NCBI RefSeq assembly: GCF_950295315.1
Contig: NW_026647602.1
Span: 1-64,000 of the forward strand
Length of the DNA: 64,000 nt
DNA from: Erinaceus europaeus
Taxonomy: Eukaryota; Chordata; Mammalia; Eulipotyphla; Erinaceidae
Direction of reading: 5' to 3'
This document shows, piece after piece, positions 1 through 64,000 of this stretch. Under the pieces are notes generated by a model, which was given only the letters and a program-made list of their open reading frames with translations, did not search any database and was not told where the DNA came from. How positions within the stretch are numbered: position 1 is the stretch's first letter; each line of letters opens with the position of its first letter. Both the position numbers and the translations under genes were made by a program.

Positions 1-355
1 AAGGTCATTGTGTGATGCAGAAGCTTGAAGGTCTGGCTTCTGTAATTGCTTCCCCCCGCTGAACATGGGTGTTGACAGGTTGATCCATACTCTCTCTTTC
101 CCTAGTGGGGAAGGGCTCTGTGGAAGTGAAGCTCCAGAACACACTGGTGGGGTTGTCTGTTCAGGGAAGTCTGGTTGGCATCATGCGAGCACCTGGAACC
201 TGGAACCTGGTGGTTGACAAGAGAGTTAACATACAAAGCCAAACAAGTTGTTGACCAATCATGGACCTAAAGGCTGGAATAGTGCAGATGAAGAGTTGGG
301 GGACCCTCCATTTTGTAGATAGCTAGTAGGCATATTTTAGTTAAATTCCAAAGGG
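1..355 (-). mobile_element. L1 3'UTR fragment, cut by window start
   Basis: GGTCTGGCTTCTGTAATTGC and GAACATGGGTGTTGACAGGT match the L1 3'UTR pieces at 33895-34205 and 61541-61740. The further part (GGTGGTTGACAAG, then GACCAATCATGGACC) aligns with 21780-21860. A short internal GGAACCTGGAACCTGG duplication is present. Confidence 0.8.
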
Positions 356-1195
356 CCTGTGGCTATACTAGGTTTTGTTTTAGTTTTTTGGTTTTTTTTT
401 TACCTTCATGACCATCTTTTTAACCCACATTTTAGCCCTCTTATACCATGTGAGAATACTACACTATGGAACTCTTCAGTGGGTCAGGGGTCAGTCTTTC
501 TCTCTCTCTCTCCCTCTCTCTCTTCCTTTTTCTCTTTATCTGAAAAAGTTGCCCTGGAACTTTGAAACTCTGTTAATGATAAAAACAAGTACACAAAATA
601 ACACCACCAATACTGAGGTTAATGAGATAATCTGTGTTTTCATGTAGAAATTTTATAGCTTAGGATCTTTAATAAAACTTGAATTTATTTTATTATATAC
701 TCTTAAATTATGGTTTAGTTTCATTCTGTTGCATGTGACTGTGCCCAAGATAAGTAAAGATGATTCCCTCGGAAAATATAATAGTTTTTTGTTTGTTTCT
801 TTTAGAAATCTGCTGGCTTTCTGCTGTATTCCTTTTTCAACCTAATTGGGATGAGCAGTTTTTATCTCATTTTAATATTTTAAATGTTTGATTTATTTTT
901 AATTTATAGAAAGAGAAACTATAGCAATATATAAGTCATTTATTAAGCCAGTAAGCCACCTTCCTAGCCTCTTTAATATTTTTTCTTTTTAGTATCTTCA
1001 TCAATTTGTATTGTCTTCATTTCTGACTTTTGGAGAGTGTAAATTAAATATCTACTGCTAAATTTAACTTTCTCTTAGACATACTTTGACCTATTTTTGT
1101 TGTTTTTAATGTATCAGTGGCTTTTACAAGCTTTTAAATGTTATTTGAATTAAATTCAAGACTCTCAGGTTTAACTTATTTTCTTTTTTGTTTGT
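356..1195. other. GMDS intron, unclassified AT-rich sequence
   Basis: A CT-rich run at 497-535 follows GTGAGAATACTACACTATGG and may be a very degraded plus-strand SINE. The remainder is AT-rich and I recognise nothing in it. Confidence 0.5.
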
Positions 1196-1449
1196 TAAAT
1201 ATTTATTTATTTATTGTCTTTTGTTGCCGTTGCTGTTTTCTTGTTGTAGTCATTGTTGATGTCGTTGTTGTTGGCTAGGACAGAGAGAAATGGAGAGAGG
1301 GGGAGAGAAGGACACCTGCAGACCTGCTTCACTGCTTGTGATGTGACTCCCCAGCAGGTGGGGAGCCGGGGGCTCGGAATGGGTTCCTTACACAGGTCCT
1401 TGCGCTTTGCGCCACCTGCGCTTAGCCCACTGTGCTACAGCCCAACTCC
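1196..1449 (-). mobile_element. SINE-A
   Basis: T-rich start, TTGTTGCCGTTGCTG, GGACAGAGAGAAATGGAGAG, ACCTGCAGACCTGCTTCACTG and a head complement CGCTTAGCCCACTGTGCTAC. Nearly full length, short form without the extra 3' module. Confidence 0.92.
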
Positions 1450-1639
1450 CAACTTACTATTTTCTTTAGATTATATTTTCTTTCTTCCCTCCTTAGTCTT
1501 CTTTCCTTCAGATTCCTCTTCTTTTGTAAGTGCTCATATATTCTTACAAGAAGAGAAACTTGGAGAAGAGAAGTTTCTTTTCTTCTGCATTTCAAATACT
1601 ATCTAAGGGCCTATTTCTGTGATTATTTTTTACTTTTTT

Positions 1640-1815
1640 AAATATTTCATTTATTTATTTATTTTATAGAAACAGAAATCAAGAGTGGAGGAAGAGATAG
1701 AGAAAGAGAGCTGCCTACAGGACTGCTATACCACTGGTAGAACTTTCCCTATGCAGGTGGAGACCAGGGCCTTAAACCTGCATTCTAGTGAGTGCACCAC
1801 CACCTGGCCCCACCA
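1640..1815 (-). mobile_element. SINE-B
   Basis: (TTTA)n tail, GGAGACCAGGGCCTTAAACC (decayed B box) and the end GTGCACCACCACCTGGCCCC, the complement of the SINE-B head. Confidence 0.87.
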
Positions 1816-2330
1816 TTTTTTTTGTCCTGAGAGTGCAAAACATGGAATTCCTTTTGGAGTGTTTGAACCAGAAAATGCCCTGAATTGTCTATAGTTTTGA
1901 ATTATTTATGTTTTTCCTGAAGTGTAAAAAGTAGAAAAATAACTTTTGTAGTGCTATATATCAAGAAACTAAACTTACTATACTTGGTGACAGAGATCTA
2001 GCTCTCTAGTTTTTTGTCCCTGTGATGTCATTTATTTAGATATTAGTCAGTAATTAATCTTACTTGAAATGTCCTACTAATAATGCTTTTCTTTTGTTGA
2101 CCTTGATTAGCATATACATTTACCTTCACATCATAATTTATGATGATGAAAACTCCTCTAATGTATATTTTAAATTCATTTTGAAACATTTTGAAAGAAT
2201 ACACTTTGGTGACACAATCTGATTTTCGTATCTTCTTCATACTTTTAGTCTGATTACCTTTTCATGTTAAATTGTGATAGTAAGGTTATCATGAACAACA
2301 AAATAAAATATCTTCTTTAAAGAAATTATC

Positions 2331-2480
2331 TTTTTTAAATATTTTATTTATTAATGAGAAAGGAGGAGAGAGAGAAAGAAGCAGATATCACTCTGGCACA
2401 TATGCTGCCAGGGATTGAACTCAGGACCTCATGCTTTAGAGTCCATTGCTTTACCACTGTGCCACCTCTCAGACCACAAA
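2331..2480 (-). mobile_element. SINE-C-like (older subgroup)
   Basis: Purine-rich body, then GGGATTGAACTCAGGACCTC (complement of a B box) and GAGTCCATTGCTTTACCACT. The copy at 44970 is the same subgroup. Confidence 0.8.
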
Positions 2481-2512
2481 ATAGTTTTTTTTTTAAAGTC
2501 TTTCGCTTCCAT

Positions 2513-2680
2513 AGAAATAGCTTAACTGGTAGAACACAAGACTTGTATCCCTGAGGCTCTAAGTTCCCTTACACTGCATATCCTAGAGCAGTGCTCTGAC
2601 TTGACTATCTCTTACTCCACTTCCCTCTCTCTTAAGAAACTCTGTATCTCATCTGAGATAAAATAAATATTCAAAATTAG
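2513..2680 (+). mobile_element. Degenerate tRNA-derived SINE
   Basis: AGCTTAACTGGTAGAACACA resembles an A-box region, TGAGGCTCTAAGTTCCC a decayed B box, followed by a CT-rich body and AAATAAATATTC end. Assignment to the C group is tentative. Confidence 0.55.
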
Positions 2681-3480
2681 TCTCTAAAATTCAAAGGTGT
2701 CCTATGGAAAGTCAGGAATCAAGTGCCATTTATTAGTCAATTTATGCATTTGCCCACACACCAGCTTTAATATGATTAATGTGCTATCAACACAGTGACT
2801 TAGTGTAGTAATGTTTAAAATGAATAATATGGAAACACTTGTAGGTTCCCTGGGCTCAGATCTAACACATTTCAGGAACAGAGCCTCCTGCCTTTTTTAA
2901 AAAGCATACCTCTGTGGCATTCTACATGTTCCCAGAGCTTCATTTTGGGAAATCTTGGATTCTACTTTGACATTACCAGCAATCAGTTATAGATCTCTGA
3001 AGTATAGTTTTCCAAACCATTGGTTCTTAAAAATCACTGTGTACATATCTCTTGATAATGTTCTAAGCCTGGACCCCTAAAGTTCCTGGTTCCATAGGCC
3101 CTGTGTAATAATTAGAAAGCTCTATCCGTATGTTTGAGCCATCTAAATATGCTGCTTTCCCCACTGAGAGTTCAGCTGGCTGATTCTTATCCATGATTTC
3201 ATCGACTGAGTGTCACTGCAAATACAGAGTGCAGAGATCTCAGCTATGTAAATGCACATATTAGAGTGTCCTTTGGTCACAAAAAGACTCTCAGTGGGTT
3301 CCCAGATATGACTTTATGTGTTAAAAAGCGGTGCAAAATGCAATCATTTTCCTCATTTTTCAGGTTTAGAATATGAAGTGTACCTCATCAGAGGGCAGTA
3401 AAGATTAAATTAAATTTTGAGGTATCAATTAATGATAGGAACTAAGTTTATATGATGTTTCCTATATAAGTGTTTTTCTC
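2681..3480. other. GMDS intron, nothing recognised
   Basis: No frame, repeat head or tail that I can identify. Base composition is ordinary for the intron. Confidence 0.5.
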
Positions 3481-3700
3481 AGGGCTGGGTGGTGGTGCAC
3501 CTGGTTGAGTACACATGTTACAACGCACAAAGACCCAGGTTCAAGCCTCCAGTTCCCACCTGCAGGAAGAAAGCTTTGCGAGTGGTGAAGCTGTGTTGCA
3601 GATGTTTCTCTGTCACTCTCCCTTCCTATCTCCTCCTTCCCTCTCAGTTTCTGGCTGTCTCTAGCCAATAAATAAAGCTAATAAAAAGTTAAAAAATAAA
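3481..3700 (+). mobile_element. SINE-B
   Basis: GGGCTGGGTGGTGGTGCACC head with A box, CCCAGGTTCAAGCCTCC B box, CT-rich body, and AATAAATAAAGCTAATAAAA tail. The small frames on both strands are by-products. Confidence 0.93.
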
Positions 3701-4950
3701 ATAAGCATTTTTGTAGTCAGTTACCAGTATAGCAACTTACTTTTTAAAAAGCTTATTTTCTTAATAATAGTTTGATAATAATTTGCATGATTATATAGAG
3801 GGATATAGGTCCACATTGCATCCTCCCCAGAAGGATGACCACCAATAATTCTCACAAAGTTTTAGAGTCATTCTGGTCATTTCTTTCCTTTTTTCTTTTT
3901 TTTTTGCAAGTTCATGTGTTTTAATTTCCTATATTGCTTTTTTTTTTTTTTTGTGATAGTGAGTCAACAAATGAGGTTAAGAAGCTGTAGTCAAAGCAAA
4001 AAACTATAAAATAATTGGCCCAATCAGATACCTAACAAACTAAAATGAACACTATTGGAGGCGTTGGTATGCGTACCTTGAAACTTTTGTCCAGACCTCT
4101 TTACCAACTGAAAGACCTTCTGGAAAGGTCCATATGAGAAGCATGATACACTAGATTCTAAAATGTATTCCAAAGCTAAGAGAAATAGTTTGACATCTTT
4201 GTAAAGTAGTTAATTAAAATCAATATAAGAATAATTTTCATAAGACAAGTTTGTAAAAGTGATGTTGAAAGGAATTTTCAACTTAAATTTAGTATCCAAA
4301 AGATGCTTCTGCTCTTGACTATCTGTTATGAATTCTCTTAAACAATGAGATATGGTGCTGTTGCCTCTTATCTAATAAATGCAATGTACTTCTAACATTT
4401 AAGAGAGAGTATAAATTAGTAATTTATAAGTTTTGACAAATATTTTACAAGTAGAATAAAATAGTTTTGACAGTATATAAAATGAAATCATAGGTTATTT
4501 TATGATATGTGATAATATATATTTAAAATTTGATAATATATAGATGAATCTGAGATTTGTATATATAAATGTTTCCAAAATGAGAATATGCCCATGGACA
4601 CAGGCGAATTAAACTGCTCTGCAGAGAATTCTACTACTATTTGAGTAGTTTTTCACAAAATGTAGCATTTTGTAACTCTCCTTAACTTTGAAGAAGTAAA
4701 TATTTCAACAGTGCAAATTACTTTAAGCTTTAAGCTCAACAAATGAGAAAATTAGATCCTCTTATGGGAAAACCACCACAGTGAGACACTAGAACAGCAT
4801 AGTCAAAGGGTTCCCATTTAGAGAATGTGAAAAATCCCAAAACAAATAAGAAATTAACTTCAAGTTAAAATTTTAATACAGTTTTTTATAAATGACTGAG
4901 AAGATAGTGTTCTCCCAGGAATGTGTATGTTCAGAATTACAAAAGGATGA
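3701..4950. other. GMDS intron, nothing recognised
   Basis: AT-rich sequence with T-runs at 3896-3905 and 3938-3952 that could be eroded retroposon tails. Otherwise nothing identifiable. Confidence 0.5.
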
Positions 4951-4964
4951 CATTTAATAGTTTG

Positions 4965-5060
4965 TCAGGAATGACTCATTTGGATAGTGTACTGCTTTGC
5001 CATGTGCCTGACTGGGGTTTGAGCCTTGCTCCCTCTGCATTGAAGGAAACTAAGATGTCT
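4965..5060 (+). mobile_element. Diverged SINE head preceding a hexanucleotide array
   Basis: GGATAGTGTACTGCTTTGCC and GACTGGGGTTTGAGCC (B-box-like), then GCATTGAAGGAAACT. This is the layout of the diverged SINEs at 13274 and 55278. Its CT-rich body has become the array that follows. Confidence 0.65.
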
Positions 5061-5212
5061 TTTCCCTCTCCCTCTCCCTCTCCCTCTCCCTCTCCCTCTC
5101 CCTCTCCCTCTCCCTCTCCCTCTCCCTCTCCCTCTCCCTCTCCCTCTCCCTCTCCCTCTCCCTCTCCCTCTCCCTCTCCCTCTCCCTCTCCCTCTCCCTC
5201 TCCCTCTCCTTC
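5061..5212. repeat. (CCCTCT)n hexanucleotide array, about 24-25 units
   Basis: Nearly perfect tandem units over about 150 bp. All strand frames stay open, giving artificial Ser-Pro, Arg-Gly and Glu-Gly polymers; these are not genes. It appears to have expanded from the CT-rich part of the SINE just upstream. Confidence 0.97.
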
Positions 5213-5254
5213 CCTTCTTACCAAGCACTTTGAAAAAACTCAATTTAGAGTGGT

Positions 5255-5570
5255 TCTTCTTCTTCTAGCATTTGCCCTTCTTCCGTAGCCAGTCAACAGC
5301 ATCAGGTTGAGCCTGATGTAAAGTTTCGAGACCTCCTTTGAATCTGGAGAGGTGGCAGTCATTGACTATGTGGGTCATAGTCTGTCTGTAGCCGCAGGGG
5401 CAGTTCGGGTCGTCTCTGGCTCCCCAGCGATGGAACATAGTGGCGCACTGGCCATGGCCTGTTCGATAGCGATTGAGGAGGGCCCAATCATAACGTGCTA
5501 GGTCAAAGCCGGGTTGACGCTTGCAGGGGTCTGTGATGAGAGTGGTGCAACCTGTTGATGACAAAATAAT
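5255..5570 (-). mobile_element. LINE-J 3' end: C-terminal coding region and (AAG)n tail
   Basis: Minus-strand coding sequence reads RQPGFDLARYDWALLNRYRT, then CPCGYRQTMTHIVNDC, a C-x-C-x7-H-x4-C zinc-knuckle-like motif common at the end of Jockey/I-type LINE proteins, and ends AVDWLRKKGKC-stop. The TAG stop is followed at once by AAGAAGAAGAA, so this LINE seems to have no 3'UTR beyond a trinucleotide tail. A candidate 8-bp target-site duplication AGAGTGGT lies at 5247-5254 and 5539-5546. If real, the insertion is 5255-5538; coding similarity may run slightly past it, so the 5' limit is uncertain. This copy reveals the 3' end that the copy at 61741 loses at the window edge. Confidence 0.85.
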
Positions 5571-5632
5571 AATTTCAAGTTTATGTATTACTTTCACTTG
5601 GTCAGGTGTTCCTCTACTGAGGATTATTCTTT

Positions 5633-5959
5633 TTTTTTTTTTTTTTTTGCCTCCAGGATTATCGCTGCCAGCACTAGGAATCCACTGCTCCTGAAGGCTA
5701 TTTTCCCCATTTTGTTGCCCTTGTTGTGGTTGTTGTTATAGCTGTTGTTGTTGGATAGGACAGAGAGAAATCGAGAGAAGTGGGGAAGGCAGGGGAGGAG
5801 AAAAAGATAGACACCTGCAGACCTGCTTCACCGCTTGAGAAGTATCCCCCCACACACACATATGGGGAGTTGGAGGCTCTAATATGGATCCTTATGCTGG
5901 TCCTTAAGCTTTGCACCATGTGCACTTAACCTGCGGTACTACTGCCTAGCCCCCTCCAG
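5633..5959 (-). mobile_element. SINE-A, long form
   Basis: Poly-T, 3' module complement (GCCTCCAGGATTATCGCTGC), then the standard body and head complement GCACTTAACCTGCGGTACTA. Perfect 15-bp duplication TGAGGATTATTCTTT at 5618-5632 and 5960-5974. Confidence 0.94.
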
Positions 5960-5974
5960 TGAGGATTATTCTTT

Positions 5975-7289
5975 GTGCCCCTCCCAAATAAAGAGAAAAT
6001 GAAAATAAACTTCTTTTTAAAAATGAAGAATGAGTATATGTATGGTTTTCTGGGGATAATTGTATCCCTGAGGAAAGGTGACACACTTTAGTTCATAGCT
6101 GGAGCAATTGAGGTATGAAAGTTCTGCACAAAAATATTATTCCAACCTATCAAAATTTACTCAAATCCTCTAGGTGTTTTTAGAGCATCTTTTTATTTTC
6201 TAGTACATTTTAAGAGTGCAAAGAATCCTATATATGGAGCTTTCTTTCATCTTGTGACACTTTTTCTGACTCTTTGGAAAAATCATGACAGGAAATTATA
6301 TAACAGCAGATTGGTATTTTCTTCTTCATAAAACTTACACTAAACAGATTGCTCAAAACACTTCTACTTTTGAGGGCAATGTACGTGTAGTATGCCCTGG
6401 AAATAGCTGTTCTGACTATTTTGAACACTGTGACTGAAAACTTCGGGCACTTAGGATTTATATAAATTAATTTAAAGGTCAAAGTGATGTAAAATAATTT
6501 TGTGATGACTGATTTATTTGGGGACAGAGTTAAATATCTTGCCAGCTTTTTTTTCAGTGACAGAATTTAAAAGGTGGTAGAAAATTACTGGTGGGCAGAT
6601 ACAGTTAGAATAATGTTGAAAAAGGAGTTTTCTGTTATATTGAGAATATAAATAATTTTTTTCTGTTATATAGAGAATATAAATAAAATTGTATATTAAA
6701 TATTCATTTTGGATTTTCTTAGTAATGAAAATTATTTTTGGCCACATTTCACAAGAAATTTATTGATATTAGCAGGGATTTGGGACTTGATTTTTTTTCT
6801 TTATCCTTAAGACAGTGAATTTGATGATTTCTACATTCCTATCAGTTAAACTGAGTGAATGATAGTGAGAGATATTCAGGCAGAGCTACTCTTAACGACA
6901 AGGTAGTCAGGGCTCAGAGTATGGGTGTTAAATTAGAGATGAAAATTTGGAGGCTATTGATGTATTAAATGGTAACTGATTATGAGTAACTTAGAGTAAT
7001 TTAATTAGTTCTATGAAGAAAAAAACTGACCTTTGGGAATACTAAAAGTTTGCAATGTCTTAGGTGATAAGAACCTGATTAGTATTGATGAGAGAAATAG
7101 GAAGATAATTAAATAATAGTTTTCAGAAAGCAAAGGAGTATATTCAAGAAGCATGGTACAGACCCATTGTATGAAATGTTCTCAAAGGGTGGTACAGTAG
7201 ATGCTGCTGGGATTGAAAACACCATTGGAAGTAAATGCCAACTGGTATATCTTTTTGGTTTTTCTCTGGGAGATTAAACATACTAGGTT
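5975..7289. other. GMDS intron, nothing recognised
   Basis: AT-rich. A local tandem duplication around TTTTCTGTTATATNGAGAATATAAATAA is seen at about 6630-6690. No other structure recognised. Confidence 0.5.
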
Positions 7290-7306
7290 TAAGAATGGAG
7301 GCAGTA

Positions 7307-7350
<44 letters not shown>

Positions 7351-7500
7351 TGAGGTGGCAGGATATGATGGTTAAGATTTGGATTGGTGGTGGGAGTGGT
7401 ATACAGACACTTATCACAGGGAGATAAGAAACTGTAATCTTGTATTAGCAACTGTCCTGTAAACCATTGTTTCCCCAATAAAATGTTTTGGGAGAGAAAA
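7290..7500 (+). mobile_element. L1 3'UTR end with embedded (GT)n
   Basis: GGTGGTGGGAGTGGTATACA, then GAAACTGTAATCTTGT and CCCCAATAAAATG follow the same order as the L1 3' end at 37110-37205. A (GT)n run occupies 7309-7349. Confidence 0.6.
7309..7349. repeat. (GT)n microsatellite
   Basis: About 20 uninterrupted GT units. Confidence 0.98.
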
Positions 7501-7571
7501 AAGAAGGAGGAAGAGGAGGAAGAGGAGAAAGAGAAGAAAAGGTAGACGTAGAAAGAAGAAAGAAAAATAGA

Positions 7572-7860
7572 GTAGGCTGGCAGGTGGTTCACTTGGTAGA
7601 ACACACTACCATGCTCAAGGACAGGGTAATCACATGGGAGCTCTTATACGGAGGAAGTTTCATGAGAAGTGGATTGATGCTATGGTATCTCTTCTTCTCT
7701 CAGGGTCTCTCAGTCCCTCTCTTTCACCCTGTATCTCAAGGAGAGGAAAAAAATGTCTTCCAGAGTGGTGGAGTCATGCAGGCAGTGAGTCCCAGCAATA
7801 ACCCTGGTGGCAAAAAAAAGAAGGAGGAGGAGGAGGAGGAGAAGAAGAAGAAGAAAATGG
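7572..7860 (+). mobile_element. SINE-B-like, long form
   Basis: GGCAGGTGGTTCACTTGGTA head, decayed middle, then the 3' module (CCAGAGTGGTGGAGTCATGC, CCCAGCAATAACCCTGGTGG) and an AAGAAGGAGGAGG tail. A purine-rich tract (7497-7560) precedes it and may be the L1 tail. Confidence 0.85.
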
Positions 7861-9349
7861 AAATTGAAGGTGAAGATTTGATCCTCAGGGAGATATGAAA
7901 TTCAGACTTTATTTCTTCACTCATGTTCTATGGAAAGTTAGCCATCTTACCAACATTTCTGATAGATAATAAACTGGCAGAAAAAAAAACTGTTAAACTT
8001 GCTTTCACATATTAAAACACCAGTTGATTTAGGATATTAGCTCCTATCTCTGTCTACTGCAAACCACATAAATGTTTCTCTTTCCTTTTTCCCCTGTAGA
8101 GTTGAAATCATAGAGGGATAATTGTTCTTTGTAAAGTGAATGGCCATGATGGACTGATGAACTTTTTTTTTTCTCTAGCTTGGACCTTACAGTTGAATTC
8201 CCCTGAATCTTAGTGATACTTAACATCTTGCACCAGGCCTTGTATTTTGAGGTAATTTAAAACCTTATTAATCCAGGCCCCATTGAGTCAGGATTTGAGC
8301 TATTCCAGACACATAGCTTATTAAAACTCACCATAACAGTCACTGAAAAAAGTTTCACTAAGCAAACCAATCGTGCAAGCAAGATTTTAGCAAGAATGTT
8401 CAAACTACTTAAAACAGGATTTTGTTTATAAGCACCCATAAGTACTTCTTAAGTACTTTAGAAGCTCTTTCTTACTTATAAACTATATCTATATACTCAT
8501 TGCAAATCACCCTTATCTAGTTATTAAACCTGTAGATTGATACTCTGTGGGATTTTATTAGTCTAATTCTAGTTGCTATAGTGTATAGACAGTTTTTAGC
8601 AGATAATGTCAAACATTTGCTCAAATAATTTTCTAAAAGACAGTATTAAATCTAAACACCAGAAAACCCATTTTAAACTTGCTTAAAACTTGCATCAGTC
8701 TTTTTTTTTCTTTTTTTTTTTATTTCCGTCACTCCTTTTCTCTCCCCACACAATGTTAAAGAATTTCAGTGAAAGGAGTGTTCAGGATTTCTTTTCCTGT
8801 TCTCTGACTGCTGGTGCCAGAAGTCATATTGTGATGAGGCACAGTAATAATTAAGAAACCTTTAGTCAGTAATGATATTGGATAAAAACCAGAAGGTGGG
8901 CTCTTTCTATTAGGTCTCCTGTGTTTAGCAGCTCATGGCCTGGTAGAATTCCCTGGTCTAATAGCTATTATTATGTGGAAGAATTTAAGATAAGACCTTT
9001 CTTTTTTTAAAACAGCTTTTTGTAATAAGTTACTAAGTGATTATAAAATTTAAGAAATGATACATTTTTCTTAAGTTTAAATTTTTTAACTGATACGTAG
9101 TTTATGCGCAGAGTAGCAAATAGTGATTTAATAGCCTCTGTATTCCTGATCTCCACTGAGACCTATATATTAAAAAAAAGCTTTGGAAATTTTGATGGTT
9201 TAGATCTGCATCTGTCCTTTTATGGAGTTGGTGTGCTGTGACTAAGAAATACAAATTTATTTGTCTAATAGAAGGAGTGCTTCCTGTATCTTTTGCTATG
9301 TGTGTCCATTAAGTGGTTTAATAAATAATTCCATATATATTCGCCACTG
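7861..9349. other. GMDS intron, nothing recognised
   Basis: AT-rich sequence. T-runs at 8162-8171 and 8701-8721 are the only simple features. Confidence 0.5.
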
Positions 9350-9545
9350 GGGCCTTTCATTGCTCTGGTAAATTTTCCAGTGAGATAAACAGAGACAGAA
9401 AGAGAGAGAGGGAAAGATGGAGAGACACTGCAGCACTGGACATTCCTTAGATGCCATGGTACTCCCATGTTCTGCGGGGACTTGAATCTGAACTATAATT
9501 TTGACAAGACAAGCACCCTACCTGGTGAGCTATCTCTCCTAGCTC
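9350..9545 (-). mobile_element. Diverged SINE (B-like)
   Basis: Purine-rich GAGACAGAAAGAGAGAGAGG, GGGGACTTGAATCTGAAC (decayed B box complement), and CTGGTGAGCTATCTCTCCTA. Confidence 0.7.
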
Positions 9546-10324
9546 CTATAACAAATACTTTTAAAGAAAAACATATATGCCAAAATTAAACTGTATTTTA
9601 GTGACCTCTGCATTTTGTAATCTTTCAAGGAAATGAGCCTTTTTGTCATGATTGAGTTGTTACCATAGACGATTCAATGCTGTAGTATAGAATGCAAGAT
9701 ATTATGGAAACATATCATTGGAATTTAATTTAAAATGTAATAGAAATCTGAATGTGAAAGTATAAGTACCTGCAATGGAGTTTTACCAAAATTAAGGGCA
9801 AAATAATCTTCCTGGACAAACATAACATTGGAGAGAGGTTACAGGATACTGGTGCAAGAGCAGCTTACAATGAATAGGCTCTACCCCTGACCTGGGCAGT
9901 TATTCCCTCACCTTTAAAAGATTCATTTTTAGATGATTTTAATCTGTTGCTATTGCAAAGCAATAAACTTCAGAATTTAGAACGTGCTAAATTCTGTTAC
10001 ATTCACATTTGACTATTGTGAAATTCTACAAAATATTCTCTGACCAAGGAGTGTGTTGGGTTCCTAGGAAGTCTCATTTGAAGTGCCCTTTAAATTTATT
10101 ACTGCTTGGAATCTTTGCTTCAAGTTTTGTCATAGATTCTTTTGGGTAGTGTGTAGGGTATCAATGACAAGTACTTTCCAAAAAATTTGGCTTAACAAGC
10201 AGAGCAGAGTGTTTGCTGGTCATTTAGCTTGGCAGGTTTTTTGACACTTTGGGAGTTTTAGATAAATTTATTTACTGCTTTCCAACTTGCAGTACTTAAA
10301 TACAAAATAAATAATTAAATAAAT
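9546..10324. other. GMDS intron, nothing recognised
   Basis: AT-rich. AATAAATAATTAAATAAAT at the right end is probably part of the tail of the next SINE. Confidence 0.5.
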
Positions 10325-10622
10325 GTTTATTGACACCAGGGTTATTGCTGGGGCTCAGTGCCAGCACTACTAATCAACTTTTCCTGGAAGCCATATTTTT
10401 TCTTTTATTTCTTATTTTACTTTATTTTATTTTTATAGGACAGAGAGACATTGAGAGGAGAGAGGTAGTTAGAGAGGGAGAAAGAAAGAAAGATAGATGC
10501 CTGTGGAATTGCCTCACCATTTATGAAGCGTCCCTGCTGCAGGTGGAGAGTTGGGACTTGAACTAAAATCCTTGCACATGGCTCTATGTGCACCTTACCA
10601 GTTATGCCAGTGCCCCTCCCCA
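10325..10622 (-). mobile_element. SINE-A/B-like, long form, diverged
   Basis: 3' module complement (CACCAGGGTTATTGCTGGGG), AGGACAGAGAGACATTGAGA body and GTGCACCTTACCAGTTATGC head complement. Confidence 0.85.
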
Positions 10623-10856
10623 GTACAGTGTGTTCAGAAGGATGTAAGGTATGTTAAAGAAAAAGGGGGGGGGAGTCAACAAAGTCTGGAGAATATATAA
10701 GTATATGCTGTCATCATCTCCATCTGTCATAGCTTTCTCTACAAGAATTACTTATTAAGAGTAATTATAACAAAACAGTACATCATTCCCATGTATGAAC
10801 TCTGACTTTATTCTGATACTCCTTTATGAGTATATTAGCATAACAAATATGTTTTA

Positions 10857-11162
10857 TTTTTTAATTTAAAAAAAATTTTTAAATTTATTTTCCCTTTTGT
10901 TGCCCTTGTTGTCTTTTTATTGTTGTTGTAGTTATTATTATTGTTACTGATGTCGTCATTGTTCGATAGGACAGAGAGAAATGGAGAGAGGAGGGGAAGA
11001 CAGAGAGGGGGAGAGAAAGACAGACACCTGCAGACCTGCTTCACCGCCTATGAAGTGACTCCCCTGCAGGTGGGGAGCCAGGGGTTCGAACCAGGACCCT
11101 TATGCTGGTCCTTGTGCTTTGCGCCACATGCGCTTAACCCGCTGCGCTACCGCCCGACTCCC
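10857..11162 (-). mobile_element. SINE-A
   Basis: Well-preserved copy: TTTTGTTGCCCTTGTTG, GGGTTCGAACC (B box complement) and GCGCTTAACCCGCTGCGCTA head complement. The intact CpGs suggest recent insertion. Confidence 0.95.
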
Positions 11163-11929
11163 TGTGTGTTTTATGTTTAATATTACTGTAGGTAATTGTC
11201 ATACTTAGTCAAGATTTTACATATTCATACAAGGACCCACTATAGTATATGCATTCTTGCTTGCTTTTATGATTTTTGCTGTTGAGAAAGTAGGTTTAAA
11301 CCAATTTCAACTTTTCAAAATAACCTGTATACCAAGAACTTTTGAACACCCATGCAAAATGAAAATATTCTTATGGCATTATTTTAAAATGCCATCTAAT
11401 TTGTAAATATGAGAATACTCTATCACGTTTGGATTACTTTTTAGGTGCAATGCTATGAAAGTACTAGAACATCAGCCCTAGAACAATCTCTTCTTTTTCC
11501 TCCTTCTCAAAGTAGTATCTCCATGAAGTGTTCACTATATCGATATAAAGCTACAGTTTAGGGGCCTTGGGGTTGGGTATTTTTTGGGGGGTGGCACATG
11601 GATTATCATGTAGCATGCACTGTATCTGATCCAGGGAACACCTGAGGGCACCATGGATATAGCACCTGTATGCAAATCATATGATAGAGTGGGGTGCGTT
11701 CTGACAAGTTACTATTCTGAATTAGGGTTTTGGGAAAACACTTCAGCTCTCTGTCCTTCAGGAATCTCTTATAGGATGTGGATGTAACATAACAGAGTAG
11801 GACCATTTCAATGAAAGGATTGTGTGTGACACCCAGGCGGATGGTTGGCACTTAACCACCTTTCTATAAGTGGTATTTATTGAAAACTGTAGCTCTAATT
11901 GTAGTTGTGCTAGGATATGAACTGCGGTT
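11163..11929. other. GMDS intron, nothing recognised
   Basis: Unclassified. 11560-11700 has a G-run and GATCCAGGGAACACC but no repeat I can name. Confidence 0.5.
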
Positions 11930-12015
11930 TTTGCTTTGTTTTATTTACATTGCCAGAGAATGAGCCCAGAACCTTGCATATGCAGAATACTGTTGAGCAC
12001 CCTCCCTGGCCCAAT
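11930..12015 (-). mobile_element. SINE head fragment
   Basis: GAGCCCAGAACCTTGCATAT and GAGCACCCTCCCTGGCCC match SINE head complements. The rest has decayed. Confidence 0.6.
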
Positions 12016-12061
12016 ATTTATTCTCTATTTGGAGGTGTGTGGAGGCAAAATCATTGTTTCA

Positions 12062-12357
12062 GGAGTCAGGCCATAGTGCAGCGGGTTAAGCGCATGTGGC
12101 GCAAAGCTCAAGAATCGGCCTAAGGATCCCAGTTCAAGCCCCCGGCTCCCCACTTGCAGGGGAGTCGCTTCACAGGCGGTGAAGCAGGTCTGCAGGTGTC
12201 TATCTTTCTCTCCCCCTCTTTGTCTTCCCCTCCTCTCTCCATTTCTCTCTATCCTATCTAACAATGACATCAATAACAACAACAATAATAGCTACACCAA
12301 AAATTTTTAAAAAGGGCAACAAAAGGGAAAATAAACATAAAAAATAAAATAAGAAAG
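12062..12357 (+). mobile_element. SINE-A with 14-bp target-site duplication
   Basis: AGTGCAGCGGGTTAAGCGCA head, CAGTTCAAGCCC B box, AACAACAACAATAATAGC tail. Perfect duplication AAATCATTGTTTCA at 12048-12061 and 12358-12371. Confidence 0.96.
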
Positions 12358-12679
12358 AAATCATTGTTTCACCATCCATGGAATCCCCTTGGTACTATCC
12401 ATGGCTCCCCCATGTGCTAGTTAGGTCAGATCCAGTGCCTGATACATGGTTATACATGCACTGTCCCCACTGAGACTTCTCCTAAGCTACTATCTCATAG
12501 TTTTGAACAAGGTTGTTGCTATGATAGGGGTAAGGATAATATAGTCTGAAGTGGAGAGGTTGCTTTAAGCAGGTAAAGTATTAGATGTGTTGGGAGAGAA
12601 AAATGTGTGTTGTGAGGGAATACATCAGGCATTCTTATAAGAAACAAGGTAAGATGTCAAGAGACCAAATGTATTCAGC

Positions 12680-13012
12680 TGGTGCTGAGCGGTGGCGCAC
12701 CCAGTTTAATACATACATTATCACTGCAAGGGACAGGGTTCAAGTTCCTGGTTCACACCTGCAGAGGGACATCTTCACAAGAAGTAAAGCAGAACAGCAG
12801 ATGTCTCTCTCCCTCCCTCTCTCTCTCTCCCTAACGCCTTCTCCACTCTTCATTCCTCTCTATCCTATCAAGCAAAAAGAGGAGGAGTAGGAAGAGGAGG
12901 AGGAGGAGAAAGAGAAGGAAAGAGAATGAAGAGAATGAGGAGGAAGAGAAGGAGAAGTGAATTTACCATGTAGATACTGAACCTCAGCGAAAACCCCTGG
13001 TGACAATTAAAA
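12680..13012 (+). mobile_element. SINE-B-like with an expanded purine tail
   Basis: TGAGCGGTGGCGCACCCAG head, GGGTTCAAGTTCC B box, CT-rich body, a (GGA)-rich tract at 12880-12955, and the end of the 3' module (CCCCTGGTGACAATTAAAA). Confidence 0.85.
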
Positions 13013-13273
13013 ATAGTTGATAATAATATAATAAAATACATTCAGGCGGTTCTGGAAACTTTCTGAAGATTTGTGTGTGAGCAAAAGCATTGATCAAGAA
13101 GAGGTGACCATTAGGAAAACTTCTAGTAGACTGAAGGGAAGATCTTTGAAACCACAGGAAGCAGATTTCAAAGGAGAGATAAATGAAGATATTATAGAAC
13201 ACATTAAAAGTTTTAAACACTTGAAATGATTTACTTCTTATAAGCAGTGAATACCTAAAAAGCTAAATTATTA

Positions 13274-13425
13274 GGGCTAGTGAAATAGTGCACTTGTATA
13301 GTGTGCAACCTAGATTCAAGCCTGTCCCCCACCACATTGAAGGAAGCTTTGGTGCTGTGATTTCTTTCACACTCTCTCTCTGTCTCTCTATCTCTATCTA
13401 AAACAAACAATCAAAAACCACTAAA
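13274..13425 (+). mobile_element. Diverged SINE
   Basis: GGGCTAGTGAAATAGTGCAC, CTAGATTCAAGCCTG (B box), GAAGGAAGCTTTGGTGCTGT, CT-rich body and AAACAAACAATC end. Confidence 0.82.
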
Positions 13426-14194
13426 TTATTCTTGTGTATTTGAAAGCCATGTGTATAATTTGGCTTTCCCCTTCTACCGCTGCTGTGCTTTTTAATTAGA
13501 AGTGTGTTCCTTTGTGTTGAATCTCTGTTGAAGACAAGTGACATGTATTCCTGCTCCTCATGCACCAGAAATTCTGTGAGAGCTGGTAGTGTGCTCTCTA
13601 ACTCCACTGACAGGAGACATTACATTGCGCTTACAAGGAGAGGTCAATGTCACACTTTGCTCCGCATGCCTAGCCTTGGTTTTTCTCTGTAACCAAATAT
13701 TTCTGCTTTCTAGGCTGGATATGAATCCCAAAGCCCAATCCTGAGCCTTCTCTTTCCTGTCTCACCCATTCTGAATTCACCATTCAGAGTGAATTTCACA
13801 GAGATATCTTTTGTTTAGAAATCCAGACTGCCAATCATGACATCCTAGCTCTTGATTATGTTCCCATTTACCTTTTCCCTCTCCCTTCCTCTCATTCTGT
13901 CTCATGAGGCCTGTATTCTTGATTTGCGTAAATGGCACCCGAGGTCCAGATCATCATACTTACTCTCCCTCTTATGCCCCGTCCTTGAATTTTTCTTATT
14001 CCTTTTCCTGGCTGTCCTTTTAAATGCAGGTTGCTTGGTAGAGAGTCTCAGAAAGTAAAAGCCCCCACTGTACCTTCTCCAAATCACTCTTTCCTTTCTT
14101 CTTCCCTTCTCTCTTTTCTTCCTTCTTTATTTATATATGCATTTGTATATGTATGTGTCCAACTTTTTCATTTAGTACTTTTCATTTAGTATAG
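13426..14194. other. GMDS intron, nothing recognised
   Basis: Less AT-rich than its neighbours. Short overlapping frames on both strands around 13850-14090 show no protein family I recognise. Confidence 0.5.
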
Positions 14195-14292
14195 GAAAGA
14201 CAGAGAACAGAGAGAGCCATAGCACTGAAATTTTGCCCAGTGCCGTAGTATTCCCTCCCATGTGGTATATGAATGAACTGTCTTGCCAGACC
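14195..14292 (-). mobile_element. SINE remnant
   Basis: AGAGAACAGAGAGAGCCATA and GAACTGTCTTGCCAGACCC fit the head complement of diverged SINEs. Confidence 0.55.
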
Positions 14293-14362
14293 CAGTTTTT
14301 AACTGTCTGATTTTTCAAATGCTAAGATATATGTAAAGGTTCTTCAAATAAAACTGTATTGT

Positions 14363-14586
14363 GTTGGGGCCAGGAGGTGGTGCACCTGGTTAAACGTACA
14401 TGTTAGAATGCGCAGAGACCCGGGTTCAAGCCCCTGGTCCCCACCTGCAGGGGGAAAGCTTTCCGAGTGGTAAAACAGGGCTACAGGTGTCTCTCTGTCT
14501 CTCTCCCTCTCTGTAACCCCTTCCCTCTCAATTTCTGACTGTCTTTATCCACCAAATAAAGATAAAAAAATTTAAAAAAAGACAAA
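14363..14586 (+). mobile_element. SINE-B with 13-bp target-site duplication
   Basis: GGGGCCAGGAGGTGGTGCAC head, GGGTTCAAGCCCC B box, AAATAAAGATAAAAAAAT tail. Perfect duplication AAAACTGTATTGT at 14350-14362 and 14587-14599. Confidence 0.96.
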
Positions 14587-14601
14587 AAAACTGTATTGTC
14601 T

Positions 14602-14857
14602 AAGGGGCTGGACAGTGATACACTTGGTTGAATGCATATATTAACCATGTGCAAAGATCTAGCAGCAGTACTACAGGTGTATCTCTGTCTCTCTGTCTCT
14701 GTCTCTCTCCTTGTCTAGCACCTACTCCATTCTCAATCTCTCTGTGTCTCTATCAAATAAAAGAAATAAAAGAACAAAATGACCTCCAGGAGTGGTATAT
14801 TTGTCATGCAGGCACCAAGCCACAGCAATAAGTCTGGTGTCAATGAAAAAAAAAAAT
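14602..14857 (+). mobile_element. SINE-B-like, long form
   Basis: GGGGCTGGACAGTGATACAC head, CT-rich body, 3' module (CCTCCAGGAGTGGTATATTT, CATGCAGGCACCAAGCC) and poly-A. The B-box region is deleted. Confidence 0.88.
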
Positions 14858-15240
14858 CCAGTGGCTAATTCTTCCTGAATTTCTTTAGAAAATTTTGGAA
14901 CTTTATTAAAAGGTTAATAATTTACAGCTGTTGACACATAGGTACAATTTGTCATCACCCATGATAGTTGTCTACAAGATACTCCCTTCCTCAACCCAGA
15001 TCCCTTTCCACTAACATGTCATTTGTTTATTCCTTTTTCAGTATTTCTGATCCACATTCTTTTGTGTGTATGTTTTATTTATTTAGCTAAAAGGATTATC
15101 ACTGGGGTTCAGTGCCTGCACTCCAAATCCAATGCTCCTGGTGGCCATTTTTTCTTTTCTTTTTTTTTTCTTCTATTTTTATTTGATAGGCCAGAAAGAA
15201 ATTGAGAGGGGAGGGAAGATAGAAAGAGGACGAGAGCGGA

Positions 15241-15600
15241 TCGTTGGTAGCGCAGCAGGTTAAGCGCACATAGTGCAAAGCTCAAGGACCGGCGTAAGGA
15301 TCCTGGTTGGAGCTCCTGGCTTCCCACCTGCAGGGAAGTCGCTTCACAGGCGGTGAAGCAGGTCTGCAGGTGTCTATCTTTCTCTCCCCCTCTCTGTCTT
15401 TCCCTCCTCTCTCCATTTCTTTCTGTCCTATCCAACAACGATGACATCAACAATAACAATAAAAACCACAATAAGGCTACAACAACAAGGGCAACAAAAG
15501 GGGGAAAAAGTGGTGTCCAGGAGCAGTGGATTCATGGTGCAGGCACCGAGCTCCAGAAATAAGCCGGAGGCAAAAAAAAAAAAAAAGAAAGAAAGAAAAA
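15241..15600 (+). mobile_element. SINE-A long form, nested
   Basis: TAGCGCAGCAGGTTAAGCGC head, decayed B box (GGTTGGAGCTCC), (AACAA)-rich tail, 3' module (CCAGGAGCAGTGGATTCATG) and an A-rich end with GAAAGAAAG. Confidence 0.92.
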
Positions 15601-15660
15601 GAAAGAGGGCTAGAGAGACACCTGCAGACCTGCTTCACTGCTCATGAAATGTTCTCTCTG

Positions 15661-15918
15661 GGTCAAGCGCAGGCCACGTGGCGCAAAGCGCAGGGACCGG
15701 CATAAGAATCCTGGTTCGAGCCCCGCTTCACAGGCGGTGAAGCAGGTCTGCAAGTGTCTATCTTTCTCTCCTCCTCTCTGTCTTCCCCTCCTCTCTCCAT
15801 TTCTCTCTGTCCTATCCAACAACAATGACATCAATAACAACAATAATGACTACAACCACAATAAAAACCAACAAGGGCAACAAAAGAAAAATAAATAAAT
15901 AAATAAATATGAAGAAAA
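15661..15918 (+). mobile_element. SINE-A, nested, with duplication
   Basis: 5'-truncated head (CAAGCGCAGGCCACGTGGCG), CTGGTTCGAGCCCC B box and (AAAT)n tail. Duplication GAAATGTTCTCYCTG at 15646-15660 and 15919-15933 with one mismatch. A GGCTCCCCACC stretch normally following the B box is missing. Confidence 0.92.
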
Positions 15919-16171
15919 GAAATGTTCTCCCTGCAGGTGGGGGTCAGGGGCTTGAAACCCGGTCCTTGGGCATGATGGTATGTGTGCTTAACCAGGTGCA
16001 CCACCACCTGGCCCCTGTGTGTGTATTTTAAAAATGGCATAAAATTAGTTTTTAACACTCAAAATACTTTCTGTTCTAATAAAATTCTAGACATTCACAG
16101 GTGTTTTGATGTTTAATTTGTTTTATTTCCTAGCATTGTATTTTATGTTTTTTGAAAACTTGGTAATGCTC

Positions 16172-16390
16172 TCTCTCTTTTTTATTATATTTATGTATTT
16201 ATTTATTGGATAGACACAACCAGAAATTAAGAGGGAAGGGAGTGATAGAGAGAGACAAAGAGACACCTGTAGCACTACTTCACCACTCATGAAGCTTTTC
16301 CCCTGCAGGTGGAGACTGGGGGCCGGAATCTGGGTTCTTGTGCACTGTTACAAGTGCACTTAACCAGGTGGACTAGCACCCAGATCTCCC
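16172..16390 (-). mobile_element. SINE-B
   Basis: TTTATTTATTGGATAGACAC, AGGTGGAGACTGGGGGCCGG and GTGCACTTAACCAGGTGGAC head complement. Confidence 0.92.
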
Positions 16391-16444
16391 CCTCCTTTCA
16401 TTTCTGGTGCTACCTATTTCTTTGATTTTTTTAAAACCTTTTTT

Positions 16445-16622
16445 TTTTAAAGTCTTTTATTTATTTTATTTTTGAGAGAGATACAGAGAGAGAAAGACAG
16501 AGAGAAACACCAGAGCACTGCTCAGCTCTGGCTTATGGTGGTGCGGGGGATTGAACCTGGGACTGCGGAGCCTCAGGCATGAGAGCCTCTTTGCATAACC
16601 ATTATGCTATCTACCCCCAGCC
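16445..16622 (-). mobile_element. SINE-C with target-site duplication
   Basis: GGGGGATTGAACCTGGGACT (B box complement) and TTTGCATAACCATTATGCTA (head complement). Duplication TTTAAAACCTTTTTT at about 16430-16444 and 16623-16637. The best-preserved C copy here. Confidence 0.94.
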
Positions 16623-16722
16623 TTTAAAACCTTTTTTTACCTCCATTTGGTTTTGGAAGTCACATTCCAACTGTATTTCGTTATTTGTTTCTTATAGTGA
16701 TACTTGAAAGGATGAATTCCAA

Positions 16723-16866
16723 TAATAATAATAGTAATTATTATTATTATTTTACCAGAGCACTGCTCAGCTCCAGTTTATGGTGGTGTGGGGGAACTGA
16801 ACCTGGGTCTTTGAACTTAATAAATGAGAATCTCTTTGCATAACCATTATGCTATCTCCTCCACTC
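16723..16866 (-). mobile_element. SINE-C, tail-truncated, with duplication
   Basis: TTTTACCAGAGCACTGCTCA, GGGGGAACTGAACCTGGGTC and CATAACCATTATGCTATCTC. Duplication TGAATTCCAA at 16713-16722 and 16867-16876. The T-rich tail is (TTA)n. Confidence 0.92.
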
Positions 16867-16876
16867 TGAATTCCAA

Positions 16877-19440
16877 GAATTAATAGAGTCTACATCTCAC
16901 AGCATCTTTGCCAATGATAACAGGAAAGACTGTACATGGGGTTTTTTTTGGATATCTGCTGTCTCCTACTTGAATACTAGGTTTTTAGAAATTCTTCATA
17001 CTAGACTGACTTTTTAAACATTGCATCTTTTATATATTAATATCTTTATGAAAAATTGTAGTTAATTCTACTGCACTATTAATCCTGACTTAGTCTGATT
17101 GTGATTTCAATAATCGTAGCTACTTTGACTCATAGTTTGACTATATATGGAGACTTTCTTTCTAAAATGCTTCCTTAAGTAATATTCTGTCTGAAAAGAA
17201 TGCACAGGTGGTAGAATAATTTTGACATATGTTCCTTTTTCTTCAAATGTAATATTGTATTTTGTTTAATTTTTGGTCATAATTTCTCAGATATGTGTAT
17301 TTACTGACCTACTGGTTTTAGGGATAGAATTGTCTTTTCCTCCCTTCTTCCCCTCCTTTCTTTTTCTTCCCTTTCCACCCTTCCTTATGCTTTCTCCTTT
17401 GCCATCTCCCCTTCATTATTTCCTTGTAGGTAGCTCATGGTAATTTTTCTCTTTATATTTAAATTTAGAAATTTCTCCAGGAGTTTGGACATAGATGATT
17501 TGTCACTATTTTGGTCCAGCACATGGAAGTCCTTTATCATCAGAGTTTTTCCTTAAGTTAATTTTCTTCCTTCCTTGTATCCATTCAGTTTTATAGCTAT
17601 AGGATCTCCTGAACATAAATTACATGCTTCTCATTTCTACTCCCATCATTTCTCCTCTGCATTCTGGAAGGTAACTGAGTTGGTGTTTCAAATAAAATGT
17701 TTTCTTTTATTCAGTGTTTATTTGGTTGCCTAAATCTCTGATGACTGTTATACGTAAGTCATTGTGTTTTCAGTTTCCTGAACCTCTTTCTTTCTTGGTC
17801 TTTAGTTCTTTTGTTTTTACTAGCAGTTTTCCCTTTTTCTAAGATACTGAGATACTGCTTCTGATCTCCCTGAAGTTACTGACTAGATGCCTTTTTTCTC
17901 TTTAGTTTTTGAATTGTTGACCCTTCTCTAGTGTCCCATGATTCTTCAATGCCTGCCTATTTTTATGGAGGGTAGTGTAAAATGATCTCTGATGGCCGCT
18001 GACAAGTGCCTCCTCAGCACTGTGGAAGGCTCTTTTTGCATTCCCCAAAGGGGCCTCTTCCCACCAAATGGTCAGTAGGAATGAATTCCACATGGGTTCA
18101 CAGACCAAAAGGTGACTTTCCCTTCCAGCTGTATCACCTGGGAGTGGAAAAGAAGGTTACATTCCTTTCTGGGGAGACACCACAGGAAGTTGAGTGAAGC
18201 ATTTGCTGCCTCTGCACAACTGATGATCTGTGTCCAAAGCAGAAGTCCTACAGTTGTGAAGTCTGCATATTCTCAAGGGAACTATCAACAGCTGGGGGAC
18301 CTCATGCCTTCCTCAGGACTTAAGCAACACTGAGCAGCTTTGGTCTTTTCCAGCACTTTAACTTTCCACCTCATAACCTCCTCTCTCCATTTATCAAAAC
18401 AGACTGGGGATGAAGACGGGAGAGAATTATTAGACATGAATCATCAGCCTACTGTGTAGTACTGTCACTATTTCCTCCTCTTATCAAGCCAAGAAAGGAT
18501 GGGCAGGAGAAAAATGACTGGGGAAAATTGGTAGTGCTCCAAGTAACAAAACTGGCAATCTTATTCCCTGGTTGGGAAATCTATCTAGGTGCTATAGAAG
18601 AACTGTGGTTGTCCCTAAATTTCTATTCTCCCATTCTTGTTTATAGAATTCTAAATTATTTAAGTGCATGCTCTTCAAGGATAATTTTATTTCCAGTTTT
18701 TCTTATATCTTGTTCTGTGCATGTGGTTACAGTCTAAGACATTTTTTCACATAGAAATAATATATAACTATTAACTATCTATATATCTATCTATAAACCA
18801 AAACTACCCAAAGGAAGGAATCCTATTTATGGAAAAACAGATCTGATGACAAGAATTCAAGCAGCCATTTTGAATCAGTGGTTGGCAATCGTATGGCAAT
18901 GGTAATGAACAGTAGGAAGAAACTTTCCCCAGTCTTAAATAACTATGGGAATACCATACCAGTCTTTTTTTTTTTTTTTTTTACCTTAATCTGCCAATAG
19001 ACTTAAGTAGTGAAAGAGAAATAAAATTTATTTTGTGTAAACTTCCCCTTTTGGTCTTTTCTGTCAATTTCTTATGAACTAATGAAGGCAGTCTACTTAA
19101 GCAGAGAATAAGAGATCTGGGAGGAAATGGCAGGATAGAGAGTAAGTACTTGTGAGAAATAGCTTTTTGATCTAGGGGATTAGACTCCTCAGTAAGGAAA
19201 TTTCAGTAGTAGGATACTATGGGGTATAAAGCTAAGAAGTTACTGGATGTGGGGAACATAACCAGGAGAGACTGTCCTAATGTCCGATTTTTGTCTCGGG
19301 ATCTGTGTAATGGTATAGTTCTCCCCTGCCCTGTCCCATCCCCCTTCAAGAATTGACTCCCACGAATTACACTTAGTGACTTGGGTAGTTGTTGCTAGTT
19401 TAAAAAAAAAAAACTCACTAAAAAAAGGGGGGAGTTTTAG
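16877..19440. other. GMDS intron, long unannotated stretch
   Basis: No repeat or exon recognised. 17340-17400 is CT-rich. 18000-18330 is unusually even in composition and has short frames on both strands without a recognisable product. A T-run lies at 18966-18982. Confidence 0.5.
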
Positions 19441-19464
19441 CCGCAAGCAGATAGGCAGAACCCT

Positions 19465-19650
19465 TCTTCCGTAGCCCTTCTTCCGTAGCCAGTCAACAGG
19501 TCAGGTTGAAAGCTGTCAGGAGGTGCTTGTTGCTGGCTTTGAAAATGACTGGGATCCATGTGGATTTAGTCGGCTAGGAAGGATCGTCAGTTTCCCCAAT
19601 GAATGGGTACTCACGGGATGCACCACGAGAAGGTCGATCCAATGCATCCC
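19465..19650 (-). mobile_element. 186-bp SINE-like element sharing its 3' end with LINE-J
   Basis: Bounded by a perfect 12-bp duplication AGGCAGAACCCT (19453-19464 and 19651-19662). Read on minus, the last part (CAACCTGAC-CTGTTGACTGG-CTACGGAAGAAGGG) matches the LINE-J coding end over about 36 nt. The upstream ~140 bp match nothing else in the window. The 3' tip repeats CTACGGAAGA, as if the template tail had slipped, and lacks the LINE-J stop codon. The 5' end forms an 8-bp inverted repeat, GGGATGCA/TGCATCCC (19643-19650 with 19615-19622). GATCGACCT in the head resembles a Pol III B box weakly. It may be a SINE using LINE-J for mobilisation, or an internally deleted LINE-J retaining an unseen 5' region. 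Confidence 0.7.
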
Positions 19651-19662
19651 AGGCAGAACCCT

Positions 19663-21412
19663 AAGAGGTGTTATATCAAGAGCAGGCACTTGCCAGTCCA
19701 ATGCCCTGATTCACAGACTCACTTGCATTAGAAGATCAGTTAGACTATTGGACAAATAGTATGTAAGAGTAGCCAGGGAGTTTTAGTGTCTACCTACATG
19801 AAGTTGAGAGTTTTGTTTAAGAGGAAGGGATATGTGAAGATGGAGAGTTGGGAGCAGTAGGAACACAATGAAATGTTTTATGTCTGTATCTTCCAAACTA
19901 CTCAGTCTTCAGTAAACTAGTTAAGTCCTTCCCTCCTTCCCCCTTCTTCCTTTCCTTTTCTTTTCTTCTCCTCTCCTCTCCTTTCCCCTCCCCTTCCTCC
20001 CCACAACCCCCTTACTCTCTTTCTTGGTGAGTCAGTAATGGAATACTTTGGCTAGCTACTCGGTATTTGGAGGTTCTGATAGAATCACTTGAGTCTGTTG
20101 TTTTATTCCCATCTTCTGTCCTCTCTGATCACCCTCACTGGGAGGTGGGGGCTCTGTAGATAGAGTATGTGTAGTGAGGATGGGGGAACAGGGTCAGAGG
20201 CTGCCTTATCTGTTTGTAGTTTTACTGAGTGGGATAGTCTGTAAAGAAGAATGTGGATGTTGGTGTATATAGCAGGGGCTTCCACATTCTCTCTACATCA
20301 TACAGCCTTCTGTCCTCAATTGTGAACCATCTGTGGCATAGTGCCTCCCTCCAAAATAATGTATATATATATATCCCCACCTAATGATACAGATTTCCTC
20401 TAAGAAATTTTGACACTTCACAATGATGACCACTTGGTTCTGCGGCCTCATTTCTTCTTGACTGTGCTGTATAGTTAGGTTGTTGCTTTTAGGGTGTTGC
20501 ACTGGGTAGTCGGAAAAGTCTTGACATATTTCTCTGTTTTTCTGTGCAAAAATATATTGTGATTTTCCTGACAACCCAACTGGATTCTGTGAGTTTGCGA
20601 AGTGACATAAGGTTTATAAGGCTTCTGATGACTTTTACCCAGTCAAACTGATCACACATGCTTCACAATGTTCAAAAGTTCTTTCATTTTTCTTTGTTGA
20701 ATGTGCCCCCTTTTTGCATGTGTTTGAGTATGCTAATGACAGGTTTCTTAATTTTATGATGCCTTTGGGATTTGAATATGATTTCTTCTTTAAAATGGAA
20801 TTCCTTATGTGCTTCTTTCCCCAAGTCTGTAATGTGAAGATCTGTCATCACTCATAGCTCAGCCTAAATAAAGGCCACAGTTACTCTGAAAGTCCAGACT
20901 CCTAAGGCCATACTTCTTTGCTGTTACCACATGCCTGTATTTCTTATCATACATTAGGTGGATTTTAGTACTTCTGTTTCTTTGTGTCTGTGTCCCTGTG
21001 TATGTGTGTTTGGGGGGATCCTTGTTGCTCTCTCTTCTAAAGTGTAGTATATATAGTACCTAGGCCTAGTCATATTCCAAGTATATTTGTTGAAGACTTA
21101 TTCATGCTTTAGCATGCTAATGCTTTGTGTAAATCATAAAACTGCAAGCTATAGAATATGGCAGAACATTTCCTTTGGAAAAGGTGAAGGACAATGTTAA
21201 CTTTGGGAGTGAGAGAAATATCATTTCAAGATTCTAGGCGTATTCATATAAAGTGCAGACTTTATATTGTGTTTTTTTCATATTTGTTTTGGTATAGGAG
21301 AGATCATTGGAAAGGGGTATGTGTGTGTGTGTATATGTGTGCCTGTGTATGTAAGAGAGCATACACATGTTAATATACAGGTTTTTAGTGGGGAAGGACA
21401 AGATCTTTTTAA
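19663..21412. other. GMDS intron, mostly unannotated
   Basis: A pyrimidine-rich tract lies at 19925-20020, a short (TA)n at 20361-20373, and GT-rich sequence at 21315-21350. No gene or dated repeat recognised. Confidence 0.5.
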
Positions 21413-22280
21413 AAAAATGTTTTATTTTTTATTATTGATTTAATACTAATTTACAAGATTGTGAGGGGTATAATTGTAATAGGGGTGTAATTCCATATAG
21501 TACCTACCATGAGAGTTCTCTGTCCCACCCCCATGCATTGGAAACTCCCCTGTTATTTATTCCCCTGGGAGTAAAGACCAAAATTCTTTTTAGGGTGTAG
21601 AAGATGAGAGTTCTGACTTCATAATTGCTTCTCTGCTGGATACGAATGTTGGCAGGGGATCCATAACCCCATACTGTTTCTATCTTTCCCTTGTGGGGTA
21701 GGACTCTGGAGGGGTGATGTTCCAGGACACATTGGTGAGATTGTCTGCCCAGGGATGTCAGAGTGGTATCATAGTAGCATCTGGAACTTGGTGGCTGAAA
21801 TGTAGTAAGGTGGAAAACAGAACAAATTGTTTAATAAACAGAAACCATAAAGTAGGAATAGAACAGATGAAAGTAGGGACTTTATGGTAAGAGGAAGCTA
21901 GGAAGTCTGTTTTAGGCATGTTCCTAGAAGCCTATGTCTTAATAATCTTTGCTTGAGCTTGATAACTAACATGGGCATGGGCCAAAAATATCTGGGAAGA
22001 CAGTGTCAGAGTTGAGAGTAGAACCAGAAGCAGAATTGGGGCAGTGAGTTGCTTGCAAACTTGAAGAAGATACATAAATGCGTTTAACTGTTTGCCACAG
22101 TGATCTAACCCAGGGCCTATATCCATTCATATTTAGCACAGGAGCCTGTACAACCTCTGAGTCCCTGTCAGACTGAATTCACAGTCTGGGAACATTCTAG
22201 GCTGCAATTTCAGAGCTAGTCTTCCTTAAGTGAAAGAGTAGGATGATCCAGCCTCCTTTCAGAGAGTGGGGCAATCCCTT
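21413..22280 (-). mobile_element. L1 3'UTR
   Basis: Starts with AATGTTTTATTTTTTATTAT, then TACAAGATTGTGAGGGGTAT, GAGTTCTGACTTCATAATTG and GTGGTATCATAGTAGCATCT, in the order seen at 33845-34205. The part beyond 21800 resembles 220-355 and is the 5' portion of this 3'UTR; its outer limit is uncertain. Confidence 0.75.
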
Positions 22281-22457
22281 TCCATTGCTGTTTCATAGCA
22301 AGGGCACTGTCCTGAAGAAGCCTACTAAAGGGCTTACAATGACAAGAACAACATCTTTACCTAATGTGGGCTCATATATCTTGGGAGCCAGAAAATGAGC
22401 ACACATTTAATAAAAGTGGGAATCAGGCTGTTTCTAACTCTGATGTGTATTCACAAA

Positions 22458-22807
22458 GTCTTTTTTTTTTCTTCTTGAGCCCCTAGGGTTATTGCTGGGG
22501 CTCTGTGCCTGCACTACAAATCCACTACTCCTAGAGGCCATTTTTTTCTTTTTGTTGCCCTTGTTGTCACCCTTGTTGTTATTGTTGTTATGATTATTGT
22601 TATTGCTGTCGGATAGGACAGAGAGAAATGCAGAGGGGAGGGCAAGACAGAGAGGGGGAGAGAAAGGTAGGCACCTGCAGACCTGCTTCACTGCTTGTGA
22701 AACAAATCCCTTGCAGGTGGGGAGCTGGGGCTTCAACCAAGATTCTTACATTGGTCCTTGCGCTTTGCACCATGTGTGCTTAACCCACTGTGCTACTGCA
22801 TGCCCCC
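22458..22807 (-). mobile_element. SINE-A, long form
   Basis: 3' module complement (CCCTAGGGTTATTGCTGGGG, TCCACTACTCCTAGAGGCC), TTGTTGCCCTTGTTGTCACC and GTGCTTAACCCACTGTGCTA. Confidence 0.93.
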
Positions 22808-23952
22808 CTCTTTTTTTTTTTTTAACAAACTTTCCTTTATAACACTACAACAGTTGCTGTAGTAGAACTTGTCAAAGGTTACTACTTTGTTTTCTTCAAG
22901 CACTAGAAAGAGATTTAGGCTGAGAAAGAAGGATCAATCTGTTATGTCCACAGTGGAGAGTGGGGGTGTTGGAGGTGGGCATAGCTTCCGTGGAGCAGTG
23001 ATTCTTGCCACAGTCACACTAGTGCTGGGACAACACAGGAAATTGGCAGCTAGAGTGAGCTTTTTAGAAAAGAATCCACTCAAATTCCAGACATGACTAA
23101 CGATAAGTCTTTGTCTGGATTGTTAAAAAAAATTCTTTTGAACTTATACAAACTTTTTTTGCCTTTCTGTGCTTATGCCTTTTAGAGACAGAAACATCCT
23201 AACATTAGTTTTCACTCAAAACTATGCAAAGATTTACAAAGTGGAGTTTTCTAGTAGTTTTTAGACAGCAACAGACACAATTTGTCAGTCACTTACATTT
23301 TGAATTGAAGAGGGGGAAAAAAAATCTCAGGGCAAAGAGAAACTTAGGAGACATTTGTATGAAATGGTAATGACTTTTAGAATGGCAGCAGATTCAGAAG
23401 AAAGGCTCCATCTAAAAACTTGAACAGGGTACTTACTTCTCCCTCGACCTAACTAGAAACTCAATATTTTGAGATAAGATATACATGATAACAATTTGAG
23501 TGTGTGTGTGTGTGTTTTATGTGAAACAATCAAAATGGTTTAGCAAATTGTTGAGCTCTAGTTTTAAGCTCTAGTATAGATTTATAGACTTCTTGGTTAG
23601 TTCATGTTTTCAGAGTTAATTTTCTCTCATTAGTTTAAATTTGAAGTGTTGATCTAATGAAAATACTAACAGGAAAGCAAACTCTTTGGGCTTGGGGAGG
23701 TAGAGATGTCTTGGGTATCTCTTCTCATGCCAATATAAGTCCTTGCCTTCACTTCTTCACTCTTGGTTTTGAGCACATACTTTTCTGGCCATTCTGATGT
23801 CAAGAACTACATGCAAAACTTCTCTGCCTCAGTCGCATCATCTGTTCTTTCTTTCCTCTATACCAAGGTGCATTTATTTATTTCTTAGTTTTAACATTCT
23901 AATTAGGAGCCCCTTACCACATCTTGTCCTTTTCTGTCTCTTTGAGATTTCC
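22808..23952. other. GMDS intron, nothing recognised
   Basis: Unclassified. Includes a GT run at 23501-23514 and a GC-richer patch at 22940-23060 without a recognisable repeat or reading frame. Confidence 0.5.
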
Positions 23953-23965
23953 TTTAAAGTGTTCT

Positions 23966-24229
23966 TTTTTTTTAAACTTTCTTTTTTTAAATAAGTATTT
24001 ATTCATTTCCCCTTTTTGTTGCCCTTGTTGTTTTATTGTTATAGCTATTATTGCTGTTGTTATTGATGTCATCATTGTTGGACAGGACTGAGAGAAATGG
24101 AGAGAGGAAAGGAAGACGGGGGGAGAGAAAGATAGACACCTGCAGACCTGCTTCACGAGCCGGGGGCTTGGGGGCCCTTGTGCTTTGTGCCACCTGTGGT
24201 TAACCACTGTGCTACTACCAGACTCCCCT
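23966..24229 (-). mobile_element. SINE-A with internal deletion and 13-bp duplication
   Basis: TTTTTGTTGCCCTTGTTG to ACCACTGTGCTACTACCAGA. About 35 bp around the B box are missing (TTCACGAGCCGGGGGCTTGG). Perfect duplication TTTAAAGTGTTCT at 23953-23965 and 24230-24242. Confidence 0.94.
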
Positions 24230-24246
24230 TTTAAAGTGTTCTATAC

Positions 24247-24407
24247 AATTGGGGAGATAGCATAATGGTTATGTAAATGGAATTCCTGCCTGACACTCTT
24301 AAGGTCCTGGTTCAGTCTCTAGCACCACCAGAAACCAGAATTGAGTAGTCCTCTGGTGTTTTTCCTCTGTATTTTCTTCTCTGTATCTCTCTCATTAAAA
24401 CAAAGTA
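24247..24407 (+). mobile_element. SINE-C
   Basis: TTGGGGAGATAGCATAATGG head, CCTGGTTCAGTCTCTAGCAC B-box region, CT-rich body and ATTAAAACAAAG tail. Confidence 0.9.
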
Positions 24408-24408
24408 A

Positions 24409-24664
24409 GTCAGTAGTGCAGTGGGTTAAGTGTACGTGGCGCAAAGCTCAAGGACTGGCTTAAGGAACCCGGTTCGAGCCCCTGGCTCCCCACCTGCAAG
24501 CGGTGAAGCAGGTTTGCAAGTGTCTCTCTTTCTCTCCCACTCTATATCCTCCCCTTCTCTCTCCATTTCTCTCAGTCCTGTCCAACAATAACAACATCAG
24601 TAACAACAGCAACACAACAAGAGCAACAAAAGGAAATAAATATAAAAAAATTTTGAAAAAACAG
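24409..24664 (+). mobile_element. SINE-A
   Basis: TAGTGCAGTGGGTTAAGTGT head, CCCGGTTCGAGCCCC intact B box, a short deletion after CCCACCTGCAAGCGGTG, AACAACAGCAACACAAC tail. It abuts the SINE-C upstream, having inserted into its A-rich tail. Confidence 0.93.
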
Positions 24665-24722
24665 AATAAGTTAAAGAACATATGTATCTGCACTACTCCC
24701 ATTTTTAGATATTTTGTTTACT

Positions 24723-24892
24723 TTTTAAATTTATTTATTTATTTTAAATAGAGACAGAGAGAGAAATTTAGAGGGCAGGGGAGATAGAGAGAGACACCTG
24801 CAGCACTACACCACTTGTTAAGCTTCTCCTGCACAGGTGGGGCCTGGGGACTTGAACAGTAACATGTCTGCTTAACCAATGCCCAGCACCCA
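24723..24892 (-). mobile_element. SINE-B, truncated
   Basis: AAATTTATTTATTTATTT tail, GAGACACCTGCAGCACTAC, GGGGCCTGGGGACTTGAAC and GCTTAACCAATGCCCAGCAC. Confidence 0.88.
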
Positions 24893-24904
24893 TAAATGAA
24901 ATAT

Positions 24905-25093
24905 ATTTTCCATCTTTATTTATTTGATAGAGATAGCCAGAAATTGAGAGTAAAGGGGAGATAAAGAGGGAGAGGCAGAGAGACACCTGCAGCCCTGCTT
25001 CATCACTCTTGCAGGTGGGGACTGAGGGCTTGAACCAGGGTCCTTGCACATTGCAACATGTGCACTTAACCAGGTGTGCCACCACCCAGCCCC
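24905..25093 (-). mobile_element. SINE-B with 12-bp duplication
   Basis: TTTATTTGATAGAGATAGCC, GGGCTTGAACCAGGGTCC and GTGCCACCACCCAGCCCC. Perfect duplication TAAATGAAATAT at 24893-24904 and 25094-25105. Confidence 0.95.
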
Positions 25094-25249
25094 TAAATGA
25101 AATATTTTAAAGTGTTCCATAATACTGTAGATTTATGCTGTAGCATTTTCCTAATGGCCCATACCTCCCTGACCTTCCATTATGCTAATTCTATTTTTCA
25201 GAATAAACCTTCAGGGTTGACAAGAAAGCTGTTTTGCATAGGGCACCTG

Positions 25250-25468
25250 CTTTTTTTTTTTTTTTGAAATATTTATCCCCTTTTGTGGTCCTTGTTGTTT
25301 TATTGTTATAGCTATTATTGTTGTTGCCATTGTTGGATAGGACAGAGAGAAATGGAGAGAGGAAGGGAAGACAGGGGGAGAGAAAGGTAGACACCTGCAG
25401 ACCTGCTTCACTGCTTATGAAGTGACTCCCCTGCAGGTGGGGAGCCAGGGCTCGAACCAGGATCCACG
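25250..25468 (-). mobile_element. SINE-A, head missing
   Basis: Poly-T, CCCCTTTTGTGGTCCTTGTT, GGCTCGAACCAGGATCC, then similarity ends at ACGG. The RNA 5' half (A box) is lost. Confidence 0.92.
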
Positions 25469-25694
25469 GAAGAAGTGATTGGGACACACTTTTGTTCTTA
25501 AGAGACAGAGTCTTAAATAGAGTAGGCAAGGTGAAACTTGGCTCAAGAAGTGGAGAGAGATTGCAATGAAGATGTACTGTTGCAAATAATAATGGTAATA
25601 TCTTACAATACAGCAGTGATGCTCTTAGGTATGTATAGGCAAAGGACACAAAAACACTAGTTTAAAAGGATATATACATACACATACACATATA

Positions 25695-25880
25695 CATGCA
25701 AACACCCAGGTTTGAGCCACAGCATGGAAATACCATGCAAAGAGAAAACAGCGCAAATGATGGACCAGTAATGTGATGTTTCTTCTCTCTGTTGCTCTTT
25801 CTCATTTTCTATCTAAAATTAAAATAACTACCTTCTGAGAGCAGTAGAATCATGTAAACATGGAGCCCCTGTGGTAATGA
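25695..25880 (+). mobile_element. Diverged SINE, long form
   Basis: CCCAGGTTTGAGCCACAGC (B box), GTAATGTGATGTTTCTTCTC body, and 3' module (GAGAGCAGTAGAATCATGTA, GGTAATGATGGTGGCAAAAA). Confidence 0.75.
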
Positions 25881-26121
25881 TGGTGGCAAAAAGGAAGTAA
25901 GATAGAAGGGAAGGGAAGAAGGAAGGGGAGGGAAGGGAAGGAGTAGGAAAGGAGAAAAGCAAAAAATAAAATATAGAGAGAAAGGGAGAGAAAGAAAATG
26001 AAGGGAGGGAGGGAAAGGGAGGGGAAAAGCAAAAAATAAAGAAATATGGAAATAGAGGGAGAGGAAGGAAGGAGAGAAAGAAAGAAAGAGACAGAGAGAA
26101 AAGGAAGGAAGGAAGGAAGAA

Positions 26122-26155
<34 letters not shown>

Positions 26156-26186
26156 GGAGAGAGAGAAAGGAAGGAAGGAAGGAAGA

Positions 26187-26228
<42 letters not shown>

Positions 26229-26304
26229 GGGAGAGAGAAAAAGGAAGGAAGGAAGGAAGGAAGGAAGGAAGGAAGGAAGGAAGGAAGGAAGGAAGGAAAG
26301 AAGA
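25880..26304. repeat. Purine-only tract of GGAA, GAAA, GAGA and GGGA repeats
   Basis: Over 400 bp, almost purely A/G on plus. A unit of about 75 bp (AGGAAGGAAGGAAGAAAAAG plus GAAAG and GAGA runs) is repeated at about 26100-26168 and 26168-26240, ending in a (GGAA)n run of about 13 units at 26243-26296. It grew from the tail of the SINE upstream. All frames on both strands stay open here and do not represent proteins. Confidence 0.95.
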
Positions 26305-26520
26305 GGGGCCAAGTGGTGGCACACATTTTATAGTACACAAAGACCCAGGTTTGAGCCTCCATTCCCCACCTGCAGGGGGAAAACTTCACGAGTGGTGAAG
26401 GAGTGCTGCAGGTGTCTCTCTGTCTCTCTCCCTCTCTGTCACCCCTTTTCTCTCAATTTCTGGCTCTTTCTATCTAAATAGATAAAGGTAATAAAATATT
26501 AAAGGAAGGAAGGAAAGAAG
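26305..26520 (+). mobile_element. SINE-B
   Basis: GGGGCCAAGTGGTGGCACAC head, CCCAGGTTTGAGCCTCC B box, CGAGTGGTGAAGGAGTGCTG, ATAGATAAAGGTAATAAAAT tail. It sits between GGAA runs, suggesting insertion into the purine tract. A further SINE 3' half (GTGAAGCAAGCCTATAGTTG) follows at 26525-26620. Confidence 0.92.
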
Positions 26521-26628
26521 ATGTATAGTGAAGCAAGCCTATAGTTGTCTTTCTGTCACCTTCTATATTTCCCCCACACCTCTCAATTTCTCTATACTAT
26601 TAAATGAAGAAAAATAAAAAATAATAAG

Positions 26629-26935
26629 GGCTGAGTGGTGTGCACTTGGTTGAGTACATGTTACAGTGCTCAAGGACCCAGGTTTGAGCCCCTGGTCCCC
26701 ATCTACAGAAAGAAAGCTTTGCGAGTGGTGAAGCAATGTTGCAGGTGTCTCTGTCTCTCTTCCTCTCCATAACCCCCTTACCTCTCAATTTCTGGCTGTT
26801 TCTATTCAATAAATTAATAAAGATAAAAATAATAAATAAACAAATAAAAGGAAAAACTGGCACCAGAAGCAGAGGATTCATTATGCCAGTACCTAGCTCC
26901 AGTGATAACCCAGGTGGCAATAAATAAAAAAACAA
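26629..26935 (+). mobile_element. SINE-B, long form
   Basis: GGGCTGAGTGGTGTGCACTT head, CCCAGGTTTGAGCCCC B box, AATAAATTAATAAAGATAAA inner tail, then 3' module (CAGAAGCAGAGGATTCATTA, CCAGTGATAACCCAGGTGGC). Confidence 0.93.
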
Positions 26936-26944
26936 AAAGCAAAA

Positions 26945-27245
26945 TGATATTGAATCATTTCAGACAAAATGGATGAAACTCAAAGTGAAATGAAATAAAT
27001 AAAGAGCTGAAAGACAACTACTGGATGATTTCATTCATATATGGAATATAGATAATTAAGGAACATGAACTTGAAAAAAAAATAGTAACCAAACTGACTT
27101 TGTAAGAACTGTAGTATTTATCACAGAGCAAGTTACAGGTAAGCCAGGACTTTGATGCAGGACAATGACTTGTAGAAATGTAGTTGGGTGTGAAACTATA
27201 CCCCTGAAACCTTACACTTTTGTAAATCACTAGTAATATTTTTAA
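26945..27245 (+). mobile_element. Older L1 3'UTR
   Basis: GGATGATTTCATTCATATAT, TAGTAACCAAACTGACTTTG and GTGAAACTATACCCCTGAAA in the order typical of mammalian L1 3' ends. More diverged than the other L1 pieces. Confidence 0.75.
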
Positions 27246-27299
27246 TAGATATGCTGTGTTCCCTTCTTTCTTTTAGTTTCATTGGGGTTTCACTGCTCT

Positions 27300-27329
27300 A
27301 AACTAGCTTTTCTTTTCAGATAGAAGGAA

Positions 27330-27361
<32 letters not shown>

Positions 27362-27465
27362 GTACCACAGCATTAAAGTTTCTATCAGTTCTGTGTGAGT
27401 TGGGCTGAAACCTGGGTTGTGCACATGAAAAAGCAAATAGACTATCCAAGTGAAATATCCTGCTG
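27300..27465 (-). mobile_element. Diverged SINE with (GA)n
   Basis: AGATAGAAGGAAAGAGACAG, a (GA)n run at 27335-27361, GGGCTGAAACCTGGGTTG (B box complement) and a decayed head. Confidence 0.7.
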
Positions 27466-27506
27466 GAACACATTCTCTTAAAACAAACAAACAAACAAAA
27501 ACAGAA

Positions 27507-27600
27507 TTTGGCAGTCAGGGGACAGAGCTCAGTGGTAGAATGCCTGTATAAATCCCTGTATTCTAATCCCAGTACGCATGCACATACATGTACATACTGA
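27507..27600 (+). mobile_element. tRNA-like SINE fragment
   Basis: GGGGACAGAGCTCAGTGGTAG (A-box region) and TATTCTAATCCCAGTACGC (B-box-like). No CT body or tail is evident, so this could also be a tRNA-derived relic. Confidence 0.5.
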
Positions 27601-27954
27601 ATTTATATATACGTTAGCTTCATTCTAAGTCAGGGATGTTTGAAAATGCAACAATTTCTTGCAATAATGCATCTATGCTAAAATATATTCTGAATTAAGA
27701 AAAAAACATTATTTTAGACAACCTTATTCTAAATCACAACCATTCTATTTTTGGAAAAAATAAAGCATCATCCTTATATTAAATTGCACAGAAAAAAAGG
27801 GGGGGCTGGCAGTGCTCTGTGGCTAGCCTGTGGCTATAGAAACTATTATATAGTATAGGAAACATGAATGTGAAAAATGCATATGAGTGAGTGTAGATGC
27901 ATGTTTTTTATGGTCAGAGGATTTTCCTTGGGTTATTATTTTTCCCTAGTGTTA

Positions 27955-28145
27955 ATCCCAGCTCAGCTACTTTCTGACTGGCCTAAACAAGCTTCCTAGT
28001 TGCTATAAGCTTCATTTTTTTTTCTAGGTGCAAAATAGACAAGGTACTAGTCCTTGACTCAAAGACTGGTCATGATGCCTAAATGACAGAGTGCTGGTGA
28101 AGCACTTGAACCGTGCCTGGCACATGGCAGATTTCATCTGCTACT
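27955..28145 (-). mobile_element. MIR element
   Basis: Minus orientation. AATCCCAGCTCAGCTACTTT, AAGCTTCCTAGTTGCTATAA, and GTGAAGCACTTGAACCGTGC followed by CTGGCACATGGCAGA, the diagnostic 3' part of MIR. An ancient mammalian SINE. Confidence 0.85.
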
Positions 28146-28225
28146 TGTGAATTCTACACCTAGTGTGTTTTATGTGTCTGCTCCATTTCTACTCTTTTTA
28201 CTCAGTGAATTCTCATCTTATTTAT

Positions 28226-28413
28226 GTGGGGCAGAGAAGATAGTATGGTGGTTATTTGAAAAAACTTTTATGCTTGAGGCTCCAAAGTTTCCAGATTCAA
28301 TAGCCAGATTTGAGCGCTGCTCTTGTAAGGAAAGAAAGAAAGAGGAAGGGGAAAAGAATGAAAGAAAAAGAAAGGGAAGGAAGGGAAGAAAGGAAAAAAA
28401 GAAAAAAACAAGA
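28226..28413 (+). mobile_element. SINE-C with purine-expanded tail
   Basis: GGCAGAGAAGATAGTATGGT head, CAGATTCAATAGCCAGATTT B box. The CT body is replaced by a GAAAG/GGAAG tract from 28328. Confidence 0.82.
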
Positions 28414-30034
28414 GAGAGACTTCCAGAGGCATGGCTATTGATTAGCAGCAGCTGTGTTTTGCTCTCCCTGATCAATTAGGAATTACAAAGAGGATCACCT
28501 GAGAATGCCACAGAATAGGACTCGGATTACTTCAGGAACCATCTAAGGAAGGGGTGAGTGCAAACACTTGTGACTCATCAACAGAGAGGAGCTTAAGAAG
28601 AGATCCTGGGGCTAAAAGCCCATACTTACTAGGGAATGGCTGGTACCAATGTATCAGTGTGTCAGTTGACATAGCACTTCCGGTCCGAGTTTTACAAAAA
28701 GTAAACAGGGATACAACAACAAAACTCCAGACCGATATCTCTGATGAGCAAAGATGCTAAAATAATGAACAAAATTCTAGCCAACCAGCTACAGCATTAT
28801 ATTAAAAAGAGTGTTTATCATGACCAAGTGGGGTTTATCCCAGGGATGCAAGCTTGGCTTATGATCCACCACATCAATAAAAGCAAGACCAAAAACTGCA
28901 TGATCATATCAATAGACAGAGAGAAAGCCTTTGACAAAATCCAACATCCCTTTATGATCAAAACACTACAAAAAAAAAAAAAAGGAATAGATGGAAAATT
29001 CCTCAAGGTAGCAGAGTCCATATATAGCAAACTTACAGTCAACATCATACTCAATGGTGAAGAACTGGAGGCATTCCCCCTCAGATCAGATACTAGACAG
29101 GATTACCCACTAACCATTACTGTTCAACATAGTGTTAGAAGTTCTTGCCATAGCAATCAGGCAGGAGCAAAGAATTAAAAGAAAACAATTGGAAGATAAG
29201 AAGTCAAACTCTTACTATTTGCAGATGACATGATCTGTATCAGATCAAGTATACATTGGCAAACCTAAGGATCTAGCAGGAAACTCTTGAAAATTATCTG
29301 GTGTCTTGGAAATTACAAGGTGTCAGGCTACAAACTTAACATACAAAAGCCAGTGGCATTTCTCTATGCAGACACTAAGATCACAGAAGAAGAAATCCAG
29401 AAATCAATTCCTTTTACTATAGCAACCAAAACAATAAAATATCTAGGAGTAAACCTAACCAAAGAAGTGAGAGATTTATATACTGAAAATTATGAGTATT
29501 CAAGGAAATAGAAAAAGACACAAAGAAGTAGAAAGCTACTCCATGTCCATGGGTTGGAAGAATTAGCATAATTAACATCATCAAAATTAATATACTAGCC
29601 AGAGCCATATACAGATTTATTGCAATCCCCATCAAGACCTTACCCAACGTTTTTAGGAGAATAGAACGAAAGCTACAAATATTTATTTGGAACCAGAAAA
29701 GACCTAGAATTACCAAAACCATCTTTAATAAGGGTGCCCAGAGTCTTAAATGGGGAAAGGAGAGTCTCTTCAACAAATGCTGTTGGAAAATTTGGATTGA
29801 AACATGCACAAGAATGAAATTGAACCACTATATTTCACCAAACACAAAAGTAAACTCCAAATAAATCAAGAACTTGGATGTTAGACAAGAAACTATCATA
29901 TACTTAGGGGAAATATTGGCAGAACTCTTTTCCATCTAAATTTTAAAGGCATCTTCAATGATATGAATCCAATTACAAAGAAAATAATTATATCAGACAA
30001 GAGGCTAATAACAAAATATATAAAGAGCTCACCC

Positions 30035-30089
<55 letters not shown>
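30035..30089. repeat. (CA)n microsatellite inside the L1
   Basis: About 27 CA units between GAGCTCACCCAA and CGACCCCATCCA of the L1 ORF2 region. Confidence 0.98.
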
Positions 30090-30091
<2 letters not shown>

Positions 30092-30300
30092 CCCCATCCA
30101 AAAATGCCAAAAATGGGGAGAGCATATGAACAGAATATTCACCAGAGAAGAGATCTAAAAGACCAACAAACATGACAAAATGCTCCAAGTCATTGATTGT
30201 TGGAGAAATGCAAATAAAGACAACAGTGAGATAACATTTCACCCCTGTGAGAATGCTATACATCAGAAAAGGTAGCAGCAGCAAATGCTGGAGAGGTTAT

Positions 30301-30366
30301 TCTTCTTCTTCTAGCGTTTGCCCTTCTTCCTTAGCCAGTCAACAGCGTCAGGTTGAGCCTGATGTA
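30301..30366 (-). mobile_element. 66-bp LINE-J 3'-end insertion inside an L1
   Basis: The L1 ORF2 sequence is interrupted by TCTTCTTCTTCTAGCGTTTG and on to GCCTGATGT. Outside the tail this differs at only a few positions from the reverse complement of the coding end at 5257-5320. It is flanked by a perfect 10-bp duplication GAGAGGTTAT (30291-30300 and 30367-30376), and the neighbouring L1s at 34640 and 36450 lack the insert. It is thus a bona fide, strongly 5'-truncated retrotransposition event, younger than its host L1. Confidence 0.93.
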
Positions 30367-31334
30367 GAGAGGTTATGGGGACAAAGAAATCCTCCTGCAC
30401 TACTGGTGGGAATGCAAATTAGCCCAACTCCTGTGGAGAGCAGTTTGGAGAACTCTCAGAAGGCTAGAAGTGGACCTACCGGTAGCTATGATCCTGCAAT
30501 TCCTCTCCTGGGGATATATCCTAAGGAACACAACACACCCATCCAAAAAGATATGTATATACCTATGTTTACAGTAGCACAATTTGTAATAGCCTAAACC
30601 TGGAAGCAACCCATGTGTCCAACAACAGGTGAGTAGCTGAGTAAGTTGTGATATATATACACAATGGAATATTACTCATCTATTAAAAATGGTGAATTTG
30701 CCTTCTTAGTCTCATTTTGTATAGTGCTCGAAGGAATCCTGTTAAGAGAGATAATTCAAAAAAAAAAAAAAGGATGAATATGGGATGATCTCACTCATAG
30801 AACTTGAAAAGCAAGATCAGAAGGGAAAACACTAAACAGAATTTGGACTGGATTTGGTTTATTACACCAAAATGAAAGACTGGAATGTGGGAGAGGGTTC
30901 AGATCCTGTAGTATGATGGTAGAGGAGGACTTTGAGGGGGTTGAGTTGTTATGTGGTAAACTGAGAAATGTTACACATGCACAGACTATTACATTTTACT
31001 GTCGACTGTAAAACCCAAATAAATAAATAAAATGAAAAGAAAAAAAATAGAACATGACATTCCCCATCTCCATATCTGGCTTTTAAAACAAATTGAGATA
31101 GCATCAGCTTCTAAGAGTGTATGTTGCAGGAGTACACTCTCAAACTCGTCCTGATGTGTGTTACCACACTACACTACCTCCAAAGTACCATTGGGCCCTT
31201 CACACTTACAGCCCAGTTTTCCATCGGTCAACTAAGTTCTGTAGTCTGAGTCTAAAGGTTTGTTTTTTGTTTGACTTTCTTCCCTAGCTTTGTTTCTTTA
31301 TGTTCCACTTTTGAATGAATGACGCCTTTGGTGG

Positions 31335-31600
31335 CTATTCTTTGGCTGCTGACTTATGTTGCTTAGCATGAACCCCTCCGAATTCTTTCCATGTTGTGTT
31401 AAGAGGTAAAACATCATCTATTTTTATAAGTTAGTAGTAGTATGCCCAGTGTTGTTGAGCACTTGGAATATTTCATGTTTTGGCTACTGTAAGTGGTACT
31501 GCAGCGAACATAGATGTGCATATGCTTTGACAGGTCAGTACTTTCATCTTCTTCAGATATTCTGCTTTACTTTTTCCGTGCCCTTCACTATTGAACTTAT
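31335..31600 (-). mobile_element. Old L1 ORF2/3' fragment
   Basis: ATGTTGCTTAGCATGAACCC, GGCTACTGTAAGTGGTACTG and CAGCGAACATAGATGTGCAT match the complement of L1 ORF2 ends in order. More diverged than the L1 at 33845. Confidence 0.75.
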
Positions 31601-33604
31601 GAGAGATTTTTCCTTTTCCTTTTTTATATTATTTATTTTCTAATCCCCCCCATAAACTTCACAGATTCTACCACTGAGCTCCCACACTGGCACTGCTTCA
31701 TGAATTCTAAAAATATGGAGTATATGAAAGACACTTATATGTAGAAATGTAGAGATGATGAAATAACGACGACTTAACAAAATATTGTAACTTAATGTAT
31801 CTAAAGAAGAAAGTGAAAGTAAAAGAGATTTAGAGGAATGTCTGTATCAGTGAAATTGATAAATTTGAGTGTTATTTAATTTTGAGTATATTTTAAGCAT
31901 ATGTTTATAAATAGAAAAGAACAAAAAATAGCTGCTAAAAGTTTCATTTCCCACATTTACTCTCAGTCTCTTTTGTCCTTGACACAAATAAGGAAAATGT
32001 GCTTTTTTTTTTTTATCTTCATACTAATGTTCTCTGATGATTTCTTTCTTTAGTCTCTTAACTTCGAAGTGGCACATCAGCTCCTGGCACAGCTGGGTCT
32101 GGCTCATGTAAGCAAACTTATGGACATTGCCCTGCCACTCGCCACCAGTGCTACAACATCCTTTTAAACAACAAAACTGCTTTTGGCTCAACTGTTCCTC
32201 TGCAGAGTGTTTAAAGTGAACGGAGTAAAATATGGCCCTATATATCACAATGAATGGAAACATTTTTTGCAGAAATGCAGAGTACTTATTAAAGCATCCT
32301 TGAATAGATGCTTATACATTGTTTTTTTGTTTATTCACAACACTCTTAGCTTCCATCCCCACCATACTATTACATTCTGTGTAATTTGAAGCTAAAGATT
32401 GTGAATGACCCAGTGGAGATTATCCTGAAAGATAAACTTTTTCTTCTGGAGCCTGACAGCTCCCTGGATGATTAAAATAATAGCAATGAATGGAGAGATA
32501 AGTAAAATGAATGGCAAGATTACAGGTTTGTCACGGGTTTAAAGTCATCATGATTCTCATGGTCTCTTGAGATCTCTGCTTTATTCCTCATCTAGTTTCA
32601 GACTGTAGTTTATGTTTGTATAAAACAGTCTTCATGTTCAGGTTTAAAGCTCATCTATAGTCTTGCAGTCACGCAACACTTTGCATTTAGCAACTTACAA
32701 CAACATTTTTGTTATTTAGTTCTTAATATATTTTCTGTTCTCCTTAAGGTTATGAAAAACTGGGTTTCAAAGAGAAAATTAGAACAAATAGTTGAGGATT
32801 TTTACAAATGGAAGTTCTGGGTCACTGAGGATAGTAAATTGAGAAGTGTCATCATAGTGTTAGTGTCTAGTTGATGGAGGTACACATTATTTCTGTCTAG
32901 ACTACATTATACCTGTCTAGTCTGCACTTGTCCTTCTCTGGGTAGTTAATCTCAAAATCAACATTTTCTTCTTTTATATTAGAGAACTCCCAGAGAAGGT
33001 CATCTTCTCACACACTTTAGGAATACAAAGAGCATCACAGAATAATACCTCAGATTTAAGATCTTATTTGAATACATTGTAAAGGAAAATGGTCTTCTTT
33101 TAAATAAAATACATGCCAAACTTAAAGTAATTGGTATTCATTAATTCTTGAGGTTGTCCACTTGTCAAGCCATCATAACTATGGCATTGTACTGGGGTAA
33201 ACCTGTGTGTTCCAAAGTCATGGAGGAACAGAGTGAATCTCCATACAGTATGGAAATAAGCCACTCCCCCAAACACCGTCTGTATGATATGCAGATTCTG
33301 ATTTGCCTATCTTCCTCTGGGTAGGTTTCAAGATTATTAATCTCTGTCACTGCTCACTTCTCAAAGATCCTGACATGACACCTGTTGGTTATTGAGGATT
33401 GAGGAAATGCACTAATCATATTGGCTTCTGTTTTTAGTATATATTTCTAGGTGCATTTCCCAAAGACTGGTATTGTTCCTCAGTCTTCATAGTTTGGGTT
33501 TTGCCTTATTTTATTTCTGGAATTGTTAATCTTTTCCTACTTTGTTCTTGTTTATACTGTCTGCTTTCTAAAAGTAATTCTTCTATTAGGCTAATATTAT
33601 TGTT
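31601..33604. other. GMDS intron, mostly unannotated
   Basis: A minus-strand frame at 32024-32263 reads KFAYMSQTQLCQELMCHFEV. It looks protein-like, but I recognise no family. The rest shows no identifiable repeat. Confidence 0.5.
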
Positions 33605-33838
33605 TTTTCTTTATTGGGGGAGGGGGTAATGGTATACAGTCAATAGTAAAGTACAGTAGTCTGTATATGTGTAACATTTCTCAGTTTTCCACAGAACAAT
33701 TCAACCCCCTCTAGGTACTCCTCTGCCATCATGTTCCAGGACCTGAACCCACCCCCCACACACCCCACCCCCTTGCTGGAGTCTTTTACTTTGGTGTAAT
33801 ACACCAAACCCAGTCCAAGTTCTGCTTTGTGTTCTTAC
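33605..33838 (-). mobile_element. L1 3'UTR, type ending in GTCGACTG-like sequence
   Basis: TACAGTCAATAGTAAAGTAC, TAACATTTCTCAGTTTTCCA and CAACCCCCTCTAGGTACTCC are the complement of the 3'UTR at 30840-31015. It adjoins the next L1 head to tail. Confidence 0.85.
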
Positions 33839-33844
33839 TCTTCA

Positions 33845-34835
33845 ATTTTTAAAATAATTAATGATTTAATAATGGTCGACAAGATTGTGGGATAAGAGGG
33901 GTACAATTCATATAATTCCCCTCACCAGAGTGCCATATCCTATCCCCTCCATTGGAAGTTTCCCTATCTTTATCCCTTTCAGAGTATGGATCATAGATCT
34001 TTATGGGGCATAGAAGTTTGGAAGTCTGGCCTCTGTAATTGCATCTCTGCTGGACATGAGCATTGACAGGTTGATTCACCCCCTCCCCCAGCCTGTTTCT
34101 GTTTTTCCATAGTGGGGTAGGGCTCTAGGGATGTGGTGGTCCCAGGACACATTGGTGAAGGTGTCTGCCCAGGGAAGGCAGATTGGCATCATACTACTAT
34201 TTTTCAACTTCTGCCTGTGAGTGAGATCATCCCATATTCATCCTTGTGTTTCTGACTTATTTTACTTAACATGATTCCTTCAAGCTCCATCCAAAATGAG
34301 ACTAAGAAGGTAAATTCACATTTTTAATAGCTGAGTAGTATTCCAGTGTGTATATGTATCACAACTTACTTACCCACTCACCTGTTGTTGGACACCCGGG
34401 TTGCTTCCAGGTTTGGGCTATTACAAATTGTGCTACTGTGAACATAGGTGTACACATATCTTTTTGAATGGGTGTGTTATGTTCCTTAGGATATATCCCC
34501 AGGAGAGGAATTGCAGGATCATAAGGTAGGTCCACTTCTAGCCTTCTGAGAGTTCTCCAAACTGCTCTCCACAGGAATTGGGCTAATTGCATTTCTACCA
34601 GCAGTGCAGGAGGATTTCTTTGTCCCCATAACCACCCCAGCATTTGTTGCTGCTACCTTTTCTGATGTATGACATTCTCACAGGAGTGAAGTGGTATCTC
34701 ATTGTTGTCTTTATTTGCATTTCTCCAACAATCAATGACTTGGATCATTTTGTCATATGTTTGTTGGTCTTTTGGATCTCTTCTCTGGTGAATATTCTGT
34801 TCATATCCTCTCCCCATTTTTGGATGGGGAGGCTG
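33845..34835 (-). mobile_element. L1: ORF2 C-terminus plus 3'UTR
   Basis: The complement reads WGQRNPPALLVEMQL, DPAIPLLGIYPKEHNTPIQK and FVIAQTWKQPGCPTTGEW. The frame is open over 34359-34643 but the copy is 5'-truncated. Its 3'UTR (33845-34205) is the type with GATTTAATAATGGTCGACAA near the tail, different from the preceding fragment. Confidence 0.92.
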
Positions 34836-35014
34836 ATATTATTTTTTCTTGATCTCTTTAAAATATATTTTGAAGTGGATATTAAGGAGAGAGATGCTAA
34901 GGTTAGTTACAGAATATGATATTTTCATTGCTTTTGGAATAAAATATCTTAACTGAAAGTCTTATTGGGCTCTTTTTTAAATATTAATTTCCTTTTTTAA
35001 AAAGTGGCTACTGC

Positions 35015-35150
35015 AGCCTGGGAGGTGGCAAAATAGTAGACCCTCTAACTTAAAGGTCCTGACTTTGGTCCACAAGAACACAAATGCCATAGTGATGTTC
35101 CAGCTCTCTCTCCCTCCTGCTCTCTTATCAAATAGTTAAATCTTTTTTAT
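35015..35150 (+). mobile_element. Diverged SINE-C-like
   Basis: GGGAGGTGGCAAAATAGTAG head, TCCTGACTTTGGTCCACAAG (decayed B box), CT-rich CTCTCTCTCCCTCCTGC and TTATCAAATAGTTAAATC end. Confidence 0.75.
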
Positions 35151-36339
35151 TTTGTAAATTGGTTTGCAAGCTCATGTTATAGAGGGAAAGGGGCTGGAGA
35201 GACTAGTCCAATCATTCATCCTATTCCTAATGCTTTAGTGGTCTTCTTATTAGTCCTCTGAACTCTACTATTTTGGTGCGGAATTAGTTCTGTGTTCATA
35301 GCTTAGAGTTTACAACCAGATTTGATAGTGAAAACCTGGCAGTTTCTACTTATTGGTGACATAGTGGGCATTTTGTAGCAGATACTCAATATGAAATCTT
35401 GTCTGACTCTCTTTTTAGACACTTAACTTTATAGTAAAACAAACAAAAATTAATAGTTTCAGAATGTCAGGAGTAGCTTTTCTCACCTTCCTCTCATGGC
35501 CTGGAAATTTCAATCCAGTCCTTGGTTTTAAGCGACAAGTTCCTACCTATGCTTTTAGCCCTATTCACTTTAAGATCCACAGGGACTGAAATTCAACCTC
35601 TGCCTACTTTTTGTCTTGAACTCCAATAACTTTACAGCTTTAGCTTCAGTGGCTACTCTGCTACTCAATAACTTCTGTTTTGATTTCGTTCTATTCGACT
35701 TTGACTTTTCTTCTTTTAACTTTCATCATTACTTTGTTTATTGTCTTATGGATCAGGGTAGGGGTTGTAGTGTAAAATATGGGCCTGTATTTTACCATGT
35801 TGTCTTGAAATATGTAAGTTAAAAATTTGAACTTAACCCAAAATCTCTAGGGACATATAAACTCTTAGAATAGTGTGACCTGATTAGATCTCATATTTCA
35901 GAAAAGTAATTCTGTTACCAATGAGAATAGGTTATAGGAAGGCAACATATGATGTTAGAATGCCTGTTTGCAGAATAACAACTATGTGGGAAATGGTTAG
36001 GAAAGACCTGTGAGGTTAGGATCAAAGCAGATAAATTTACACATGATATTAGGCTTACCATGATCAGTATACATTTATTTCTAACTGTCAGGACCAATTT
36101 TGTTTTGCTAGTATACCTTTCAGTGTATTACTTAGTGGTTATCTGAAATAAAATACTGAGCATTTTCCCCTTCTGCATACCAAAGGGATGCTTAATGTTT
36201 ATGTGTGTGATATCATCAATCATATTAACTCTAACTCTTGATGGAGTTGGAGAGAGAAGAGGAAAAAGGAAAAGACATTTGAATGTTGTAATAGGTGTAG
36301 GTGTTACTTGGAAAGGAAGAGAAGATTGGACCTTAAAAA
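35151..36339. other. GMDS intron, nothing recognised
   Basis: Unclassified AT-rich DNA. TTCGTTCTATTCGACTTTGA at 35687 is locally TTC-rich but not a clear repeat. Confidence 0.5.
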
Positions 36340-37212
36340 AAATGGCCAGAGATTGTCAGAGAAATGCAAATAAAGACAACAGTGAGATACCACTTCACTC
36401 CTGTGAGAATGTCATACATCAGAAAAAGTAGCAGCAACAAATGCTGGAGAGATTGTGGGGTCAAAGGAACCCTCCTCTGCTGGTGGGAATGTAAATTGAT
36501 CCAACCTCTGTGGAGTGCAGTCTGGAGAACTCTCAGAAGGCTAGAAGTGGACCTACCCTATGACCCTGCAATTCCTCTCCTGGGGATATATCCTAAGGAA
36601 CACAACACACCCATCCAAAAAGATATGTGTACACCTATGTTCATAGCAGCACAATTTGTAATAGCCCAAACCTGGAAGCAACCCAGGTGTCCAACAACAG
36701 TTGAGTGGCTAAGTAAGCTGTGGTATATATACACACTGGAATACTACTCAGCTATTAAAAATGTGAATTTACCTTCTTAGTCTCATTTTGGATGGAGCTT
36801 GAAGGAATCATGTTAAGTAAAATAAGTCAGAAACACAAGGATGAATATGGGATGATCTCACTCACAGGCAGAAGTTGAAAAACAAGATCAGAAGAGAAAG
36901 CACAAGTAGAACCTGAACTGGAGTTGGTGTATTGCACCAAAGTAAAAGACTCTGGAGTGGTTTGGGGGGAAGAGTACAGGTAAACATTAATCTCTCAATA
37001 AGGAAATTTAAAAAATGGTCAGATATATACAAATATAGACAGATAGTTGTAGAAATAATAGTTGACCCCTATCTGCAAACTTGGGAGAACTGCTATAGCT
37101 TACAATGAAGGTTTGGGTACCTGGTGGTGGGAATGGTATGGAATTATACCCCAGTTATCTCACAATTTTGTACACCAGTATTAAATCACCAATAAAAAGA
37201 AGGAAAAAAAGG
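36340..37212 (+). mobile_element. L1: ORF2 C-terminus plus 3'UTR
   Basis: EMQIKTTVRYHFTPVRMSYI-type start, SNKCWRDCGVKGTLLCWWEC, DPAIPLLGIYPKEHNTPIQK and YIYTLEYYSAIKN are open over 36364-36780. The 3'UTR contains GGTGGTGGGAATGGTATGGA and ends in ATTAAATCACCAATAAAAAG with an A-rich tail. 5'-truncated. Confidence 0.93.
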
Positions 37213-37256
37213 CAATATATCAGCCTTATCTGGTACTTGTAAAATATTCTGCTCTT

Positions 37257-37597
37257 GGGGCTGGGTAGCACAGCGGGTTAAGCGCACATGGTGCAAAGCA
37301 TAAGAAGCGGCAAAAGGATCCCAATTAGAGTGACAGGCTTGCAGGGGGTCGCTTCACAGGTCTGCAGGTGTCTTTCTCTTGCCCTCTATGTCTAACCCCT
37401 CTTCTCTCCACTTCTCTCTGTTCTATCCAATCACAATGACAGCAGTGACAACAGTAGTAATAATAACAACAACGACCAACAACTAGGGCAATAAAAGGGA
37501 AAAAATAACCTCTAGGAACAGTGGATTTGTAGTGTAGGCACTGAGCTCCAGCAATAACCCTGGAGGCAAAAATAAAGTAAAATAAAATAAAGCATTC
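37257..37597 (+). mobile_element. SINE-A long form with 10-bp duplication
   Basis: TAGCACAGCGGGTTAAGCGC head, decayed B box, AACAACAACGACCAACAACT tail and 3' module (CTCTAGGAACAGTGGATTTG). Duplication TTCTGCTCTT at 37247-37256 and 37598-37607. Confidence 0.93.
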
Positions 37598-37732
37598 TTC
37601 TGCTCTTAACTTTTATTTCCTCACCAAAGATCACTGAATATCCATGTGCCAGGGCCTAGGCTCTGCACACAGTAAACTATGGTGGAGATGATCACTAGTT
37701 AATTAATCTTATCTTGAAAATTAATGGTTTGG

Positions 37733-37946
37733 GACTGGGGAGACAGCATAATGGTTATGGAAAAAGGCTTTTATGCCTGAGACTCTGATGTCCCAGGCTG
37801 AATCCCTAGCATTACCATAAAGCAGAGTTGAGTAGTACTCTGGTCTCTTATTTTCTCTCTCTGAGTAGTACTCAGATCTCTTATTTTCTCTCTCTCTCTC
37901 TCTCTCTCCTTCATTAAGAAATAAATAAAATATATTTAAAAAAAGA
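37733..37946 (+). mobile_element. SINE-C with a duplicated body segment
   Basis: GGACTGGGGAGACAGCATAA head, CCCAGGCTGAATCCCTAGC. TGAGTAGTACTCWGRTCTCT and the following CT run occur twice (37831-37862 and 37863-37909). Confidence 0.9.
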
Positions 37947-38561
37947 AAACTAGCAGTTTCTTATATACACAGGTTGCTTCTAAATTGAATGAGTTGCTCC
38001 AGATGGAACAGATAAAGCAAATTGTTCTTCAGATAGTAGACAAAGACAGACTTCTATATTGTTATTTTAGTTCTTAATCAAGCTTAAGTAAAGGGTGTGC
38101 CTCACTCAAGCCTTCCAGACTCTTAATGAGCTGCATTATGATCTTCCTATTCATATCTTTATTATTGTACAAAGCTTTAGTCATGTACCTGCTTCTTTCT
38201 TTGGAGTTCCCAATCAAAGAAGTATAACATTGTTTTTTCATCATCTCTTAGTGTGATGGCTGTTATGTGTGGGTATGTTCTAAATATTCCTTGACTTCCA
38301 GGTAATTTCCTTAAAATTCTGTTTCTAGGATATCATGGCCTTTAAGGGGTGCAGAATTCATAGTCTTGTGGAGTGGGGCTTTGCTTTCATCCTTGTCTGT
38401 TAGTGTAAAAAAAAAAAAATCTGCTGTCTTTGAAAAAGAAAATCTTGATATTTGGGTTGAGCCCTCTTCTTATTCCACCCCGCACCTCATCTGTGTTAAA
38501 TGTATAATTCAGATAATTATATCTGAAGTGCCTTAAGGCGTCTCCATGAGATTTGACATTT
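37947..38561. other. GMDS intron, nothing recognised
   Basis: Only an A-run at 38408-38419 stands out. Confidence 0.5.
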
Positions 38562-38853
38562 GCTGCTTTTTTTTTTTTTTCCTGGGTTATCTCTGGGGCT
38601 CCGTGCTGGCTCCTGCAGATATTTTTTTGTTTTTCAGATACATTATTTTTCCATTTTATTGGATAGGATAGAAAGAAATTGGGAGAGGAGGGAGAGCTAC
38701 AGAGAGAAAGAGAGAAAAGCTACAGATCTGCTTTGCCACTTGTGAAGCATCTCCCCTGCAGGTGGGGAGCTAGGGGCTCAAACTCAGATCCTTGCACAGA
38801 TTCTTGTGCTTAGTATTATGTATTTTAACTGGGTGCACCACCACCTGGCCCCC
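38562..38853 (-). mobile_element. SINE-B long form
   Basis: Poly-T, CCTGGGTTATCTCTGGGGCT (3' module complement), ACAGATCTGCTTTGCCACTT, GGGCTCAAACTCAGATCC and GTGCACCACCACCTGGCCCC. Confidence 0.92.
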
Positions 38854-38859
38854 TGATTT

Positions 38860-38869
38860 TCTTCCTTCC

Positions 38870-38910
<41 letters not shown>

Positions 38911-39080
38911 TTCCATCTCCCTCTGTCCCCCTCTCCCTCTCCCTCTCTTTCTCTTTCTTTCTTCCGTTCTTCCATCCTTCCATCCTTCCTTCCTTCCTTC
39001 CTTTCTTTCCCTTCCTTCCTTCCTTCCTTCCTTCCTTCCTTCCTTCCTTCCTTCCTTCCTTCCTTCCTTCCTTCCTTCCT
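38860..39080. repeat. Pyrimidine-only tract: (CT)n, CCCTCT and (CCTT)n
   Basis: About 220 bp of C/T only, with (TC)n at 38875-38907, hexamer-like CCCTCT at 38915-38950 and (TTCC)n at 38988-39079. It separates two minus-strand SINE pieces and probably grew from a SINE CT body or tail. The small frames here are spurious. Confidence 0.96.
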
Positions 39081-39081
39081 T

Positions 39082-39240
39082 TCACATACACATGTGGTTT
39101 CTTGCTCCCAGACTGCCTTTTTTATGTATATTAAGAGATACACCATAGCAGTGGACTCTTACATGTGATACCAGGGTTCAAAACTGGGTCACTCCAGTGT
39201 CAAGGAATGTGCACTAATTGATGAGCTATTCTTTAGCCCA
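39082..39240 (-). mobile_element. Diverged SINE body and head
   Basis: GATACCAGGGTTCAAAACTG (B box complement), GTGCACTAATTGATGAGCTA and TTCTTTAGCCCA. Its tail is the pyrimidine tract to the left. Confidence 0.7.
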
Positions 39241-39644
39241 GTTTATTATTTCTAACAGACCTTTCCTTTTTTATGGAAACTTTGGAGGTTCATAGGAGAC
39301 CACCATTCTTGTTTCATTCTGAAACACTGAATAAAGACGGTTCCTAAGCATCCACTGACAGGACTTTTTGTATCTTACTTTTCCACCCTACTGTGTTTTC
39401 ATTCTCACTTTTATTTTCTTTGTTTCAATTCTTTATTGTGATGAGTTAGGGTACTGGGATGAAGCATGACTATAGGCACTTAAGAGATGGAATGTCACTC
39501 AGTGACAGAATATTTGTGATTATTACTTTTTTCTTTAGAAAGAGTTGATATATGGCATTAGTTCAGAATACAACATAATTTGATTTGGATATTTGTATAA
39601 TGATTACCATAATAAAACTAATTAACATCTGTCACCATTGATAA
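39241..39644. other. GMDS intron, nothing recognised
   Basis: Unclassified AT-rich sequence. Confidence 0.5.
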
Positions 39645-39657
39645 CAGCCTTTTTCTT

Positions 39658-39934
39658 TAAGTTTTTATAAATTTATTTATTTATTCCCTTTTGCTACACT
39701 TATTGTTTTATTGTTGTAGTTATTATTGTTGTTGTTATGATATTGTCGTTGTTGGATAAGACAGAGAAATGGGAGATAGATGGGGGGGGAGATAGACACC
39801 TGCAGACCTGCTTCACCACCTGTGAAGCGACTCCCCTGCAGGTGTGTAGCTGGGGGCTCTAACCGGGATCCTTAGGCTGGTCCTTGTGCTTTGTGCCACC
39901 TGCGCTTAACCTGCTGCGCTACCACCTGGCTCCC
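39658..39934 (-). mobile_element. SINE-A with 13-bp duplication
   Basis: TTTATTTATTCCCTTTTGCT, CTCTAACCGGGATCC and GCGCTTAACCTGCTGCGCTA. Perfect duplication CAGCCTTTTTCTT at 39645-39657 and 39935-39947. Confidence 0.96.
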
Positions 39935-40160
39935 CAGCCTTTTTCTTATAATACAAACTTTTAAGATTTACTCTCTTTACAGTCTTGGATACCAGCTGGG
40001 TGGCCTACCATTCATTGTAGTACTGACACTATGTTGCCAGTGACAAAAATGTGCAACTTCATTATTTTAAAAGATTTGAATATTATATTAGTGACTTTAT
40101 TGATTTATAAGTAACTTGAGAAAAGTAGATCAATCAAATTTATTTTTCAAGAATATTTTA

Positions 40161-40316
40161 GTGGTTGGGGAGATGGCTCAGCTGATAAAGTGTTGGGCTT
40201 GTGTGCCTGAGGTTCCCAGCTCAGTCTCCAGCACTGCATGCTCTGACCTCTGTATTGCTCTCTTTCTGCTTCATGTGAAATTGCCTCTGACATTTCTAAA
40301 TAAAATAAACATTTTA
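40161..40316 (+). mobile_element. Diverged tRNA-derived SINE
   Basis: GGTTGGGGAGATGGCTCAGC head, TCCCAGCTCAGTCTCCAGCA B-box region, a reduced CT body and AAATAAAATAAACA tail. Confidence 0.8.
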
Positions 40317-40461
40317 AAAGAGCATTTTACAGAACTGTAAAATATTAAATCATTTCCTTTATACCCTTTTAGAAGTCACTCTTTGGTGCATTGACATCTT
40401 AATGTATTCAGTATCTCCTAACTAAAAGATTATATTCAAATGCAATTTTGAAGCCATTCTT

Positions 40462-40724
40462 TTATTACAACCAGTGTTTAGCTGGGCCTTGGTGCCTGCA
40501 CCATGAATCCAGGACTTTGTTCTATTCTCATATGACAGAGAGAAATTGAGATAGGAGGAGGAGATAGAGAGGGAGAGAGGGGGAAAGAGGAGAAGGGAGA
40601 AGGAAAGAGAGGAGAGAGAGACCTATAGCCCTGCTTCACCTCTTGTGAAGGGCCCCCTCCTTGCAGGTGGAAAGCTTTACACATGATAATGTGCTCACTC
40701 AACCAGTGCGCCTCTGTCCAGCCC
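40462..40724 (-). mobile_element. SINE-B-like long form
   Basis: 3' module complement (CCAGTGTTTAGCTGGGCCTT), an expanded purine body (40553-40620) and CTCAACCAGTGCGCCTCTGT head complement. The B-box region is deleted. Confidence 0.87.
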
Positions 40725-40844
40725 CTTGAAACCATTCTTGTATCTTAATTAGAAATAGGATATAAAACAATCATTTGAAAAGTAAGCTACTTTCTCAATA
40801 TGTTTTCAAACTTCTCCATGCATAAAAGTCAACTGCTGCCTCCA

Positions 40845-41365
40845 TTTCTTTTTCTCAAGATTGTTTTGGCAGTTCTAGGTGTTTTCTGGTTCCAGATAAA
40901 TGTTTTTATTATGTTTTAGTTTATAAATGTTTTTATTATGTTTTAGTTTTTGTAAAGATGCTTAGTGGAACTTTGATGGGTATTGTGTTAAATTTGTATA
41001 TGGCTCTGAGGAGAATATTAATTTTGATGATATTAATTCTTCCAATCCATGAACATGGGATGCCTTTCCATTTCATTTTCTGTTTCCTTGAATAGTGACT
41101 CATAGTTTTCAGTCTACAAATCTTTCACTTCTTTTGGTCAGGTTTATTCCTAGGAATTTTATTGATTTTACAGCAACAGTGAATGGGAGTGATTTCTGGA
41201 TGTCTTCTTCTTCGGATTTAGTGTTTGCATAAAGAAATGCCACTGATTTTTGTACATTGGTTTTGTAGCCTGACACCTTGCTATATTGCCTAATAACTTC
41301 TAGTAGTTTTCTGCTGGATTCTTTAGGTTTTTCTATGTATACTACCATATCATCTGCTCATTGAA
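40845..41365 (-). mobile_element. L1 ORF2 mid-RT fragment
   Basis: The complement reads KVSGYKTNVQKSVAFLYANT and SIKFLGINLTK, plus an upstream part with ATGGTAGTATACATAGAAAA. Open at 41109-41348, then decayed. It has no 3'UTR, so this is an internal piece. A 33-bp tandem duplication (AATGTTTTTATTATGTTTTA) lies at about 40900-40950. Confidence 0.9.
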
Positions 41366-41469
41366 ATTATGGTTCTCCTAACACTCCTCCTAGAACCAGC
41401 AGATTGATTGATTGGTTACTTACAAACTGTTAAGGAACACCCCACCAACTCTGAATAAAAGTTTTTTTG

Positions 41470-41664
41470 CACATATGTATATATTTTTTTTTCAATTCGA
41501 TAGGGCAAGAAGAATTTGAGAGTAAGGGGAAGATAGAAAGGGAGAGAGAGAGACCTACCACTTGTGAAGCTTCCTCCCTGCAGATGGGAGCCAGTAGCTT
41601 GAACCAGGTTCCCTGCATATCTAACATATGCACTCAGCTGTGCGTATGTCACCACCCAGGACTC
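41470..41664 (-). mobile_element. SINE-B
   Basis: TTCAATTCGATAGGGCAAGA, CCTGCAGATGGGAGCCAGTA, GCTTGAACCAGGTTCCC and GTATGTCACCACCCAGGA. Confidence 0.88.
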
Positions 41665-41816
41665 CAGGATTTTGCATTTTGGAAAGTACTATTGCAGAGA
41701 CTTCAGCCTAGAATTAGGTAATGATGTATGTGGTTATAGTGTTCATCAGATTACTGTAGGTACTGTGGATTTCTGAAGATGCTTTCTAGCCTTTTGATAT
41801 TAGAAAGAGAAAACTT

Positions 41817-42117
41817 TTTTTTAATATTTTATTTTATTTATTCATTCCCTTTTGTTGCCCTTGTTTTATTGTTGTAGTTATTATTGTTGTCGTCGTTGTT
41901 GGATAGGACAGAGAGAAATGGAGAGAGGAGGGGAATACAGAAAGGAGGAGAGAAAGATAGACACCTGAAGACCTGCTTCACCACCTGTGAAGCGACTCCC
42001 CTGCAGGTGGGGAGCTGGGGTTCGAACCGGGATCCTTATTCGAACCGGGATCCTTATGCCGGTCCTTGTGCTTTGCGCCACCTGCGCTTAACCCGCTGCG
42101 CTACAGCCCGACTCCCT
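41817..42117 (-). mobile_element. SINE-A with doubled B box, 157 bp before a GMDS exon
   Basis: Well preserved, with many CpGs (GTCGTCGTTG, CGCTTAACCCGCTGCGCTA). An 18-bp tandem duplication TTCGAACCGGGATCCTTA at 42021-42038 and 42039-42056 doubles the B-box region. Perfect target-site duplication GAAAGAGAAAACTT at 41803-41816 and 42118-42131. Confidence 0.96.
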
Positions 42118-42274
42118 GAAAGAGAAAACTTATCCTCTATTAGAAAGCAACTTTTTCTTATAAAATAATCATTAAAAAAATGGCAAGTTGTGTAAAAGAC
42201 TGTATTATCTATCTCTGTCGGCATCTTTGCTGCTGTCCCATCAGTGAAGCTCTGTTCTCACTTGCTGTTTCTAG

Positions 42275-42467
42275 ATTTCTTTTGACCTGGCGGAATATAC
42301 TGCAGATGTGGATGGAGTTGGCACTTTACGGCTTCTAGATGCAATTAAAACCTGTGGCCTTATCAACTCTGTGAGATTCTACCAAGCCTCTACAAGTGAA
42401 TTATATGGGAAAGTGCAAGAAATACCCCAGAAGGAGACCACACCTTTTTATCCACGGTCACCTTATG
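42275..42467 (+). CDS. GMDS: GMDS internal exon (GDP-mannose 4,6-dehydratase, about residues 116-180)
   Basis: GMDS is a cytosolic, NADP-dependent extended short-chain dehydrogenase that converts GDP-D-mannose to GDP-4-keto-6-deoxy-D-mannose, the first step of de novo GDP-L-fucose synthesis. The exon begins after a pyrimidine-rich acceptor ending TTTCTAG and reads in phase 0 as [14 protein letters not shown] onward. It ends after one base of a Gly codon at a GTGAGA donor. QASTSELYG carries the catalytic Thr (codon at 42392) and Glu (42398), and SPYG carries the catalytic Tyr (42464); by human numbering from memory these are Thr155, Glu157 and Tyr179. There is no stop or frameshift and splice sites are intact, so this looks like the functional gene and not a retrocopy. 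The Rossmann GxxGxxG motif must lie in an upstream exon outside the window. Read-through of the donor would extend the frame to a stop near 42604; I regard that as chance. Confidence 0.97.
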
Positions 42468-43579
<1,112 letters not shown>

Positions 43580-43775
43580 GGGCCAAGCAGTGGCACCCCC
43601 GATAGAGCACATATGTTACCATGTACAAGGACTCAGGTTCAAACCTCTCTCCAACCTATAGGAAGGAAGCTTCATGAGTGGTGGGACAGGACTGCAGGCA
43701 TCTTTCCTTATCTCTGTCTCATTGCCTCACTGTCATTCTCTCTCTTGTCCTTTATCCAAAAGAAGAAAAAGTGAA
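43580..43775 (+). mobile_element. SINE-B
   Basis: GGGGCCAAGCAGTGGCACCC head, CTCAGGTTCAAACCTC B box, CATGAGTGGTGGGACAGGAC and CCAAAAGAAGAAAAAG tail. Confidence 0.92.
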
Positions 43776-44969
43776 AGATGTCCCATTTTACCATTTTCAT
43801 TCAAATGTTTTATTGAGCAAGCTCTTACTCATGACTGTACTTATAGTTTTATCTGAATGCAAAGGAATAGGTAATAAACTTATAGTTATTTCTAGAAGTC
43901 ACTTTTACTCATGTATATTAATCTTACAGAATGTATGTAATCAAAGTGATATCCAATATCCAGTATTCTATTTTCTTTATACAAAAGAACTGTCTCACCA
44001 GCCATGGTGTTCTTCTTGTGCTTTCATATGGCATCAGGAATTGAACTAAGCCATGATAAGGCATGTCTCCTACTCACCAAGTAACCTTCCAGACTGTAAT
44101 GTATCTTCAATACAAATATGAAATGTCATTTGTTATATTTAACACATCATTTGTTTTCAGGAAACCCTAATTATTTGTATAAGCATGTTACCTTTTCATA
44201 GTTGTGTCTCTTAGCAACATGTAAGTTCTCCCATTCCAAATATTAGATGTTAAATAAGAAGATGTACACTCTTATCATTATTTCAGGACATAAGAAATCT
44301 TCGCAAAGCATTCACTCTATATAAACTGAAAAATGTCTGATTTGGTTCTAGGAGGTTTTACAAAGTTCACTATGTGCTCTGCCTTTCAGCTTGAGAATGA
44401 CAAGTCTAAAGTTATGTTATTTCATGCCCAACAGCCAGTGATGCTTATATAATTTTTTCAATGAAATTTTATGTGACTGTATAACCACATAATTAAATCA
44501 ACCAGCCACGAAGAAAGATTAAAGTGACAGGTTTATAAAGGTATATCTTTAGTGTCAATACATTTTTATTTTATAGTTGTTCAAGTTAAAAATTCCCATG
44601 GTGGGTTCTTAAAGCATTAAAACTTAACCTGTCTTCTCTGTTGCCTAAAAGGAAAACAAATTAATAAGTAGCCCAAAATTTTTCTTTAATTGAGTTTATG
44701 GCTCTGGGCTCCTTAGTGGAGGGAAAAGGGAGATTCTTGCTGTCCTTACCGGCAGCTTATGGTTTGTGGTCTGCTCATGGAATCTGCTCAGTAAACGAAG
44801 AGTTACAGAGTTTACTGCCTAACCTCTTCAGTCATAAACATGTTGATACACATTGAATTCTATGTTCCCCCACCTCAGCATATCCCCCTGAAAAAACCCT
44901 AATACCTAGTTAAATTCAGTGGTTTTGGAGTAGGTTAAGCTATGGAAAAACATCCTTAGTTGTAGAAAA
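43776..44969. other. GMDS intron, mostly unannotated
   Basis: 43985-44095 (AGGAATTGAACTAAGCCATG) may be an eroded minus-strand SINE head. Otherwise nothing recognised. Confidence 0.5.
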
Positions 44970-45103
44970 TGAATTTATTTCTATTTATTTATGAATGTGA
45001 CAGTGTTGGAACATCACTGTAGCATATGTGACGTCAGGGATCAAATTCAAGACCTCATGCCTTAGAGTCCATTACTTTATCCACTGTGCCCTCTCCTGGG
45101 CTG
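44970..45103 (-). mobile_element. SINE-C-like (older subgroup)
   Basis: TCAAATTCAAGACCTCATGC and TTAGAGTCCATTACTTTATC match the copy at 2331-2480. Confidence 0.8.
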
Positions 45104-47284
45104 CAGTCTTGCAATCAACAAAGCCTAAGTTATCTACAGGCTGACCCTTTAAGAAATCATGTGTTGGCCTCAGCTGTCCTGTGTCTTTTCAATCCTTTAT
45201 GAATTTCTAAGAATACTTACTTCGTGTAGTCATGAGAAATGTGTAATATTCTGAAGTTACTGGGGACCATCACCTATGCTTGGCAGAGTATTAACAATTG
45301 CAAATGACTGAGTTGGGAGTAGCTTTGAGAGGCCATGTTTGAGGGTCTGCTGATTCACTATGGTGGGACCCATTTACTATTGACTCACTTTAATGTCATT
45401 GTTTTTGGAGAAGGAGGTCAATTTAAGATGACTGTTCTTTCTAAGAACATTTTGTTGTTGTTGATTTATTTTAGTCTATTGATCATTGGGTTAGTCTGGG
45501 CAATATAGGGATTACTACTTCCAGAATCACCTGAAGAAGTAAAGTTTGGCGCATGATCCTACACCAACACCATTAGTTCACTAACAATGAGTCACATTCC
45601 TTGATTGTCTTATAGGTTGGATACTTTTCACATGAGTAAGAAATCACTATCTATGTTAACCATATTATTTCTTCCATTCTCCTCCTACTCTTTTGCTTTT
45701 GCTTTTAAGTATTTTAGAATTGAGCAGTTACTACTCAGCCTCAATGAAGCAGTATCTATTCTCAGTGTCTTGGTTTTTTGTTTGTTTGTTTGTTTGTTTT
45801 TCCCATTTCTTTTCTCTTCCTTTTAGGACAAACTTCTAAGTGGTCTTTTCTTCCATAATGCCAGGTGTAGCAATGCTGCCTTCTGTCACCATGGAACCTT
45901 ATTAACTTATTCCACCACTATCTTCTGTTTCCAGAAGTTTTTCAGTTACTGATCTCACTGTTTTCTTTGGAACTGCAAAAGAGCCTAACAAATAAATTGG
46001 AGACTGGTTCATTATGTACTTATTCTACTTTACAGTTCTTTAAGAACTTTTCGGTAGTTTCACAGCTGGTGTAATTAGAGTAATTTAGTCATTATCATCA
46101 TCGCCATCATCATCACCTACTATTATAATAGTGAAAATATTATAACTGTAAGCTGCTTTGCTTCATATGAGCTAAATATTAAATACTATAAAGATAGTTT
46201 TTGAGGCATTTTAATTTACCAGTTCCTAAGTTGAATTGGACATTAATACATACTTATGTTTTATTTATCTAAATTTTCATTTAAAAGTATTTAATACTCT
46301 GTTAGATAATATTATTTAAAAAAAAAAAAAAAAAACATATGTGGGGCCAGACAGTTGACTGCCACTTATGCATCTTTCTCAAATGTCATCAGAACCTGTA
46401 AGCAGAGAAGAAGGAATTTTTAGATAATTCCATTTCATTTATTTCATCAATGAAGACATTGAAGCAATATGAAATTGAATTGACCAAGGTCACAAATCTA
46501 ACTAATGCCAACAATGAGACAAAAATAATCTGGGGGGTGAGGGTTTGGGGGGGTAGATAACATAAACACTGCTCATATTGGTGGTAATAACATATATGCA
46601 TATATATATATATATGTAATTACGTATATATAGTAATTACAACAAATTAACCTTCAATGAAACAAAGTTGGTGCTTGGTGTTTTGTTCGAAACTTGCAAA
46701 TATTATGGAGATTTATCTTAATTGCTGTTACTTTTTGTAACAGACAGTTCAGTTAAAGGCTATATTCTTTATAGGTATTTAGCAGAAATAAACAATGAAA
46801 TATTAGTTTCACAATCTTAAAATATCAGTGTGAGATCTGAAATAAATGATTTTATGTTGAATATCACCAAGAAGTTAATAAAGTTGATAAAGAATAGGAT
46901 GGAGGGTAAAAATTAAAAAAATTAAAAAGACTAGGATATACACAAAATATATTTAAAAATCAAGTGGTAATAAGATGTTACCAAGTACTTAAAATATACC
47001 CATAATTAGCAGTTTAAAGACACCACAAATGAGGCATATACTAGTACTGTTTAGATATTTAGCCATTTTTAGATGATACACGCATTTCTTGAAATATGGG
47101 CTTCAAAAGAAATCATATATATCACTCTAAGTACAATTGCCACCTGTCTTAGAGAATATGATACTTAAAGGTTCATGAACTTGTGGTTCTGAGTTCTAAA
47201 CAAGCTTTTTTCATTTTTTGATTCTGAGTGCTTTGCTCCTTAAAATATCGAACTATGCTTATAGTCACATATTACTCTTCAGGT
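45104..47284. other. GMDS intron, mostly unannotated
   Basis: A (GTTT)n lies at 45778-45800, an A-run at 46318-46335 and a (TA)n at 46595-46617. 46405-46540 (GACCAAGGTCACAAATCTAA) has a MIR/L2-like phrase but is too short to call firmly. Confidence 0.5.
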
Positions 47285-47548
47285 TTTTTTTCCCCACCAG
47301 GGTTATAACTGAGGCGTGATGACTGTGTGGGTGGACTCCACAATTTCAGCCGCCTTCCCCCCCCCCCTCTTTCTATATTCAGTAAAAGTAAAAGACAAAA
47401 ACGAGGGGAGAGAAAGAGAAAGGAGAGACATTTGTAGCACTGTTGTATTGCTTCTGAAGCTTTCCCCAGGCAGGTGGGGATCAGAAACTCAAACCCAGGT
47501 CCTCATGCTTGTCATATATGCTCTTCTGGATGAAACACCACCCAGCCT
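47285..47548 (-). mobile_element. SINE-B-like long form
   Basis: CCACCAGGGTTATAACTGAG (3' module complement), CAGGCAGGTGGGGATCAGAA, CTCAAACCCAGGTCC and GAAACACCACCCAGCC. Confidence 0.85.
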
Positions 47549-47607
47549 GTGTCTAACCTTTTTTGTTTGTCTGTTTTGTTGTTGTTTGCCTTGCTTTGCT
47601 TTGTTTT

Positions 47608-47745
47608 AATTGCCACTAGGGTTATTGCTTGGGCTTGGCGTAAACACCACAAATCCACCACTTCTGGCACTCATTTTTTTTCTATTTTATTTGGTAGTAC
47701 AAAGAGAAATTGAGGGCAGGGGGAGATAGGGAGAAGGGAAGAAGA
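47608..47745 (-). mobile_element. SINE 3' module and partial body
   Basis: GCCACTAGGGTTATTGCTTG, CACAAATCCACCACTTCTGG and AAAGAGAAATTGAGGGCAGG. The head is absent. Confidence 0.85.
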
Positions 47746-47814
47746 ACTAGCTAATGTGAGATTGAATGCTTAAGTCGTAGTAAAATTTTAGATATTTCCC
47801 TTCACTTTTTTTGT

Positions 47815-48033
47815 TTTATTATTTTTAATTGTCTTTATTTATTGGCTAGAGACAGCCAGAATTCAAGAAGGAAAAGGGAGATAGAGAGGGACAGTGACAG
47901 AGAGACACCTGCAACCATGCTTCACCACTTATGAAGCTTTCTCTCTGCAGAAGAGCACTAGGGACTTGAACCTGGGTCCTTGCACACTATATATAACATA
48001 TGCGCTCAACTAGGTACACTACCACCTGGTCCA
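47815..48033 (-). mobile_element. SINE-B
   Basis: TTTATTTATTGGCTAGAGAC, ACTTGAACCTGGGTCC (B box complement) and GTACACTACCACCTGGTCC. Confidence 0.92.
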
Positions 48034-48050
48034 AAATATTATAAAGATTG

Positions 48051-48399
48051 GGGGTCAGGCGGTGGCGCAGTGGGTTAAGCGCATGTGGCACAAAGCACAG
48101 GGACCGTCGTAGGGATCCCAGTTCGAGCCCCCTGCTCCCCCTCTGCAGGGGGGTCACTTCTCAGGCGGTGAAGCAGGTCTGCAGGTGTCTGTCTTTCTCC
48201 CCCCTCTCTGTCTTCCCTCCTCTCTCCATTTCTCTCTGTCCTATCCAACAACGAACAACATCAACAATGGCAATAATAATAACCACAACGAGGCTATAAC
48301 AACAAGGGCAACAAAAGAGGGAAAAATGGCCTCCAGGAGCGGTGGATTCATGGTGCAGGCAGCGAGCCCCAGCAGTAACCCTGGAGGAAAAAAATATAT
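48051..48399 (+). mobile_element. SINE-A long form with 15-bp duplication
   Basis: GGTGGCGCAGTGGGTTAAGC head, CCAGTTCGAGCCCCC B box, full body, and 3' module (CCTCCAGGAGCGGTGGATTC). Perfect duplication ATATTATAAAGATTG at 48036-48050 and 48400-48414. A good reference copy of the long form. Confidence 0.97.
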
Positions 48400-48683
48400 A
48401 TATTATAAAGATTGATAATGGTTTATTGCTGTGAATATACAATTAGTATTCTAGGATAATGGCTCTCAAGTGGGGGTAAAGGAATAAAGGTTAGTAGAAC
48501 ATAACTTTACCTCCTAATAGTGATAATATCTGGAGTTAACTGTCATACTGGAGGTAAAGGGTGCTACCAGCAACCAGTATGGTAGATAGTCACTAGAGAT
48601 GATCCTGTTCATCCCACACCCTGAAGATACAGTCCCCTAAAACAAAGAACGAGCCAGCCCCAAATGTCAGAAACCTCTCTCTA

Positions 48684-48981
48684 TGGGGGAGTTGGTTGGC
48701 AGCGCAGAGGGTTAAGCTCACGTGGTGCAAAGCACAAGGAATGGTGTAAGGATCCTGGTTCAAGCCCCGGCTCCCCACCTGCAGGGGAGTTGCTTCACAA
48801 GCAATGATGCAGGTCTGCAGCAATGATGCAGGTCTTTCTCTCCCCCTCTGTCTTCCCCTCCTCTCTCCATTTCTCTCTGCTTATCCAATGACAATGACAT
48901 TAATAACAACAATAATAACTACAATAATAAAACAACAAGGACAACAAAAGGGAAAATAAATATTTTAAAAAATTTTAAAAA
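48684..48981 (+). mobile_element. SINE-A with internal tandem duplication
   Basis: TTGGCAGCGCAGAGGGTTAA head, CTGGTTCAAGCCCC B box. GCAATGATGCAGGTCT occurs twice at 48802-48833. Duplication AGAAACCTCWCTCTA at 48669-48683 and 48982-48996 (one mismatch). Confidence 0.94.
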
Positions 48982-48996
48982 AGAAACCTCACTCTA

Positions 48997-49741
48997 GAAT
49001 TCTGTCCCCAAATATTATCATCTCATCTGTTATGTAAGGCCCTCTTTTACTTTGCATTTAATTCTTCATAGAGTTTAGCAAACATTTAGCTAAACAAAAG
49101 AGAACAAAATGCTGATTTATGTGAAAGTATTATGACAGTGTTTTCACTTACTGTGGGCCAAATCTATGCCAAGGAAACCCAGAGAACATATTGATAGATA
49201 TGATTTTAGGGCACTCGTAAAACGGTTGGTGGTGAATTCTCATTGTGGTGACATACTGCTCCACTGAACCATGTTCACAACCATTCCTCCTGCTCCAAAA
49301 TAAGAGGATATTTCCCTTTTGCTACAAATCATAGTGAGAACAAAGTTTGTCTTGGGATTAAGCTATAGAGTCAATGCCATGGGTTTAGTATAAGACAACC
49401 ATTAAGATGGATGGATCTGAGATAATCTTTTAGTGGGTAGCGTTACAGTAACATCAGTGTGTGAGGAGGGTCACTGTATAAGAGAATTTTCCTTTTGTAA
49501 AAGGCTTTCCTTTTCCTGAAAAATTATCAGGGTCAAAGCTATATTTACACTTTAGAGGATAATAGAATGCATGCAAAATTAAGTAGCTGGAACTTGCTTT
49601 TATTTAATACCAATAGACAGAACATATTACACTTTCTTTGTATGCATATATGTACATATATACATCAGAAAAATAATGTTAATTCTTATTAGTCTGGTTA
49701 GCAAAATTTAAATTGTGCTAATGTAGAAATTTAGGAAACAG
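48997..49741. other. GMDS intron, nothing recognised
   Basis: Unclassified sequence without obvious repeats. Confidence 0.5.
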
Positions 49742-49872
49742 GGTGGGGTAAATAACATTGATTATGCCAAGAGGCTCTCCTGTCTGAGGCTCCAAAGTCC
49801 CACATTCAATCCCCCAAACACTGTAAGCCAGAGCTAAGCAGGGCTCATATAAAGAAAAAAAAAAAAATTTTA
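49742..49872 (+). mobile_element. SINE-C
   Basis: GGGGTAAATAACATTGATTA head, GCCAAGAGGCTCTCCTGTCT, CCCACATTCAATCCCCC B box, CAGAGCTAAGCAGGGCTC and poly-A. Confidence 0.85.
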
Positions 49873-51932
49873 GGAAGCAAGCAAACCAAAATAAAAAGAC
49901 AAATGTTTTACTTATATTTCTATTTGTCAGTTGTGCTTGGTGGTATTTTTTTCAAACAACATCATTCTTAATTTATTGAAAAAAATTTTAGCAACCATTA
50001 TGAAATCAGGGAATGAAGAAATCTCTTAGTGGATTTTAGTGGGGCATTATAGGTTTTACACAATGCTATGTTGTCTTTGTATAAGTGTTAGATGGTTGGC
50101 TACTCACCTTGACCCACCAGATTCTAGGTGGTGTTTCTGGTTGGGCACAAAGTGACATCATCTGGTTTTCCATTACATTTGTAGACTGTGCTATTTCACA
50201 GATGACATGTTGACTCAAAGATCACAGAACTGTCTGCCCATAATATTTTCTGTGGAGAGATGATGTGTAATTGCTTGAACATGAAAGACTTTTGAAACAA
50301 TACTTGGTCCAGTGGGAAGTGTTTATTGCCACTACATAAAGACAAGTCTTTCCATTGCACCAAGGCAAACCTTCTGGTATAATTCAAGATTTATACTGAA
50401 TGTTTTGTATTTTCTTGAGATACTTACTTTTGAAACTAAGGTGACAAATGTGTGACCTCACACAGCACAACTCCAAGGGATTAAGAGACTGAGAACATTG
50501 AACAAGGACATGATCAACCACTCTGAGCCAGATCTTACTCAGACTTTGTTTTCCACTCTGTTGATAAAAGATCAATTGTACCCATTCTCAGGTAGCAGAT
50601 TCTAGCGTAGCCAACTACTAGTAGGATTCTGATGAATACTGGCAAGAGACTGCCACAGTGAGAAATGTGAGTCCAGCAGGGTTTGCCAGTTACAAATGGC
50701 CTCTTTGAACTGAAAGCTGGGAACATATTAATGATGTTTGCAGATTAATTTGAGTAGTCTCTGAGACACCTGTGAATTGCAAAAAGCATAAAAGTCAGGT
50801 TGTATTGGAGAATTACTAAAATCACAAGCATAGTTATTTACCATGCATAATAAGGCCATTGGAAAATATAATGATAAACTCTGGGAATAAAACCAGCAGG
50901 GCAGAGCAGCCTAAAAAGACACAGAAAAGAGAAAATGCCTTGATCAGAATAGTTCTTTAGATCATTTTGTGTGTTTGCAGGGTAAGGGACATTGATTTTT
51001 TTTCCAGAATTACCAAACATCCTTCATAGCTTGCAAATATACTTCTAGCACCTATAGTCTAAATATAGCCTCAATTAAGATTGCAAGCAGGATTAAACAG
51101 GTTTTTTTTTAAAAAAAATAGTACTTTGAGGATCAGATTATATGACTTTATGATTGAGAAAAGTCATATCTCCCACAAGTGCCTCTTTAACCTGATGTTC
51201 CACATCAATTCTGACCGTCTAGAGGTGAGGGAATATAATCTGGTGAGCTGAGTTCTGTAGAGGCTACTTGTCAATGTTTCTTCTTCAAGTAGTTTAACAT
51301 CAGAGGAGTAAGACTTCAGACAACAGGTGTGAGATTATTTAAAATTTCACAAGAATTCCTAGAATTATTTAGGGAATCAGCAGCTGGGAGTACTGAGTCA
51401 GCCAAAGCTGGGCCCAATGCTACTTTGACCTCCTTTATAATTATAAGGTAGTGATGGGACTGGCTACTTAAATACATTTTATAAGTTGTACTTGGATCTT
51501 ATTGGAGTTTTGGCTCAGCCATCTCAACAAATCCTTTTGCCTTCATATACCCTTGATTTAATGAGTGTTTCCACATATTTTTATACAGACACTTCTAGTC
51601 TAGACAAACCCTAATGATGGGTAGAGTAACAATTTCCAGAATAAACAAACCTAAGTAAAAGAAAGATTGTAGTAAAAACCTTTTTGGTGTCTTATAATTT
51701 TGAGTTTTTTTTTTTTTATAAAGGTGCAAAGGCAGGATGTACATAAAAATAAAGTAGCCCGTAATGATATGCAATCAAGAAAGTAAAACAATCTGATCTC
51801 AAAGATACACTTCTTCCCTATGAGAAAGGTAGGTTGTCAATGAAATTGTAGAAGTCCTTATGGCCACACAATGTTAAAGAAGGCTGGGTCGAAATATACA
51901 AGAAATTCTCAGTTCTGACCCAGGTGCTTCTT
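49873..51932. other. GMDS intron, long unannotated stretch
   Basis: About 2 kb without any SINE, unusual for this window. Short minus-strand frames around 50200-50730 and 50838-51020 show no recognised family. It may be conserved intronic sequence or an old decayed repeat; I cannot tell. Confidence 0.5.
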
Positions 51933-51946
51933 AAAATCCTAACAGT

Positions 51947-52270
51947 GTTTCCCTGAGCAGAGGACATCACCTGTGTGTCCTGGAACCCTAATTCCCCAGA
52001 GCCCTGCCCCACTAGGAAAAGATGGAAACAGGTTGTAGGTATGGATCAACCTGCCAACACCCATGTCCAGCATAGAAGCAATTACAGAAGCCAGACCTCC
52101 CACCTTCTGCACCCCATAGAGATCTTTGGTCCATACTTCCAGAGGGATAAAGAATAGGGAAGCTATCCCAATGGAGGAGATAGGATACGGAACTATGGTG
52201 GTGGGAATTGTATGGAACTGTACCCCTTTTATCACACAATCTTGTCAATTATTATTAAATCACTTAATAA
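51947..52270 (+). mobile_element. L1 3'UTR insertion with 14-bp duplication
   Basis: CAGAGGACATCACCTGTGTG, GGATCAACCTGCCAACACCC and ATTATTAAATCACTTAATAA tail, a complete-end, 5'-truncated L1 tail. Perfect duplication AAAATCCTAACAGT at 51933-51946 and 52271-52284. It supplies the plus-strand reference for the minus 3'UTR copies at 1, 21413, 33845 and 61511. Confidence 0.96.
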
Positions 52271-52284
52271 AAAATCCTAACAGT

Positions 52285-53092
52285 TATTTTGTACAGACAT
52301 TTTTTGAGGAACAGGAAGCTTTGTCAGAGTAGCACTGATTAGTTTTGTTGCAATAAAGCAAACAGTACTGTTAAGCAACTGATGTATACCTGCCAGATTG
52401 TATACTCTTACTAGTTTGTGATGGAAATTTAATCTCAAGTGCTCGACATTTAGAAATGTTTTTCTTCTTAAATTTGTAGGCAAAGGGAAATGTTCTTTAT
52501 TGGGAGCAAATAAAGAGATAGTGAACTGAATATATGGAAAAGAAATATAGTCTACTTTCCTATACCCAGTACTCTGAGCACATGCCAAAATAGTTTTTAA
52601 AATAATCTGTTTCTCTCTGAAAGAAATGCAGAAAAATGTGGTAGACACAGATGTGCTAAGTAAGATTGATGATTATGAAATTAAAACCACCTTTTCTTTC
52701 TAATGGATTTGCAGTGGGGACTGTAGAAGTGGAGTGTTCTCCATGAACTAGACCTAGACCTCTAGATGGCGCTTCCATCAGAAGGAAGAATTCCCAAGAT
52801 GCTCACCCTTCACTAGGTAGACATAGCTGGCTGGTGTCCCATTGGATTGTCCTACAACAATATGACAAACACCTTCTTTCCACTGACAAAATTCCTAGCG
52901 TCTCCTTCCCCAACGCCTCTAACACTAGCATCATTAAAATGAAAAAAAAAAAAAAGAAAAAAAAAAGAAAAAAACTTATCCCCTTTTCTTGCCAGGATTC
53001 TAAGTGCCTCAAAGGTTGGAATCTTTAAACACAAATTAACCTTCAAATATGGAGGTTTCCTAACTTACATTTCTAAGAAGTCTCAGTTAGTA
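52285..53092. other. GMDS intron, nothing recognised
   Basis: A-rich run at 52940-52975. 52690-52925 is GC-richer (CTCTAGATGGCGCTTCC) but matches nothing I know. Confidence 0.5.
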
Positions 53093-53260
53093 ATAATAAT
53101 ATCACGAGAGCATAGCAGCTATCACTTACTTAGCCCTTACCATGTGCAAGGTATTCTGGTTTTCATTTTTTCTTAATCTTTACAATAAAGAAATTAAAAA
53201 TTGTTTACATGAAAAGACAAATTTGGAGAGATAAGATTTCCTTTCAATGGTAAGTGAAGC
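53093..53260 (+). mobile_element. MIR element
   Basis: TAGCAGCTATCACTTACTTA, CCCTTACCATGTGCAAGGTA and AATCTTTACAATAAAG follow the 5' half of MIR in order. An old mammalian SINE unrelated to the three local families. Confidence 0.78.
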
Positions 53261-54834
53261 AGGCAAACTAGATATTTTTCCTGTTGTTGCATGGGTTTTA
53301 TGCCTATGTAGCTCAAGGCAGGACTTGTTGGGTCATAAAAGCCAATTATTTAATAGTTTATGTTTGTTTACACTCTGATCTAGTGACAGCATGTCCTTGA
53401 AGCATCTAACACTATTGGTCAGGACATTCTAGGCAAAGTCTATAGGACATTTCTATACATGCATGAACTTTTTATAAGGAACTGGTGTGTGGTTATGGAG
53501 ACTGAGAATTCCCACTTTTGTTATCACTAAACTAGAAATCTAGGTGTACGTCCAAATAGAGTCAAAGACCTGAGATCTGAAGGAGGTCATGTGGAAGTTT
53601 CCATCTGAGAGCAGCAGCTTATTCAGGCATAAAAATAATTCTTCATTCCTCTGCCTTTTTGTTCTTTAAGACCTTAGGGATATAAAGAGACCCACTCATA
53701 TTAGTGCAAACATGCTTTATTTCATTTGCTGATTTAATCAATGCTGCTCTCATTGGAATTGACCCTCCAGACAAAGCCAAAAGTCACGCTTAGTCAGATA
53801 CCTGGATACCCTGTGACCTGTTTAAGGCAACATATAGAATTAGTTACCATATTGAATGAATGTAATCTTTTGATCACTATCTAAATTTCTCAAAAATTGA
53901 TATTATGTTTCCCTCACTACTGTAATATAAGAACAGTTCTGTCACTGCTCTCACTGCCTTAGAGAGATTATGTGCTATGTTCATAGGGTTCCCTAGACCT
54001 CCACTTTAAAATCCCACATAGATAAGAAGTCTTACACAGGTATAGATTGAATTAGAGGAGGGAGACTAACAAATGAGGAAGTCATGCTTTCCCTTATGAT
54101 TTTCCATTCCTTAATATTATCCATATATACCATATCAATAATGAAGGCAGTGTTCACTGACTGGCACATAATACTTAGAAGTCATCTCTTATTTCTAATT
54201 ATTCTTGCCTTTGGAATCTGACCTTGTATAAAATATTTCATCAAATGAATGCAACAATTATTATAGAGGCAGCTATGTTATTTCCTTTACTTTGGGTGGA
54301 AAAAATATCCACTGTGCTGATTTGTTTTTAGGATAGTTTATGTATTTACTTTTTGTGTGTGTGACCAGAGAAAATAACAGGAACTGCATCATTTTTTGGT
54401 ACCTTGCAGTCTTTATACTGGAATGCCTCAATACCAATACTGTTTTAGAGTTACCCTGAATGTGAATTTTATATGTAGTCCTGCTTTACTTTGTAAATGT
54501 CACTACACTTGTAAGTCAAGATAGAAGCAAAAGAAAAAATTAATCCATGAGGTTAAGAGTGAGCATTGTCATCCTATCCAATAGCTCAAAATATTAATCC
54601 TGAAATACATCCCAAAAAGTAATATAGAACGATTTAGGAAAATTAATTGTTTAATGTTAATGAATTATTCCTGTAGAACTGTTGATTTTAAAGTATACTA
54701 TATCTATCTCTGTATTATTCCCATACATCTTTCCTTTTTGTATAAATTGAATATGTGGTCTCCTAGGGCAAAAGCTTGATCCTTTTATATTAAAATTCTA
54801 GTCTCTTTATGAAAAAAAAAATTGTGATAGTTCA
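53261..54834. other. GMDS intron, nothing recognised
   Basis: About 1.6 kb of AT-rich DNA without SINE or L1 landmarks. Confidence 0.5.
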
Positions 54835-55046
54835 TGGGCCAGATGGTAGTGCACCTGGTTGAGCACATGTTACAGTGTGCAAGGACCTGGGGTCAAGGCC
54901 CCAGTCCCAATCTGCAGGGGAGAAGCTTCATGAGGGGTAATGTCATGCTGCAGGTGTGTCTCTTCCTCTTCTTCTTCCTCTCCCTATATCCCTCTCCCTT
55001 TCAATTTCTCTCTTTCCTATAAATAATTAATACATAAAATAGTTTA
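54835..55046 (+). mobile_element. SINE-B
   Basis: GGGCCAGATGGTAGTGCACC head, CTGGGGTCAAGGCCCC (mutated B box), CT body and AAATAATTAATACATAAAAT tail. Confidence 0.92.
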
Positions 55047-55277
55047 AAAGGAAATTCATAGGGGCCCTTAACATAAAGAACAAGAAGAAACTCTGACACT
55101 AAAATGTGCTAGAAGAGATATCAGCTACCTGCTACATAGCCAGAGAATTTCTATATCATTGGCTTTTTCATGTGATATCATCTTAATGCTTACTGGTAAT
55201 ACATGACCTTGTAAAACATATCGGTTTATTTTCAGTAAAAGACATGGAGGCAGAGAGAAATGAAAAAGACAGCACAG

Positions 55278-55392
55278 CACCAGGCCAGCATAATAGCTCA
55301 CTTGGATAGAGTGCTGCTTTACCATGTGCACTATGGCATATTTGAGTCCCTTCATCACTGAACTGAAGAAAGCTCTCGTGTTTTTTTTTTCC
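55278..55392 (+). mobile_element. Diverged SINE
   Basis: AGGCCAGCATAATAGCTCAC head, CATATTTGAGTCCCTTCATC, GAAGAAAGCTCTCGTG; the CT body is mostly lost. Confidence 0.7.
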
Positions 55393-55835
55393 GAAGACAA
55401 CTTTTGAGGTACAGTGGCAGATTTTTGTTTTTCTACAACAATATTCCCCAAAGTGAACAGGAGCAACTTGCAGGTCACATACAGTGATTAGCAAGCATCA
55501 AATACTTAGCTATTGGAGTGCATGTCTAGAACAGATTCTCCCATAGCACTCAGAGGCTATGTATGGCCTTGGTGAAGGCGAGGTAAGGTGGGGAAATACC
55601 GCTTTGAGATTTTGCAACTCTGTAAAGTGGAAGAGCTAGGAAATCAAAGCAACCAGGGCATTTGCAATAAAGGATAGGAGTGATAGCCATTTGAAAGAGA
55701 AGAAAATGAAGCTTGGAGGACCTGAGAAATCTATAGAGACCAAAATTGACACTGGAAAGCTGATGGTAGCACTGTGAAGATGGACTTGATAAACAGGAGA
55801 ATGACTCAGAGTGGGGTGTATAATATTTGAGAGGA
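55393..55835. other. GMDS intron, nothing recognised
   Basis: Two overlapping minus-strand frames lie at 55550-55938, partly within the next SINE. No family recognised. Confidence 0.5.
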
Positions 55836-56039
55836 GGGCACCTGGGCTCTGGTACACCCTGTAGGACACACATTTTACCATGTGCAAGGATCTGGGCTTA
55901 AGCTCCCTGTCCCAACCTGCAGGTAGAGGAAGTTTCATGAATAGTGAAGCAGTGATGCAGATGTCTTTCTAATCCCCCCCCCTTTCCTCTCAATTTCTCT
56001 CTGTTTTTATAAAACAAAAATAAAATAAATAAAAAATGT
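55836..56039 (+). mobile_element. SINE-B, diverged
   Basis: GGGCACCTGGGCTCTGGTAC head, CTGGGCTTAAGCTCCC, CATGAATAGTGAAGCAGTGA, CT body and AAAATAAAATAAATAAAA tail. Confidence 0.87.
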
Positions 56040-56559
56040 TAAATATGTATTTGAGGGGGGAGAGAAGTCCCATGCAAATACCTACCCATTTTTCACATAC
56101 CTGTTTTCCTGCAGAAGAGCTGTCTATAGAGCCCACCTTTCACCCCACTATCCTCTAATGAACTCCTCAAGAACTTCAGAACAACAACAACAAAAAAGAC
56201 AGAAGCATCTTCATGATCTCTCTCTGCTGGATCAGTTTTTTTTCCCCTCATCTTTAGATCTTTCCACTGAACAAAGACCTTGCTTTCTTTCCCTAGCTAT
56301 CTAGATTTAAAATCCTATTCATCTCACCTTCTCTACCATATAGTAAACTTCCTTTTAAAAAAAAAAAAAAAAAAAAAAAGGCAGCTTCTTCTCTCTAAGG
56401 ACTTTACTCCACTTTTTTGGGATCCTCTCAACCATCAGACTGCTTTCCTCTGAAGTTCTCTCATGGGGGGAGGGGATGTCATCAGTCACTGTGACATTGC
56501 TGTACCCTCTGATTGTAGTCTGTCTGTCCATTGGCCTCCTTCCTGACCTGAAGTCCAGT
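56040..56559. other. GMDS intron, nothing recognised
   Basis: An A-run lies at 56357-56380 after CCTTTT. Otherwise unclassified. Confidence 0.5.
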
Positions 56560-56900
56560 GATTAACAACCACCTGGACTAGTGCTTTCCAGCCCTGGGGA
56601 TTCCTCCATGCTCTTGTTTCTCTTCAGCCTTATTGCTTTCTCTTTTTGCTCATCATCACTGCTTCCTCCTCATCTATTTGACCTCACAGAGTTGTAGTGT
56701 TAGTGGATTTTGTTCTTGGATCACTTCTGTTTTCCTGCTCACTTCCCTCTCTTGGTGGTCTCAGCCAGTCTCGAAACTTGAAACACGAATGGTTCCCAAA
56801 TGTGTGTTTTCTCATGGATCTTCGCTGGGCAGCAGACTCATATATTCACCTTGACTTTAGAGGAGGGCTCACCCTGCCTCACCATGATTTAAATATTTAG
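56560..56900 (+). repeat. Possible ancient mammalian repeat
   Basis: TCCCTCTCTTGGTGGTCTCA, GGTTCCCAAATGTGTGTTTT and GCAGACTCATATATTCACCT follow the order of an old dispersed mammalian repeat I half-recognise but cannot name. Low confidence. Confidence 0.35.
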
Positions 56901-57042
56901 TGCTTATTAATTCTCTGTTGTCAGCTCAGTGTATCACATGAGTGGAAAGGTTTAGAAAAACAGTCTGTGTGTGAGTGTAGTGTTTGCATATGAATTTGTT
57001 TTAATTTTGAATGGTTTTCATTTTCTCTAGGTCAGTTTATTT

Positions 57043-57270
57043 GACTAAGGTAGTGTTTTGCAATGGAGGACAGTTTGTCTCCCAATGGGTGATTTAACAA
57101 TGTGTGCAGACATTTGGGTTGTCATGAATAATGAGTGCTACTCGCATCTAGCAGGCAAAGTTCAAGAGATTCTATTGAAAACTCAGCAATGCATAGAATG
57201 CACCCTCCTCCCCACTCCAGAAAAAGTAATCAGTCTCCGGTGTCAATAATGGTAATGCCAATAATGAACA
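57043..57270 (+). mobile_element. MER20-like DNA transposon remnant (hAT-Charlie, non-autonomous)
   Basis: GCAATGGAGGACAGTTTGTC, GTGCAGACATTTGGGTTGTC, GTGCTACTCGCATCTAGCAG, CAATGCATAGAATGCACC and GTGTCAATAATGGT match the order and spacing of MER20 as I remember it. Heavily diverged. Confidence 0.72.
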
Positions 57271-58159
57271 TTTATTACTGTGACTTACCTGTCAATAGAA
57301 AGAGTATTGAATATTTGATACAAAGGCAAAAGCATTTGAAGTTGTCTCTTTAAACACATCTTTATGAATAGTTGCCAGAAGGTGGGAGTTATCCTGATAA
57401 ATACACATTATGAATAGTCTTCTTGTAAGCCTGAGACTCCTTTAAGCATGCCTGTTGGATTCTGAGTACCTGCAGTTAAATAGTGTTGCTCTTGGCAGGA
57501 CTTGGTGAGCAAATGAGGTATGAGCTCTCTGATCTTCGTAGTCTACCCAGTCAGCCATGACCTATCCAGTGTCTCTTCTTTCTACACCCTGTCTGCACTG
57601 AGCCACGGCCCAGTCAGCTCTCAGTGGGGTAGCCAGAGATTACCGCAGGGGGGAAATGCAGGGCCCCGCGGCGGAGGTTCATGTGGGGTTCAGGATAAAT
57701 TGGAATGATTTCTGTTTTCCAATGAGTATCGTCCAAACTCACTTTGTACTTATCTAACTCCAAAAAATCTTTAAATCAAAAGGTTTTGGATGGAATACTG
57801 GGCAAGGGAATAGAATTTTTATTAGAAAAGTTGCAGCCACTTCAAATACTATTTGGAAAATGATAGGGATACAGTTTGCATGCACTGATATGTATGCAGT
57901 CTCACACACAGACAGTCGTGTGTACACATACAAACAGCAAAAATCATCACATACCCCGAGCTGCTTTGGTACTTAGAAGTGAATATACTTGGAGGGTTAT
58001 AAGGAAATAGGACTTTGGAAAACAGTTGTATTTAATGTAGTAGCAGAATTGACCCTGCTAGAACTTACTGTTTCTCCCTCGGTGTTTTATTGCTTAGGCC
58101 TAAATGGTCATCATAAGATGTACAATGTTGAATTTTGTAATTTTTTTAAAGTTTCTTTT
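57271..58159. other. GMDS intron, nothing recognised
   Basis: 57640-57690 holds a small GC-rich patch (GGGCCCCGCGGCGGAGG) but no CpG-island-sized region, exon or repeat that I can identify. Confidence 0.5.
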
Positions 58160-58340
58160 GGGCTGATGAGATAGCTCACCTAGGAGTATGCCTGTTTTGC
58201 TCTAGGCACGACTCAAACTCAAGCCCGGCCTCCACTGCACTGGGAGAAGTTTCAGTGCTGTGAGGTTTTTTTCCTTTCCCTCACTGACTTAGATCTACAC
58301 CTGTATCTGAAAGCCACCCTGGGGCATGGAAGCCTCCATG
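58160..58340 (+). mobile_element. Diverged tRNA-derived SINE
   Basis: GGGCTGATGAGATAGCTCAC head, CGACTCAAACTCAAGCCC, GGAGAAGTTTCAGTGCTGTG and a pyrimidine-rich body. Confidence 0.72.
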
Positions 58341-58374
58341 AAGAAAAACAATTCTTTATTTGCCATACTCGGAC

Positions 58375-58560
58375 ATCGTATACCCAACAGAGCATACATT
58401 TTCTGTGTAGAAGAGCCTGAGTCCTATTACCAGCATCTCATGGGAGCTCCATGGACATAACCAGTGGAGCTCCATGAATGGGTGATTGGTGCTTTAGGTA
58501 TGTCTGTCATCTCTTCCTTTCCCCAAGCAATAATGAAAAAAATTGTGCTAGGAAGGCTGA
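58375..58560 (+). mobile_element. Degenerate SINE
   Basis: CCCAACAGAGCATACATTTT, GCCTGAGTCCTATTACCAGC and CATCTCTTCCTTTCCCCAAG. A duplicated GGAGCTCCATG lies at 58445-58477. Confidence 0.5.
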
Positions 58561-58709
58561 TGAACATTGATTTGTGCATGCTCAAAACTTTGGGATCATC
58601 CTTATTGTTACATTAAAAAAGTAAAGAATCTCTGACGTTGTCGTAAAGGTCACGACTTAACAGATGATCTAATTCTTCCATTAAGAGAGAAAAAAAAAAG
58701 ACCACAGGT

Positions 58710-58900
58710 CAATGTTTTTTTTTGGTATCATTAAGGTCTCACAAATGTACAATTTCACTGCTGCCAGACTGACTCTGACACCACAGTACTAGAGCTGCCC
58801 CCAGTGCTGTGTCATCTCCATGTGGTGGCAGGACAGAAACATGGCCGTCATGGATAACAAGGTGCATACCCTTCCTAGTGAGCTAAATTCTGGTCCCCAG
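58710..58900 (-). mobile_element. Degenerate SINE
   Basis: TGTTTTTTTTTGGTATCATT start, GTGGCAGGACAGAAACATGG, and GTGCATACCCTTCCTAGTGA with AATTCTGGTCCCC head complement. Confidence 0.55.
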
Positions 58901-59451
58901 AACTGGTTCTCGTTTCAATAAGTGTGCCACATTCTTGTCTTACATTTAATATTCCAGATATGCATTTTATAAATTCTGTCCATTCTCTTTACCTATGAAT
59001 TTTTGTTTCAGAAGATATTTGTGGGGCTACAATGTAATTGCTCTTTACATCATGATAGAAATAAATTTGTGTTAATGAAGAAATGAATAATAAGTATATC
59101 TGTGCACATACACAGTGAAGTCAGGAGTAGACATAGGAACATAGCCAGGAAATGAGGAATTTGGCATTTTGATTTTTTTTTTTTTTGCATCAGAGCCATC
59201 CACTATACATTGATACTAGAATGGTCTCCTAAAAAATTCCATCCTCACAGGAAATGAGAACCAGTGCAAAGAGGAAGAACCACAAAAGCAAGATGATCTT
59301 ATAGTTCCAAATATCATAAGTGAAAATGGTATAATCTGCCTTGTATGTGGAAAAAAAAAAAACATTACAGATAGTTCTATTTGAACCAAAAAATTAGTGT
59401 TCACAAAATGGTGAGATAAATTTCAGGTTTATATTCATATATATGTGTATG

Positions 59452-59496
<45 letters not shown>

Positions 59497-60070
59497 CATT
59501 CATTGTTTACATAGACTCTACATAAAATAAAACAGTATCAAAAATTTATGTCTAGGAAAATATAAAAATAAATATATATAGTGTAGCACAGTTATCCACA
59601 TTACATCCAGATGTATAAAGAAAATAAGTTGGTTTGTCTAAATCTGTCTTCATTTTCCTGTTAATTCCTTTCCACTGGCAGGTGGGAGCCGCTGGAAACA
59701 CCAAAGTGGTATCCAGCCCTGTCCACTTAAGTGCGATGTCATAGCTTTACTAGACTTTGGGGAAAGTCCAACCTTTTAATTGGGAAGCTTCTTTTTTATT
59801 CACCTTGGCAATGGACAAGAAGGACTGAACTAAATGTATGAACAGGCATGAGAGGTCACAGGTTTTAGAATCTCCTGACTTCTCTAAGAAACAAACACAG
59901 CAGTTCTTAGGAGGAAACTATCCTTCTTGGAGATGTCTTCTGATTTCCAATATATAAAGACTACTAAACATAAACTTTTATTGTCACCAGCTGCACAAAG
60001 AAACACTCTGACATTAGTCCAAGTCAGCAGAAAGACAATGAATGTAGTCCCTTAGCAAATTTAATATTAA
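58901..60070. other. GMDS intron with one microsatellite
   Basis: (GT)n at 59459-59492 is preceded by a short ATATATGTG run. No other feature recognised. Confidence 0.5.
59459..59492. repeat. (GT)n microsatellite
   Basis: About 16 to 17 GT units. Confidence 0.96.
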
Positions 60071-60298
60071 GGGGCCAGGCAGTGGCACACCTGGTTGAGC
60101 ACACACATCACAGTGTGCAAGTACCCAGGTTCAAGTGCTGCAGGGAGAAATCTTCATGAGTGGTGAAGCAGGGCTGCAGGTGTCCCTTTGTCTATCTCCT
60201 GCTCTATCTCCCCTCCCCTCCCCTCTCAGTTATTCTCTGTCTCTACCTAATAACAAATAAATAAAAATTTAAAACTTTTTAAAAATTAAAAAAATTCT
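60071..60298 (+). mobile_element. SINE-B
   Basis: GGGGCCAGGCAGTGGCACAC head, CCCAGGTTCAAGTGCTGC (B box followed by a deletion), CT body and AACAAATAAATAAAAATTTA tail. Confidence 0.94.
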
Positions 60299-60432
60299 TA
60301 GTGTTATCAAATTCAGATTATAGAACTGTAGAGATATGGCTTAAAGAACAAGTAGGTAACAACAGAATATAAAAATGCTTGTTAAGATTTGAAAATGAAT
60401 TAAAATAATTTTTGTATAAAAATAATGACTGA

Positions 60433-60950
60433 GGTGTGGGAGATAGCTAAGCCATTTCACCATGTACTGGGACCTGATTTTGAGCCCTAGGCTATGACAT
60501 GGGCTCACCACACAAATAGGAAGTTTCATCACAGTGGTGCTGTAATATCTCCTCTTCCTTCTCTCCTCCTTCCCCTTATTGTCTCTTAACCTTTATCTAA
60601 GAAAAAAAGGGGGGGAGTCGGGTGGTAGCACAGCGGGTTAAGCGCAGGTGGCGCTAAAGCTCAAGGACTAGCTTAAGGATCCTGGTTCGAGCCCGGCTCC
60701 CCACCTGCAGGGGAGTCGCTTCACAAGAGGTGAAGCAGGTCTGCAGGTGTTTATCTTTCTCTCCCCCTCTGTCTTCCCCCTCTTTCCATTTCTCTGTCTT
60801 ATCCAACAATGACAACATCAATAACAACAACAACAATAATACCTACAACAATAAAACAGCAAGGGCAACAAAAGGGAATAAATAAATGAAAAAAAATTCT
60901 GGAAGCAGTGGTGGAATTGTGTCCACACCTTGGCAGAAAAAGAAAAAATG
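60433..60950 (+). mobile_element. Diverged long-form SINE split by a SINE-A
   Basis: Head and body at 60433-60610 (GGTGTGGGAGATAGCTAAGC, TTTTGAGCCCTAGG). The 3' module (TTCTGGAAGCAGTGGTGGAA, CTTGGCAGAAAAAG) appears only at 60898-60950, after the SINE-A. Confidence 0.75.
60611..60897 (+). mobile_element. SINE-A, nested
   Basis: GGGGGAGTCGGGTGGTAGCA head, CTGGTTCGAGCCCGG B box, AACAACAACAACAATAATAC tail ending AATAAATAAATG. Well preserved. Confidence 0.95.
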
Positions 60951-61382
60951 ATGATAATTAATTAAATGGCTGATTTAAATATTAAGATATTAAGTTGGTA
61001 AAAGAACTTTAGATGAATTTGATGAAGTAACCTAGATATTGCAGAAAGAAGCAAAAACCAGAAAGGAAAGAAATTAAACGGTTAATGTGAGAACATCTGA
61101 CATTATTTCCCAAAATTAAAGAGTAAAAACAATCGATCAAAGAGGAATGATATTTGAGGAGGTAATTGTTAAGAATTGCCCAGAGCTGTTAAAACAAGAG
61201 CATCATGTGTGCCACCAAGCAATAAAATATACTAGACACATAGAATGGAAACTTCAGTATATCAAGACAAGAGAATAGCTTCAAGCCAATGAGAAGGAAA
61301 ACCAAAGAGCACCTTCTAACAGCCTGACTGCTCTCTTATCAATAGCAAAAACTAAATAAGAGAAAAAATAAATAAATAAACC
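60951..61382. other. GMDS intron, nothing recognised
   Basis: AT-rich, unclassified. Confidence 0.5.
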
Positions 61383-61510
61383 AAGGGCTAACAGTTCATT
61401 TTGCCATGTATATGACACTTGGTACACAACTACATGGGAGTACTGGGTGAGTGGTGGATTTCAGTGCTATGGAAGTACTCCCTTTCTTTTCTCTCTGTCT
61501 CTTTCTTTTT
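61383..61510 (+). mobile_element. SINE remnant
   Basis: AGGGCTAACAGTTCATTTTG head, GGTGAGTGGTGGATTTCAGT, GCTATGGAAGTACTCCC, then CT-rich TTTTCTCTCTGTCTCTTTC running into the L1. Confidence 0.6.
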
Positions 61511-61744
61511 TAAAAAATTTTTATTTATAAAAAGGAAACACTGACAAAAACCATAGGATAAGAGGAATACAACTCCACACAGTTCCCACCACCAGAACTC
61601 CGTATCCCATCCACTCCCCTGATAGCTTTCCTATTCTTTATCCCTCTGGGAGTATGGACCCAGGGTCATTATAGGATGCAGAAAGTGGAAGGTCTGGCTT
61701 CTGTAATTGCTTCATGGCTGAACATGGGCGTTGACAGGTCAATC
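61511..61744 (-). mobile_element. L1 3'UTR fragment interrupted by LINE-J
   Basis: T-rich tail, AACTCCACACAGTTCCCACC, GGGAGTATGGACCCAGGGTC, GGTCTGGCTTCTGTAATTGC and GAACATGGGCGTTGACAGG. The L1 phrase breaks off at GTCAATC, where LINE-J begins, with ATC shared at the junction. Confidence 0.9.
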
Positions 61745-63066
61745 TTGACTAGGAGACCGCGGTGCCAGACCGTGTCATAGGCTGCTGTGAGATCAACAAA
61801 GACAGCACCCGTCTTTAAATTCTTCTGGAATCCATTTTCAATGTAAGTTGAGAGGGCTGGGGCTTGTTCGCAGGTAGATCTTCCTGGGTGGAAACCAGCC
61901 TGGGCGGGTGATAGGAATTTCTCTGTAAGATGAGAAATACGTGACAGAAGCAGCCTCTCAAGGAGTTTGTAACACACAGAGAGGAGAGAAATTGGTCTAT
62001 AGCTGGCGGCCAGTGTTGGGTCTTTCTTTGGTTTCAAAACCGCTATAATCTTTGCATGACGCCAAATTTTGGGCATAGACTCAGATTCCAAGATGTGGGA
62101 CAGGAATGAAGCGAGCCACTTCTTTGCCGCGGGACCCAGGTTAAGAATGAGTTCTGGGGTGATGTTATCATAGCCAGCAGCTGTTCCCAGTTTAACCCTC
62201 TTCAAAGCATCTTCCAGTTCAGACAGTGTAAAGGGAGAGATTTTTGGAGATGGGCAAGATAACCGGAAGTGGGATGACCATTCATGGGAAATTTCTCTTT
62301 TCCAGACTGGGTCGATCTTAGCACGTCCAACTTGAGTTAGGTGACTGGCCACTGAGTTTGGATATACGGGAGGATGGGAGACGGGAGGGGGTTGGCTACC
62401 GGCACCCAGTCTGTGAAGAAGCTTCCAGGCCTTCCTACTTGAGTGGGTGAAGTTCAGACTTTCCGTGAGTTGTTGCCAGCGGGCTTGGCGTGCTGCATCC
62501 AGGGAGGCAATGAGATGGTCAGCCACATCTGGGTCGCCCGACTCATCATACTGCTTTAGTAGTTGCTCGCATTCAGCATCAAGACAAGGTGTATAGTTAG
62601 CACGTCTCCCACGAGGAATGGCTTGGGAAGCTGCTTTGAAGATGGCTTGGCGGAAGCGCCTGTAGGAATCTTCAGAGGGGATAGAGTTAATTGGAATTGC
62701 AGGAATAGATTTGTTGGTAAGATCACTGAACAGACGCCAGTTTGCTTTCCGAAAGTTCCATCTTAGTTTCTCTGAGCACAGAATCAGTGGGAGCTGGAGA
62801 CCAATGTGGATGATAGCTGGGCGGTGATGACTGTGTGGGAAGATCTTGAGAACTTGTCTCGTAGCGGGAAAGGCTTGGCCGTTGACTGTGCTAATCCAGC
62901 ACAGGTCGGGTGATGAGTCTTTATTCCATCTAGCACTGTGAAAAGAGCCTGGCTGTTTGGGATCGTATAATAGGGAGAGGTCATTCGCTGAAGCCCAGTC
63001 AGCTAAGATAGAGCCATCAGCACGAGTGGAGGAATATCCCCAGTCTTGGTGATGACTATTAAAGTC
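61741..63066 (-). pseudogene. LINE-J ORF2, inverted 5' part: endonuclease C-terminus plus RT fingers/palm
   Basis: About 440 codons are open without a stop on the minus strand. In order: DFNSHHQDWGY (APE endonuclease metal/catalytic motif), SPDLCWIST, then HSHHRPAII (the terminal His motif of APE endonucleases). A linker of about 200 residues follows, then KIIAVLKPKKDP, ASYRPISLLSVCYKLLERLL (RT blocks 1-2), AGFHPGRST (block 2a) and VFVDLTAAYDTVWH, whose first Asp is the RT catalytic Asp of block A. Reading stops being element-like at the inversion breakpoint just after WHRGLLVKI. An in-frame TAG near 63073 lies in the duplicated breakpoint DNA. The frame is intact but the gene is broken by the inversion, so no complete polymerase can be made from it. 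Confidence 0.88.
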
Positions 63067-63088
63067 ATCCTAGTCAAGTCTATTAAAG

Positions 63089-63950
63089 TCTCCTAGTCAA
63101 GATCTCAAGATGCCTGCCTCCATGGGTGGCCAACACTAGATCGTTTCTTCTCCAAAACAGAAGATTCCAGGTACATCTGGGTGACAAGTCTAGCAGATGG
63201 AGACTTGTCTCAAGTGGCCTCCCCCAGGGCTCTGTTCTGGCTCCTACGCTATTTAATATTTACATCAATGACCTCCCAGAAACTTCTTCAAGGAAGTTCA
63301 TCTATGCTGATGACATCTGCTGTGCAACTCAGGCATCCAAGTTCGACATCCTTGAGGAAACACTCACGAAAGACATGTCTCTGATATCTGATTACTGTAA
63401 AAAATGGCGACTAATTCCTAGCACTGCAAAAGCGGTATCATCTGTTTTCCATCTACACCATGCCTCGGCCTCGCGTGAGCTTAATGTGCAGCTTGGCGAT
63501 ACGAGAATCCGGCATGAAGCCCAGCCAGTCTATCTTGGCGTTACTCTCGATCGCACCCTGTCATTTCACAAACATCTCATAAAAACTGCAGCAAAGGTGG
63601 GCGCGAGGAATAACATCATTGCAAGACTGGCCAGCTCCTCATGGGGCGCGAGCGCTTCCACACTACGATCATCATCTCTGGCATTATGCTATTCCACTGC
63701 AGAATACTGTGCCCCAGTATGGTTCCGTAGCCCCCATGTCCACTTGGTCGATTCCAAATTATATTCCTCCATGAGGATAATTTCTGGAACCATCCGTTCC
63801 ACCCCGGTTCCATGGCTGCCAGTTCTTAGCAACATCGCCCGCCAGATATTCGTCGGTATGCGGCATCATCTAAGTTCATTTCCCACGTCTATGCTCGACC
63901 GGACCTGCCAATATACGCGGATATCTTCGCCCATCCTGTTCAACGCTTGA
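63089..63950 (+). pseudogene. LINE-J ORF2, direct part: RT block B to thumb
   Basis: The frame starts at the breakpoint with LLVKISRCLP, the direct continuation of the inverted half. It contains GLPQGSVLAPTLFNIYINDL (RT block B), FIYADDICC (block C, with the two catalytic Asp), YLGVTLDRTLSFHKHL (block D/E region), and STAEYCAPVWFRS, typical of Jockey/I-like elements. The annotated frame stops at 63948. From about 63838 a different frame carries the coherent element-like sequence (RRYAASSKFI then LPIYADIFAHPVQRL) to the window end. I therefore infer a single-base deletion near 63838 in a C-rich stretch. The C-terminal zinc-knuckle-like region seen in the copy at 5255-5570 should follow beyond the window. 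Confidence 0.87.
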
Positions 63951-64000
63951 CGTCTCGTCACCCAATCTGGTCCCCTACGCCTACACTGAACTTCTCTGTT

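Follow-up and report, generated by a model that had tools for sequence, protein, structure and literature searches.

A dead and probably twin-primed copy of a likely Vingi-type LINE in the hedgehog Erinaceus europaeus

A LINE distinct from L1, with endonuclease and reverse transcriptase (RT) motifs, was located at positions 61742-64000 of the window (the whole stretch of 64,000 nucleotides that was analysed), and it extends past position 64000. The element consists of two segments in opposite orientation. The inverted 5' segment (61742-63066, minus strand) has 441 open codons covering the C-terminal part of the APE endonuclease, a linker and the N-terminal half of the RT, and the sense 3' segment (63088-64000, plus strand), which continues beyond the window, carries the RT core with YADD and some of the C-terminal region. 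A motif search of the translated window placed all seven APE and RT motifs that had been quoted in the first-pass annotation. On the minus strand were found DFNSHHQDWGY (63034-63066) and HSHHRPAII (62809-62835) of the APE domain, together with YRPISLL (61981-62001), AGFHPGRST (61873-61899) and VDLTAAYDTVWH (61762-61797) of the RT domain; the RT motifs GLPQGSVLAPTLF (63216-63254) and YADD (63303-63314) were found on the plus strand.

The translations of 61742-63069 (minus strand) and 63087-63950 (plus strand) were analysed as the two pieces of the element. The minus piece matched PF14529 (Exo_endo_phos_2, E = 8.2e-9) and PF00078 (RVT_1, E = 1.8e-15) in one frame, and the plus piece matched PF00078 (E = 3.6e-11). 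Since the minus piece covers positions 2-89 and the plus piece positions 106-204 of the 205-position RVT_1 profile, a single RT domain is split between them. The order of APE followed by RT in one ORF is seen in the minus piece, which carries both domains, and in complete form in the relative P0001, to which the minus piece aligns without gaps (61% identity, 441 aa).

The inverted piece breaks off in the middle of the RT after ...AAYDTVWHRGLLVKI, the sense piece opens with ...LLVKISRCLPPWVA, and both meet at the same RT codon. The mid-RT end of the inverted segment (61742-61757, minus strand) and the start of the sense segment at that codon (63088-63103, plus strand) form a 16-bp overlap; an inverted-repeat comparison showed the two copies to be reverse complements with 100% identity (repeat I3). 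The filler at the junction (63067-63087) is part of a 23-bp near-tandem duplication, direct repeat D1 (63044-63066 and 63068-63090, spacing 24, 78% identity), which spans the joint and combines the outermost bases of the inverted piece with the first ones of the sense piece. Because the relatives P0028 and P0002 are continuous through the joint point, no sequence is missing there and, apart from the filler, only the 16-bp overlap is doubled. An origin from two unrelated fragments was ruled out, since the pieces join at one codon with this overlap.

The main copy is dead, being truncated at its 5' end within the endonuclease, inverted and frameshifted. The frameshift lies near 63839, where the match to P0028 passes from one frame (63087-63839, 97% identity, 251 aa) to another (63839-64000, 98% identity, 54 aa). 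The frames had been described as well preserved; this holds for the 441 open codons and for conserved residues (the pieces span 139 positions at which 16 relatives do not vary, with 136 retained and 3 changed), and it does not hold at the frameshift. The CpGs, described as intact, are indeed abundant. The observed/expected ratio is 0.58 in 61742-64000 compared with 0.146 in the remainder of the window, and none of the 119 overlapping segments of the same size elsewhere reaches the value of the element (maximum, 0.299). The high CpG content and the retention of the invariant positions make the main copy look young.

Three further insertions in the window share the 3' end of the LINE. The first, copy A (5255-5538, minus strand), is a 5'-truncated copy of the C terminus that is 98% identical to P0028 over 90 aa and is flanked by the 8-bp target site duplication (TSD) AGAGTGGT at 5247-5254 and 5539-5546. 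It contains the CxC-H-C knuckle (CPCG...H...C, approximately 5355-5402, minus strand) that had been noticed earlier in a second copy, and its 3' end is formed by the stop codon TAG followed by AAGAAGAAGAA, with an (AAG)n end. A (CTCTCC)n satellite at approximately 5060-5210 stops about 40 bp from copy A. Copy B (30301-30366, minus strand) is a 66-bp LINE 3' end inside an L1, with the 10-bp TSD GAGAGGTTAT at 30291-30300 and 30367-30376, and it matches copy A at 94% over 70 bp. When joined, its flanks align across the site to the L1 copies at 34717-34549 (92%) and 36367-36533 (86%), which represent empty sites.

Copy C (19464-19650, minus strand) is a SINE-like insertion of 187 bp with the 11-bp TSD AGGCAGAACCC at 19453-19463 and 19651-19661. 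What it has in common with the LINE is the 3' end alone, where 37 bp match copies A and B at 95%, and it may belong to a non-autonomous Vingi family. A 14-bp unit is repeated at the 3' end of copy C. No convincing match to its 5' part was obtained among 176 relatives: copy C in three frames gave four matches of 6-17 aa (E = 0.005-0.99), the best of which lay in the shared 3' end, and 172 of 200 shuffles of the 5' part gave some match at E <=10 (best, 31 bits). A composition of copy C from the 5' end plus the 3' end of a Vingi was therefore rejected, the evidence covering the 3' end. When the joined flanks of copy C were compared with the rest of the window, nothing aligned through the site, so that the evidence for its insertion is the TSD.

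The main copy was inserted into a repeat (61480-61739) that was recognized by its matches elsewhere in the window and is read as L1 3' UTR. Its left flank matches this repeat at 52233-52049, 33890-34071, 3-80 and 21489-21631, and three of these four copies, followed past the point where the LINE starts, have other sequence there instead of the LINE. The reading as L1 3' UTR was adopted because the copy at 33890-34071 sits about 290 bp 3' of the frame 34359-34652 (minus strand), which we take to be the end of L1 ORF2. The proposal that the elements had inserted into L1s is thus borne out by copy B, whose flanks align to two L1s, and depends in the case of the main copy on how its flank is read.

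A coding exon of GMDS (GDP-mannose 4,6-dehydratase) was found at 42275-42475 (E = 1.1e-38 to a solved protein). The window apparently lies within GMDS or a copy of its exon, and this exon, along with the L1 content of the window, indicates that the host DNA is mammalian. The first-pass annotation had named contamination or misassembly of the contig as a ground for refuting a horizontal transfer; such a refutation is unlikely in view of the GMDS exon and the three further insertions with TSDs. It is in particular exceedingly improbable that the contig is a contaminant from a parasite or an environmental organism. Nothing in favour of this came to light. The exon speaks against it, as does the insertion of copy B, with its TSD, inside an L1 whose empty site is readable in two more L1s of the window, and contamination was ruled out on these two grounds.

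Relatives were searched using the joined pieces as the query; 8000 candidates were scored, at least 1161 of them had E <=0.001, and the best 120 were listed. A second search yielded the best 120 of 2400. P0028 is 97% identical from the RT to the C terminus and belongs to the same family as the main element. Its residues 1-20 are the antisense of the same LINE (window 63906-63965, minus strand, 85%, E = 2.6e-5), which indicates that the P0028 contig is rearranged or misjoined. The other proteins down to P0035, among the matches listed, show 55-62% identity. They were obtained from ena, jgi and lgn, with one from ncbi, and the complete-looking ones are about 1000 aa long with APE and RT, on contigs of approximately 3-5 kb. 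Among the matches listed with a host name were Cordylochernes scorpioides (a pseudoscorpion, 45%) and Phallusia mammillata (an ascidian, 44%) in the first search, and Phlebotomus papatasi (a sand fly, 49%), Cordylochernes (47%) and Nilaparvata lugens (a planthopper, 47%) in the second. There was no mammal among these few host-named matches, nearly all of the 120 listed in each search being without a host name.

A tree of the window pieces and 115 of the 120 listed proteins (LG+G4, SH-aLRT support only, relatives only) grouped the window copy with P0028 (SH-aLRT 100). This pair adjoins P0032 and P0039 (97), and its branch has a length of 0.41 changes per column. Among solved proteins, R2 was closest in sequence to P0028 (best E = 4.7e-12), and L1 ORF2 was one of the further matches (best E = 5e-9). 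R2 is not known to have an APE-type endonuclease, and the match to it therefore shows only an RT of the LINE type. With regard to a viral vector, an alignment of 17 rows scanned against viral contigs produced 12 pattern matches and no relatives among them, and 14 of 40 pattern matches in prokaryote genome contigs were distant relatives (22-31% identity); neither scan bears on animal hosts. One of the contigs, L001 (VFKM01000197.1, a Flavobacteriales MAG, 4.9 kb), matches query residues 130-819, from the endonuclease to the RT, at 24%, and may be a eukaryotic LINE contaminating a bacterial bin.

The main element was said to have no resemblance to the L1 ORF2 in the window. It is indeed not an L1, and a weak match exists to the L1 RT fragment at 28705-29178 (30% over 79 aa, E = 1.2e-7), a similarity usual among RTs. 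Membership in L1 was ruled out by comparison of this match with those to the other relatives listed, where identity is about 60% and 95% of the query is aligned. Judging from published descriptions, the main element is very probably a dead copy of a hedgehog Vingi LINE of the Vingi-1_EE type. Vingi was reportedly described from hedgehogs by Kojima, Kapitonov and Jurka in 2011, in a paper whose title is said to call it 'Ingi-related'. The same paper reportedly states that Vingi lacks RNase H and has 11 non-autonomous families, and left vertical descent possible. The I group is close to both Ingi and Vingi, and the earlier assignment as Jockey/I-like came close to the published family. At E <=0.1, P0028 shows only RVT_1, with no RNase H, and the main copy leaves the window before its C terminus. 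PF00075 and PF13456, the accessions of RNase H, occur in none of the 120 listed matches in the precomputed Pfam column.

Target-primed reverse transcription (TPRT) is established for LINEs. In the case of this element, we infer that its APE endonuclease would nick the host DNA and that its RT would then start reverse transcription of the element RNA at this nick. The other cut strand probably primed a second cDNA on this RNA, a process reportedly proposed as twin priming by Ostertag and Kazazian in 2001. This would leave the 5' part inverted relative to the 3' part, and the 16-bp overlap would be the stretch covered by both cDNAs. The layout of the main copy is that expected of twin priming, its right end and TSD lying outside the window; the enzymatic activities and twin priming as the cause are predictions from sequence. 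The opposite halves could instead reflect a later genomic inversion, two independent adjacent copies or an assembly misjoin, which we consider improbable. The 23-bp near-duplicate at the joint is a sign of some disorder, and the antisense start of P0028 shows that the family includes other rearranged or joined copies. Against this, the inverted piece ends in the middle of the RT, where TPRT yields no 3' end, the sense piece starts within 16 bp of the same point, and two independent breaks of a 3-kb element would rarely coincide so closely. Twin priming is the reading we prefer. The 5' inversions recorded in one cell-culture study were products of L1 in human cells, except for a single one of another LINE, Nimb-2_DR (PMC4245944), and few would accordingly be expected in LINEs other than L1.

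Horizontal entry of the element into hedgehogs is possible, and the present data neither prove nor refute it. Vingi elements in hedgehogs are named among the older likely horizontal transfers in mammals in PMC3183009. The nearest relative outside the family, among the matches listed, has only about 60% protein identity, which is too low to show a recent transfer and points to no donor. The host-named relatives (44-49%, arthropod or tunicate) are too distant to be donors, and the suggested entry through a parasite thus found no support. A transfer between parasitic nematodes and a eulipotyphlan is described for RTE1_Sar of the common shrew, an RTE element for which the same study obtained no significant match in hedgehog reads (PMC6542046). 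Vertical descent, without horizontal transfer, would require that the ancestor of amniotes already had Vingi, that most mammals lost it and that the line leading to hedgehogs kept it. X12_LINE of human has been assigned to Vingi, PMC9004415 gives a count of one pre-amniote Vingi fossil for human, and the anole lizard has Vingi according to PMC7561263 and PMC3747384; the low identity of the nearest relatives is likewise no positive sign of recent transfer. On the other hand, a young hedgehog derivative, Vingi-1N3_EE, has been published, with 311 copies of <1% divergence in Erinaceus europaeus (PMC3183009). The absence of mammals among the host-named matches also speaks against vertical descent, weakly, as nearly all matches carry no host name. 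The ancient Vingi traces in human leave vertical descent some weight, and we regard it as unlikely.

That hedgehogs carry a foreign LINE which may have entered horizontally was published in 2011, and the main element is by all signs already known. What seems to be new is that a single Vingi copy in a mammal shows the layout of twin priming. A literature search, with most subscription papers outside its scope, found no paper that treats both Vingi and twin priming, and the 5' inversion of a Vingi may perhaps be undescribed so far. That twin priming gives rise to 5'-inverted Vingi insertions in a mammalian host, and that an unsampled animal lineage, with about 60% protein identity, was the source of the Vingi of hedgehogs, is put forward as a tentative joint proposal, held at slightly less than even confidence. 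If it is true, twin priming in a mammalian host is not in effect a speciality of L1. A second LINE clade beside L1 in one mammalian nucleus would allow insertion features set by the element to be separated from those set by the host, such as 5' inversion and TSD length. A natural Vingi inversion, together with TSDs of 8-11 bp in three insertions with a common 3' end, provides one data point.

Compared by description with Vingi-1_EE, the main element is likewise a LINE of hedgehogs for which short young derivatives are known and horizontal transfer has been proposed, having APE and RT without RNase H; the main copy is inverted, 5'-truncated and frameshifted, and the descriptions show no difference otherwise. 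With P0001-P0035 other than P0028, it shares 55-62% identity and, as far as the complete-looking proteins of about 1000 aa are concerned, the combination of APE and RT, whereas the window copy and P0028 stand on their own branch of 0.41. Mammalian L1 has a weakly similar RT in ORF2, and 5' inversion is known for L1 as well. In contrast to the poly-A end of L1, however, copies A and B end in TAG plus (AAG)n.
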